Shown: positions 1 to 64,000 of the stretch, in pieces
Layout: every line of letters begins with the position of its first letter
How positions within the stretch are numbered: the first letter of the stretch is position 1
Position numbers and translations under genes: made by a program
Assembly (NCBI GenBank): GCA_029964075.1
Contig: CM057133.1
Location: forward strand, 14,656,699 to 14,720,698
Direction of reading: 5' to 3'
DNA: 64,000 nucleotides
Origin: Patiria pectinifera
Lineage: Eukaryota; Echinodermata; Asteroidea; Valvatida; Asterinidae
Notes under the pieces: generated by a model
What the model was told of the DNA's origin: nothing
Seen by the model: the letters and a program-made list of their open reading frames with translations, nothing else
Database searches by the model: none

Positions 1-2090
1 ATGCGGAGCACCATACTAGTTCTAGTATGGGGCCCCTTTCTAAGATAAGAGTAAGACAACAAACCCACTTTTTATGTTAAAAACAAAACAGCAGGCGATG
101 TTTCAAGTTTACAACATGAATATGATTGAACAAACGTAAATAACGTTTAAACAGCTCAGTATACTCACCCAGCACTCACCCGTTGCTGACGACGCTTCCC
201 CATCTTGTGTTAAAATGGGCATGCATGGTATGTCGCGGGTAACCCGTATTAATCGTATGTGACCCATAGCAAAACAATGACTCGCGGACTACCCGGAATC
301 TGTCAATTATAACTGTCTTCAACAGGTGGCGCTGTTTTTATAAACAGGTGGATTCCGCACACACCATACAGAGTAGGGCTACCATAGCGGGCGGGACGGG
401 TAATGGGGGCTTTGATCAAGAGATTTGTTTTCGGCAATAAGGCACTTCCAAACGTTTGTCCATAATTTCCCCAGGGTGTTAGTAAAATTTCCTATGTAAT
501 CTTGGCCTCTCAACAAAAACAGAGTAATTGGCGATATTATTGTATGCAAAATTGCGCCGCAGCACCTTGTAAACCCTCATATAAAGGTGCTACATAATGG
601 GTCTCATATTTATCATTTACTTCATTTACCCGTCTTTCAAAATAGACATAATTACCATCCCCTTGAGTACCCAATTGTTGGTAGATACGTGCGGTAGATA
701 AGACTCCGGTATTTTTTATTATTTATCAAATTTAAATACTTTAAAGAAATATTCCTGCGCTATTTTTGAGTTCCATCTTGACAAATAGAATTTTTTTTCA
801 ATTTCTATTTTCCTACAAATATGCAAGTTTTTCCCTATTGAATAAGACATCGAATGAAAAAATCCTTTGATGTTTGGTTACTGACTTATTTCTTCACAAA
901 AACATCAAATTATTGGCTGCCAGACAATAATTCGGCTCTCGCAAGGCGGGCTCATTTGTGCGCAAAACAAAATTCCTTTTTCAGAGGGTTGGTGATGCCC
1001 AATGACTGGAATATTTTCTTTCTTTAAAGCAAAACAAAACATACAAATTGAAAATCTATTTTTTTTATGAGCATAGGGTATCATCCGGTAATCTGTTGTT
1101 TGATTTCTTCAAAACTGTGGTCCTTCATTCAATCTTTTTTAAATACAGAAATAATTGAGCAATAATTTTGCTATTGTTCTACAAAGGTGACAAGTTTATC
1201 AGGAATGGTGCAAACGGAAAACTTTTCCAAAAATTATTTTAGGTGGGCTTTATTTTATTTCAAAATGACATTTACACCTATTAACAATATTATTATTTTA
1301 TACATATTTACAATATCTACATGGATAATTACTATAACATTTATGTACATGTACTTGCTTTTTTATTCAAATGAAAGTCAAAGTTGGCTTGAAAGTTCGT
1401 CCACATTTTTAATGTTTAGGGTAATTTGTACCGTACCAGCATATTTTGTGTTGTTTTAGTTCATTGTACATAATACATTATGAGCTGTTCACACAAAAAA
1501 AGAAGGGAAATATCATATTTCTCTTGAGTTTAGATTTTTTCACAGAATTCCTTCATTACATTGGAAAGCTACATATTCTCGTCATTCCACCTTGCTCTAT
1601 TCAATAACATAATTTCCCTGCTAAATTTATTTTAACAAAGTTGTATTCCGAAGCAGCCCGACTGTTTATTTAAATCACATAATGTAAACCTATAGGGTTA
1701 AAAAAATAAACATTGGAAAAAAACCACATTCCTTTCTTAAATGTTGACATTATATAACAATCCTTTGTGCATCTCAAAAACATTTCTCACAAAAAAAGAA
1801 AGAAAAAAACAAAGAAACGGACCCGAAAGACTGATTTGTTCACATGTCCGCCTCCGCCTAGTCTATGGAATGTCCCCTTGCACGGCAAGGGTCTATGATA
1901 TGCGAGCAGATTTGGCGATTATAGATTATGCGTCTTGACTTTGAGATTCTGACCATTAATTCAGCCGGGTCTTCCGTAACCTGTTGTTGTATTACAAATA
2001 CATGTTAGCCAAATTGACAAATCAAACAGCTGCATGAACTCTAAAAGATAATAAAAATTTCAATCAATGATTAAGGGTAAGAATAAGCGG
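1..2090. other. AT-rich intergenic DNA without a recognised gene
   Basis: I see no convincing exon here. The open frames at 1187-1459 and 1741-1938 are short, AT-rich and resemble no family I know. Only a SINE 3' piece near 550-645 can be named. Confidence 0.6.
548..645 (+). repeat. SINE family A, 3' fragment
   Basis: The stretch holding 'aaaggtgctacataatggg' and 'tctcat' matches the 3' half of the tRNA-derived SINE at 15802-16184 (same words around 16049-16085). The tRNA-like 5' half is absent, so this copy is truncated. The shared words are seen directly; the family name is mine. Confidence 0.6.
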
Positions 2091-2132
2091 AGGTAGAGCT
2101 CAAGCATTCCTGCTAAGATGTATCGACTATTC

Positions 2133-2270
2133 GTTATCCCACGAGCGCGAGTGGAGCATGGAATAATGTAGTGCGTCTGTGTCCCACATGCCACGAGGCC
2201 AAAGGCTGAGTTGTGTGTGGGACGCAAGACCCACTACATTTTCTGTGCTCCACGAGCATGAGTTTATTGT
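2133..2270. repeat. Foldback (palindromic) repeat
   Basis: Imperfect inverted repeat. The left arm 'ccacgagcgcgagtggagca' with 'atgtagtgcgtctgtgtccc' is mirrored by 'gggacgcaagacccactaca' and 'gtgctccacgagcatgagt'. The centre is around 'gccaaaggctgag'. This is the architecture of a short non-autonomous inverted-repeat element; the superfamily is unresolved and no target duplication was identified. Confidence 0.55.
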
Positions 2271-2369
2271 TTTATGTTAATGTACTAAAATGCCTGTGCA
2301 AAAAGATGTCAAATCTAAAAATGTCAAGGTCACAGACCCTACTGCACATTGCGATGCACATGGTTACCG

Positions 2370-2860
2370 ACAGACATTGATGCAACCTCTTTAGACTGGT
2401 TCCATTAAATTGAAAAGACTTGTCTGCCCACTGTGAACAAGACAAGGTTTGGAGCTATGTAGTTCACTATTAGTTCCAGCGGGAACTTGCTCCGCGAAAT
2501 ACCTCACATGATTTTTACTTGGCAAAATAAGGGAGACAGCCAGGAATTTTTCGTTTGTGAAACAAAGAAAACTGAAGTGGTATGGCCACGGGACAAGAAC
2601 AAAATGGACTGGCAAGCACCATCCTCCAGGGCACAGTGAGAGGAAAAAAGGAGACCAGGGAAGCAGAAAAAGAAGGCGGCGGACAGCATCCATGATGACT
2701 GGACCGGATTGGACTTCGCCCAGTCGCAATTCGTAGCCAGAGACTGCCAGGGATGGAGGAAGCTTACCCAGACTGCAACAGCTGTGGTGCCTCCACGCCC
2801 ATGCATGGTTACGAGATGAAAGAAGAAGTTGGGCCAGCAGGGTATATCACTTTTGTTTCA
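2370..2860 (+). mobile_element. LINE ORF2 carboxy-terminal fragment
   Basis: From 2682 to the stop at 2817-2819 the plus strand encodes 45 residues containing 'DWTGLDFAQSQFVARD' and 'GWRKL', then a proline/arginine-rich end. This is the typical last segment of many non-LTR retrotransposon reverse-transcriptase ORFs (pattern 'WTGLDFAESQ...W..L'). A basic stretch lies just upstream (about 2640-2680), but the frame is broken before that. It is a 5'-truncated, decayed copy. It lies just past the PCGF1 stop codon, on the opposite strand. The LINE clade is unresolved. Confidence 0.7.
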
Positions 2861-2936
2861 TAAATCTTGTAGATGCTTTGTTATTCAAAATGAGCTCAAC
2901 AGAAATGTGCCACACTTTTGGCGAATGTTAGCCGGT

Positions 2937-5900
2937 TCATCCATTTTTGTCGGCAGCAGACTTACTGGACTCTACCTGGTAGTGTAGAACCATGGGAGCT
3001 GCCTGCAGTGAAAGAGGAATACAATTTTTTAAGTTGTATTTTTTCTCCGGATGGTTTATGAATCCATCACACTATATACTGCATGGACGGACTGATTAAC
3101 CCTAACAGAACTCAACCCATCCAACCCCAACGGCATGTTTTGTTGGAATCTGTCAGGATGGGTACAGTACCCCTAAACTGACAGTCTTTTACATTGGGTT
3201 GGCACACCTCCAGAATCAAAGTCAGAAATATGTATGTGCAGTTTCCCATATGGTGTTGGAATTTGCCAGGATGGGTATGGTTCCTAGTAAATCATGCTAG
3301 GGAGTTAGGGTTACGCCAGCTGGCTGAGACCACAGTATTGCAATCTGCCCCATGATTTTTCTAATGTATCCAGAAAATGGCGTCGTTTACAGCGCCTATT
3401 GCCAAAGTAAGCTATGAACATACCTTGCCCTGCCAATGGGCTAGCCACACATACTTCATTGGCTCATCCTCGTACAGAATATGGTCATCACAATAAAGAT
3501 TGATCTGTTGACAAAAACAAATAACAAAAACTACCTTGGAAGATGTTATTTACAAAATTTTGAAGCCGATTGCATAATTCACTTTTGTGGCCACATCATC
3601 ATCCTATTTCCCCTTTTTCCCACGGCGGGTGTGAAACACACCGTGGGCTTGAGCTGCTTATGTTGGTTGGTTCGTTGGTGGGTGGGTGGGTTGGTTGGTG
3701 GACAGTTTACTCAGCCAAATATTGTATTCATGCAACTCTAGTATTACAGCTTTGCTTCTGAAGGCCGTTTGTGATAACACTAATTTGCATATTTTTGCAT
3801 ATTAGATCACGCCCCATTTGTTTCGTTTTCTGTACTCTCGAGGTACCGGAACGTTCCCAGGTGCGCGCACAGACGGTGCTGTAAGCCGTCTTTACACGTT
3901 ACCCGGCCGCTGTGGGTTGTACTACTTGGTACTTGTTGTAATATACTGTACACATTGTCATCAACGTTTTTAAAGCCAACTCTTTTTCAAGTGACAGATT
4001 GGTCCGCATTTTTTCCCCACGGAAACTTGACCATAACATGCAAGTTTTTAGTAAACAAGATTGACATGGTCTTTAATAGCTTGTAAGATGTGTCAGATAG
4101 ATGAGATACAAATTTTAATATCGAGTTTTGCGCTTTTTTCCATGATTTTATTAGTGTAATTCCAGCAGCACGGACAATACAAATCAGACTTTTTAATTGC
4201 GCCTTACGTTTTGGATCACTTCTCTGAATCATTAATTAGATATCGTGATCAATTGGCTCTGTCAAGGACATTACAATTTCTTCCATTACCATTAGCACTG
4301 AATACATAGACTTCCTATGTATATTACTGACCTCCATTCTATCTGGGATTGCCAGCTTCTTGACCAGTAGTTTCTGCAGGTGGGAGACACAAGCTCGCAC
4401 CGAGCAACGGATGTACCGCTTCTGAAGGACTGTACATGTATATGCTCCCTCATGCTCGCCAACTATCTGATATCTGCAGAAACAACAAACAAGCACAAAC
4501 TCATTTAACAAATATCCTACTACTATCAAATTACACTCACAAACTGAAAGAACATAGTAACAGTCAAACTAATTGACACAATACAGGATGCCCTCCATGC
4601 AACCCATGAAGCCAAATCTTGTGATTGCAGGTGTATGTCCAAGGAGAGGGGAGGTAGGGGAGCTAGGGGTGGGGGAGCTGGGGATAGGGGGATATATACC
4701 CCTAGGTGTTGGACCGGTAAGAATAGTCCATCAGCGTCTAACAAGGAATGATTGTTACAGTTCTGAAAAAAAATTGTAAAGAAAAGAGAACATTCAAGCC
4801 ACTCAAAAATAAAGTTTAACATTTGGAACAAATTGAAAATGGATTTTGATTATTTTGTGAATAAACGTTCAAACACGTTTATTTATGTATTTGTGATTAT
4901 TTGGCAATTGGCCGGGAAAGCCCACGAAGTCCTTCGACTTATTTCCAGCGGGGTCCCTTGGTAAAAGATGTGGAAGGAAATCACAGTTTTAGTGGCGGGA
5001 GGAAAAGCCCAAGAATATTCTAGGGGAAGGACACAGAATTAGGCAGGGACAGAAACCCAATCCACATATTGGCCCAGGCTGGATTCAAACCCAAGTCACA
5101 GCGGTGGAAGGCGAGGAAAGTACCGCTACGCCAACCTGATCCCATTACATTTATAGAACAAAAGAGTACGCTCACCTGTATTTTTCTAGACACAAAGACA
5201 CCTGTTCATCATTCCGGTAGAAGTGGCCGCCGGACGGATCCAACTTGCCACTGAATGACTTCTGCTGTACTTTACTCTGTACTTTGTCCAAGCCTCGCGC
5301 TCGATAGAAGTCCCTCTTTCTTCGTTCCTCACCTATACACACAAAGAAATTTTTTTAATTTTTTTTTTTACAAATCTACGAAACTGACAAGGTTCACTCT
5401 TAATTATTTGAGACTGTCTGCGAAGTTGCATGTGTCAATTCTGCACTATTCAGCGTGAACATTCCAGACAGTTGACAATTTTTTTTTTTATATTTTTTTT
5501 AGGAATGAGTATTTGTAGTAATTCTCTTCCTATTCTGAATAATACAAATTAATGACAATGTCAAATATTGTGAATTTTACTCTTTTTTTTAAGGGGGAGC
5601 AATCAGTTCAGAAAATGGATATGGAAATCTTACATGGCCTTTTGAGATAAAAGGGTAATTTTATAAATAAAAGTTAGTAATGGACAGTCACATTTGGTAA
5701 AACAAAGAGTGTTACTAGCTGAACTGTTGAATTGGACAGAAATTGGGTTTTAAGCACTAATACAGGCATTATCCTGCTGGTCAAGTGTGAAGAACAGCTC
5801 CAAAGATAGCCTTGTGTGCTTACTTTCAAAGAGATTAGGCACCAGACCGTAGACGACATCTTGCATGGTTCTATCCGGCCTGAGGTTGATGAGGGGTTGC

Positions 5901-7942
5901 GTCTCGTGGATCTTGATGTTGCACATTGGGCATTGCTTGGACATCTGCAGATACTTCACGATGCAGCTCTTGCAAACTGCAGGAAGGCAAGACTCAAAGT
6001 TTAGATAAAACATGTTTCAGACGTCGGGGCTCAAATGGCTGGTCCTAGCTAGAGGGCCAGCTTTGGCAGCCTAGCGTCCTCTTTGTATGCCCATCTCGCA
6101 CAACCAGCTTGGAACTAAGCAGTTTTAAAGATATAGTCCATCATTTGTAATTTGTGCATTTTGTTCGTTTGAAGTAACAGAAGTGCTCAAAATCTAAAGA
6201 AGGGTACTGAACAACTAACCTGATGAAGTTTCAGCTCAGCTTCAGCTGTATATTTTCAGATAAACAGCATTCTAGGATCTCAATTTCAAATCAAAAGTTG
6301 CTGAATTTATTTTGAATTGGGCCTGAATTCAGCGTCCGAGATACGTTCTCATTGAGCCGATTGCAGCTACGCGATGTTGCGCACTGATCCGACGAGTTAT
6401 AGCAACCGCACGTTCGTGTGCGTCATGCCAATGCTTGCGCGCGCTTAGCCGAATAACAAAACGAACTAAAAATTGAAATTTCCTACGGTGCGTCTTAAGA
6501 AGCACCATTGGAAAGGCCTTCTTTCGTTGATTACTTCAAAATGACAGCTTGCCAGAAAGAATAATTTCACAGGGAGTTTAGTCCCCTTACTATCTTTCAA
6601 CCAAGTATGTTTTTCAACAATCATTACGCTAGTTACTTTTCAGATAGCTGCAAATGATGAACTATAGCTTTAAATTATAAAGTTTGCGGGTAACACCATG
6701 TGGAAAGATATCTCTTCTTGGAAGAAGTGTGGTTCTGAAAAGAACCGGTAGGTTGAGTGTAGAACTCGACGTTTCAGACAGTGTGCTGTCCATCCTCAGG
6801 ACGTCGAGTAGAAATGTTGAGTTCTACACTCAACCAACCGGTTCTTTTTAGAACCACACTTCTTCCAAGAAGAGACATCTTTCCACATGGTGTTGACCAC
6901 AAACTTTGTAATTCAAGCAGTTTTAATCATCATCCTTGTTTGGGCATTTCTCGGTGAACAAAAAATCTTAACTTGTTTTGTCACTGAATTTGATACCTCA
7001 TTTGGGAACACTGTGTAAACAATAACGAGATCACAAAGCTGAAGCTCATGAAACCCAAAAACTAAAAGTTGCACTTAGTGAGATTTTCAATGGACATTGC
7101 AACACTCAGAGCCGGCTATAACTAGCCCACATTGATCTGGCCATGCCCCATGCGTAATTGCGTCAATCAAAACGTTTATCATGGATGGAAGAGGGCCAGT
7201 ATTGGGTTCAATGCTCTATGCCTCGTGGCTGCAAATGGCTCAGCTGATCGGTTTGTCTCGGACTCTCCGTATAACGTGTGTGAGTTACCTGCCATTGTTT
7301 TGACCAGCTAGAATAAATGTCACGGGCCTTCATGTGATTGAATTCCTATGGAGCCAATTCTTGGTTCCGGGCTTTGTGCACAGAGAATGGGTAATTTAAT
7401 CTAGAACTGATTCTTCTGGAGCCGGAACCGAGCATAGCGGGCACCCAGTTCTTCAGAAGATTGGACTCGCGGTTCTGGTTCTCACATTGGAACCAGTTAG
7501 AACTGGGGAACCACTGGAACTGCCCAATACTAGTTTATATAGGAGAGTCAGGTTGGCGTAGCCGTACTTTCCTCGCCTTCCGCCGCTGTGACCCGGGTTC
7601 GAATCCCACCTGGGCCAAAATGTGGATTGGGTTTTCAGTCCCTACCTGATTCCATTGGTTTTCCTCAGAATATTCTTCTGGGCTTTTCCTCCCACCTCTA
7701 AAACTGTCACTTCTTCTCATTGTCTTCTCTACACAGGTTTCTTTAGGCTTGCGAGCTACAGTGCCTAGGGCGCTTTTGAGGAATCCTTGGTTTCATTACC
7801 AGAAATGATTAATAATAATAATTATAATATACTCACACGTATGGAGGCATTCTGTGATGGTGGTAGCATCAATGAAGTATCCTGCGCACAAGATGCAGAC
7901 GATGTTCTGGTTCAAATTTTTAATCTTCAATTTCAGCTGCGG
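2937..7942 (-). CDS. PCGF1: Polycomb group RING finger protein 1 (PCGF1), 5' exon missing
   Basis: Non-canonical PRC1 subunit: PCGF1 pairs with RING1/RNF2 for H2AK119 ubiquitylation and binds BCOR through its RAWUL domain (family knowledge). Exons in transcription order: 7942-7837, 5976-5824, 5332-5176, 4473-4332, 3504-3424, 3002-2937; all junctions are AG/GT and phases chain without conflict (705 nt, 234 aa plus stop). The RING is complete C3HC4, with '[14 protein letters not shown]', then '[10 protein letters not shown]' and '[14 protein letters not shown]', diagnostic of PCGF1 rather than PCGF2-6. Then come the linker '[14 protein letters not shown]' and RAWUL segments 'RYIRCSVRA', '[10 protein letters not shown]' and 'PMVLHY'. 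Human PCGF1 has 259 aa, so about 20-25 N-terminal residues are missing. The first coding exon must end in phase 0 upstream of 7942 and I could not find it. Introns hold two SINE-B copies and a foldback. One SINE tail abuts the donor of the 7837 exon. Confidence 0.93.
4965..5146 (-). repeat. tRNA-derived SINE family B, inverted copy
   Basis: Reverse complement of the SINE at 7541-7830. It keeps the tRNA-like B-box region ('gggtttgaatcc' in reverse), 'gtggattgggtttctgtccc' and the 'ggcttttcctcccgccac' block. The 3' tail is not recognisable. It lies in the PCGF1 intron, with its tRNA-like end about 25 bp from the donor of exon 5332-5176. Confidence 0.75.
6675..6915. repeat. Foldback repeat with hammerhead-like centre
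   Basis: Long inverted repeat: 'aacaccatgtggaaagat', 'ctcttcttggaagaagtgtg', 'gttctgaaaagaaccggt' and 'ggttgagtgtagaact' recur as reverse complements at 6822-6900. Outermost arms are 'ataaagtttg'/'caaactttgt'. The non-palindromic centre is annotated separately (6765-6808). Copies or pieces of the same family lie near 32190, 43640 and 50500. It lies in a PCGF1 intron. Non-autonomous; superfamily unresolved. Confidence 0.75.
6765..6808 (-). other. Hammerhead-ribozyme-like core in foldback repeat
   Basis: On the minus strand: an 8-bp outer helix (CTCGACGT paired with ACGTCGAG), then C, CTGAGGA, a hairpin (GGACAG/CTGTCT with one G-U) and GAAA. CUGANGA, the stem II hairpin and GAAA in this order are the conserved hammerhead core, and the T-C before CTGAGGA fits the UH cleavage pair. 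Stem I is absent, so self-cleavage is doubtful. The match is seen; function is inference. Confidence 0.4.
7541..7830 (+). repeat. tRNA-derived SINE family B, full copy
   Basis: Begins with 'gtcaggttggcgtagc' (A-box-like) and has a B box 'gggttcgaatccc'. A family-specific body follows ('gtggattgggttttcagtcc', 'ggcttttcctcccacctc', 'ttgaggaatccttggtttca'), then an AT-rich tail of 'aat/aata' units. Nearly the same sequence occurs at 34961-35245. The tail runs directly into the splice donor of the PCGF1 exon (donor at 7831-7836). Confidence 0.85.
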
Positions 7943-8216
7943 CTGTACAGAAGCAACAATATATACCGATGGATTATAGAAGGAGTCAACAGTTGAACCA
8001 ACCGTGTTCGAAGGGCAGACCTCATTGGAACAAAAGATCCAATCCTTCTTGCTTCACCATTTTCACTGACCTAGGAATCAGTTTAGGCACAGTGGTCAAT
8101 CAAATTCTCCTTGTCTTTTGTTTTTGTGATGTTGGCTTGAATCACACCAGAGAAGGCATGTGTGTATAAACTTCTAGGTTACACACAAATTCTATCCAAT
8201 TATATAAAAACAATAT

Positions 8217-8235
8217 GGGGGGGGGGGGGGGGGGG
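8217..8235 (+). repeat. G homopolymer run
   Basis: Nineteen consecutive G residues. This is unstable sequence and liable to assembly error. Similar G or C runs mark 10185-10220, 20985-21020 and 30950-30968, each inside a short transposable element. Confidence 0.9.
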
Positions 8236-8485
8236 TTATTATATTTGCTAATTATCCCTAACCCCCATGGGGTATTCTCTAGGCACCCTGCCAAATGCAA
8301 CAGCAAGCAGTGCACTAATACATGCCAGACTTGGTACCAAGTACCTACCCTGCCAAATGCAACGGAGTGCAGGGGTGCAATGCATCAGATCAGGAGACTG
8401 ACAGACTGCTAAATGCAACAACTTGCAACAACTTTTTACCAAAGTTGCATTCTGTTGCATTTAGCAGGGTTAGGGTTACTAAATA

Positions 8486-9730
8486 AAGGCCTTTTCACAC
8501 TGTCCAAAATCTCCGGGTTGGAACCGGTTCCAACCCTCGAAATTTTTTCAACCCTTTTCCCACTTCTAAACTTTCAACCGGTTCTGACCCGGGTAGCGTG
8601 CTCTAGCCGGATCGAAATCAACCCTGGGAGGGACCAGGGTTGAAAATCTCAACCCGGACCGAAATTGCATTTTTCGGCTTGAACCGTGTCGATTGATTGC
8701 AACACAATCAATTGATTGCAGCACAGTCTGTAACAATAATATGTATTTCTCTATATAGACAATTTTCTTTAGTCAGATCTGTATGCACAATGTTTAAACC
8801 TTTTCTAATATTAGTATTTAATGTCATATTTTGTTTTTTAACTCGGTAGGCCTTTAACTTTTTTTAAATGTATTTTTTTTTAAATGTAAATCACGTGCAA
8901 TTCAGCTGTGGCTGCCATTCGTGATTTGTTAATAAACCATGTTGAATTGAATTGAATTGAATTGAATATAATAGTGTGAACCACCCTGAGTTGAGTCACT
9001 CGTGGCCGATCCGTGTTGAGTTGAGGCTCGACATTCTACCGAAAATCTGACACGCCGTGCATATTTCCCTCCACCATCATCACCATCGTAAACACTGATC
9101 ACAAAACAATCGCTCCCTAATTATCATCCAATAATGTATCCGATCAGTATGGAGCATCCTTTACCGAGTCTGGGCTTGTATTAGGTCTGCAAAATGTACC
9201 CCAAAAAAGTACATTTCTAACGTTAAATAGAACGAATCGTCTAACGAAATGACCTGAGCAATTTTGGAAATATTGCACACAGCTGCGCTGGTGTCTCACG
9301 TGGAAATCGGACTCCCATGAAAATCGGATTCCTTTACTCTCTTATTGGTCAAAGCCCTCTCACGTGACAGATCCTTCTCCTAATTATCATACTTAGGCAT
9401 GCGCAATACTACCAATGAGTCCGTATTTCACAGAGTAGTAAATTCCCGCTGCACACCGGCCTGTCCATTAGCCTCGTGCACGCGCAGCTGCGTGCGTCGC
9501 AATGCACAGCGCCCGTGCCGAATGTGATCCGTGTTGAGAATTTGTAGTGTGAATACACAGGGGCGGTAGCCGGATTGAACGTTACACGGTTCACGTAGCG
9601 GCCATTCCCGTAAGGAACAGTGTGAACGTTGCGTCTGTCCGATTTGTGTCGAATATAGCTCGGGCTGAACCGGGTTGGATCCGGGTTGCTTTGAACACGG
9701 TTTGAAACGGAGATAGTGTGAAAAGGCCTT
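8486..9730. mobile_element. Inverted-repeat element with AAGGCCTTTTCACACT ends
   Basis: The left end 'aaggccttttcacactg' is matched in reverse at the right end ('agtgtgaaaaggcctt', 9715-9730), and both ends have 'ctcc/ggag' about 25 bp inside. The body has no transposase-like frame. It contains a nested LINE tail (8700-8966). Its segment 9285-9480 is repeated at 33090-33310. It looks like a non-autonomous DNA transposon. No clear target duplication was found, so the superfamily is open. Confidence 0.6.
8700..8966 (+). mobile_element. Retrotransposon 3' end nested in the 8486-9730 element
   Basis: AT-rich non-coding stretch with 'aataaaccatg' followed by about four tandem ATTGA units (8940-8964). 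A 3' UTR with a short tandem tail is typical of LINE or SINE ends. It interrupts the surrounding element, so it inserted later. The left boundary is approximate. Confidence 0.5.
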
Positions 9731-10004
9731 ATGATCTTTCTAATAAACCACTGTGGAAATTGGTCGAACAACTGCAGTAGAGTATGAACCAGCAAAAACA
9801 ACAGATCCCAAGACCGCATGGTGCCTCACAAGTACGGACTATGTTTTACACACTGCCACACTAGGGGTGCGTGCGTCAAGTCATGATTCTGTGTGATTTG
9901 GTTCATCAATACTCTGACTCAGGGGTGCGTAGATTCCATAAAAGAGTGACCCACTGTTGAACAATGACACACCATTCCGGGGTGTCATGGGGTGTGTCTG
10001 AGCC

Positions 10005-10239
10005 CATGGGCGTCGCCAGGATTTTTTCTAGAGGGGGGCAAAACATATTTTTACCCAAAAAAATCCTGTATTTCTCAACTTTTTCACAAATTATCAGTTT
10101 CACAGGGGGCAGGGACATTTCGCCCCCCCCCCCCCATTAAATTTACACCACTATGACTACGCGCCCCTTTTTTTTTTTTTTTTTCGGCGGGGGGGGGGGG
10201 GGCAAGCGCCCCCCCTTGACCCCTCAGCGGACGCCCATG
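10005..10239. mobile_element. hAT-type MITE with 8-bp target duplication
   Basis: Terminal inverted repeats 'catgggcgtcgcc' and 'ggacgcccatg' enclose 235 bp rich in G and C runs. The 8-bp direct repeat TCTGAGCC flanks it exactly (9997-10004 and 10240-10247). The 8-bp duplication and 'gggcg' ends fit the hAT superfamily (established rule). No coding capacity. Confidence 0.8.
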
Positions 10240-10539
10240 TCTGAGCCGGAATTTGTCATACAGGGGGAAACATATTTATTTTCCGTTGAGCATACCTCTT
10301 CATCTGTACCTCCATATCTGAACATTTTTGGGCACACGTTGACAACCTATCAATATTGCAGGACTCAACTGAAAAACAAAAGAAACAAACAAATTGCCAT
10401 GACGGAAAATGTCCTGAAAAGTTTATATTAACGATTATTACCCTGTTACTTAAGCAACAAAATAGGGGGAACATTTTGATTTTTAACCAATTTGTAAAAA
10501 TGACATTTTTTGGAAACTACAGTCTTTCTGCATTTATCT

Positions 10540-11286
10540 TAGACCCGCGAACGTGGCGTTGTATACAACGCCACGTTGTTGTGTCATTTTGAACCTAGCG
10601 AAAATCGATCCGGCTACATAATTCCGTATGGGTGTTGAGTACTCACCTAGAAATCTAAATTTGCCCGTCCGATTGTTTAAGCTGTGTAATTTCGACGAAA
10701 TTTGCCCATCAGTAAAGACCCATACGAACGTGTACAGAAATTTCATTTTTACACGACAAGTGACCCTAACAAATGACCCCGGACGAGTCGCTTGGACAGA
10801 TTGACGGCTGTTTCATGTCGCAATCCCGAAAAAAACAACCCCGCACCCGATTGGCTGTTCGGCTCATGACGTGTACGTGTGCGCTCACGCAAGTGGGCGC
10901 ACGTGCGCCAGCGTGCGGTGCGGTGAGAGAGGAAAGGACTTGAAACTTGTCTAAAACGATGTCTCTTTTAGCTGTGACAGTAAACAGCCGAAGAATTATA
11001 CGAAGGACGGTACAATAAAACGCAATGCGCATGCGTCACTTGGGAGAAAATGGCAGCTAGCAGGACTTCATAAACCGGAAAATCGGGGCCAGAATTTTCC
11101 TCAAACTTCGTCAAATGCAAGTTTTGACGTGCAAACGGATTTCAAGACAGCTTCATATGTGAGTACTTATTACATGGGCAAAATAACATCCAGTGTGTGT
11201 TACGCAGGGAGTCAGAGGGGCAATTTCGCCAGGTTCAAAATGACACAACAACGTGGCGTAGTTTACAAGCCACGTTCACGGGTCTA
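10540..11286. mobile_element. 747-bp inverted-repeat element with 9-bp target duplication
   Basis: The ends 'tagacccgcgaacgtggc' and (reverse) 'tagacccgtgaacgtggc' open inverted repeats about 75 bp long, including 'gttgttgtgtcattttgaac' on both sides, with weaker similarity to about 130 bp ('gtactcac'). The direct repeat CATTTATCT lies outside each end (10531-10539 and 11287-11295). A 9-bp duplication with long inverted repeats is the Mutator-like signature. No transposase is visible in the interior, so it is non-autonomous. The left end holds a second, nested palindrome (28 bp centred on TATA, about 10549-10576). Confidence 0.8.
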
Positions 11287-11313
11287 CATTTATCTATGCT
11301 TTCCTGTTGGCTG

Positions 11314-11374
11314 CTACCCCTAGAACTATGGGTATTCATGGTTTTACGAGTAATACCCATAGTTCTAGGGGTAG
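11314..11374. repeat. Perfect inverted repeat, 23-bp arms
   Basis: Arms at 11314-11336 and 11352-11374 ('ctacccctagaactatggg...' and its exact complement) are separated by 15 bp. It starts 28 bp past the 10540-11286 element, and no transposon ends were identified. Confidence 0.9.
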
Positions 11375-11849
11375 TTGGTTGCAACATTCTTTTTATAGCT
11401 TCATGGTCGCAATAAACACAATCGACAAAAGGGTTTATAATGGTTTACGCAAATTTGTTGTAACTTTGATCTGTTTGTCCCATATTGATGAAATAAATTG
11501 TTTCTAATTCACAGCTCTTTCAAATTAATTAAAAAGGAAATTGTGAGTTTAACAACACTAGTACGGTGTTAATTAATGATGCATAAGTAAAGTGACTATT
11601 CGTGTCCTCACTGCCAATACTGCACACGTTTCATTTCAATTCAATGTATCTAAATCAAAAATGGGCTACCAAGTTTTAGAATTAACGTTAGAACTTACTA
11701 CAAGGCACACGAGTACGAGTGCCTTTCCTTTCTAGCCGGGGGAGGGAGTAATTGCAGAACTAGAATACCCCGCCACGCGTACCACGCGAAAATTACCCCC
11801 TAAAAATAAATGGCTACGCAGTACAGAAATGTCCAAAGTACATCATGTA

Positions 11850-12830
11850 CATCGGGAAGTGGATACGCGGATACAATATACAGTGCTGGAGGGTCTAAAG
11901 AGGGCGCTATTTCCCTGTAATAAGAAATGAGGCCAGCAGGGACAACGTGAATTGAATGGGGAGCAGGGGTTCAATAAATGTCTCAGTCCAAAGTAGTCCG
12001 AAAATTTGGGACTCTCAATACTGTGTATGAGAGTCCCAAAACTTAAGGTATTGAAAACATGCAAAACAAGAAAATAGACTGGCACCTAAAACAACCAGTC
12101 TTTCAGTACTGCATCAATCAACCATGCCAAAAGAATTTAAGAAACATGTGGCATGAAGCAGGAACTAGTCTCAATTTACTACACATTTCTCCATAGTCAA
12201 GCCACCAGACTATTGACACTGAATGAAGAGGTCAGTCTTTCCAAATAGTTGGACCATGGTTGGACATGTACCAGTCTAGTCTTTAGCCCCATTTTGGAAT
12301 CACTTGACTTCCCTCTCATGTGCAAAATATTGAAGAAAAGTCTCCTTTAAAAATTGAATTGAGTCTGCAAACTTGGTAGGTGAAATACTGAGGACATGTT
12401 CTTTGCCCCAGTGCAATTTTTGGAGAAATTTGCTGGCTAAACTGTGAGTAAAGTGGGCCTGATTTAGTTTTGCACGTTTCAGAGCACTCCAGAGCCCTGT
12501 CTGAGTCCAAAGTAGGTGCTGGGAAGTGGATACGCGGATATGATACGGGGATACGGGGTGGACTTAATTTTTAGCGGAGGAAAATATTTTTTGAGAACGA
12601 AGCATCCATATCCATGTTGGAAAATAACAAAGGCACGCAACGTGAGTTGAATGGGGAGCAGGGGAAAGATGTCTTAAGTCCAAAGTAGGTGCTGGGAAGT
12701 GGATACGCGGATATGGATACGCGGATACGGGGTGGACTTAATAGCGGGCGTGCACGCGTGTGGTTTGGTTGAGCATCCAAGCGTGACTCCGTATCCGCGT
12801 ATCCGGATACGAGGTGGGATAGGTGAGTGG
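11850..12830. repeat. Cluster of 'ggatacgcggata' repeat segments
   Basis: 'gggaagtggatacgcggata' occurs at about 11853, 12518 and 12693. 'ttgaatggggagcagggg' occurs at about 11952 and 12649, each followed by 'gtccaaagtag'. 'gtatccgcgtatccggatac' (about 12790) is the inverse. The segment was built by repeated local duplication. There is also a 13-bp-arm inverted repeat around 12005-12041. No gene seen. Confidence 0.6.
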
Positions 12831-13319
12831 CGGGGTATTCTGCAATTGAAGGAACTCTATGGTATAATATACGTAACGTATGGAGTGGACTGTTTTTTGG
12901 TGTCTACTACTATACCTGGAAATTGAAGAAAAGTCCCCCTACGGACTGCACTAGCTAGCTACCCGCCGGTCGGAGCATCATGTGGCGCTCATAACGCATG
13001 CAGGACAGGCGACAGGTGCAACGAGAAACATTTAGTCTGGAGCCTTGACCAACAGACTCTGGCTCATATGTTCAACAGAGACGCTGTGGGGTATCACCGG
13101 TTCAGGGAACCAGACAACCCAATGCATTTCGTTCGATTTTGGCACGATTTGTGGCAGCAATTAAGATGAGCAATTGTTGTACGCTGCACGTGCTACAGTC
13201 TTACATAAAGTGGTCAACGTCACTAGTCAGCGTAACTGGAGTTAATACTAGCTAAATAGCTATAAAGGGGCGGGGGCACCTGGGGTGCCCCAATTGTCTT
13301 CATTACTTTCATTGTTGCT

Positions 13320-13740
13320 TTCATCAGGAAGAGAGGAAATTGAAGCCATCAGAATCTGTTTCCTTACATTTTTCTTTGAACTGGTACAAGTCAGGCACAA
13401 ACTGGTAGCATGAACTTTTCTTCATCTTAACTTGTTGTGCCGCTGCTCTTTCAGTTCTGCCTTTTCTAAGGCTCTTTTCTTCTTACTTTTCTTCATGTTT
13501 TTTTTGTCCTGCCGCTGCTCTTTCTTCTGCCTTTTTCTAAGGCTCTTTTCTTCTTGAATTTTTCTTTATGATCCTTTTCTCCTCTAAATGCCTTTTGGAT
13601 TCTTTTCTTTTGTGTTTCATAGTCCTTCTTTCGTTGTGGCTTCATACCTTTGAATTGCTTAATGTTGGAAGCTTCATTTGTCAAAACGGGGAAGCTGTTC
13701 AATCTTGTATCTTGTTCCATTGCCTGCCTATTCTAAGGTG
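13320..13740 (-). CDS. Weak candidate exon, lysine-rich protein
   Basis: The minus strand from 13720 to 13493 reads 75 residues starting MEQDTRLNSFPVLTN, then very Lys/Arg/Glu-rich ('KKDYETQKKRIQKAF'). The lysine-rich block is partly duplicated at 13430-13560 in another frame. That second block could continue to 'CYQFVPDLYQF' before a stop near 13325. A splice acceptor could sit at about 13734. It resembles the basic tail of nucleolar or coiled-coil proteins only in composition. I do not recognise the family, and it may be a decayed or chance reading frame. Confidence 0.2.
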
Positions 13741-14750
13741 GAGGATTTGTTTCACTTGTTCTGGCAGGTTTGCACCAGCTGGTCTCACAAACATTGGAGA
13801 CCGTATACTGGAATACAAATAACGAATTTTTAACTTCGTGAGAGCAATGGTAGAGTAATTTTATGATGTGACAGATGGAATGTTCCATTCCACGGGGCGA
13901 TGAAGCCGAATGCACATTTCATCATTTCATCTGTCACCGAATTAAATTATTCTTTCCATTGCACCAAAATATCCATTACTTTTATAGGCCTACAACACCT
14001 GATAATTCTCGCCATCTGAGTCGGCAATAATGAAAGTTTGACTGTGCAATGGAAGTTGCATTTACCTTGGAATAGAACTTCTGTTTGTGTCGTGCGTTGG
14101 GACCACTGATCTCTACATGGTTGGGACGAATGGTTCGATGACACGTGGTCAACGACTCACCAATCAGATGACGGGAATTTATTCAGACGTTGTACATGTA
14201 TAATACATTACATTGAATATACTGATTATGCCGTGTGTCTGTCTAGAAGAGGGCAATTTGCCATTATCTCAGTTTTCTTTTTGCAATATTATCATAAAGT
14301 AACACGCGTTCCATAATCTACCAAAGGACCTTAAAATTATTCAGCCTTGGGATCTAACTTCCATTTGAGCCAATAATCATAAACAATTTAAACAGCGTTT
14401 GTGATCCCTTAAAAGCAAACGATTTTTAAAAGTTCGGATTGTTTAAAATGCGCGTTCCATTAAAATCTCGCCTTTGTTGGTTTCCCAGCTTTCGGTAATG
14501 TGACTAAAAGCTTTTTGGTAATTCGAATTTGTTGGTTTCCTCAGCCGTCAATTGTGACTAAAAGGTTGGGTTTTTAAAAATGTAATCCTATCATTATTTT
14601 GGCTCCGTTTAATAGTGAGCCTTATGGCACCTCTCTGCCCAAGTGTTCAGCTAAGTGCCCAGCTGGTCACAGTGCCCAATACCAAAGTAGTTTAGATGCA
14701 TGCCCCCACGACCGTCCCACATTTTGTTGTTGAATCTACAGACATTTCAA

Positions 14751-14757
14751 ATATAAA
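14751..14757 (+). promoter_or_regulatory. Candidate TATA box of the carbonic anhydrase homologue
   Basis: ATATAAA lies about 25-45 bp upstream of a short stretch ending in a strong donor (ATCTAG|GTGAGT at 14800/14801). That would be a tiny non-coding first exon, spliced to an acceptor at 15061-15062, with the ATG 21 bp further on. This is an inference from spacing and splice signals only. Confidence 0.4.
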
Positions 14758-15083
14758 CAGCTGCCATCTCAGATCTTACATTCATTTTTCCTATATCTAG
14801 GTGAGTGTCTCATCATCACGCGGCAGCTACAGCACAATCTGGTCAATCTTGACACCAATAGATGTGTTGGATTTGAACGATTTGCAGTTTACATCATCAT
14901 GGTTTTATCTTTGATATATCCGCATACAATGTACTTTACAAAGGCTCCTGTTGAAAATCCTTACAGAGAAACTGCATTAAATGATAATTGTCAGTAATAA
15001 GGCAGAGCGTCCTTTCTTGCAGGCGTTCACTGTAACTCTTATTTCTTTCCGTAACTCTTCAGATACTGAACCCGTCTGCGAGG

Positions 15084-18000
15084 ATGGCTGTTGTAGTCTT
15101 CGTGACCAGTTTACTGTTGGTCACCCGTCTCGTTGGTAAGCATGCAGCACCAACCACATCGATCTTCAAATTGAAAATCATTTGGTACCAGACTTGGTTT
15201 TGTCACAAGCAGCCGAATTGGTTTGAGATTTCTCATTGATGTCGAATTCGTATCAATGGATATATCAGGCCGAGATGTACCTTAGATGCTCCAATCATGT
15301 TTTGTTACGATTTGTTCTTTCTTTTATCAAACAGATGCGGGCACCTACTGCTATGGCGACGGCCCAAAAGGTATGAGGTTTTACATTACGTGATACTTGG
15401 CTTATGATTAAGTTCACATGGGACGTATATCCCGCACCGCCGACAAGCCTTCCTATGGGACTTACTGTACAAAAGCGAAACTAGCGAGTGGAATTCACTT
15501 TATCTGCAATTTTCTCCAAAAGTATTGGGGATCAGGTCTTGGGGTTTTTCGCATCTTGTAGCTCTACTAAACAGCTTTCATCAGCATGTATAATGTGTCC
15601 GTAATATTTCATTTTGAAGGACATATTTGTTGTGATATATTAAGCGTATACCACGTAGCGCTGACAAGTCTTCCTATGGGACTAATTGAACAAAAGTGAA
15701 ACTAGCGGGTAAAATGCATCTACATGTGCAACTTTTCTCCAAAACTGTTGGGTCTTAGGAGTTGCACAAAAATAAAAGTAGCGGGTGTTCACGACGATTT
15801 GTGGGGCGCTGTGGTCCAATGGTTACGGTGTTTGACTCGTGTGCCGTGGTACACGGGTTCGAATCCTAACGGGGGGACAAGTCACTTTACTTGGGCAAGT
15901 CACTTTACCATTATTGATTCGGATGAGACGTAAAACCGTTGGTCCCGTGTGTTGTAAAAGAATCCAGTAACACTTAACTAACTTGAGAAGGGGTTTGCCC
16001 CGGTGTTTCTGGTAGTGGCTGCAAAGTACGCCGAAGCACCATTTAAACCCTTATAAAGGTGCTACATAATGGGTCTCATAATTATTTTCATCAACTCCAT
16101 TTACCTGAGTGTCTCTAAAAATATAGAAAGCGTTTTGAAACGCCCGTAGAAAGCGCTATATAAATGTAATTTATTATTGATTATGTCCGTTTGTTCTTTT
16201 ACGTCCAACAGCTAGATTTAACTAATGATGGCCGATATGTCATGTGTGAGACGGCCGATCCATTATGTCCGACGGCCGATCATGTCCGATCCATTATGTC
16301 CGACGGCCGATCATGTCCGATCCATTATGTCCGATGGCCGATTATGTCCGACGCATTTTGTCCGAAGGCCGATTGTGTCTGACCCATTATGCCCAACATT
16401 ATTCACTCATTTTGTGTCAAAAGCCTTTGATGGAAATGGTTACCTTGATCGATTGATAACAATAATTCGAGATTGGATAACTGTATCGGATGTGTACAGC
16501 AGTAAGGTTCCCCATACCCCTTGTACGAGATTCCCCATTTGCTTCTGCTGAGCGCTTGCTGGTTACACGACAGCGCACATGCATTGTCGATTTTTTCCCC
16601 ATGACTTTACCTTTCTTTCCCCCCTCAATTTCGCAAACGCTTTGACATGCTTAATTGTTAAGGTTCAATTTACCAATTATCAGCAAGTCTGCTTGTCCTG
16701 AACACATTGTTTATTTTTCTTGCTATATAGGGCCGGCCAATTGGTCAAAATTTTATTCAAGTTGCGCAGCTAAGCATCAGTCGCCTGTTGAAATAAAAGA
16801 AAACAGAGTCATCGAAGTCGATCTCGGAAATCTAACGTTCCAGGGATTTTTCAAGAAAGACAGGCCATCCAACAAAAAGTGGTTATTGTCTAACTACGGA
16901 TTGTCAAGTAAGTAGGCCTATAGTTTACACAAAGTTTCACGATTCTAATATTAGGGCGGCCTCAGGTCGACCTGCGATTTGTTTGCGCCAGGCGACGGAA
17001 CCGTCAGCATCAAGCAGAAAAGTGACGCTCGGGTCACAAAACGGAGAAATCGTGTGATTCTCGTGGAACAAAGCGGCATCTCGACACACACACAAAAATC
17101 GCAACCATGCTCACGTCACCCAAGACGCGACGACGATTCCTCGGCATATACGTGATCATGTCACGTCTTCAAAATGGCGGTGCGCATGTTCAGGTCGCAA
17201 CAAAAATTCGGCGACTGATATTTACGGTCGTAGCCCAGGCACAGCTTGATCCTGAAAAGTCAGTCGCTGACTGTTCTTTGTAGTCGCAAGGTCGACCTGA
17301 GGGCGGCCTAATAAAGCGACGTCAACCAGTCGTGGGATTACTGATGAAAAGCGTATTCATTGACAAAACATCAAATCCGGACATCAGAGCCCAATTTTGA
17401 GATCTTCTGCTTTCTCGTCACTTGGGAAAAATTACGTTGGACTAGAAAAATAACATCTTGAATGGCTTTGTGAAATTTTGATCTCCATTGCTATTTTCGA
17501 GTTTCACCTCGAAATATAGATTTTGATTTTAAAGAGCCTATTTTCTAGCAATATGCAAACAGTTATCCACTTTTGAATGAGACAACAAGCCAAACAATCC
17601 GGTCACGTTTAGTTGCCGAATAATTATTTTACAAAGTTGGAATTATTCGCATCCCAACAGTAATTCAGACTTATTTGCTGTACATTATGGGCGCAAAAGC
17701 AAGCCAAAAAAAAAGCACATTCAGAGGACAAATTTGCAAACGCATAATAGAAACGAATAGTGAAGCTCCTGAACTTCAACACCGCATGCGTGTAACGCAA
17801 CTCCATCATTACCCTGCTACACGTAATAAGAGTTGTGAGAGTTCATCAAACGGCATGGGGCTACCGGGTTGACCCACTGTTTGTTTCAGTACAGTGGCTG
17901 CAATGAACAGTGGCTTTTAGCTATTTGTTTTAATAACTCGGTCATTCCATACCCAACTCTACTCAGCCCTGCCGCTCCCTACACTACCATGCCCTGTTCC

Positions 18001-21000
18001 AACGTTTCCCTTATCCTACCCTCTCTTCCCATGCTACCTCCCCTCTTTCCATTCTCACCCCTACCCTACCCAATACATTGCCAGACCCAGCTGTTTCCAT
18101 CCTGTCCCGTCCTATTTCCTCATTTCCTTCCCCAATCACCCACAGCCCGAAATCCTACTTTACTGCTCCTAGAGTTTTTTATGATTGTATAGTAGTAACT
18201 GTGTTTTTGTATATGTACATGTAGTAATACTTGTGGCGTTGTCATATTTTTTTGTGCATCTTAAATTATTGAATGTGTATAATTATATTTTTAATTTTAA
18301 ACTGGGAAATCAATGTTCATGTAATTTTGAGCATGACAATAAAGAAATCTAATCTAATCTAATCTAATTTCCTCGAAATATTATTAGATAATGTATCTAA
18401 TAACCTCTTTAAACACAGTTGACCTTCAACTCGGTGGTGGTTACTACATCGGTGGGGGCGGGGTTCCAGGCAAGCTTCGCACCTACCTTGTGAACTTCCA
18501 CTGGGGAAGAGTCAACGGCAGGGGATCGGAGCACAAGCTAGACGGCAAGTTCTACGATGGCGAGGTGAGGTCAATATTCGGAAACCTAGCAGGCAAAGTG
18601 GACTTTTATTTAATGATCGATGCTATAGTCAAAGTTATTCGGTGAAAAAAAATAGAACGAATAGAAGAAGTTACAACGACAGAAGGTATCTGTTTAACAT
18701 TTTGTTTGAAATATGAGAGCAAAATATGTATAGATAGAATAGAAGGAAGATTTGGGTAGGGAGTTCCATAGAAAAGCTGTACGGGGGGGGGGACTTATCG
18801 CAGTCGTACACTTGCCTTAGGAGCTATAAGATTGCTTGAATGTAACGTCAGTGCATGGAACTGGTGAGGAAAGGCCAGTGGAACACATCCCATGGTCATA
18901 AAAAGGGTCTTAAAGCAGCCACATGTCTTCGGAAATGGAGCATACTCAAAGAAGACGCCAGTTTCTTTTACACCAGATGCTGGATTTTATCAATGAGTGA
19001 CAGGTAACACGCCGATGCACCAGCCCAGGTTTCGGTGCAGACTTCAGTAATTATCTTATGTATCATCAATGCGCATCGGCACTGCGAATTCACCTCTATA
19101 ATGCATTTCGTTGTTAATAGGTACAACTCTCGGGCTTTGACTTCAAAACTTTATACACGGAGAGATTTGCAACAATGATCAAGGTATGGAATAGACATTT
19201 ATACAGGATTTTACTGGTACCGGGGGCCTGCCTATAGACTCACGAGGCCACTTTCAATAGAGAAACCATTGTGAAACTGCCCCCATAACACATTTATGTT
19301 AAATTATTACAATGTTCTTTTCTTTGTGCTAATAGATTTGGTACTGTTACTTACGTAAATTTTTGATTTTTATATATTATTTTTATATATTAAAAAAAAA
19401 TCTTTTAATATTGTCATTTTATTATTTAAGAATTTTGGTTTTGTTTAATGTTTTTTTTTTATTGGTTTCATTCAATAACATATTTTAATGTAATCAGGGC
19501 CCTTAAGAATAGCAGTTTGAGTAACTGAACAGGCTACCCTGTTGAAATAAAACTATAATTTATTATTATTATTATCATCTGAACAATAGCTATAGTCCAA
19601 TGCTTTTGCAATTGAAGATGTTCCCTGTGACACGAGTGGTAGAGCGCCTAGATTGGTCTATAATGTCCTCGACTCACTGAGTGACTCATTGACTCAGTGA
19701 CTCAGTGACTCATGTCACTTGTGACCGGGCAGTGCCATCGCATAGGATTACCCCGTGACGCCAAAATCCGGCCCGTTGTGGACGCCAGATGTATACATGA
19801 AAAGAATATATTGAATTGCCAATCTGAAGTAACTGAACAGAATTTTGTGTGCCCTGGGAGCAGATTTAGTGTATGCTTTATGTAATGTCCGTTTTTTTCA
19901 TGCACGAGGAATCTTTAACTCGTGCAAATTATGTCCATGGCCGTCAGGCCGTGCCTTTTATTTGATAGAAAAAAATAAACACAGGTCGTGACTACGAAAC
20001 AAGTGGAAGCGTCACACAATAGTTGCAAGTTCGATACTGACTATTTCATTTTGATTTCCCGTCGTTTCCATCAGGTCGTTGAGAAGGACAACCCCCGTTT
20101 AGATGTGCTGATAGATGCTGTGAGGAAGGTGAAATACAAAAGTAAGTTTCTACACTTTGAAAAAAAAATTGAAAGAGTTTGAGAAAAATAATTATATATC
20201 TTTATTTTTTTTAACACTAACATTTCCATTTAATATGCCTTTGAAATAATTCGCTCAGTGACACGAATGTCGTTGAGCATTGATTTAATTATATTTGATA
20301 GATGACTACGTACAATTTAGCGCCATGGAGTCTCTGGCAGATCTGCTCTCCCCTGACCTGGGCAATTTCTACCGTTACCAGGGCCACCTCCCGTGGCCCC
20401 CGTGTTCGCTTAAGAGCATCTGGACTGTGTGGAGGACTCCGTTGGAAATGGGCCGCGCACAGGTACGAGCAAGTTCGAGCGAGAACGACGGTTAACCGTA
20501 GTTGGATTATCTTTGCTCGAGGCCAAGCTAGTTGACCGTAGTTGGACTAGTCTATAGTCGACTACTCGTACTCAGACCACTGGACTGAGGCCGGTCGCAT
20601 CGCTGGTTACACGAGCCGTGCACATCCGCAAATTACACAGAGATTCAAAGCGCCCTCGTACGGTCTGCTTATAACAGAGCACAAAATACATCTAGTAGTC
20701 TGTGGAATATCTATGATACGCGAGCAGATTCAAGGGCGGATCCAGAACACAATTTTTTTTGGGGGGGCCAAAAATTGTTTTGGTCTGCCAAAAAAGTGGG
20801 TCCCAAAAAAACCGGCGTGGGGTTCGGGGCCCGCTTAAGGGCCCCTAAAATTTTTTGGATTCTAGATGCTCTGTGGTGCGATTTGAGGCAATTTCCGACC
20901 ACTTTAACCAAAGTGGTGTACTCATTGCCAGTCTTTATTGCGATGCCACATAAAAAAAAAATTGGTTTCGTTTTTTTTTTTGGGGGGGGGGGGCATGGCC

Positions 21001-21883
21001 CCCTTTGGCCCCCCCCCCGATCCGCCCTTGAGCAGATTCGGCGATTGATTATGCAAAACAAGACTCGACCTCGGGATTCTGACCATTCAGAGAGCGCCTT
21101 CTATCGAGTCTTCCGTAACCCGTTTTATTACAAAAACATGGCATCCAAATTGACCAATCCACAGCTTAGTCCACATTTCTGATCGAAATGACGTCACAGT
21201 TTTTGTTGAAGTCCACTTGGCTGGCGCGAGGGGTCACAAACAATTTGCATGTTAGGATGTATCAGACGTTCATCGTTTGGCTCTGTACACGTGATTATCG
21301 GATACTCAGAATGTAGGTGTGCCATAGGGTGGCCACAGAGCACAGAAGTAGCCGGTAATTGCTCCGTTGGGTTTTAATTAGACCTTCCTCGAGGGCAAAT
21401 CAAGCGGCAAACAGCCGGCGTAATGATTCATTAAACCCATTAAAATATGCAGCTACTGAAGACAGAGGAAGCTCATTAACAGGTTTCACTGTTTGATCCT
21501 CTACGTAACATTTCACTATATAATAATAGTCGTATACCGTGGGCAAAATATTCTGGGCGCAGACATTTTCGTAAACAAAAGTTGCATTACCTTAAAGTAT
21601 TCTCAGGTGTGTCCGTAGGCAGATACATGCAGTTAGAAGAAAATACATTAATGAATAGCCTATAACTACCAGTGACTTTCCTTTTCAGTATAGTCACATT
21701 TTCGCGCCATTTTTTTGCATACTACAGATGGAGGTGTTCCGCAGCTTGTACAACAAGCAAAAGGGGTCTGCCGACGGCATTCACATCGCGGACAACTACC
21801 GGCCCCTGCAGCCTCTCAACAACCGAACCATTCTGTACAACCCACAGCATAACTACCGCTCACAGGTTGAGGCGTCAGTTTAG
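15084..21883 (+). CDS. Secreted alpha-carbonic-anhydrase homologue, active site lost
   Basis: Eight coding exons: 15084-15135, 15335-15370, 16731-16907, 18419-18564, 19121-19183, 20075-20141, 20302-20462, 21728-21883. Phases agree throughout (858 nt, 285 aa). Residues 1-17 form a signal peptide. Fold landmarks: 'YCYGDGPKGPANW', 'QSPVEI', 'NFHWG', 'GSEHKLDG' and 'NYRPLQPLNNR'. Cys41 and Cys215 match the Cys23-Cys203 disulfide of extracellular carbonic anhydrases. Active-site positions (human CA II numbering): His64 is Leu87, His94 is Asn114, His96 is kept (His116), His119 is Gln139, Thr199 is Pro211; Glu106 is kept (Glu126). Two of three zinc ligands are gone, so CO2 hydration is not expected. 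The loop after the Gln139 strand is about 7 residues shorter than in CA II. It resembles carbonic-anhydrase-related proteins in principle. A matrix, binding or biomineral role is only a guess. A possible ATTAAA poly(A) signal lies at 22140-22145. Introns hold SINE, MITE and LINE remnants. Confidence 0.9.
15425..15765 (+). repeat. Duplicated ~110-bp segment in intron
   Basis: 'cttcctatgggact', 'caaaagcgaaactagcg' and 'ttttctccaaaa' occur in the same order at 15449-15520 and, slightly diverged, at 15672-15743. This is a local direct duplication in the intron between the second and third coding exons. Confidence 0.75.
15802..16184 (+). repeat. tRNA-derived SINE family A, full copy
   Basis: tRNA-like head: 'gtggtccaatggttacgg' (A box) and 'gggttcgaatcc' (B box). 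The body has 'cttgggcaagtcactttacc', 'aaggtgctacataatggg' and a 3' end 'gaaagcgctatataaatgt'. Other copies lie at 548-645 and 55600-55840. It is in a carbonic anhydrase intron. It is not a functional tRNA gene: the cloverleaf does not close. Confidence 0.85.
16240..16395 (+). repeat. Tandem array of 'gtccgacggccgatcat' units
   Basis: About eight degenerate short units alternate 'ccattatgtccgac' and 'ggccgatcatgtccgat'. It lies in an intron. The word 'gtccga' also dominates the arrays at 48160-48858 and 51690-51840. Confidence 0.85.
16951..17311. mobile_element. MITE with palindromic CAGGTCGACCTG ends
   Basis: Left end 'ttagggcggcctcaggtcga' and right end, read in reverse, 'ttaggccgccctcaggtcga'. 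The inverted repeat is about 28 bp and holds the self-complementary CAGGTCGACCTG. The 361-bp GC-rich interior has repeated 'gtcgca' words and no frame. Target duplication unclear (TTA/TAA edges), so no superfamily is assigned. It is in a carbonic anhydrase intron. Confidence 0.7.
18190..18368 (+). mobile_element. LINE-like 3' end with AATCT tail
   Basis: AT-rich 3' UTR-like stretch with 'gacaataaag' followed by about five AATCT/TAATCT tandem units (18346-18368). Short tandem tails instead of poly(A) are typical of CR1/L2-type LINEs (family knowledge). No coding part remains. It ends about 50 bp before a carbonic anhydrase exon. Confidence 0.55.
19290..19580 (+). mobile_element. LINE-like 3' end with 'gaaataaaa' tail
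   Basis: 'cagggcccttaagaatagca' and 'ggctaccctgttgaaataaa', followed by TTATTA units (19560-19575), match the usual 3' end of many CR1-like LINEs. The coding part is absent and the start is approximate. Intronic. Confidence 0.5.
20731..21030. mobile_element. hAT-type MITE with 8-bp target duplication
   Basis: Ends 'caagggcggatccag' and 'gatccgcccttg' enclose 300 bp with long T and G runs. The direct repeat AGCAGATT flanks it (20723-20730 and 21031-21038). The 8-bp duplication and GGGCGG termini fit hAT. Open frames read across it on both strands come from low complexity. It lies in the last intron of the carbonic anhydrase gene. Confidence 0.85.
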
Positions 21884-23594
21884 ATGATCAATTTACTCGA
21901 TAAATCTAATGATCCCTCCGATTTTTGTTCACATTTTGACAAGAGTGAAATTAAACAATCATGTAGGGTTAAAAGAGAATCGCCCATCCTGGCCATTGTT
22001 TGTGCATGTCATGTCTATCTCGTTGTTGTCTGTCAGATCTCTGATAACATTTATAATTTAAAATCCTATTATTACTGAAATTTACAAGGAAGTGGAAGTT
22101 GGCCGACCACAGCCTCAGACAAATCAAGCATTAAATACCAAAAGGCATGCAGTATATTATCTTGTCAACTTGATTTTCTAATTTCTTATTAGGTAGACTT
22201 GAAATCAAGTCGGCAATTGGCTGGGTTTTTGTTTGCCCATCCGAGAACCGCGCCACGATGTATTGTAGATAACCGCTAATTATTGGCTCCGTGCACAAGT
22301 ACTCCCTCAACGGTAAGAGAGGGAGAGTCGAATACCAGTAAATCGACTCCCATAGACCTCAGTGATAATTACTCGCACTTCCAGAAATCATCACAACTCT
22401 CCAAGGTGTTTGAAACAACCATCAAATTAAAGCTTATTTCATCAACTTTCATTTTTTCTGTTCAATTATTGGGTGGTGGTCCGATGACTTTTAGGAGAAA
22501 ATTCCAACCAAAGATGATCACCTTTAAAAGTGGCCTGTGGTCCATCGTCATTTTGAGAAAAAAAATGACGCCCGCACTCCATTGGAAAATCGAGCAAATT
22601 TTAGGGCCCAATTTCATCCAAATTTGACAGAAATTGATATGGCCCTTTCTCAAAGCTCGGCTTCATTTCAGTGGTTTTATCATTAAGAGCCATTAATTTC
22701 CGATCCAGTCATAATATTATGCAGTTTAATATTTCTGCGAGAAAACATTGACTCATGTAGAGCTGGAATCTCCAAAACGTAGTGACCCGGGACTGATCAG
22801 TATAAGTTCGTTCCCATTTAAAGCCATTGGTTGGATCACCTCGTGAGCGTGCGTAGCATGATTGTTTAGTTTTTAAAAACGATATTCACAACTTCGTGCA
22901 TGGATGACACTTGAACACATGGCCATCAAAATACTGACTCTTGATACTTAGTCTTGCCACAATCAGTAGGCAAAGTCTCCAGTGTCTCCACAAAGGCAAC
23001 TTTGAAGCAATTTAACTGCAGCATCAAATACTGAAAAGTTGTGCCCCTCTCTTTAGTGATGGTTGCCAGAGACACTTTCGAATTTAGCAAAAACCGAAGC
23101 TCATCACTACAGAAATTGCGTTTTCGTAGCCTTTTTGCCGTTTTGCTATAGGCTGGTTAGCGGTTCCGCGCAAACATTGTCGTTGTGATTTTGTATTCAG
23201 GGGTCGGGAATCAGACTTAGGCCTGTCCTGCATATAATTTGCATACATCGGGAGGAAAAACCTTTTTTTATGTATACAGAATTCATTGCTAGATACCCGT
23301 CCTTACATTGGAAGTAGCACAATGGAGGGACCGGGAATCAGTCTACCTTGCAATGGCACTTGGAGGCGGGGACGGTTTGTACACCCTCGACTCCAATATA
23401 CGCGTGTACGTCGATTCCAATAATATTACCGACTTAAAGGGAATATACAACATTTGCAAACATCGAAAAATAAAACTACCAAGTTTTTAAGAAATACCTT
23501 ACTAGGATGTTGGTAAATGAGAGTCTAAAGCATCCTGTAAAATTATGGCACCTGGTGTGAAGTCATTTTCAAGAAAAGTGGTATTTTGTATAAA

Positions 23595-23628
23595 TTTCCA
23601 ACGGTGGTCGGCCGACCACCGTTGGAAA
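23595..23628. repeat. Perfect 34-bp palindrome
   Basis: 'tttccaacggtggtcgg' is followed directly by its reverse complement. No loop. 'ggccgaccac' also occurs at 22101-22110. Isolated in intergenic DNA. Confidence 0.9.
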
Positions 23629-24050
23629 AACCTAACTATTTTTCAACTACTGCTCCAACTTTACACTTTTTTTTCAGTCCAAATTTTGTTTGCTATTGGT
23701 TACATGTTCATGAACGGGTGCAGACCAGCTAGACTGGTTCCCTTACCTTCCGGCATCTATAAATTGATCCATTTTATCTTTAGTGGAGTCAAGGAACCAG
23801 ACTACTTGAACATTTTTGTTTTTCTTGGTTTTTCCAGCATTTTTGAACACAAAACTTCAAACATGTCATTGTAACAATATTTGATCTATCATACTAACCC
23901 CTCAAATAGTTCATTTCTGAAAATTACAGCAAAAGCCAATGATGTACATTCCCTTTAAATAACTTGTTTTCGGCCTTGTACAAATATTATATGAAATTGC
24001 CACCAGATTTGGACGTAGGCAGTCTGATTGGTTTAGAATCAGGAGAATAT

Positions 24051-24085
24051 GAACACGTGCACGTGCCATGCACGTGCACGTGTTC
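24051..24085. repeat. Palindrome of CACGTG motifs, 16-bp arms
   Basis: Arms 'gaacacgtgcacgtgc' and its exact complement are separated by CAT. It contains four CACGTG E-box cores (the high-affinity site of bHLH-ZIP factors) about 530 bp upstream of the receptor ATG. A regulatory role is possible but unproven. Confidence 0.8.
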
Positions 24086-24514
24086 TATACATAGAATGTA
24101 AACGCTTTGAAGCTATTAACTCTGGTTCTCACTCAGCTAATAAATTGTCCAGTCCAGGTCCATCTGCTGGCACCTTTTGGGAATATGCACACAAACTGCA
24201 TATCAGAATCTTCTCTGACTTGTTTACGGGATCCGTATGGATCATGACGTGCAGTCGACAGTAATGATCACTATTATATACGCAATTAAAAGGACGCCCT
24301 AATCACAAACCAATTTCTGTCTCGGATGCGTATAGGTGTCGGCAGAGGCACAGCCAATTAATTCGCAGAACGACGTGTGTGTGGGTGGGTGTTTGCAAGT
24401 GCCTTGTTGCAAAACAATTGAAGCTCTCAGTTCTACAGCAATAGGCCTAATGAGTTGTGTTTCATTAAGTCACTTGTTGTTTGCTAGTACAGCGGACAAC
24501 ACCTAACCGAAACG

Positions 24515-24521
24515 TATATAA
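24515..24521 (+). promoter_or_regulatory. TATA box of the SMB-7TM receptor
   Basis: TATATAA lies 58 bp before the start codon at 24579, in 'cgtatataatcc'. Transcription would then start near 24545, giving a 5' leader of about 35 bp. Confidence 0.55.
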
Positions 24522-24578
24522 TCCATACCACGGGCGTCTTCTTTTGATTTTCAACATTGTACATTGGTGGTTGCAACC

Positions 24579-27500
24579 ATGGTGAGCGCTGCGCTGCGAT
24601 TGTCCTTCGTGTGTGCTGTGGTTTACCACTTGTGCTGGTTTTGGCCGCCAGGTAAGGCTTTTTTGGTATTTCTTTCTCATTTCAATTCATACCAAGTCCT
24701 GTTCTTGACACCAAGTTCACGTTTTCCGAGCCGTGCTGGTATCACAAAGTAGTCACCAATTTTTGTTTCACTACAGTTTTTTTTTGTATAATGCAATCCC
24801 GCCAAATGGTGTATACAACCCGATAGAATGACATACTTGTTAGCTCCACGGACTAACATTCCATTCGGCAAACTCATCACTCCTTCGGAAAACTCCTTCC
24901 ATTCGGCAAACTCATTGTTCCTTCAGCAAACTCATCTCTCCATTCGGCGAATTCATCACTCCATTCGGCCAACTCATTCCATTCGGCAAACTCGTCATTC
25001 GACAAACTCATCAGCCAGTCGGCAAACTCGTCATCCATTGGACAAACTCATCACTCCATTCGGCAAACCAAGCTTCGGCAAACTCATCACTCCATTCGGC
25101 GAATTCATCACTCCTTTCAAACTCATTCCATTCGGCAAACTCTTCACTCCATTCGGTGAATTCATCACTCCTTTCGGAAAACTCATTCCATTCGGCAAAC
25201 TCATCATCCATTCGGCAAACTCATCACTCCATTCGGCAAACCAGGCTTCGGCAAACTCATCATCCATTCGGCAAACTCATCACTCCTTTCAGCGAAATCA
25301 TTGCTTTCGCTTGGCAATTTCGTCACTCCGTGCTGTGAATTCGCTATTTCTTTCGGCAAAATCAGTATTTCATTGGGCGAAATCATCGTTTTATTCCGCA
25401 AAATGTTCATGCTCATTCGGCAAACTCATTCCAATCGGCAAACTCATCGTTCCTTCGGCAAACTCATCTTTCCATTCAGCGAATTCATCACCCCATTCGG
25501 TAAAGTGCAAATTCATTCCATTCGGTAAACTCGTCATTCCTTCGGCACACTCATCACTCCATTCGGTGAATTCATCACTCCTTTCTGCAAACTCATTCCT
25601 TTCGGCAAACTCGTCATTCGGCAAACTCATCATCCATTCGGCAAACTCATCACTCCTTTCGGCGAAATCATTGCTTTCGCTTGGCAATTTCGTCACTCCG
25701 TGCTGTGAATTCGTCATTTCTTTCGGCAAAATCAGTATTTCATTGGGCGAAATCATCGTTTTATTCTTTCGAATTCCCCATTTCAACCGATGAATTCATA
25801 AGTTTTAGTTGTTTCAACAATAATACAAAATGAAATGTTTGTTTTATGTACTATCGAGTGTGAAACAAATTGTGATGGTGATTTATTCGCATTCTCTCAT
25901 ACATGCGTTCAGGTAAGACAGTTATTTTGAATTTTATAGTCGGCAATCACCGTGGTAACATTGCATGCCATTGGTTACATGTTATCAGTCGCACCCGGCA
26001 CCGCCCGCCTAAAACTCAACAAATCGATCGAAAACATCCGCTAGAATGTCAACAAACTACGATTCTAGAGCTGTCACACATTAACTTCTACTTGACTTCC
26101 TTTTTACAATAATTCGATATTGACAAGATTTCCCGTAGCCCGTAGAAAGTCCAGTTTTGTGTCCAAAACATACAAATTAACGGACAGGGAAAAAGTGCCC
26201 CACTTCACTTGACTCGAGACTTAGGGAAAATGTTTTGTGAATACTGCATGAATATCAAGACTTGTCTACGCTGCATATTTAAGTGGGGTGCTTACTTTTC
26301 ATGACTTAAGTCGTTTTGTGAATACGGCCCAGGGGTCGAATTATTGTAAAACGTAGTCAATAAAAAAAAATTAAAAAAAAGTTGGAATGTGTAATTCATA
26401 ATGAGAATACTGACTGCCCTTCTTTGTATTAAGCACGTCAAAAGTCCATGTCCGTATATAAGGTCCAGTTTTTAGAGAACAAAACCACCCCTTAAACCCT
26501 CAAGTCAGTATGATATTTTAATCTTTATTTTTTTTTTTACTATCCCGTCTCACAACTCCCATATCACATTATTTCCCCAGTGGCGCGAGCATCGATAGCC
26601 ATCGAGGAACTTTGTGATCCAGTACAGATTTACTGCGCACCGAATTGTAGCGATGAATATAATGTCAGAACAGGGCAATACGTGCGCAGGCAGAATTGTC
26701 GATGCGACACCAATTGTGTTGTGTACGCTGACTGCTGCGTCGACTACCTTGACCACTGCAGCGCCAATGGGACAGACCCCTTGGCAAATCGCTACGATTT
26801 CTCGCCACATTTGGTCTGCGTTTCCCCTTACGATCCAGCCAATGAGGTCAGCTACCTGGCAGTTGGACGGTGCCCATTACAGTGGCCTATGGACGACGTC
26901 AGACAAAACTGCGAAAATGAGACATTGGCCCGCTCTCAGAGATTCCTGACGCTCCTGGTTAATGGACCCGATGATATTGTCTTCAAGAACGTCTATTGCG
27001 CTATCTGTCACCGCGTCACTGACCCGGTACCTTGGAGTCTCAGACTGTGGGACTGTGAGCCTGCGGTAGGTGAGACTATCCCGATTTATGCTGGTGGCAA
27101 GCCCAATTTGGATGCCTGCATGGGCATTCAGGCAGTTCCCCCGACATCCATGCTGAGTGAACCCCACCGCTGCTATCACGATGTCATCGACAGTTGTCCA
27201 GAAACCACCAATGCCAGCGAAACCCATATCGCGCTTTGTGCTAGTCAAACGTCCTTTTTGTTCCATCTCGCCTCTGGGGAGAGGCCGGCAGTGTATAAGA
27301 ATGTCTACTGCGTAAATTGCGCTCCTATAAAGCTAACCGGCTCCGACTTCCTCGTCTGCCATCTCGGTGGTGGTGTGTTTCACCCTGCCGTTTCATTTTT
27401 GGTCCTGTTTGACTTCACTGCGCGTTCGGTTCGTAGCAAGAATTTTCTTACCGGTTACGGGTTCCCACAGATGATTGGTGAATGCAATCTTTGGCAGCAA

Positions 27501-29410
27501 TACGATCCGTTCACTGGCATGTGTAGAAACCTGTCTTGCCCTGACGGTAGAGTGTTGCAGATGGGTCAGTGTGTAGAATCTAACGACCAGATCATCATCC
27601 AAACTCCGTCAAGTGATTGCTGGCAACAACTGATGTCCTCTCTTGAGAATGCTGCTTCGAGCTACGACCTCGATGGTGAATTGTCCGACCAGGCCGTCGC
27701 CTATGTAGACTTATCCGTAGTAGCAAACACCCAAAGCGGCTTCGACCAGTTTCTGTCCAGAAATTTGACCTTGCCATGCAATGCAACAACATCTCTTCTG
27801 CTGGTGGCATCCCAAGCTGACTTCAATGCGTCAAGGCGATCAATGATGTGCGAGGGCTTCACCCAGCAAAATGTTGCAGTGAACGAGATTGCATACGCTG
27901 ATGGTGCTTTCTATGTCAACATCAGTAGCTATATATATGCGGCAAGTGAGTTCGTGCACATTACCAAGTACAAGATAGACAATGGAAAATGGTCGAAAAA
28001 CGAGTACTTGACTTTATGCGACCCGTTTGTTGAAGACGGCTGCGCCATTGTGGCTTTCAGCAGAAGTGAATTTGTTATGTCGGGCGTTGGTGAAGATGCC
28101 GTGTTTGTACATGAGGCTTCGGGGAGCTCCTTCAATGTAGGTGATGTGTGGCAGTTACCAGACGGCACTCTTCGAATGTGTAACTTCCTACCCGGGCCAG
28201 CTACCTATCCAGCTTGGATAACAACACTCTCCGACTTAAGTTTTGCGGGCAGCGTGTGCTCGATTGTCATATTGATCCTCACGCTGATCACCTACTTACG
28301 CTTCACAGTTTTGCGAAACGTACCTGGTAAAATTGTGATGAATCTCACCGTTGCCTTAATCCTGGCCCAAGTAGTTCTTGTGGTTGGTAAGTCATCAGTT
28401 CCCTGGTTGTGCGTGGCTCGGGCGGTAGTGCTGCACTTTGCCTGGCTGGCCGTGTTTACGTGGACGAGCATTTTGGCTGGCGATTTAGCGTACACCATGC
28501 GATCGATGAGGCCTCCTTCTCGACAGGAGGGTTTAGGTGGGTACAAAGTCATGAAGTTCTGCGTTGTGGCCTGGGGCTTTCCCGTCATCTTCGTGGGCGT
28601 CTGTTTCTTGGTATCGAGTTTGGGCAATGAGCACTCGTCTTTCGGTCTCGAGTATGGTGGCAGTCAGTGCTGGATTGGCGACCCAACCCATGCATTGTTG
28701 GTGTTCGGCATCCCATTGTCTATTCTTCTTTTGGTCAATTGCTTGTTTCTTGTCATCATGATCTACACTGTGACTGCAAATCGAAGAAGGCTAGCTGCTG
28801 CAAGAATGGCAAAGGATTGCAAGACTGATATTCTACTTTGCATTAAGGTAAGAAGCCTTATCCATATTGCAAGCTAATTGTGCCGTATAAATGGGCCTAC
28901 CCAACGACGACAATCGAGACGGAAAAAGTCACACTCGTAAAGAAAACTAATCAAATAGGTTTGCTACCATCAAGCAGTTGTGTTGGTCCTATTTCTCGGT
29001 ATTTACATCTCAATCTTCTTCACACCCCCCCCCCCATACAGCTCATGGTGGTGACAGGAGCGACCTGGACTCTCTTCCTAGTTGCAAACGTGATGGATGT
29101 CGTCATCGTCTGGTATCTGGCCGTCTTCGTCAACTCCCTGCAGGGCGCTCTCATCGGTTTGATGTTCCTCCTAAAAGAAAACACCAGAGCACTTTGGTAC
29201 CGGCAGTGGCTGATGATCTGTTCCTGTCATTGCCAACCATGCTGCTCACTCCCTCGACGTACCAGAGATGACCGACAGCCCGCCACAGTGAGTTCCACCT
29301 TAGCAGTTGTATCGGGGGAAGGCACTTGCAAATTCGAGGGATGTGTTGAGGATGGGGGTTTGCCCTGCGAGGAAAAAGCGAGCACGTCTGACATTAACAC
29401 TCAATTATGA
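24579..29410 (+). CDS. Somatomedin-B domain seven-transmembrane receptor (class B2/Methuselah-like)
   Basis: Three coding exons, 24579-24651, 26581-28847 and 29042-29410; GT/AG junctions, phases 1 and 0, 902 aa. Exon 1 is the signal peptide ('LRLSFVCAVVYHLCWF'). Residues 36-84 form a cysteine-rich somatomedin-B-like module ('NCRCDTNCVVYADCC'). A long N-glycosylated ectodomain follows, with paired-Cys motifs such as 'NVYCAICHRVTDP' and 'NVYCVNCAP'. TM1 begins near residue 575 and TM2-TM5 follow. The TM3 Cys ('WLCVARAVVLHFAWLAVFTW') and ECL2 'CW' are both present. The last exon carries TM6-TM7 ('GATWTLFLV', 'NSLQGALIGLMFLLKE') and an 80-residue Cys-containing tail. I see no GPS (HL/T or HL/S) cleavage motif and no complete GAIN domain. 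The ligand is unknown. This expanded SMB/7TM type is known from invertebrate deuterostomes. The large first intron holds a minisatellite. Confidence 0.93.
24840..25790 (+). repeat. Minisatellite of 'cattcggcaaactcatcactc' units
   Basis: About 40 degenerate units of 15-24 bp on the word 'ttcggcaaactcatcactcc'. A longer block of about 120 bp ('gcgaaatcattgctttcgct' onward) is duplicated at 25295-25400 and 25660-25765. So there is a higher-order duplication. Because units often keep a multiple of three, it leaves long open frames on both strands. It is in the first intron of the SMB receptor. Confidence 0.9.
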
Positions 29411-29445
29411 ATACACGAATTTGATCTTACGTCGAGACCGTTTCC

Positions 29446-29451
29446 AATAAA
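29446..29451 (+). other. Poly(A) signal of the SMB-7TM receptor
   Basis: AATAAA lies 35 bp after the stop codon at 29408-29410, followed by a GT-rich stretch ('gaggttgtgg'). The 3' UTR would be only about 55-60 bp. Confidence 0.65.
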
Positions 29452-29652
29452 GAGGTTGTGGAATGCTGAAAGTCGTTTTGTTTTTTATATGTTTTTATTG
29501 TAGAGTAGACCCATATATATCATAATGACAAAGTCCCATTCTTTTGTAATGTGCGTTTATATGTTTATAAAACTGAAATTCGTCGAGTAATTTGTTGGTC
29601 GGCGAGCGCATAATTGAAATCAACAGTCGTCGCAGTCCTCGTAAAATGAGAA

Positions 29653-29728
29653 AAATCGTGACGTAATAAACAGGACTCGTTTAAAATACTACGCTGCATC
29701 GGGAGTCCTGTTTATTACGTCACGATTT
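29653..29728. repeat. Perfect inverted repeat, 26-bp arms
   Basis: Arms 29653-29678 and 29703-29728 ('aaatcgtgacgtaataaaca...' and complement) with a 24-bp loop. It lies 240 bp past the receptor stop codon, probably beyond the transcript end. Confidence 0.9.
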
Positions 29729-30050
29729 ACTATGTTTTGTTTGCTGCCCCAAACGACGACTTTTACACAAATTGCACGTTCGGGTCGAAACAGGACCCGA
29801 AAAACAGCTCTCAAAAGTACCTTTAGTACTCATTTCATGACAGACACAATAGTCGTTTTTATTTCATCACACCTTAGGCTACATATACCCGAAAAATGAC
29901 GGAAATGTCTTCGAGCATTCCTCAACCTCTTTAACCGAACTAGCCTAACTGTGCACTCTTAGGGTAAAATATGGGTGGGGGAGGGGCTTCTACACATATT
30001 CGTATATGTTCAAATCATTCCGAGAACATGTGTTCTGAAACAGACATCGT

Positions 30051-30422
30051 CGTACTTCAATTTTCAAACGTCGTGGTTCAACTTTCCAACGTCGTGGTTC
30101 AATTTCGCAAACGTCGTGGTTCAACTTGAGTCGGGGGTTCGAGTGCACTCCCGCAGAAACTCGCTGCCAACGGTAATTTGTAAAATCCTTGGCATGTCCC
30201 CAATAGGAAAAAAAAAGATGTTAACAGTAAAAAAAAATAGGGATGCCCGCTATCAGGAGGCCACTTATTGGAACCCCCTCTTGTTGAACTTAGATGCATT
30301 TTCTCAGCACTACAGGGTTGGAAGCGGCATCAACGAAACGCCATAACCTGAGCAGTAATCAAACTTGGCATACATTTGCAAAGTTGAACCACGAAGTTTG
30401 CAAGTTGAACCACGACGTTTCC
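30051..30422. repeat. Element bounded by inverted arrays of 'aacgtcgtggttcaa'
   Basis: Left: 'cgtacttcaa' then three units of about 22 bp containing 'aacgtcgtggttcaact' (30065-30126). Right: two units in opposite orientation ('gttgaaccacgaagtttgca', 'gttgaaccacgacgttt', 30382-30421). About 250 bp of unique sequence lies between. The ends are themselves tandem, as in the 48160-48858 element. Confidence 0.75.
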
Positions 30423-30584
30423 CTCAAGCATGGCGCCATCTACAGATCCCGTACAGAGCCTTAAACAATAGATTTGATTATTTTAAGTTTATTATTAAAG
30501 TATTTTACAATGAGGATCGTTGTATTTCCCTGAAGCAAGTGTTTCAGTAATTAATTAGCTGTGGCTTTAGTGTTATGCACTGTA

Positions 30585-30968
30585 AGGCCAAAAAAAAAAA
30601 TACTCGGTCTCTGATCAGCGCCCGCGTCGATTTTAATCATGCGCGTCAACCTTTTTTTTTCTCTTCAAATTAACACGGAAGCTACAACAGCGCCCTCTAT
30701 TGGTGCACCTCCTCAAATTTTTGTACCAAGGAGCACCAAGGAATGGGGAAATTGCATCGAGGCAAATGATAAAGGGCACCAAGGCAAATGATGGAGGACA
30801 CCAATGTATAATGAGGACACAAAAAAGCAAAATAGTACCCACCTTGTCTGTACAATTGAAGCTTGGGGGGAAAAAAGCCACCAAAAAAAACAAAAAAACC
30901 GCGTCGCCGCATCAATTCCAGAACTTCGGTCTGACCAGAGACCGATTTTTTTTTGGGGGGGGGGGCCT
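30585..30968. mobile_element. MITE, TAAGGCC family, copy 1
   Basis: Starts 'aggccaaaaaaaaa' then 'tcggtctctgatcag'. It ends, in reverse, 'aggcccccc' then 'tcggtctctggtcag'. Both edges sit at TA (30583-30584, 30969-30970). It shares 'ccgcgtcgccgca' near the right end with copy 2. No coding capacity; superfamily unresolved. Confidence 0.75.
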
Positions 30969-31091
30969 TAGGTTTGATTACTTGGTCTCAACGAGAAAAC
31001 GTGGATAGTGAGAAATTAGGCCGTGATGTCTCTTGATTACCGGAAGGCGCATTTAACAATTAGCCGTAAGGCTATGCAAGTTGTTACCATA

Positions 31092-31785
31092 AGGCCAAAA
31101 ATAAAATAAAAAGTCTGCGGTTTCTGGTCTGCGCGCGGGTCGCCTAAAGTGTTTTTTTTCTTCAATATAAGATGATGTCTCAAAACCGCCAAACTCACTG
31201 CTTTGACTGAAATCCTGCTGCTGCACAATTTTAACGTGCTTTGCGATAGGGTTACGATCGAGTATAAGCTTTATGTGGCCTCTCTGGGCTCCCATATATT
31301 TTTTACTAAATTTAGTCGGGCACCATTTGCAGACGATGTTGTAATTTTTCAATTGTGCGTCTGGAAGCCAGACTGAGGGAGCGACGGTCGTGTATCTGGA
31401 ACCTGTAAACGCTTTTTAATTTGCGCAATATGTAAGGGAGCAGACTAATGACCAGCCTGGCATGTCGATGTCGCTGTATGGTCTAAGTTATAACGTTACG
31501 ACCGTTTTCTCTGATTTTTGTCTTTACTATCCAAATTTCCCGAAGAATGTTCGTGTCGGCCGAGATCGTAAGTGGTTGCAGAATTTTCATGCTTTAAGGC
31601 CTTAATGAGGTCACCTCAAGCTCCACTCTGAAGGATATTTTTGAGAGTTTTAATGGGATCGAAGCGTCATCTGCAACATGCAGCCGACATTAATTTTGAG
31701 GAAAAAAAGTCGAGGGAAAAAAACCCGCGTCGCCGCACCACTTTTGGGGCAAGCTCCATACCAGAAACCGGAGACTTTTTTGGCC
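31092..31785. mobile_element. MITE, TAAGGCC family, copy 2
   Basis: Ends 'aggccaaaaataaaa...gtttctggtctg' and, reversed, 'aggccaaaaaagtctccggt' followed by 'ttctggtatg'. TA at both edges. Same orientation as copy 1, about 120 bp away. Longer interior (694 bp) without a frame. 'cccgcgtcgccgcaccac' matches copy 1 near the right end. Confidence 0.75.
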
Positions 31786-32189
31786 TAATGAAACGGTATT
31801 TTTATTAACAGAACAATGTGGATACATGTATTTGTCAAACGATAATTATTGGTCTCATTGTAGTCTTGGCCCAAGGCGCTAGTGATCGACAGCGGATCGT
31901 GCATAGTGCGCCCTCTAACGACACAATAATTAGACCAACGTGCCTAAAGTAACAAAAACAGTTGTGCGTGGGCGCTCTACAACAGTAACTACAATTATTA
32001 CTATCGATCACTGACGTCTGGGTCCGAAACTATGGTTGATATATACGTTTTACAGTGTATTAATAACGTGTACCCATCTATACCCATCCGTGCAGTTTTG
32101 AAATACATGTATTATCCGTGCATTCACGATTATCGTTCAAAAACTCAAGTGAAAGTGTATTTTGTGGTATATGTATAATATAAGTAAGA

Positions 32190-32290
32190 CCTAAAGGTTT
32201 GCATGGTGGATGGAAAGTCAAAAGATGTGAGTTTTGCGGTAGCACCATTTATGTAGTCGAATCTTCTTTGTGACCGTGCTGAGGAATGTA
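32190..32290 (+). repeat. Arm fragment of the foldback/hammerhead-like family
   Basis: 'aaaggtttgcatggtg', 'gcggtagcaccat' and 'cttctttgtgaccgtg' match, in the same order, the reverse complement of 43750-43815 and the start of 50520-50570. The central core is not recognisable in this copy. Confidence 0.6.
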
Positions 32291-33089
32291 GAGTCTAGTT
32301 GAGTATTTTAAGGATAAAGTTACCTAAATGTAAAATGTAATATTCAATGCAGCACAATGTATGTTTTGTATGTATACAAAAGTTGTGAACATCTGGAGTC
32401 CATGTGTGCACAAAACACACGATGTAGTACGCCCCGTGTGTCATGATTAAGGCTTTGAATTGCATTTTGGCCTGTTGATGTGACACTGCATAAAAAGCAC
32501 GCACTGATTTATAGTACAGCCAGGCACCAGACTATTTCTAATTTGCATACACGGTGAAAGATTTTAGAACAAGCAAAGGATCTAATACAGGATAAGAGAG
32601 CAGGTAGTGGTGGGAGCGTACTGCTTGACACCATGGGATTGAGGTTGCTGTTCAGGGTACGGGCACAAAGTATATGACGTGAAACAACATGGCGCATGCG
32701 ATTCTGAGATAAGGTATTATGCTTATATCTTTTAAAACAATAATGTGGTCTTTTGTGCTTCTGTCCGTGTTTAAATGGATACTTGCTTGGGGGAGCCAGA
32801 GCTGACTACACCTCGAAAAGTCCATGTCCGCCATGTTAAAGGCCTACTTAGCAGTCATGCTTATATCGTGTCAAGTTGACGGCTGCCGAACGATCATCCT
32901 TTTGGGTATGGTTTCTGAAGTATATTGCGCTATGTTTGTCCAGTCCAAGCGTTAGGCCACATAGACCATTCGAGTACGATATCAATTAATGTACAGCTCA
33001 AATTAAGGAGGCCCGAAAGCATTGCGCCAGCAATGTTCACATAATCCGTCACTGTGATCGCATGCTCGGGGTTGTTTAGGCCTATATCC

Positions 33090-33310
33090 AAATTTGGATA
33101 GGAGCGGCCGGTGTCATATGAAAATCCGACTCCTATGAAAATCGGACTCCTGGTCCCTATTATTGGTTAATCCCTCACACGTGAAAAGTCACTCTCCTGT
33201 TATAGACCTATAAATAGGTCTATTATCAATTTACGCCTGCGCCGTACTACGAATGAGTCCATATTTCATGGGGTCGGATATTCACGCTACACCTGCCGCG
33301 GCAAATGGAT
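33090..33310 (+). repeat. Internal copy of the 8486-9730 element
   Basis: 'ctcctatgaaaatcggactc', 'cacacgtgaaaagtc', 'cgaatgagtccatatttca' and 'gaatgagtcc' parallel 9310-9440. The inverted-repeat ends are missing, so it is a fragment. The palindrome 'atagacctataaataggtc' is specific to this copy. Confidence 0.65.
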
Positions 33311-33322
33311 GTTATTCAGACC

Positions 33323-33600
33323 CAGTGGCGCACCCAAGGGGGGCGGGGCTCGGGGGGCTTGAGCCCCCCCCCCCTCCCCCCAAGAGGACGTGAATTTTGG
33401 GTGTGTTTTTTTTTTGGCTATTTTTTTTTGTAGTCCCACGATTTGACCGTGGTGATATGTATGTGGCCTATTTTTGAGTAGTATAATAGGAGTGTAAATG
33501 GCGTAACCAACTCAAAATAGTCCCCCTCCCCAAATTTTTTTTGAAAAAAATAAAACTTCTGATTTTTTTTTTGAGCCCACTTATTTCGAGTATCACTACA
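33323..33600 (+). mobile_element. Probable hAT-like MITE left end
   Basis: 'cagtggcgcacccaagggg' followed by G and C runs is a very common hAT MITE terminus (established pattern). I find no matching right end or target duplication, so this is a partial element with an uncertain right boundary. Confidence 0.45.
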
Positions 33601-34960
33601 ACGTGTATACCTTTAGCTCTTGAAGGGGCGATCTTTTTGAGAGACATTAATTTTTAGAAGTTGTAAATTGTCACGTGGTGTTACAAATATAATTCAATCA
33701 TAGATTTAACGTTCAAAATGTTGCACTACAATACAGTGGAAAAAGAATTCAGACCGTCAGAGCTTAATTTATCTAAGACTTTATTCGTAGTTATATCTGA
33801 AATGATAGTCATTCATTGTTCAGAGTCTCACTCCTCAACATATAATTATATCCGTTGTCTGCGTCTGTATCATGTGACTTTTGTATGTTTTGTACTGTCC
33901 CATGAGTAGGTATATTATACAAATGTTGCTTCACATTTCTAATTAATGTTGCCGTCTGTATTTGACGTGTATTCACAATAGCAAACCATAATTCAAATCC
34001 TTCGCTCTTTGTAATCTTAAATTATTACCTTTATAAATAAGTTTCCCAAGTAATGTCATCCAAGATCCCAATGTCAAAATAAATGTTCAGTTGAGATGAA
34101 TTGAGACAAGGTACGGTGTAGTAGTAATATGACCTACATGACCCATGACATGCTGATATTGTCGGATGCTGCTTTATGCTGCCTTAAAGTTTTTGTGGCA
34201 CCAATTCTTTTAATTACCTTGGTTCATATTTTTGTTACAGACTCAAAGCGTCAAATCATGAGCCCCGTACATAAAGGATCGCCTATGGATCGGCAAAAAT
34301 AGACTGTACATAGTGCGAACCAGCGAACATGACGTCAGTCAGAGCGGGTGGAACACCCTCATGAGATAATCAATGGATCAGATAGCACTGCGTTCTTTAT
34401 AGCTTGACACGTGAACAACATATCATTATAACTACTCTGTCATAATATATTATACGTATACTATACAGTGATATACTGGCTGAAAATAATAATACTGCAT
34501 CTCTACACATAGTTACTTTATGTATTTAAATTGTCTATTTGGCTTACGCATCGGGGTAGAAAAAGAATGCTTTGCATAATCTGGGAAAACCTTCTCCATA
34601 AATAATTAATTATGTCCTCACCAGGGATGTATTCGAGTCCATGGAAAGCCCCTGCAAACTCCCTGCAAGTCCGACACAGGTCATTCATTCCAAATTTTAC
34701 TCAAAAGCTATTCAACATGAGCTTTGACAAAGGCATTCCTTTGTTTTTTGTTCATACACTGTTACTAGCGTGACTGGACTCGTGAAGGGACTTTGACTAA
34801 CTTGTGACTTTTGGTGGACTTCATGTGATGGACTGGACTATACCTTGGCCCTCACTGGCTCTCAAGCCCTCTAAGATTTTGAATTGCTTCAAACGCTCCA
34901 GTGGCTAATATTCCCATGGAATAAGTAGTACAAACCGAACACGGTGAACGTACGTCAAGC

Positions 34961-35245
34961 TTAGGGGAGTCAGGTTGGCGTAGCGGTATTTTCCTCGCCT
35001 TCCACCGCTGTGACCCGGGTTCGAATCCCGCCTGGGCCCATATGTGGATTGGATTTTCAGTCCCACCCGATTCCGAGGCATTTCCCTCGAATATTCTTCT
35101 GGGCTTTTCCTCCCACCTCTAAACTTGTAACTTGTTCTCATTGTCTTTTCCCCACAGGTTTGTTCAGGCTTGCGAGCTGTAGCTAGTGCCTAGGGCGCGT
35201 TTGAGGAATCCTTGGTTTCATTACCAGAAATGATTAATAATAATT
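34961..35245 (+). repeat. tRNA-derived SINE family B, full copy
   Basis: Matches 7541-7830 nearly throughout: 'gtcaggttggcgtagcggta', 'gggttcgaatcccgcctggg', 'ggcttttcctcccacctcta', 'ttgaggaatccttggtttca' and the 'aatgattaataataa' tail. It lies between the two receptor genes. Confidence 0.9.
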
Positions 35246-35609
35246 GTACATAAAAAACGAATGAGTATATGGCGATAATCTCAGGTCGTTGGTAGATTTA
35301 CTTTGTGCACAGAGCGTATTGTTACCGGCACAGGGGATAGAAAATCTCCCAGAAGTTAATTATTTATATATTAAAAAAATATAACTATCAAATTTGTATT
35401 ATTTTTACAACAGCAGTCTAGATATGGGAATATCAATACAACCCAAATACTATAGAATATAATTATAAAAATCCATCACTTTCAAGAATTACACGGTAAA
35501 ATCAATTAAAAGTATGGCTTTCAATTCTTCTGAAACGACATAAGGACTACGATAATGAAAACAAATTCAATCAGTAAACTTCTAAATAATTATACAAAAA
35601 TAGATACTG

Positions 35610-35615
35610 TTTATT
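35610..35615 (-). other. Candidate poly(A) signal of the class B1 receptor
   Basis: AATAAA on the minus strand, 220 bp after the stop codon at 35837-35835. It is the first clear match downstream. AT-richness makes chance matches likely. Confidence 0.4.
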
Positions 35616-35834
35616 TTATCAAAGAACCACCACATTCTGTCACTTTAATTCCCAATTAAAAATAAAAATAAAATAAAAATGAGAGAGTGTTATGCATAAA
35701 GACTGAAAAAATGACTGAAATGTCGGTTAATAAGAACAAAATATTCAGAATTTAAACACATGTTCTTTTGGTAAATATGCTAGCCAGAAAATGCCTTGCG
35801 ATTTAAAAGGATATTTAGCTGGTTTTTTGTTTGG

Positions 35835-38800
35835 CTAGACATCAGCAGGTCCCGCATCCCCGCGTCCACACTCGCTAGGTTCTTCGAGCAGCGGCTCCAT
35901 CACCAAGTATGTCTGCCGCCTCGGTTGCGGGGTCATCTCCTCGGCTAATACGGCCATCTCGGCGGCCTCAACCTCGGCCCCGCTGGTGCTCGGCCGCTTG
36001 GTGGCGCTACCCTCGCTGGAGGAATGCGACTTGCTGTGGCGCGGGGTGGCGCTCCTGCTCATGCTCGGAGACGACAAGCGCGTGGAGAAGGTCAGGTTTG
36101 TCCTGTTGCGGAACCTCCGATGGCAGTTCCTGAGAGCTCGGCGAACCTGTATTGAATGTGAAACATACCTTAGATGGCATAGATGTACAACAGAATTGAA
36201 AAAGGAAATAGGCGTAGTGTATCCGAGAAATTGATTTAGTGAGGTATTAATTCGCAAATGACTTCATCGCAAAAGGGAATTTTAAACATCAAACTGCGGC
36301 ATAAGTTGAGTTTGGATTTTACCCTCACAAAATCAAGTCATAGGCCTACCCTTCACAAATTGGGACTGTTCACTAAAGATAAACAATCAAGAGCCCTGAT
36401 GTTGGTTCACCTCAGAAACACAACCGTGAGAAAGTAGGTCCTATACTGTTGTGAATGATTCAGCTGAGTACGTTCGTGACACAAAGTATACGTTACGAAT
36501 GCACTATTCAATATAGGACCTATTCCAAGATGTCAGCCCCCACATGCCAAGTTTCTCGCAACATTATTGGTGAGTCCGTTCCGTATAAAAGAACCCAAGA
36601 ATATAACATATACCATGTCCACTGCAGCACAGACTCAACATCACACCAGAGTTGTCAAATCCATCACAGGTCACATCGAGAATCAGGTCACAAGTCGAAA
36701 TACAAGTCTGGTCACAACAGAGGACAAACAAAGGAATGCCTTTATTGTAGTTCATTCCAACAGCTGTTCACTTGACGCGAGACCAGACTTGTGATTAACA
36801 TGTAATTTAGTTGTGGTGACTTGTGATTGACTTGTGATTGACTTGTGATTGGCTTGTGATTGACTTGTGATTGACTTTTGATTGGCTTGTTATGATTTTT
36901 GATCGACTTTTAGTGACTTGTGATTGACTTGTGATTTAGTCGTAATAAATTTGTGATTGACTTGAGATTGACTCGTGATTGATTTGTGATTGACTTGTGA
37001 TTGGCTTGTGATTGGCTTGTGATTGACTTGTGATTGGCTTGTGATGACTTCTGATCGACTTTTGGCGACTTGTGATTTTCTTGTGATTTATTCGTGGTGA
37101 CTGTGATTGACTTATGATGACTTGTGATTTGATTTGTGATTGTCTTGTGATTGGCTTGTGATTGGCTTGTGATTGACTTGAGATTGACTTGTGATGTGAC
37201 TTGTGATTGGCTTGTGATGTGACTTGTGATTGACTTGTGATTGGCTTGTAATATGACTTGCGATTGACTTGTGATTGGCTTGTGATTAACTTGAGATTGA
37301 CTTGTGATTAGTTTGTGATATAACTTGTGATTGACTTATGATGACCTGTGAGGACTTGACCACAACAACTCTGCATAACAGTAATGTTACCCTACCTGTT
37401 CACGTACCTCGGCATTGCAGAAGACATACAGAGTGCACACGGCCAGACCCTGGAACGAGTTGACGATGTTGCCGATCTTGCTGATTACGTACTTAACGAG
37501 GAACGGTGGGTCGAAGCTAAAGACCAGGATCGGCAACGCGTAGTAGACGCCCAGCAGGATCAGGATCACGAACGTCGACTTGGCTGCTCGCCTGCGGGGA
37601 TACAAGAGGTTATGAAATAATGAAGAAATAATCAATACATTTTATTCCATAAAATCAGTAATTTGTAATCAATATCGAGCCAATCAATATTGAGTTGGAA
37701 CAATCTAAACGTATGCTCAAATGATTATGTGAACGAGTCACATATTCAATGAATCATAGTTTCCAACTCAATATTGATTGGCAAAGAACAATAGCCAAGT
37801 TGACCTTTCATCCACTTCGCTGTACATTGGACCACATTGACATATCGTCCCTTTCAATTAACTGTCTAGTCTATATCTCTGGATGTAGGTGTCCAAAAGA
37901 GAGGGAAACAGCATTGTGTTGAGAAATGATCATTCTTTAAGCGTATATAAGTTAGTATTTAACAAAATAGGAGCTTGCATTTTTAATATTTTTTTCTCTC
38001 AATGCATCATTTTTTTGATACACACTGTAGAAAACAGTTGGTTTGTTTGCATGTCAAAGTTTGATTGAAAAACAAAGTATACGGGAAAAGTTGAGCTCAA
38101 ACTGGTCTCGAAGGAGCGTGGAAAATGTCTCAACTTCAACACTGCTTGAAATGCGAAAGTTCAACAGCTATTCTCTGACGTATTGGCGTGTTTTTGGAGG
38201 GGTTAGGGGCACACTGAGGTCCAACGTATGCGGACGAGATTGGCTCAGTGACTGGTGTAGCGCTATTATGTCACACATTGCTCTGTGAGCGTACTTTGGT
38301 GTATAAATGAACTAAATTGTGTTATACCCTGTTACATTTAATACGATCTAATACATGTATAACTTGTTAGCACAACGAATCTTTGCTGCTGGCAACCTGG
38401 GTAAGTCTAACCAGAGACATTTTTCAACGGCATAGTTCGGATAATGTCCCTTTGAACACCAGAACGAATGCAAAAATGTCTCCTCTGTACTTGCAGGATA
38501 TTAGCGACAAACCGCCACGATCCGAACCTTTTTATTCTCTGAGTAGTAGACCTGCTAGGGTCCAATGAAACAGTTAACTTTTTTAGTATAAACTTATCCC
38601 AAGGACGCGAGAATACAGACGTAGTTTGTCTATAGACCTTTATCGTGCTACCACCATTAAAGTTATATTCCCTGTATCCAATAACAGTACCGAATGACAC
38701 TGTATTTGTGCAAAAAGGAACCAGACTATTTTCCTTCCAGCCTCGCTTTGGCTACGTTAATTTGAATGGGAAAAACTGAAGATGGCTAATGGTCTATATA

Positions 38801-41800
38801 ATGTAATGAATGAACTTGGTGTTGTATGACACAATCTGTAAACTTACCACGAGGATCTCTCACGCGAATAGCGCGTGGTATTCCTAGCGTCATCTCGTAG
38901 TTTCTGCCATAGGATTCTCATGACAACAATCAGAACAAGTCCGTTAATCTGCAAGAAACAATGCCCAAGGTTCAACCTCGTTTTCATGGGTACGATCTTG
39001 CTGCGCCATGTTGTTTCCAATCATGCCTTGCGCGATCTCAACGTTAGTGAAGGTCACGCGTACGCACCCATGGAGCCGAGGCTGCCCAAGGTTGTTTGGA
39101 TAATATAGATCGAGGGTTTGCTGTATACAACAGTCAGGAGATTTTACAAAAATGATTGGAATATTTGCAAATTAAGTTTTTGGTGGGGGGGGGGGTTCTA
39201 AGTACAGGATTACGAACGTAATATTCTTACCACCAAAGCCAGAAAGACCGGGCCTATCAAACAGCCGTAGTTTGCAGCGTCGGCTTTATTTATTTGTAAA
39301 ATGAAGTCGCTGCATGGTGGGAGAAAAAAAGGTGAAAATTACTATTTCAAATGTTGGGTTTTCCAATCGTTGGATTAATTTTCAACCAACCTGACAGTAA
39401 CAAAACTTTCGAACAAGCTGTACATGACATTTACATGTCGTTTGTGTAATACGCACGCGTATTTTGCCGTAAGAATAACTTCACTGGACAGTTTGCAGTC
39501 ATCAGATAGTTTGAAATCATTCTGTGAAATACACCAGTTATAAGAAGCGAAGAAATTGCTTCATGTTCGGCTGAGTGTTTGTATAAAAAATAGTTCAGAA
39601 GGAATATTTCTAAGACTGTGAACTCGAACGGAGGTTTTCACCTGTTTCTGCTGATGCATTGTTCATTGATGAAATTAACTTTTATGATGTTTACACGTAC
39701 AGTAGGGTTTTTATATTTTGGCAGCGTAATGAGTGTATGGATATTGTTAACGAAAAATACTAATCAAGGTCTCTGCGGTTGCTTTGACTGTTGCACAGGT
39801 AATCATTTTATTGCAATCTCACTCCCAAACACGTTTCCACAGCTTACCTGCCTTCTGGTGTCAGAGCTCTCTCGGTAATTATCCATGCGGTTATGAGTAC
39901 AGCAGGAATACCTGGTATGAAAAAAAGCAAGTCGAATAATCACAACGCTTCAATAGATTTTTATCATGCTGCCACCATTTCAGTCATGTTCCCTGTATCC
40001 AATAACGGTAGGCTGAACGAAATTTTTTTGCGCACTAAGGAACCAGACTATTTTTCCTTCCAGCCTCGCTTTGGTTACATTGATTTGAATAGGAAAAAAT
40101 CAATTGGCTGCTGTACATGATATTGGTCTGTTCCCAACGATGTAGACTAACTATTGTGATGCACCGGATTTACTTCAATTGATTGTACGCGATGATCGAA
40201 ATGAGTGTTTTCTAGTCTGAATGAACTGCCCCTATGGAATCTGATTTGGATAATGCTAGTTGTCTTGCGTTCTAGAGACGTGTGGCCACATTAGTTTTCT
40301 GTAGCCTGAGTATCCATGTTTTACATTAAGGCTTTGAGTGACTTTTTACTGGCGTTCTCCTGTGATAACCGGTGACTCTTTTGTCTTTCATCAACCGATA
40401 GACATAGGTTACAATGTGGGTTACGATACCACCTCGTGTACATAAATAGAGGAGTAGTACCCGAGTCTTCTTAACACTCCGAGATCACCAAAGTTTGGGA
40501 TTTGGGATAACTTCAACTTACCCCATCCAATAAGGCACCACTTGACGAACGCCCGGCCTCGCTGAGAGCCAGGAAAGGCAGTAGCTACGAGCACAAAGAG
40601 GACCAGACCTTCCACTAGCATCCAGAAGAAATTAGCCAAGACGAAGTAGCCCAGTAAGACGGTAAGGAGGTTCCAAAGCCACTGTTATAAGAGAACATTA
40701 ATTTTGACCACAGGCTAAAGAAGAAATGTTGTCGGTAGAACAACAATGTGTATATTCCAATGTAGCCCCATAAATGTGGCTCAATATTGGACCTCCTCCA
40801 TATTGTGAGCCACACAGCGATCTGGTACACAGTACCCTGTGGAGACATTGTGTACAATAGGGAACAAAAGATTATATACGTCTCCACAGAGCAATTTCTA
40901 TAGGTGCATAGGTCTCCACAAGGTTATCACGAAATAGATAATGGATTTTACTCAGTAACTAGGAATTTCCAAGGTGTGTTGATTCGTCGCAAATTGAATT
41001 ATTTTATGTCAGAGATATTAAGTCCGAATTTCAGCCCAGGAAATTGATTCTGGTTGAAATAGGAGCATTTTGAAAAATACACTTTCAAACTCTAAAACTT
41101 TACACCAGAACAAAGACATGACTCCACAAGGATACAAATTCCAGAATTTGCGGTCATATAGGCTACGCTATTTGTTGGAAAAGTTGATTTTTAGGAAATC
41201 GAAATCGGGAATATTTGTTTTCCTAATACTGACAATGGAAGATACTTGCCTGGTTAACAGCCACGGAAAAAAAATTAATTCTGTTTCTGTAGGGGTTTAG
41301 TTATGCTGTGAGTTTCAGGCAAAATCTGCAGTACTTTCGTCCAAAGAGGTAATTCTGGGTCACAGATGTACACCTGACCACTTCAACTTCAAAGTGCCAA
41401 TTTAACAACGATGTTCAAATAAAAGAAGAAAAACGCCATGATAAAAAATTACTACTTTTACATAATTGGAATTTTTTTCAGCAACCCAAAGTACTATTTT
41501 CATTATTTTTTTTAGTATTTGAAAGAAAAAGCTCTTAGCTCTCTGATACCCAAAACATAAATATCCACCGATCCCCTTTTTTTAAAAAGGAAAATGTTTT
41601 AGGGTTGCATTTTTTGGGGTCACCCTGTAGGCTATATGGCGATGTGGTTTATTTCTCCTACTTACCAAAGGTGGCTGCACATTGGTAGTCTTCAAACCGA
41701 TGGCTATGAGCAATACGACTGGGTAGAGTATGAAGGATGTAATAAGATTCCAGTGGATGTGGTACTGATAGTGTGTGAGTCCACGGAGTGAGGACCTATA

Positions 41801-44800
41801 AGGAAAGTGACAACAAATACTTCGCGAAACTAGGAAAAATATATGGAAACTTCAGGGTCTGATGTAAGACAAGAGAACACACACATGACTGTATTAAAAG
41901 CCCACTCCTGTTTCGCGTTTAACTTCCTTAGAAATGCTAACGATCATCTTACACTTACACTTACGGTTCTGTGTATAATTTGCTTAGGTACTAGCCTCTG
42001 TGACCCCATATCCTATTTTGTTCTCTTCCAAAGTGAGAATCAAGCTCTTGAATACTGACAGGACTTCTAGCATTCACTATTTCCTGAGGGAGAGCATTCC
42101 ACACATTCATGACTTAGTGGGAGAAGAATTTCTTCCTGCAGCCAATATTCTCATTTAAAGCTGATTTGAAGATCTTCAGAGTTTGACCCTTCGTACTGGT
42201 GCTTGCCGCAGTCTTGAAGAAAGTTCTACTGTCATGGTTTTCAAATCCTTTTAACAGCTTAAAAGTTTATATAAGGTCTTTGTTCTAGGTCAAGGCCGGA
42301 CTATGGGACGTTGTTCATAAGGTGGTTTTCTCAATTCAGCTTAAATCTTGATTTCTCCGAAGCTAGGCTTGACCATAGTTTTCCATTTTTATTGTCATGT
42401 TTATGTCACGAGAACCATCAACTAGTCAACAATACTTCATGCGGTGTGGGATTTCGTATAGTATTTTTTTATGGCGCGTTCAATCCCTGACACGCAAACA
42501 GACCAAACAATATGGTTACGATAGGTACCAAGTAACTTATGTCTAAGAAACAACTGAAGAGTACGGAAATCACTCAGTAATGGTTCGTATATAAAAAAAA
42601 AAGCAAAAAAAAAATCAATAGGCCTATTGCAACTATAGCAAAGCCTCCTTGCATGAAAACCGAAAGGATGAGAAGAGTTCTGAATATGCCTACTTTTGTT
42701 TACATGTTGAACAAAATATTCGTACCTTGTCATAGTGAAGATAGCAAAAGCAGTCACGCAAGCAACGAGCGACACTCCAAATCCGATAAAGACCAGTATC
42801 TTGACAATCTACGACAAAATAACCCAACGGTTCTCATTATCAGCAGTATAGCTAAAAGGATGCTTGAAGTGGTTGTCCCTGGTTCTAGCGATCGTGGACT
42901 CGTCACTCGGCTTTTTTGGGGTGGGGTGGGGAGGGAGTAGTCTTGGAATATCTATGGAACCACTCAATTAAATGAAATTCTAAGATGATGCGATTTTTGA
43001 ACAGATTTGGGAGTATTTTGATGCTGTAATTGGGCTTACTGTATCGGCAAGGCATTCCGATGGGTCCATAGTGTGAATTTCACTCCAATGGCCTCCTTCC
43101 ATGCAGTCTCTGAAAACTTAAGACAAAAAAAGAAGAAGAACGAAGCTCAGAACGATATAAACAACGGTGAAATACTGAGAAAAAAATCAAAGGCAATCTT
43201 GTTAGTATTTAGTGTTAGGTATTCGAGCAGTAGGGCAAATAACCTTTTCCTGGAGGGACAAGGAAATCAAACAAGACGCAATTGTAACCCCGGATTCTCC
43301 ATTCTCCAACCAGGGGTCCAAACGTACCAAGTCAAAGTGCCTCAAAGAGACTGAGGTGGCTAGTATATATAGGTCTTGATTTCGATCGGATTTTCCAGAA
43401 CAAAATATTTTTACTTGGACCAAACCACGAGATCCATTGTCCGCTAACCTTGAGCACCGCATATGCTGTCTTGTAGGACGACGCCGACGGTACTTCCAGC
43501 GTAGGCTTCGGGCCACGTCAAGTTCTCGCCGGTATCCTCGGACCAGAAACTTTGGCAGTAGCTTTCTGTGTCTTCAAATTGAAGGGAAAACTATAACAAT
43601 TAACCAATTTCGTGCAAGCGTAAGAACACACGTATAAGTATGTGTGGTTCTGAAAAGAGAACTGTACGTTTCGGACAGTATGGTCTGCCCGTCGTCAGGA
43701 GACTGAGGAGGAACCACGCATACTCACAAAAGAGATTTACCACATGGTGCTACCGCCATCAACTTATCACCATGCAAACCTTCAAATCTCATCACACGTA
43801 TAACCCTTTGCTACCTATGCTTCGTTAGGCAAAAGCGCTTTCATTTGAACACCTCATCAACGCGAAGAAGGTTTAGGATTTTTATTCATGCGTTTGTTGG
43901 GGAAACATAATGATTTTCTGCTCTAAGGTCTCATGAACCTACGGCCGTAGATAGAATAATCTATAGTTGCAACAACCGGCCTCCTCTTGGCACAATATGG
44001 CTTCATGCAGGCTACAACATATCAGCGGCTTATAAAATGAACATGATTGGGAAGGCTACTCGCCCCAGTATTTACTTGGCGTCCGTTTAGTGTCCAGAAG
44101 TCAACGGCTCGCAATTTTTTCTTCTGCAGGCTTGTAAAGTCATATACCTTAATTCGTATACGTGAACAGATCACATGATTAACTATGTCATGTGATTTAA
44201 AATAACTTCATATAATTTAATTTCCAGTGCCCAAAAGCGTAGCTTTGAAATATGGGCATTTAGCACTGGTGTCTATGGGAATTTTAATACAGGGGTTCAT
44301 CCACATGGGTCGTTTTGACAGCGCCCTCTACCGGCAGCTTTGCTAAGGACCGGTATGCATGAATTATCCGAAGTGCCGCCTTGATACAAGACTAGCGTCT
44401 CTATCAACACGTTTTGATCACTCCATTAAATAATAAATGATCACGTTAACGCCTGCATAAGCTAATAGTGGAGTGGCTGCAGTTTCCATAAATTCATTGC
44501 GTGTCATCACTTCTTGAATTATTCAAAGGAAATCCGCGACTTCAATTTTCTCCATAAACGTGAAGTATCACCTTGTCAGTTGGAATATCACAATGTCTAT
44601 CACTAGGCCTAAGAAAAGTGAAGTCTTCATTGAACTAAAATAAAGGCTTGGGATTCCATTTGGTGTGTTTTTTTCTTATCAAATGATTGACAAATCTTTA
44701 CTGAATGGTTCGTGGACAACATCCTTCTGTAATCTTGATATCAACATTTCATTACTCATTTTTTGTATGAGTAAACAATTGCTTTAGTGTAATATATATA

Positions 44801-45655
44801 GGATCTAAATTTTGTGTACAACAAGCCTCGTGACTTTCTTTGCTATAAGGTCGTAAACTAATCGATAATTAAACCGAACAGTTCCCGAGGCTCATCGCCG
44901 AAAGTTCCTTCACCTAATTTATCCAGACACGTCCAATTAAAAAAAAAACAACCGAGAAATCATAAGCTTTGCCAACATGAAATTCCCCTTTGGCCCCAGG
45001 TATATCAGTAATCAACTGAACGATTCATTCATATACCCACGCAATTCCGGAAACATGCATTTTGCTATTTTGGAACGCGAGTTTAGAACGCGAGTTTGCT
45101 ATTGATAATCACTCTTGGGTGACGATTGCACCGAGGAGTGCATAGAATTATAAAAAAAACACCATAAATGTCAGGTGTAACAGGAACAGAGACAAAATTG
45201 GACCCCTAATTGACCATTCAGAAAAACAAGCCCACAAGTGATATGAGCATCTGACATACTTGGTAATTAAACGCTAATTTAATCGACAAGTTGTTGATTA
45301 AACAGAAATCAAATTAGGCACGTGCTATCACGTACATTATTTAGGCCTATGATCTCCATGTTATAAACACCTGTCGCAGTGCAGTGCGGTACATGAACAA
45401 CAAAATACCAGGGCCTTGACAATGTTGAAAAAACAAAATAAAACCACAGTGCCCTTTTTTAAAAATTATCCTGAACGTTGACTCACCGTTTCCAGAAGTC
45501 ACGTTTTCAAGCTCAGTGATTAACTCATCAGTGGACGGGTTATTGTCGTCGAAGTCTGACGCAAGCATGACGTCATTCGTATCCTGGTTCTGGCACGACG
45601 CAGCGTGCAAGACGAAAACAAGCACTAGAATCCCACGAGCCGGAGAGGCCTGCAT
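35835..45655 (-). CDS. Class B1 (secretin-family) peptide hormone receptor, divergent
   Basis: Eleven coding exons in order: 45655-45487, 43571-43449, 43107-43040, 42808-42726, 41795-41666, 40681-40522, 39911-39848, 39309-39231, 38948-38848, 37591-37408, 36146-35835. All phases chain (1473 nt, 490 aa). Signal peptide 1-21. Hormone-binding-like domain 58-120: Cys62, Cys94, Cys99 and Cys116 with 'QSFW' and 'GGHWSE'. TM1 from 121; TM2 'HIHWNLITSFILYPVVLLIA'; TM3 'ANFFWMLVEGL'; TM4 'GWGIPAVLITAWIIT'; TM5 'GPVFLALVINGLVL'; TM6 'RAAKSTFVILILLGV'; TM7 'IVNSFQGLAVCTLYVF' and 'CNAEVRRAL'. The 103-residue tail is Ser/Thr-rich. Such receptors signal through Gs; the ligand subtype is not decidable here. 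Odd: the C1/C3 pair of the ectodomain and the TM3/ECL2 Cys pair are absent. The ATG at 45655 overlaps an acceptor-like site (ATGCAG). An upstream exon ending ATGATG at 61646 would also fit in phase, but this is speculative. Confidence 0.92.
36795..37350 (+). repeat. 12-bp minisatellite 'ttgtgattgact'
   Basis: About 40-45 units of 'acttgtgattg' with the variants 'gcttgtgattg', 'cttgtgatgtga' and 'acttgagattg'. It lies in the last intron of the class B1 receptor and ends about 60 bp from the penultimate coding exon. Confidence 0.92.
37679..37782. repeat. Perfect inverted repeat, 22-bp arms
   Basis: Arms 37679-37700 and 37761-37782 ('gccaatcaatattgagttgg' plus two A, and complement) with a 60-bp loop. 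Possibly a very small MITE. Intronic in the class B1 receptor. Confidence 0.85.
38632..38799. repeat. Short interspersed element with 'tagacc...ggtcta' ends, copy 1
   Basis: Shares 'ttccctgtatccaataac', 'aaggaaccagactatttt' and 'ccttccagcctcgctttgg' with 39952-40130. Ends 'atagacctttatc' and 'atggtctata' are a short inverted repeat. A piece ('aaggaaccagacta') also occurs near 23790. Intronic in the class B1 receptor. Confidence 0.7.
39952..40130. repeat. Short interspersed element, copy 2
   Basis: Same family and orientation as 38632-38799, with degenerate ends ('atagatttttatc', 'tattggtctg'). It starts about 40 bp from the acceptor side of the coding exon 39911-39848. Confidence 0.7.
43640..43820 (-). 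repeat. Foldback family copy with hammerhead-like core
   Basis: Left arm 'gtgtggttctgaaaagaga'; right part 'ggaaccacgcatactcacaa', 'accacatggtgctaccgcc' and 'ccatgcaaacctt'. The core at 43664-43702 reads on the minus strand CTGACGA, a 6-bp hairpin (GGGCAG/CTGTCC with one G-U), then GAAAC. It is in the first intron of the class B1 receptor, 65 bp from an exon. Confidence 0.7.
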
Positions 45656-46108
45656 GATAGAGAGCAAGAAAGGAAATTTCAAAGAATAATAAAACTGGAA
45701 TTTGATAAGAAACCGGCAGCACAAATCATTGAACACTGTAAATAACAACGACTTTTGTGTGTGAGTTATACTCAAACGGCAGAAAGGTATATTGAGCACC
45801 TAAGAAAGATCAAGTGCCAGTGGCCTGTTTCGAATTTCACCCGGAAGAATAGATTTCATTTTCAAATTGCTATTTTTTTAAAAAGTTATTCCATTTTCTG
45901 TGAGAAAACTAACGAAAATTCGGCCTACGTAAGCTGTTATAGATTATTACTTTGCAAATGTCGAATTCGTTCCGTCCGTCAAATATTCAGTTCTCGCAAG
46001 ACTGGTTCCCGCTCCTATTAACGTTGATAATGTTGAGACCGGGACCAGTCTACTCGCTTGGCGGATCGGTTTGTACGCAAAATGACTTGCGGACCTCAAA
46101 AATACAAG

Positions 46109-46181
46109 CCGTTGCGCTCTTACGCTTTTGGACCAGTTTTACTAATAGTAAAACTGGTCCAAAAGCGTAAGAGCGCAACGG
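46109..46181. repeat. Perfect 73-bp palindrome, 36-bp arms
   Basis: 'ccgttgcgctcttacgct' through 'gaccagttttacta' is followed by one A and then the exact reverse complement. It joins directly to a copy of dispersed repeat family C. Perfect identity suggests recent origin, active maintenance or a sequencing or assembly foldback. Confidence 0.92.
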
Positions 46182-46185
46182 TCAT

Positions 46186-46385
46186 CTGGTGAACACAATG
46201 GGTCGAATTTAGCCCATTTCGGGGTTAATCCTATATAACGGCACTGCCCGGCCCTCTTCACCAGCCAACAACCGGGCAAAGTCATAAATGACAGTCCATT
46301 TAATCAGTCAGTCGGGCACTGATAAGAGGACTATAGTCCGGCCCCTGTTGGACAAGCAAAAACGGCCATTTTTCTCCCGGCTAAA
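46186..46385 (+). repeat. Dispersed repeat family C, copy 1
   Basis: 'acacaatgggtcgaatttagc', '...gcactgcccggccctc', 'cagtcagtcgggcactg', 'gaggactatagtccgg' and 'ggacaagcaaaaacggccat' recur in the same order at 48873-49045 and 49592-49790. SINE-sized. No A/B box recognised. Confidence 0.7.
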
Positions 46386-46790
46386 TGATACAATCGTGGG
46401 TCAATACTCGTACGGGAGAATAATGCGATTAGTTTAAAAAACACGGACAATGTATTATATCTTTAAAGGGTGATGACAGCCCATTATATTCCTCACTCCT
46501 ACCCAGCCTCGCTGTCGCGCCGTGTCCTCTGGCCAGGTGACCGCAAAACAATCCCAGACTTTTGCAACGTCACGACCAATATAATTTGTGCTTGTTCAAC
46601 CGTGATTTTCTGTCTATAGTCTGGTTTGGCTTCGGTGTGTGACGTGTGTTTGTGTGGGATTTTACCGACAGGCATGCTAAACAAGGCTCCTTTTGTGACC
46701 GTTCCATTCAAGTTGACGAAATAATTTCTGGTCCGGGTTTTTCCAGGGGCCTTCGGGAGAAGGAACTACCTGTTAAAAATACTACCGAAA

Positions 46791-46826
46791 AATTCGTCAC
46801 ACATTGTTAACAATGTGTGACGAATT
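46791..46826. repeat. Perfect 36-bp palindrome
   Basis: 'aattcgtcacacattgtt' followed directly by its reverse complement, without a loop. Confidence 0.9.
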
Positions 46827-48159
46827 ACTTCAGAAATGAAGTACCATACTGTCTTTGTATGGCAAGAACTTTCTAAGCGGAACTATGGGGAAAAAATAAC
46901 CTTAAGGTCACAAACTGGTAAAGTAATTCAAACCAACTACACATGTAAAGTGTACCCGAAACAGGGAGTAATTGTAGAAGAAATATAAATTAACGTTTTC
47001 CCGTATAGGCATGGTTATCCCACCATCTGCAACTCGATCGTCTTTATGAGAAAAAAAACCACCACAATCTTCATCTCTTTAAAATCGTTCCATAACAAGA
47101 TCACACAGCACTCTGTTACTCCAGCTATTCCACACAAAAAAAACAGAGCTATCTTGGAAGAAATGACAACTCGGTCAATTGCTTAAACGAAAGAATTAGT
47201 GGATTGCATGTGTATGTCTGTATATCGAACAGCCTGGCTACTTCCCAACAACAACCGCATTCTAGCCACACTATGCAGTTATTCCTCCACGTCTTGCTGA
47301 AAGAGGGGGAAGTGACAGTCTCTGATAAAAGTCGAAGCTCCAGATAATCCACACTCTCACAAATGTCATGATAAAGTATCTCCCGTCTCAATTCATCGTT
47401 TCAATTGGTAATTTGCGAAGACCAGTCACGTTCGATCATACATCCGCTCCCTCGTTCACAGTCCAAGTATACACGCAATTTATTGGCCATAAATTACAGT
47501 GCGCCCACTTCTGAAACAGACTCGCGCGTATTTAACTTCATAAATTTAATTTCTCGCCCCCACTCGTTCCTTACAATCTCAACGTGTTCTGTTTGCAAAC
47601 TCGGAAGCGAATTATAACGATGAATTTAAACTGTAGGGAAAAGATGGACATAAAATATGGCCAGAGATGTCGGGAATTCGGTTGAAGGCATATCTCGCCG
47701 ATGTTTATTTGCGTACAATACTCCTGGGGATAAGAACGATGTCATTGCTCGCGTTCCATTGCAACATCATGTGGAATCATGTCTACCCAGGCTCGTATGG
47801 TATGGTCTGTGGTTTTGCATGAATTTCAGTAAAACTTTCTGGACCCATTTATGAACGCAAAACCAAACGAGGGTAGTCTAAAAGTTAATTGTGCCATTCC
47901 ACCATAAATTCAAATCAGACTGACCAAAATTTAGCACCTAAGTGTATCAAAACAGATCCGAATAACGATTGAGAAATACAATATACATTTATCAAGAAGT
48001 AGCAGTCCGTTCTGTTATCTGTACATGTACATAAGCTCTGAATAAATGTGTCTGTAAATTGAAGGACTAATTTAAAGAAGCATCAACAAGACAAAGTAAA
48101 CCTAGTACGGCGCACAAAATTGATTCTGAATGGTTATTCACTGGGTGTCTTGTCTGTGT

Positions 48160-48858
48160 CAGCCCGATAGTCCGAAGGTTCGATAAGCCGAAGGTTCTTT
48201 TTTTCTGAAGATTCGATAGTCCGAATGCACAAAATCCCCATAAGAGGGGGTTCGTTAGTCCGAAAATGAAATTAGGTTCGTTAATCCGAACATTTGAAGC
48301 AATAGTCCAAAGGTTCATTAGTCCGAAGGTTCGGTGCGGTCCGAATTTATAGAATAAGGTTAATTAGTAGTCCGAAGGTTCAATAGTCTGAAACGAAACT
48401 ATGTTCACTTGTCCGAAGGTTCATTATTCCGAATTGAAAATAAGGTCCGATAGTCCGAATCGACAATAAGGTCCTATTGTCAATTCGGACTATCGAACCT
48501 TATTGTCCATTCGGACTATCGATTCTTAATGAGCCATTCGGACTATTGCACCATCGGACTATCGAACCTTCGGACTATCGAACCTTCGGACTATCGAACC
48601 TTCGGACTAACGAACCTTCGGACTAATGACCCTTCGGACTAAAGAACCTTCGGACTACCGAACCTTCGGACTAACGAACCTTCGGACTAATGACCCTTCG
48701 GACTAAAGAACCTTCGGACTATCGAACCTTCGGACTATTGAACCTTCGGACTAACGAACCTTCGATCTAATGAACCTTCGGACTAACGAACCTTCGGACT
48801 AATGACCCTTCGGACTAAAGAACCTTTCGGACTATCGAACCTTCGGACTATCGGGCTG
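48160..48858. repeat. Inverted tandem arrays of 'ccttcggactaNNgaa' with 22-bp ends
   Basis: Left half (48160-48475) carries scattered 'tagtccgaaggttc' units. Right half (48485-48858) has about 20 tandem 16-bp units in opposite orientation. Outer ends 'cagcccgatagtccgaagg' and 'ccttcggactatcgggctg' are exact complements. In the right half the last variable bases cycle as tcgaa, acgaa, atgac, aagaa, giving a 64-bp higher-order repeat seen three times. No coding frame. Confidence 0.9.
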
Positions 48859-48872
48859 TAACCGTCTTTTCA

Positions 48873-49045
48873 GCCATGTGGCTTATAACACAGTGGGCCG
48901 GATCTTAGGCCATTCATTGGCGTTATGGGGTATGATCCTGTACGATAGAACCGCCCGGCTCACAATGAAGAGTCAGTCAGTCAGTCGGTCGGTAAGATAG
49001 GGACCAGGAGGACACTATAGGCTGTTCCTTCGGGACCAGCAAAAA
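48873..49045 (+). repeat. Dispersed repeat family C, copy 2
   Basis: 'gtggcttataacacagtggg', 'ccattcattggcgttatggg', 'cagtcagtcagtcgg', 'gaggacactataggctgttc' and 'gggaccagcaaaaataa'. It starts 15 bp after the 48160-48858 array. Confidence 0.75.
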
Positions 49046-49591
49046 TAAAGTTTATAAATCTCAAAAGATAAGACATCAACCGCAATTAAATACAGCACTA
49101 ATTATACAATTTGGCCTGATTATTCTCCACAATAAAATTGTTGCATGAATCGAGGCAGCTTTTTATTAACAGAACTTGGCTTTTAATTTACATAAATTGT
49201 ATCATAATAGCTGAGTTTACATTATTTGAGGAATCGGGAAACCTCTTTCTCGCTTGGTCTCGTATAACCTACTGCGAGATCGACTTATCAGTCTGTAGCT
49301 AACATAGAGAGTTTATCCAGGTCATTCGCTGCGCACGTGCACCATCATATGTGCGAAGACACGCTCACTAATTAGCGTCCCGAGAGCCATACTATAGTAC
49401 GCGAAACATAAGACGACCAGACAAGCAATTTCCGTAGCAGTTCCTCGAGGATTTATAGTCCAACCCGTATCTAACTGATGTGGCTTCAAAAGGACACCAG
49501 ATGTTGGAAAGGTTCGCGTGCATCTTCAAAACCAACAGGACAAGGCCGGCCTACTGAATGCACAAATTCAGATTCAGTGAATGGAAGTCTT

Positions 49592-49790
49592 TTATGCATG
49601 TGGCTTACACAATGGGATGGGTTTAGCTCATTTACTGACGTTGTATAATGGTTATTCCTATTTCAAACTTTTGGGGCAAGGTGAGAGTTAGGCCAGTCTT
49701 ACTCATAAGTGACAGTCGGGGAGTAAGTCAGTCAGTCAGGGAGGTACAAAGAGGACTGTTGGCTGGTAACAGCAAAATAGCCATTGCTTA
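49592..49790 (+). repeat. Dispersed repeat family C, copy 3
   Basis: 'gtggcttacacaatgggatg', 'ggtttagctcatttactgac', 'gtcagtcagtcagggagg', 'gaggactgttggctgg' and 'aacagcaaaatagccat' in the family order. Confidence 0.75.
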
Positions 49791-50324
49791 AAAGTTCACT
49801 TTTCTTCTTCATCGGGCGATGGACATTTTCGTGACTTTGGTGGGAGTGTTTTTCGCAGCGAGCTCATTATTTTTTTAAACAAATCTGTGGCTAAACAACA
49901 CAACATTTTTGGGGGAAGATCAACTCGTAGAGTAGAGAGTTTAGTGAGTGTCTCTTGTTGACACCCCCCTTTAATTAGGTAGTAGAAGGAAATTCATTAA
50001 ATGGAATTTGCCGTCAGCAATGCGCAGACATAACCCTAAACTATTCGCCATACCAACGCGCATAATGTGCGCAGAAAGGGTAGAGCGTTCTCTTTATTTT
50101 GCACACTTATTTCCAGACACCGGATGAAACGGTTATAGCATTTCTTATACGATTAATCGTCGAGGCGGAGGTAACAAGGGATCATTTTAACGTCTTCCTT
50201 CTTAAGTTACGATTCAGGGTTAAAGAAGAGCCCCTTCTGTTGATTACAATTTCTGCACAAACATAGGAGGCAAAACATTATATGACTCATGTCCACGTAA
50301 TATGGCGCACCTACTCGGTTACAT

Positions 50325-50465
50325 CTCTATAATCCGACGTTCCATTGGTCCGAGTTCCACTGGTTCAGGTTGATTGACCCTAACCCTAATCATCTAACCC
50401 TAACCCTAAGGATTTTTGGGAAGATATGTATTGGGGAACATAGGTATTGGGGGAAATCGGGCAGA
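50325..50465 (+). repeat. Element with 'tccgacgt' words and telomere-like repeats, copy 1
   Basis: 'atctctataatccgacgt', 'ccattggtccgag', then 'accctaaccctaa' twice (50377-50410), then 'ttggggaacataggtattgg'. The same modules recur at 51690-51900. The telomere-like hexamers are in CCCTAA orientation here. Confidence 0.7.
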
Positions 50466-50514
50466 CCCCATTGAAAAGCAGCATGAATTTTGCAACGGTA
50501 TTACAGTTCGCAGC

Positions 50515-50650
50515 AAAGTCGATTTTAAATATGGGGTTGGCGGTAGAACCATAGTCAGATCTCATTTGTGACTTTGTGTGGTTCCGAACAGAACCAGTTT
50601 GGTAACCCGACGTTTCGAACAGTGTAGTCTGTACGTCTTCAGGATACAAT
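50515..50650. repeat. Foldback family fragment with hammerhead-like core
   Basis: Arm 'ggcggtagaaccat', 'tctcatttgtgac' and 'gtgtggttccgaacagaacc'. Core at 50609-50642, minus strand: CTGAAGA, a hairpin (GTACAG/CTGTTC with one mismatch), then GAAAC. The second arm is not recognisable, so it is truncated. Confidence 0.65.
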
Positions 50651-51689
50651 ACGTAATCTATTTTGTGTGATGGAATTTTGCATCGGGAAGATGTAGGCCT
50701 ACATGAACTTCATTTATTGATAGGTCAATAGTTCAAGGGAGAGTCATGTTGGAGTTGTTGATATGAAAGAAAATTTCAAACTACCGCTCCTATTGTTTGA
50801 TTGTTCAGGGGTAAGCCTCAATCTTGTTTGTCAAATATGTTGGTATTGTTACGCGACCAACCGAACGTAAAAAGTACTGGTGCCCAAGCAAGTTGAATGA
50901 GCGTAATGGCCCATTGAAGCGATTATAATGTCACTGTGTGCGCTGTAATGACAGTGCATTCTTGCGGGCAAAAAGTAATAACAAGACCATAGAAAAACTG
51001 CACAAAAGGTAAAACGGGTAGAAACGCAGGGAAAGTCCCAACGTACATATGGAATATGATGACGTGATGTGGTTTTTTTTATAGATCGATGATTCATACA
51101 TGTAGTTCAATGGTGGATTGTACCTGGTTTATAAAGCGGAACCAAAATGGATACTTCCTGGGTTTTTTTGTCAAGAGTTTCAAAACAGGAATTACCCCTT
51201 CTGTTATTCTAAAATCACGGAGCAAAAAAAAGGTAATAGGTAACACTTGTGAACCAGTTTAAGAGGAAGTAGTGAATACTTTAAGTGCAGTTCCTCTTTT
51301 TTTGGTCAGGGTTTCGATGATATTTGATATGTTTCACACAGTACAAAATATGAAATTAATAGGTGACACATTCTTAAAACTACCTGTATAGTGTTATGCT
51401 GATTGTGAAGATACAAATGTGTTAATTATTGAGCTTGAACACTCAGATCGTTTGGTTTGGTGAAATGAATTACCAAACTTTAACGTGAACGTGAAATGCA
51501 TTCGGTTTGATCTTAGCTGTGGTTGAGTTTAAACCATCCATCTTTAGCATATACTCTCTACTGAAGCGAATAATATAATCGTCAAATAATACAAAATTAC
51601 CATGAGAACATGATTCTCTCCACGAAACAATGTTAAACTTCGATACGGACACCGTTTATTCAGTGGTTAAAATACACAGGTTGAGTAGG

Positions 51690-51900
51690 TGGGGACGTCT
51701 CTATAGTCCGACGTCCCATCCCATAGGTCCGACGGCCCATTGGTCTATACGGCCCATTGGTCTATACGTCTCATTGGTCGGACGTCACATTGGTCCGACG
51801 TCACATTGGTCCGACGTCACATTGGTCCGGCGATTAGTGTAAGGGTTAGGGTTGGGGAACATAGGTATAGGGGAACATAGGTATTGGGGAACATATATGC
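51690..51900 (+). repeat. Element with 17-bp 'cattggtccgacgtcac' array, copy 2
   Basis: 'gtctctatagtccgacgtcc', then about seven units of 'cattggtccgacgtca' (51715-51832). Next comes 'agggttagggtt' and three 'ggggaacataggta' units. It is homologous to 50325-50465, but the telomere-like hexamers are in TTAGGG orientation. Confidence 0.75.
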
Positions 51901-52544
51901 ACCCGTTTTCAATCAGGATGTTCAAAATATTGAAAATAATCAAAGAAGAGAATTTAATATGCATCGACGCAAAAACTCTTTCTACAACGTTCTTAATAAA
52001 AACATGTTCTTAATTTCACATTAACTTAAAGACGTTTTGGCTTGGATCAGTTACAATTCGAAATAGTTACAGAAACAGATTCTGTCTGATGTCCTGTATT
52101 CACTCATTCTGCCTTTCAAGGCCGGTTCATAGCGAAGTAAGCGCCAAGAAAATTCGCTGCGAAATTCGCCGGAGTTGAAATGTGTTCATTCAACTTTGGG
52201 AATTCGTTGCCCGAAAACGTGCCGTGACGTCTAAAAATTCCCGTTCGCGTTCGCTTTTCGCGCTGAGGATGAACCGGCCTTATTACAACAGCTGGCGAAG
52301 AAATCACAAAAGAGTAATATCCAACACAATGTGACACATCGCAAAAGTGCAAAGGCTCTCCAGTTATATCAGAGAAGATCAATTTCTAGTCAAACACCAT
52401 TTGAACTGGAACAATTTCCTTTTAGAAATCCTTTTGAAACAATATCTGCCAATGACGGGCAAGCAGCTGGCACATAAATCACAAAACAGGGCATCCAAAA
52501 TAGCATCGGTTATCGCAAAAGTACCAGAGAGGAAAAACAATTAT

Positions 52545-54068
52545 AACTAGAAATGTGTTTGTGGACAAACACGGAGCTGTTTCGACCGTTTTATTAATGA
52601 CTGCCGTAAAGGAGTTTCATCCAGGACGAATGAACATGTACATGCGTATTCTATACAAAAAGTGTCTATGCTATGTAAAAAAAACCACATTTTTTTCATG
52701 ACGTCATGATGACGGCACACATTTTTGAAATTTTCTGTATCTATCTACGACCTAACAAACCTTTTGCAAAAAAGAATTTCAAATTTACCACGTTCCATTG
52801 ATGAAATATGAGTAAAAGGTCCAAAAATTGAATAATTCATATAAAACACATGATGACATCATCGTCACGTCACTGCAATTTTTGACTATGCATGAACATA
52901 AAATCTGTCAAAGTTAGCCGGAAATCGGCTAAAACGGTCACTGTGGACAGGATTTGACCTCAGCAACACGTGCGCTGCACGCGGGCTGACTGACATACGA
53001 TATGTACAATGTACGTGCATGTACATGTACATGTAAAAGTACATACACTTCCTGTGCATGTTTTAAAGCAGAGTTATTGTCAACCTGAAGTTTTAAGCGT
53101 GCGCAGAGCATGTCCGAGTTTGCTTATTGCCTCGAAGCTTTGAAATATTTTAGACCTACCCTTAAATAAACAATTAAAGTAAAAACTAATATAAAAACTG
53201 CCATGGTTGATTTTTCAGGAATTTTCTTAGGAAAAAGGGTCTTTTATTATAACTTCCGGTCTGATGACGTCATAAGCCTTAAACTTCGCACACGTCTTAA
53301 GTGGGTCAAGGTCATCATATACACCAATATTTAGGCGATTCCGACAAACTTCGCCACAGACATCTATTCAAAATACATTTTTGAAAATTTTCAACCTGTC
53401 GCTAGAGGGCGCTCGAAGATTGCATGACGTCATCGGTAGATGATTTAAAGAATACTATTAGCCAAAGACTAACACCGTTAAAAGCAAGTTCATATCTATT
53501 ACCACTTTTAAATAATAAGCCACTTCCGGTTTTGGCCTTTTTCGACCGGAAGCAAGGGTCACGTGATTTCACGCACACTGAATGAAATAAAGACCTCAAC
53601 CTACTCTACCACTTGCCGGCAACAGAATGCTGCGGACGCGTACGGTTGATTTCTTATGCATTTTTAAATATTAAAAATGTCACAATTTAATTGCCTATAA
53701 ATAAACACCGGATGACGTCATCATGACATCATCATTACACAATGTTGTTTGAATTAGGGTCATTGCTTGGACAAAGATTGGTGTAAATGAATTACTGGCA
53801 AAGTGTCGAAAATGCCCTCTGAAAATTGACATTTTTTTTTAAATTTCTGTGTACAAAGTCTATGGGAAAAATTAAATATTCAAAATTCTATAATAAATCA
53901 AGTGATGACGTCAGCATGACGAAAAGTTTCGGCATACATCTTCAGATGATAGTTTAACTGTGTGCCAGGTTTGAAGTCGATCAGATTTGAAACAAGGCAA
54001 AAAGTGACTTGTAGAACGAAAACACGTGTTATCCTATGGGAAAAAAAGTGGAAAAAAAAAAAAAGAGA
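52545..54068 (+). repeat. Long tandem repeat unit, copy 1 (about 1.5 kb)
   Basis: Begins 'aactagaaat', then a hairpin (gtgtttgt/acaaacac, 52555-52572) and 'ggagctgttt'. From about 52890 it matches copy 2 base for base in long runs at an offset of 1339 bp ('aacataaaatctgtcaaag', 'cgctagagggcgctcgaaga'). It is rich in TGACGTCA. It ends in a purine-rich stretch. No coding frame. Confidence 0.88.
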
Positions 54069-55430
54069 AACTAGAAATTGTGGTTGTGAACAACCACAGA
54101 GCTGTTCCCAATATTGATTATCTGTTGGACCCATAGACATATAAGTAGAGATCTATGTCTGTTTGCAACAGAAGATAGGGCTTTCCGCATAATGATTTGT
54201 TTTTAACAACGTCCCTGACTATCAGTATGCATGAACATAAAATCTGTCAAAGTTAGCCGGAAATCGGCTAAAACGGTCACTGTGGACAGGATTTGACCTC
54301 AGCAACACGTGCGCTGCTCGCGGGCTGACTGACATACGATATGTACAACGTACGTGCATGTACATGTACATTGTGGACGTCCTGTGTATGTTTCAAAGCA
54401 GAGGTATTGTCAACCTGAAGTTTTAAGCGTGCGCAGGGCATGTCCGAGTTTGCTGATTGCCTCAGAGCTTTCAAATGTTTTAGACCTACCCTTTAATAGA
54501 CAATTAAAGTAAAAACTAATATAAAAACTGACATGGTTGATTTTTCAGGAATTTTCTAAGGAAAAAGGGTCTTTTCATTATAACTTCCGGTCTGATGACG
54601 TCATACACCTTAAACTTCGCACACGTCTTAAGTGGGTCAAGGTCATTATATACACCAATATTTAGACGATTCCGACAAACTTCGCCACAGACATCTATTC
54701 AAAATACATTTTTGAAAATTTTCAACCTGTCGCTAGAGGGCGCTCGAAGATTGCATGACGTCATCGGTAGATGATTTGAAGAATACTATCAGCCAAGAGA
54801 CTAACACCGTTGAAAGCAAGTTCATATCTATTACCACTTTCAAATAATAAGCCACTTCCGGTTTTGGCCTTTTTCGACCGGAAGCAAGGGTCACGTGATT
54901 TCACGCACACTGAATGAAATAAAGACCTCAACCTACTCTACCACTTGCCGGCAACAGAATGCTGCGGACGCGTACGGTTGATTTCTTATGCATTTTTTAA
55001 TATTAAAAGTGTTACTATTCAATTGCCTATAAATAAACACCGGATGACGTCATCATGACGTCATCATTACACAATGTTGTTTGAGTAAGGGTCTTTGCTT
55101 GGACAAAGATTGGTGTAAATGAATTACTAGCAAAGAGTCGAAAATGCCCTCTAAAAATTGACATTTAAAAAAAAAATTCTGTGTACAAAGTCTATGGGAA
55201 AAATTAAATATTCAAAATTCTATAATAAATCACGTGATGACGTCAGCATGACGAAAAGTTTCGGCATACATCCTCAGATGATGGTTAATAACTATGCTGA
55301 GTTTAAAGTTGATCGGATTTAAAATAATTGCCAAAGTGGCTTGTAGAATAAAAACGTGTACAAAACCTATGGGGAAAAGTGGAAAAAGAAAAAAAAAGAA
55401 AAAAAAGGAAAAAAAAAAACTTTAACGAAA
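54069..55430 (+). repeat. Long tandem repeat unit, copy 2
   Basis: Begins 'aactagaaat', then a hairpin (tgtggttg/caaccaca, 54079-54098) and 'gagctgttcccaa'. The first 160 bp differ from copy 1; the rest matches closely. It ends in an A/G-rich stretch (55380-55420) that leads into the hairpin series. Confidence 0.88.
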
Positions 55431-55435
55431 ACAAG

Positions 55436-55583
55436 AGCTGTTCCCAATTGAAATTGGGAACAGCTAAAAAAGGAAAAAAAAAAACTTTAACGAAAACAAG
55501 AGCTGTTCCCAATTGAAATTGGGAACAGCTAAAAAAAAAATAACAGAAACAAGAGCTGTTTCGGTGTGTACACCGAAACAGCT
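55436..55583. repeat. Three 30-bp hairpins with constant outer stem
   Basis: 55436-55465, 55501-55530 and 55554-55583. All start 'agctgtt' and end 'aacagct'. The inner stem is 'cccaatt' in the first two and 'tcggtgt' in the third, each perfectly paired. Each is preceded by 'acaag'. The same 'agctgtt' follows the hairpins that open the two long units upstream. Confidence 0.9.
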
Positions 55584-55599
55584 AATTAAAGGAATACGA

Positions 55600-55840
55600 T
55601 TGTGGAGCGTGGAGCGCTGTGGCTCAACTGTGTTCGACTCACGTGCTGTGGTAATAGGATTCGAACCCTGACAGGGAACATGGTGCTTGTGTTCTTGGGC
55701 AAGACACTTTACTACGATAGACCTAAGAAATAATGACGTCACGCTTTGTTCAAAATACACTTTACTATGGGAGCCAGGAGAAGGATCGAGTACTTGTGCA
55801 CGGAACCCATAAAGCGCTATACAGGCACCACGTTATTATA
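55600..55840 (+). repeat. tRNA-derived SINE family A, diverged copy
   Basis: 'agcgctgtggctcaactg' (A-box region), 'ggattcgaaccctgacaggg' (B box), 'ttgggcaagacactttac' and 'aaagcgctatacaggcacc' match the parts of 15802-16184 in order. Confidence 0.75.
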
Positions 55841-55899
55841 TCACAGAAAAGTAAGGTAGCACTTAGAAATACAAGAATAAAAACGTTTATTCTTGTCAG

Positions 55900-58800
55900 T
55901 CATTTCAAGTGCTAGTTTTCCATGTGTTTCTCTGCCTGACTAACACGGCTTCCCATCACTTAATATCAAAGGAAGGATTCCCAGCATTCGAATGAAGTTG
56001 TCACAGAATGATTAAAGAATTTTAACCTTCAGTATTTTCATCCGTGTTTAGCACACAAACAAATAGGCGCACATCAACATATTGTTTGTATACGTTTGCT
56101 AAAAATAAAAAAAGCGCATTGGGCCGAAGTGGCATCTTTCAACGTTATCGAGCTTGTATGGAAATTCAATCGGAGATATTAAAAATAGAAAATTGATTTA
56201 TACCACCGTTGACTCTCCACCGCATGTTTGCTGACAGGTACTTATGTTCCGTATCGATGATATGTGTTGTGTGTCATTCGTTTGGTTGTATAATGCTGTG
56301 CCGAATATACTGAATTTTCGTTCATTCTATATCATCTATCACCGAATATCCGAGTAATACTTTTCCAATTCGAATATATTCGAAAAATGAATGAGAGCGT
56401 TCTCGGGAAGATGAAGGAAAACGTCCGTGTTGCTATTTAAATCGTGTAATTTGCGTGGTCTTATTGCTTGCAAATGCTACGTTGTGGTCAAGTCACCTTT
56501 CACGCATGACTCAGAGCTTCTGTAGGAAATCGTTAGCTCTAATTGCATCTTTAAAATCTTTCAATGTCAGCTTATCATCAGCTTCCTTACAAAAAAAAAG
56601 AAGTATATCGACTTACACAATCAAAATAATAATCGATCGAATCCGAAATTGAATTAGGGGCCATTCAGAATTTTCATTGTTTTAAAATTTCGACTATTTT
56701 TCCAAATTGTTGGTGGATGGGTCAAGCTAAATAATTGAAAATCGAAATTCACTTTTCATGGAAAAATGAGAGAGAAAAAAAGAAGATCTTTTGACTTTTG
56801 ATTGTTGTCGAAAAGTTGCAAAGAGACAGCTTTTGCCTACGCCCGGCACTCAGCAGCAACGGATTTTTTTTCCCGAAAGGACACGCAACCCGCACAGGCC
56901 CGCCAGTGGGATGCAATGATGTACATGCAAGTGCATGTACATGTACATGTTCATGTTTTGTGTTTTAATACTGCGTAACAAATCAGTTTTTTTATTAATC
57001 GAAATTAGGGGTGGGTGGGTGGGTCAAAATAATTTGGAAAAAAAGTCGAAATTTTAAAACATTGAAAATTCTGAGTGGCCCCTCACTGAATAATACATTA
57101 TTCGAAAATGAACAGCACCGTTGTTCCGAACTTAATAATCATAATTCGCTCTTTCACACTTTCGCCATGGGCATGCAGAGCCTCGATCTGACAACTTTAC
57201 ACAGTTAATATAGCCGGTTCAGTGATTCCCGTGTCGGGATTCAGATCATCACTGAACCGGCTATTTTTATTGTGTCACTGAGCTACCAGATCGAGGCTGT
57301 GCATGCCCAATGGCGGAGTGTGAAAAGAGCGAATACTACTCGAGCAGATTCGTGTACGTTCGCGTGTACAGTAAAATCCACATCGGCTGCGCATTTGATG
57401 TGGGGAATTCAAGTAGGCCTACGCCATAAAATGCGAAACGGGTGCCTTGCTTGTTGCCATAACACGAATTCTCAGGTTTTATTTGTTTTCGCGGACTACT
57501 TTCAATGTCTATGACTGGTCTGTCATTCAAGCTTGGTCAAGACACGAATCGGATCGAGTTGTTTGAACTGTGCCGCAGCAGAGTTGAAAACATTTCCCCA
57601 AAGCAAAATGAGCATGTACCGCTATGTACGTCATGGATATAAAGCCGGCTAATATTTGAGTTACACATTCGCAGCTGTGATCTGGAGCCTTTTTTTTTGC
57701 GGTTGGCAGTAGGGAAAACTAACGCTGTCTTATCTCCAAACAGTGAAACAATTGAGGTGAAAAACTCACTCTAATATTTTTGATGGGGTACTTTGAAAAC
57801 GACTCACTAGTCCGGTGGAAACTCGAGTGAACACGCCATCTACGCGATAGCATTCTAAATTGTATTTTCCCTACGTTTTTTTTGGTCCCGAGAATTTTCA
57901 CTCGAAAAAGAGTGAAATTTTAATCTTTGGACTTAAGACAGTGTCCGACTTTACTGTACACAAACTCTATGAAATGGCCCTTAATACGCGTACCCATCTA
58001 CCCAGACCTATACATATAAATTGACACTGACTGCGAGCATGACTTGGTCAAGTCTAGTCCCATTCAGTGTCGCCGCCGAGTCCACACTTGGCGTCCATTC
58101 TTCTGCGTAATGATTAAATAATGGCACTATTACACAGCACTGTCGGCCCTAATGCGTGATAAAATGTCCCAGTAGCTAGGTAAGACACATTTGATTGGAC
58201 TCGTGTATTTGTGAAGAGGGAATAGACTTACTGAAACGTTTTGAAGCTTCCTAACCATTGAAGCTTTTGAAATACAGCTGTTTCGTGGGTTGATGCTCCC
58301 ACCGAATGTCTTTATATGTGTGGCTGATTCCTATGTTCTTGTTCTGACATTTTCACCAAGTAACTTAAGAATTCGTCATAATATTGAGGACTCCAGAATA
58401 TACATTCCTACCAATCACCTGTTTGTTGACTTTTCCAAAGTGTTGCCAAATATGGGGCATCTCGTAACTATTATCAAGCTTTGATTTTCTCAGAAATGTG
58501 TCATTTAGTTTTTGAACATCAAGAAATCGCCCGGGGCTGGTCACGATACAATGTTTTCAGGCTACACTCTATTCCGGTAAGGCTCATTAAAGTAATCATG
58601 AGGGACACGCACACTGTCTCAAACGTTTCCAAACACACGACACGGACATTAACATACAAAAAAAGAAGAAGACATTATGGAACATTTATGAACATTTGGT
58701 AGGAAGGCGTGGTTCGTCAGTCGTGATCAACTTAATCCCTGGTAGCTTTCCAGGGACCCAATATTGCAAACATCATCTCAACACGATTGGTCTGGCATTT

Positions 58801-60460
58801 TCAAGCACCTCACGCTATCGTGCTGGTAGGTATTCAAACAAACAGGTCCCTCTACCCGTATATGTACGGACTCGTGCCAACCTTAAGCCTGTTGAAAAAA
58901 CACAAAGTCATTAAATCAATTGGCTGCGGCTGCCGATTGCTCGCCTGGATGAACCGGGGGAAATATCCCCAAATCACCCGGGGTAATTACAAGCAATGGC
59001 CCGGTGCTGTAGTCCTTCACTCTCCCGTCACGCTAGATGCTCGCCGTTGGCCTCACGGTCAACACGGCTGGAATAGTTCATTCATCCCGAGTTTTGATTA
59101 GCCTACCGTCATTAGAAGAATGTTTTAGTATCGTATGAAAGAAAATGGCTGTCTCATCCCCACAGCAACATGGGCCTAATTCAAGGCAATATAAACATAC
59201 TTAATTTAGTAATGGCGGCGGATAAATAAGCCCAAGGCAAAATGATATCCGGTTGGGGAAGAGCCGTGTCCCTTCTGTTTTCCGATTCCCCTCATCTATA
59301 GTCTGATGAGTCATGAGTCCGGATTAATCTTGATGAGATTGTTATCTCGAGTTCGATAAAGCAAACCCATCAAAACTCAGGGTAAAATTGCCAAGCTATT
59401 GCTGATGTAATTCCAAGCATTACGACATTATCACTGAAACGCGGAAGCGTGGGTGGTCACTTTAAGCTTCCGTAATAAGGTCTTCAGACATGAGACCAAA
59501 TCTTGAAAATAAGACATGCAATCTTCACCCCAATCGATCCGAATAACATTTTAGGTTTCTAACCAGAAAATAAAACACTCACAAAACAGAAAGACAAACA
59601 GCATAATCAAATCAGTTGAAAGCTTTCTCTTGCATCCTCGTCTGTATACACATTGAAAAAAAAAACCAAACAATTTGACGGTTGTGAAATGAGACTATAC
59701 TTTAAAGTGTTCAAAGCCAATCTATGGTGTCTTTGATCTTCCATTATTTAGAAGAAAAAAAGGTTAAAGTGCTTTTGAGAAAGGGGTCTCGAAGAGCTTA
59801 CCAATTTTTCATGAAAATCAAAATGATGATATAATACGGCCCTTTTGCCTTACGATCTAAAAAACAACAACCCAATCTTATACCCTACAGCTATAAACTC
59901 ATTCACGTTATTACCAACTACGGTGTACAATCAAACAGAGATTCATAACGTCAGAAGTGTGTGTTAATGTATGCATGCACTAATGCATTATTAATCATGG
60001 GCTTGTGTGTGCCATGTTGTGTGCTCATGACTAAAAATGGAAATTCGATTAGATTTTTTTTCTGGGTGTCACACCCAAGAGCACAAATCAGCTACAACGG
60101 AACCTCTTCAAATTATTGCTAACGGCTGACAGAATAATAATTCACAACTCACTGTATCATGGTACATCTTTTCTTGGTGTGCATGTTTCACTCTATGCTT
60201 TTAATATGTGTGAACATAATAATGTAGTGTTGGTGCAGTGGGCCTTTAAAAAAACATGCATAGGCCTGTATGATTGCTTTCAAATGCGGCACAATGCCAT
60301 CGCGCTTCGTTTACACAAGCCTCCATTTTGAGCTCAAGGCTTACCTTATCAGATTGTGCGTTGAGATTTTCGTTCATAAGAATTACCAATGAAGTAATTT
60401 TTCTTGCAAAGATAATTTGTGGTTTGATTAATTTCGTGCATAAAATGTACGTACCCCTCT
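55900..60460. other. Region without a recognised gene
   Basis: Short open frames only, none resembling a known family and none with flanking splice signals I trust. One foldback element is listed separately. Confidence 0.5.
57142..57336. repeat. Foldback repeat with agccggttcagtgat inner stem
   Basis: Inner arms 'agccggttcagtgat' and complement flank 'tcccgtgtcggga'. Outer arms 'aattcgctctttcacact', 'gggcatgcagagcctcgatc' are matched in reverse by 'gatcgaggctgtgcatgccc' and 'gtgtgaaaagagcgaat'. Arms are about 85-90 bp with small differences. Non-autonomous inverted-repeat element; no target duplication identified. Confidence 0.8.
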
Positions 60461-60471
60461 AAGAGTGTCCC

Positions 60472-60930
60472 CAAAACAGTTGTGCAAGCAGATATCCTTT
60501 AATTTCTCAAAAACTACTTAACTTGAGTATTTCATCGTGGAAAACTCTTGTGTATTTCCAGTAAAAATGCAATGGAAATCCGTTCATGCAAACCAGAGAT
60601 CTAATAGATTATAAAAGGGTTTTTTTCACCCGTTCCAATGGGATGGGGTTTACGCAGTTAACTTAATTAACATCAGAGTGAAAAGGTCCATGACAATCTG
60701 ATGCACTGATATCACTAACTGTGTAAATCCCCATGGGAATGGGTGGAAAAACCCATAGCCTTTTACAATCTGTTAGATCTCTGGTTTGCATGAACGGATT
60801 TCCATGGCATTTTCACTGATTATACACAAGAGTATAATTAATATGCTCCATCGAGATGAAACACTCATGTTGAGTAGTTTTTGAGAAATTAAAGGATATC
60901 TGCTTGCACAATTTTTTGGGGGACACCATG
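60472..60930. mobile_element. Tc1/mariner-like foldback MITE
   Basis: Left 'agagtgtccccaaaac' and right (reversed) 'catggtgtcccccaaaa', each next to TA (60470-60471, 60931-60932), as expected for Tc1/mariner. Arms of roughly 200 bp include 'tgtgcaagcagatatccttt' and 'tcatgcaaaccagagatct' and their complements. No transposase frame in 459 bp. Confidence 0.85.
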
Positions 60931-62021
60931 TACAACGAACGCCGTCGCTACTTGTTTAGTGCATGCTTGCTGAAGCACAATTAGAAGTTCTGTATTTTTC
61001 ATTTGCAGAAGTTGGCGCCATACGGATGACACAAAGTTATGCGCCAAGGTCGAAAGTGACGTTGTAAAATGACTACCAGGCGAGACGTAAGTATTAAGCC
61101 TGGTACACATTGACTAATACATTGAAATTGAATTAAGCACAAATTATTTCCTATAAGCAAAATGGTTTTGCCACCAAAGTCTATGTCTGATTCCAAGCTG
61201 ATTTTCGTTTAACACCTAAGATTGACTGAGCAATAATTTCTGGTCATCACATCATTGGGCCATGATGAGTTACTGCTGGATGGTAAAAGTCTGAAATTAA
61301 GATGAGATGGAAACCACAAAACCCAGAACAGACTTTGAGATGCTTATAAGCGAGGGTCTTTAATTTAATGTCCCAGACCTCCGAGGAAGCCTTCATGTCG
61401 ACCAGCTGCGAATGTATTAGGTAAAGATTGAATTACCCATATCGATTTGGGTGAGATTGGAACGTTGCCCGCGATCGTTATGCATTCAAGATTTTCCAGG
61501 CAATGATGGAGAATACATGTTGCCCAAGGCGTCAATGTGAACCTTCATCACACTTGGAAAATGATCCTCTGATGAAGGAAACATCTACGTTTTTTTTTTT
61601 CAATTACCGGCCATCCGAGCGCGACTGATTAACGTCTATACTCACCATCATGACGAACTTAGAGTGGTGAAAACGGTAGACTCCCGTCGTTGTTTCCAGA
61701 GGAAGATGAGATAAACTGCACAGCTAGCTACACAAGATACCTTTTGAGTGCAAGATGAATGACGCCAAATGATCCGTGGAGAGCTACAGAGTGTTGCGAT
61801 CTCGCACCGGCACTCGCATCGGACGAGAGAGTTCTAGTTGCGCAAGCCCCTACCTGTCAAACGCCGAGCATTGAAGTCTTCCCACTTTGCGGAAGTTCAC
61901 GCTAATAAATCGTGCTCGGGCGATCGTGCCGTTTTTGTGTCCGACGAAACTCGACAATGACGTGACTGGGTAAACCCCCTGGCAATAACCTCGATTATTT
62001 CACTGATGACTTTTTTTTTAG

Positions 62022-62221
62022 TCATCGCACTGAGTAACTTCCATTGTCACGATCACAACCACGGAGCATGGTTGGCTGCACGAATACCATTGCATTCACG
62101 TCAAGTGGATAGTACGGTCTCCGGCTTACGCCGTGCACGGCATGTGATGCTTTGGGAAGACGGGGAACAGACGGAGCTTGCAACCGTGTTTTTAGATGGG
62201 AAAACCCTGGTTGTTCGGTGA
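62022..62221 (+). CDS. Candidate terminal exon of unknown gene
   Basis: After a T-rich stretch and AG (62020-62021) the plus strand is open for about 66 codons to TGA (62219-62221). It contains 'HVMLWEDGEQTELATVFLDG' and ends 'KTLVVR'. The composition looks like a soluble protein end. It has a good acceptor, but no upstream exon was found and I recognise no family. It could be chance. Confidence 0.25.
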
Positions 62222-63940
62222 TGCCTGCAATAGATCTGATTCACACCGGAACAGCGTCTATTGTAGTAGCTTTCAGTAGTTCATTTATATTCCGCTGTTA
62301 AGAAAGTCCCCGTGTTTCCTCAATTTTGTCTCTAGTTTCCACAGCCACATAGGCCTACTGGTGTTCATATGGTACGACATTTTTGCGATGTCAGTCGCAA
62401 TTTCAGTTTAGATAAGGTCTAAATAAACGGTTTTGTGTGGGCTGCTGAGAGCAAGTCGTGGGCGGAGGCGCGAGTTAAGATCACCCCACTTGAACTTCAA
62501 ATTCTGTCAGATTTTATTGAGTAGAAAATCTGTTTCATCAAAATAAGTTATCGGAAACATAAGAGAAACAAGCCTTAATGGTTTACAGGCAGCATTTGGA
62601 TGCTTGGAAACAAACAAGTGCGTGCCATTTCAGTGATATACTTCTGTTGCTGGGCTACGAAGTTCGAATTAATACCATTTTAAGACGCCCTCGGACGTGG
62701 AAACTGTCTTGACGGCTGTTTCATGGTCATGAGCATCTGCATCGTTTAAAAACAGAACATACAACTACCCAAAGGCCAGAACGAAAAACAGATTCAGTAT
62801 TGATTTCCAGAAAGAAAAAAATGCTACCGTATCAAATATTGCACTCGCAAAAATGACGCTCTCAAAATGAAGACATTTAGATATTTTGTTTATTAAATTT
62901 TGATCGCATTTCGTGTGAATTGTGGACACATGCACCAAATCTGTTATCTTTTTCTTTGATTGAATTGTGAAACATAAGGGTTCTGAATACATAAGCAGAT
63001 TCTATACTTGGAATGTTGAACCGGATTACACTTTCAAGTGCGCCGCTTGATTTTGTAAAATTAATTGTCCTTATATTAAAGAAAATCGAGGAGAGAGTGA
63101 AAACAAAATCGACGTTTAATCAGCGCAAGACTAGACGTGGCGAGAATTCATCAACCTCCACGTACATTCTTGCGAGCTCTTTCCTCTCAAACTAACCGGG
63201 CTATACAGGCCTCGGTAAACGGACATTACAAACACCAAGCCCCCCCCCCCCCCAACAAAAAAAAACAGACTTATTAATTGCGAGGTCCTGGCAGCAACAA
63301 GTGTGTAATATATCACTCGTCGCATAGAGCATTGTTGCATGCACGATTTCGCTGCAGGGCGGGAAAACAAACTGAGAGAGCTTTTCCATGTACGGGGAGA
63401 ATGAGTTCCGTCCTGTCCAAATAATTTCTCCTCGCATTAATTAATGCTGTTGTGCTGAGATGACATTACCATAGCAGCATTGTGGGTGTTGACACGCATA
63501 CTTTCTTTTATACGCGGACCACATAAAATGACTGGATTCTATGAAATTCGTGCACCGCTTTTAATAATACACTAGATAGCCTTCCATTTATCACCCACAA
63601 AAATGACAGCTTTTTACTGGTTTTAACGGTTGAAACAAGATCATGAATGCATTTTTATGTTGGTGTTTTTCCTATTTCAGTCATAGGCATAAATAGACAT
63701 CCATTTGGACTATTCCTATTATAGCGGTGCGGGCATTGCGGTTTAATGGAGATTTTAAAATGAGATTTTTTTTAAGGGGATTTTCCCCACGTTAATCTTT
63801 TGTGTCGTTTGCGAGAATTGTCCTGTTGGTTTGCTCCGGCATTTCGAATACGCATCCATGATTTTGGACAATAGAAACATCCTTTTGAGATAATGCCATC
63901 AGTTCACGTGTGGTCGATCCAATGTTTAAAGAAGGCTGTA

Positions 63941-64000
63941 CAGGGTGAGTAAAAAAAACGAAACCCAAATGTCGGGACTAATGTTTTATTGAAGTTCTGC
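63941..64000 (+). mobile_element. Possible mariner-type MITE end, cut by the window
   Basis: 'cagggtgagtaaaaaaaacg' directly after TA is a common Tc1/mariner-type terminus. A related end in opposite orientation ('tttttggggtcaccctgta') lies at 41612-41630. Too short to confirm. Confidence 0.3.

Follow-up and report, generated by a model that had tools for sequence, protein, structure and literature searches.

Minimal type I hammerhead ribozymes of Penelope-like elements (PLEs) were described by Cervera and de la Pena (2014) and Lunse et al. (2017). According to the consulted sections of two reviews (PMC6155905, PMC7761336) these motifs lack helix III, are found in the pseudo-LTRs (pLTRs) of PLEs and are scattered in their thousands over the genomes of animals, and the section consulted in one of them calls it a mystery whether the PLE hammerhead is active in vivo and what its role is (PMC7761336). 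In PAc, the Poseidon element of Anolis, the hammerhead lies at the boundary of leader and ORF, the ORF begins at stem II, and two internal start sites of reverse transcription bound the tail, the commonest being located 111-118 nt into the ORF (PMC11167929). Once purified, the anole PLE protein was able to cut both strands and extend them, with reverse transcription beginning at internal sites; in vitro no difference in this start was observed between the strands, uncut RNA was the main substrate and hammerhead cleavage was not needed (PMC11167929). For Penelope copies of the rotifer Adineta vaga, the consulted part of the original report describes inverted pLTRs, palindromic junctions, a tail optionally present on one pLTR, target duplications of 8-10 bp and an Inr-like TCACT in the pLTR (PMC3846280).

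Here we examined a stretch of 64,000 nucleotides from Patiria pectinifera (GenBank assembly GCA_029964075.1, contig CM057133.1, positions 14,656,699 to 14,720,698; the window), in which hammerhead-like cores had been predicted at three places. We consider it probable (roughly 0.7) that all three represent dead copies of a 5' leader, or pseudo-LTR, belonging to a putative endonuclease-bearing PLE and inserted by two-ended priming on an uncut template. The window copies are probably inert at present. Overall, the feature was correctly seen, is real and is essentially known; what is new is the asymmetry of the insert ends, a histone-like hairpin in part of the family and evidence from the genome copies that argues against cut templates. 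The features are as follows.

6670..6916, minus strand: copy 1, a palindromic pair of PLE leader fragments (inverted-repeat search and relatives).
6765..6799, minus strand: hammerhead-type core of copy 1 (pattern match and family data).
6799-6771, minus strand: parts of this core, i.e., CTGAGGA 6799-6793, the extra base, stem II 6791-6776 and GAAAC 6775-6771.
6770-6765, minus strand: its cut-side parts, GTC 6770-6768 and GAG 6767-6765.
6706..6751, minus strand: hairpin like the histone 3' stem-loop, with a purine-rich stretch 3' of it (GGTTCTTTTCAGAACCACAC..CAAGAAGAGAT; RF00032, 34.5 bits, gathering threshold 34).
6835..6880, plus strand: second instance of this hairpin, in the inverted arm of copy 1 (RF00032, 33.0 bits, below gathering).
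43638..43792, minus strand: copy 2, an inverted leader pair (arms read by eye).
43668..43698, minus strand: hammerhead-type core of copy 2 (pattern match), with GTC^GAG decayed to GTACAG.
43627..43637, minus strand: target-site duplication TTATACGTGTG on the 3' side of copy 2.
43793..43803, minus strand: target-site duplication TTATACGTGTG on the 5' side of copy 2.
50535..50645, minus strand: copy 3, a single leader fragment in which no inverted arm was seen (ends approximate, by eye).
50612..50642, minus strand: hammerhead-type core of copy 3 (pattern match).
50556-50600, minus strand: histone-like hairpin of copy 3 (RF00032, 26.6 bits, below gathering).

The original prediction described CTGANGA, a hairpin and GAAAC in this order on the minus strand, 17-19 nt between the two constant words, and a hairpin that stays paired although its sequence varies, and all of this was borne out. 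The words delimit 6771-6799, 43668-43698 and 50612-50642, lie 17, 19 and 19 nt apart in copies 1, 2 and 3, and enclose 6-bp hairpins (GGACAG/CTGTCT, GGGCAG/CTGTCC and GTACAG/CTGTTC) that contain a G-U pair, a G-U pair and a T-T mismatch, respectively, each separated from CTGANGA by a single unpaired base. GTC is kept in copies 1 and 3; copy 2 has GTA, followed by CAG replacing GAG. When the cores are folded alone stem II forms in all three, with z-scores of -1.0 to -2.0, which are not decisive. Searched with the Rfam hammerhead models, the check that had been proposed, the window yielded nothing at E<=10: the threshold of the canonical hammerhead RF00163 was reached nowhere in it, nor did this search reveal a complete type I or III hammerhead as in retrozymes. 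The pattern CTGANGAN{8,25}GAAAC matches five times in the window, compared to a mean of 0.67 and a maximum of 4 in 100 dinucleotide shuffles, none of which attained five. Two of the five matches (53926 and 55258) were rejected by eye as cores, as their hairpin is not paired and their flank is unrelated; they are separated by 1332 bases and lie within a ~1.33-kb tandem duplication (52887-55523) with pieces that are 93-99% identical. Other repeats in the window are a second nested inverted repeat (60465-60926; arms of 75 and 72 nt, 91-92% complementary) and short tandem arrays at 48489-48872, 36805-37343, 24890-25766 and 16255-16409, with units of ~16, 11 and 31 bp and one mixed.

That the resemblance to a hammerhead arose by chance could be argued from these two unrelated matches and from the 613.5-Mb genome, where a loose pattern with GAAACG has 2504 matches but its reversed form still has 1229. 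However, the strict pattern that includes stem I and the cut site, CTCCTGANGA..GAAACGTCGAG, occurs 181 times in the genome versus zero times when reversed. From 100 listed of these 181 matches, a sample in which the fixed ends are demanded by the pattern and stem II is free, 56 distinct 40-mers were compared after eight rows of other length had been dropped. In these, 91.1% of the stem II cells are paired, versus at most 85.1% in 2000 column shuffles, which do not preserve relatedness among the sequences, and at most 41% in slid registers. Two-sided changes occur at four of the six pairs (pairs 1-4: G-C/A-T; G-C/A-T; A-T/T-A/C-G/G-C; C-G/T-A), and pairs 5 and 6 vary on one side. The covariation of stem II that had been asked for is, therefore, present across genome copies and, together with the counts of 181 versus zero, it supports the reading as a hammerhead-type core and refutes chance at the family level, so that coincidence is extremely improbable.

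The outcome that would have overturned the prediction, a lack of constraint or of covariation across genome copies, did not occur at the level of the family; single copies show no visible constraint. Among 101 copies selected by their tail (see below) 42 reach -36 or beyond, and CTGANGA..GAAAC is kept in 19 of these, with NUH in addition in 17; mean identity per core block in the 42 is 0.90-0.94 compared to 0.944 for the spacer, and individual copies thus decay without visible constraint. Many copies of the abundant C1 subfamily read GAAACGCTGAG, without NUH at the cut. At the family level the elements of the minimal PLE type (CTGANGA, GAAA, a paired stem II and NUH) are all present, and stem I consists of 3-bp CTC/GAG, which is imposed by the strict pattern yet is also the majority in the tail-selected set. 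Such a short stem I, like the single unpaired base that precedes stem II, may be usual for PLE hammerheads. Stem III is not found in the family. The suggestion that stem I is missing is, therefore, valid for the decayed window copies (in copy 1 the foldback arm provides CTCGACG/CGTCGAG at the place of stem III and stem I is absent) but not for the family, where helix III is the gap. Apart from the extra base before stem II and the 3-bp stem I, nothing basic distinguishes these cores from the minimal type I hammerheads as treated in the consulted sections of the reviews (PMC6155905, PMC7761336), which likewise lack helix III and reside in pLTRs. Elsewhere in the genome, a canonical type I hammerhead (RF00163, 37.8 bits) is located at L057 1501-1546 (C21:8717334-8717379), the only RF00163 match among 73 scored of 76780 genome-wide candidates. 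At L068 521-1122 (C20:4649220-4649821) a foldback centre has turned into a 99-bp tandem array of 6.1 copies with a mutated core in each, a satellite that grew out of paired PLE leaders.

A DNA search of the genome with copy 1 resulted in at least 96 matching stretches among 40 scored of 909 candidates, and many of the relatives among these scored matches are full palindromes with 73-87% identity. Relatives of 1.7 kb on contig C1 carry the same sequence at both ends, inverted, with a GIY-YIG-like frame between them; in L010, which is of this 1.7-kb type, the shared tail likewise stands inverted at both ends. A 59-aa piece of an ORF fragment of the L010 type matches PF01541 with 21.0 bits (E 4e-4), just below the Pfam cut-off of 22.6, and a GVY-N10-YIG motif can be read by eye in the frame; no PF01541 match was obtained over the whole 170-aa frame and no match to the frame in NCBIfam or PDB sequences. 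Relatives of this frame with ~58% identity sit in frames of up to 896 aa. The 1.7-kb inverted-leader relatives form a dense cluster at the contig start (C1:1-3,000,000). We tentatively assign the family to the PLEs because a minimal hammerhead without helix III, inverted leaders and a GIY-YIG-like frame are PLE marks, the first of these being known from the consulted sections of the reviews (PMC6155905, PMC7761336) and inverted pLTRs from that of the rotifer study (PMC3846280). The original prediction had mentioned PLEs among the hosts of hammerheads.

It had also held that a long inverted repeat flanks the copies and that a short foldback is a less familiar carrier. The former applies to copy 1, where arms of 106 nt (6670-6775 and 6811-6916) that are 91% complementary form a palindrome of 247 bp; the arm is shorter in copy 2 and none is present in copy 3. 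In copy 2, read by eye, the left arm has the long "tail" end and the right arm stops 8 nt past the hairpin, and the target duplication is 11 bp. An independent carrier is not supported: the foldback consists of two PLE leaders in inverted order, and the consulted part of PMC3846280 already describes pLTRs so arranged in PLEs, together with their palindromic junctions.

The ends of the inserts were studied in copies sampled by their tail, not by the hammerhead. A 26-base exact probe, which favors one subfamily and leaves out copies ending upstream of it, has 187 genome matches, of which 100 were listed and yielded the 101 tail hits in 92 loci that were analysed. With a palindrome taken as an arm score of at least 18 at a gap of less than 60 nt and a single insert as a score below 14, an inverted arm occurs within 60 nt in 61 hits (53 loci) and none in 35, the remaining five being intermediate and in neither class. 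The 3' ends are bimodal: 34 are short (36-52) and 56 long (>=60, ~33 nt further), with 11 other, the limits of these classes having been set after viewing the values. In 30 of the 53 palindromic loci both outer ends could be classed, and 29 of these are short/long, one is short/short and none is long/long, where random pairing predicts 47% mixed ends and gives 29 out of 30 a probability of 5e-9. The other 23 loci comprise 20 long/unclassed, two short/unclassed and one unclassed pair. The known PLE arrangement of inverted pLTRs with a tail on only one is thus seen in 29 of the 30; the exception, the sole short/short palindrome among the classed loci, is window copy 1, which has no clear target duplication. 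Single inserts (n = 35) have 21 long, 12 short and two other 3' ends. Duplication-like matches of at least 7 nt link the ends of 17 among 30 palindromes, where the control gives 3.3%, and of 9 among 35 single inserts, where it gives 1.7%; with the 11 bp of copy 2, they agree with the short, variable target-site duplications of PLEs. Together with the 51 distinct junctions in the 53 palindromic loci, these duplication-like ends indicate that many of the inserts are separate insertions, although junction diversity could partly reflect deletion of the centre in old palindromes.

These data bear on the idea that the foldbacks are MITE-like DNA transposons with inverted termini of their own, which gained the hammerhead by chance or capture. 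Long inverted repeats, a large number of copies and the duplication-like matches would fit such an element. However, its termini should be equal, and the outer ends are unequal in 29 of the 30 classed loci; moreover, 35 of the 101 hits lack a palindrome and are single inserts, with 3' ends of the same two classes, and the junctions are nearly all distinct. We, therefore, regard a DNA transposon as very unlikely, and the combination of one short and one long end favors two-ended reverse transcription. A different route to a palindrome was put forward for rotifer PLEs in the consulted part of PMC3846280 from their palindromic head-to-head junctions: a single cDNA, or an antisense template, would fold back and prime its own copying. 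The arms of many of our loci abut with gaps of 0-5 nt, as such self-priming would give, but a self-copied arm should stop at the end of its template, and the ends are short/long in 29 of 30 instead. Self-priming thus appears distinctly unlikely to us.

In the leader an upstream region ending in CTC is followed by the minimal hammerhead (CTC-CTGANGA-N-stem II-GAAAC-GTC^GAG, helix III absent), the histone-like hairpin and two alternative 3' ends ~33 nt apart, at which reverse transcription probably starts. The enzyme of the element would break both target strands and prime a short cDNA from each on leader RNAs, one from the near and the other from the far start site. Both cDNAs would run toward the 5' end of the RNA and be joined head to head into a foldback; if only one cDNA were made, a single leader fragment would result. 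In copy 1 an ATG (6793) occupies the position of the PAc ORF start, and the insert ends ~110-123 nt beyond it as judged by eye. Unlike PAc, for which the in vitro start sites did not differ between the strands, one start class per end is found in 29 of 30 classed palindromes, so that the rule of one short and one long end is not predicted by the in vitro work (PMC11167929).

At the other side of the inserts, 21 of the 101 5' ends fall at -46..-42 of the cut and four at -2..+2; for the singles these numbers are 8 and 3 out of 35. If ends were uniform over -60..+26, a test that leaves out eight of the 101 hits lying outside this range, the cluster would have a probability of 6e-8 (all hits) or 3e-4 (singles) and the cut window of 0.79 and 0.26. 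Copy 1 is one of the 21, falsely: its automatic 5' end (-44) is an extension into its own left arm and by eye lies near -35, an error that other palindromes may share but singles do not. A spike of 5' ends at the hammerhead cut was found neither among the 101 tail hits nor among the 35 singles, and in a run on 114 hits, some of them selected by the hammerhead, 24 ends lie at -45..-42 and two exactly at the cut. The cluster, ~10 nt 5' of CTGA, falls on an initiator-like TCACTC, similar to the Inr-like TCACT of the rotifer pLTR (consulted part of PMC3846280), and we infer that this cluster marks the RNA start. Since the ends pile up there and not at the cut, uncut RNA would be the usual template, in agreement with the in vitro report for the anole PLE (PMC11167929). 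Copies of Adineta vaga, in as far as described in the part of PMC3846280 consulted, reach an ORF; here 93 of the 101 hits end at most 60 nt upstream of the cut and represent short leaders, although inverted pLTRs, palindromic junctions, a tail optionally on one of them and short target duplications are shared.

The 5' ends are also relevant to the possibility that PLE copies of greater length, with leaders inverted as in the 1.7-kb L010 type, shrank to foldbacks by losing their centres. Palindromes are prone to loss of the centre. Long forms in which inverted leaders enclose a GIY-YIG-like frame do exist, and inverted arms 107-284 nt away were noted for three hits (L111 +, L125 and L070), the frequency of such longer forms being beyond a sample with a gap limit of <60 nt. 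Random deletion would, however, not predict 5' ends that cluster near one point, singles included (8 of 35). We consider centre deletion unlikely, though conceivable, and retain two-ended insertion of leader copies.

The hairpin downstream of the hammerhead resembles the histone mRNA 3' stem-loop (RF00032) in its 6-bp stem, UUUC loop, ACCAC-like 3' flank and the purine-rich stretch further downstream. It is unlike it in having GGUUCU/AGAACC instead of GGCUCU/AGAGCC and in its position in a retroelement leader, after a PLE hammerhead and not after a histone ORF; for PAc such a hairpin between hammerhead and start site is not mentioned (PMC11167929). Apart from the match at 6706-6751 nothing in the window reaches an Rfam threshold, and copy 2 has no RF00032 row in the window search. 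In 20 fetched loci 19 rows were obtained at E<=0.1, eight of which reach 34 bits (up to 39.3) and 11 lie at 22.0-33.9; seven of the 20 have no row, including leaders of two subfamilies (L016, L018 and L077; L021 and L022). The leader hairpins thus attain at most 39.3 bits versus 41.7 and 41.1 for stem-loops adjoining two core-histone (PF00125) genes of the same genome. GGYYCTTTTCAGRRCCAC occurs 1509 times in the genome, and at 562 places GGYTCTTYTCAGARCCAC stands 6-36 nt after GAAACG; the reversed form of either pattern has zero matches. The hairpin stretch folds with a z of -2.95. In the stem no covariation was seen and, consequently, descent accounts for its constancy as well as function does. 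The end of copy 2, 8 nt past the hairpin, is similar to a histone-type 3' end, in this one case, and AAAAGAGAU in the leader presumably resembles a U7 target. Five GGCTCT stem-loops on C1 were rejected as leader hairpins: they are missing from the list of GAAACG followed by GGYTCTTYTCAGARCCAC, which covers C1, and, therefore, do not follow a hammerhead of the PLE-leader kind. Rows of miRNA families in the window and the fetched loci were all below gathering and were taken as artefacts of the palindromes. Histone stem-loops of identical score (42.3 bits, E 8.8e-9) make up 28 of 75 genome rows on many contigs, four of them on C1, where no core-histone match is listed, and a series spaced by 1.6 kb lies at C21:8589018-8618152, where no PF00125 match is listed either; these could represent other histone types or another mobile element.

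Our literature search revealed no publication joining Penelope elements and the histone stem-loop, nor one joining retrotransposon, histone stem-loop and SLBP. Speculatively, a PLE lineage may have evolved a mimic of histone pre-mRNA 3' processing 3' of its hammerhead, using SLBP/U7 for making or protecting a non-polyadenylated RNA or for coupling to S phase, while each start of reverse transcription would be used on one side of the break and the foldback would be the fossil of a two-ended insertion; we consider this full scenario improbable. If functional, the histone-like hairpin would tie a retroelement into the pathway that histone mRNAs use. The leader-only foldbacks form a genomic record of template ends, and they argue for uncut RNA as the usual template and for insertion from two ends whose start sites are unequal.
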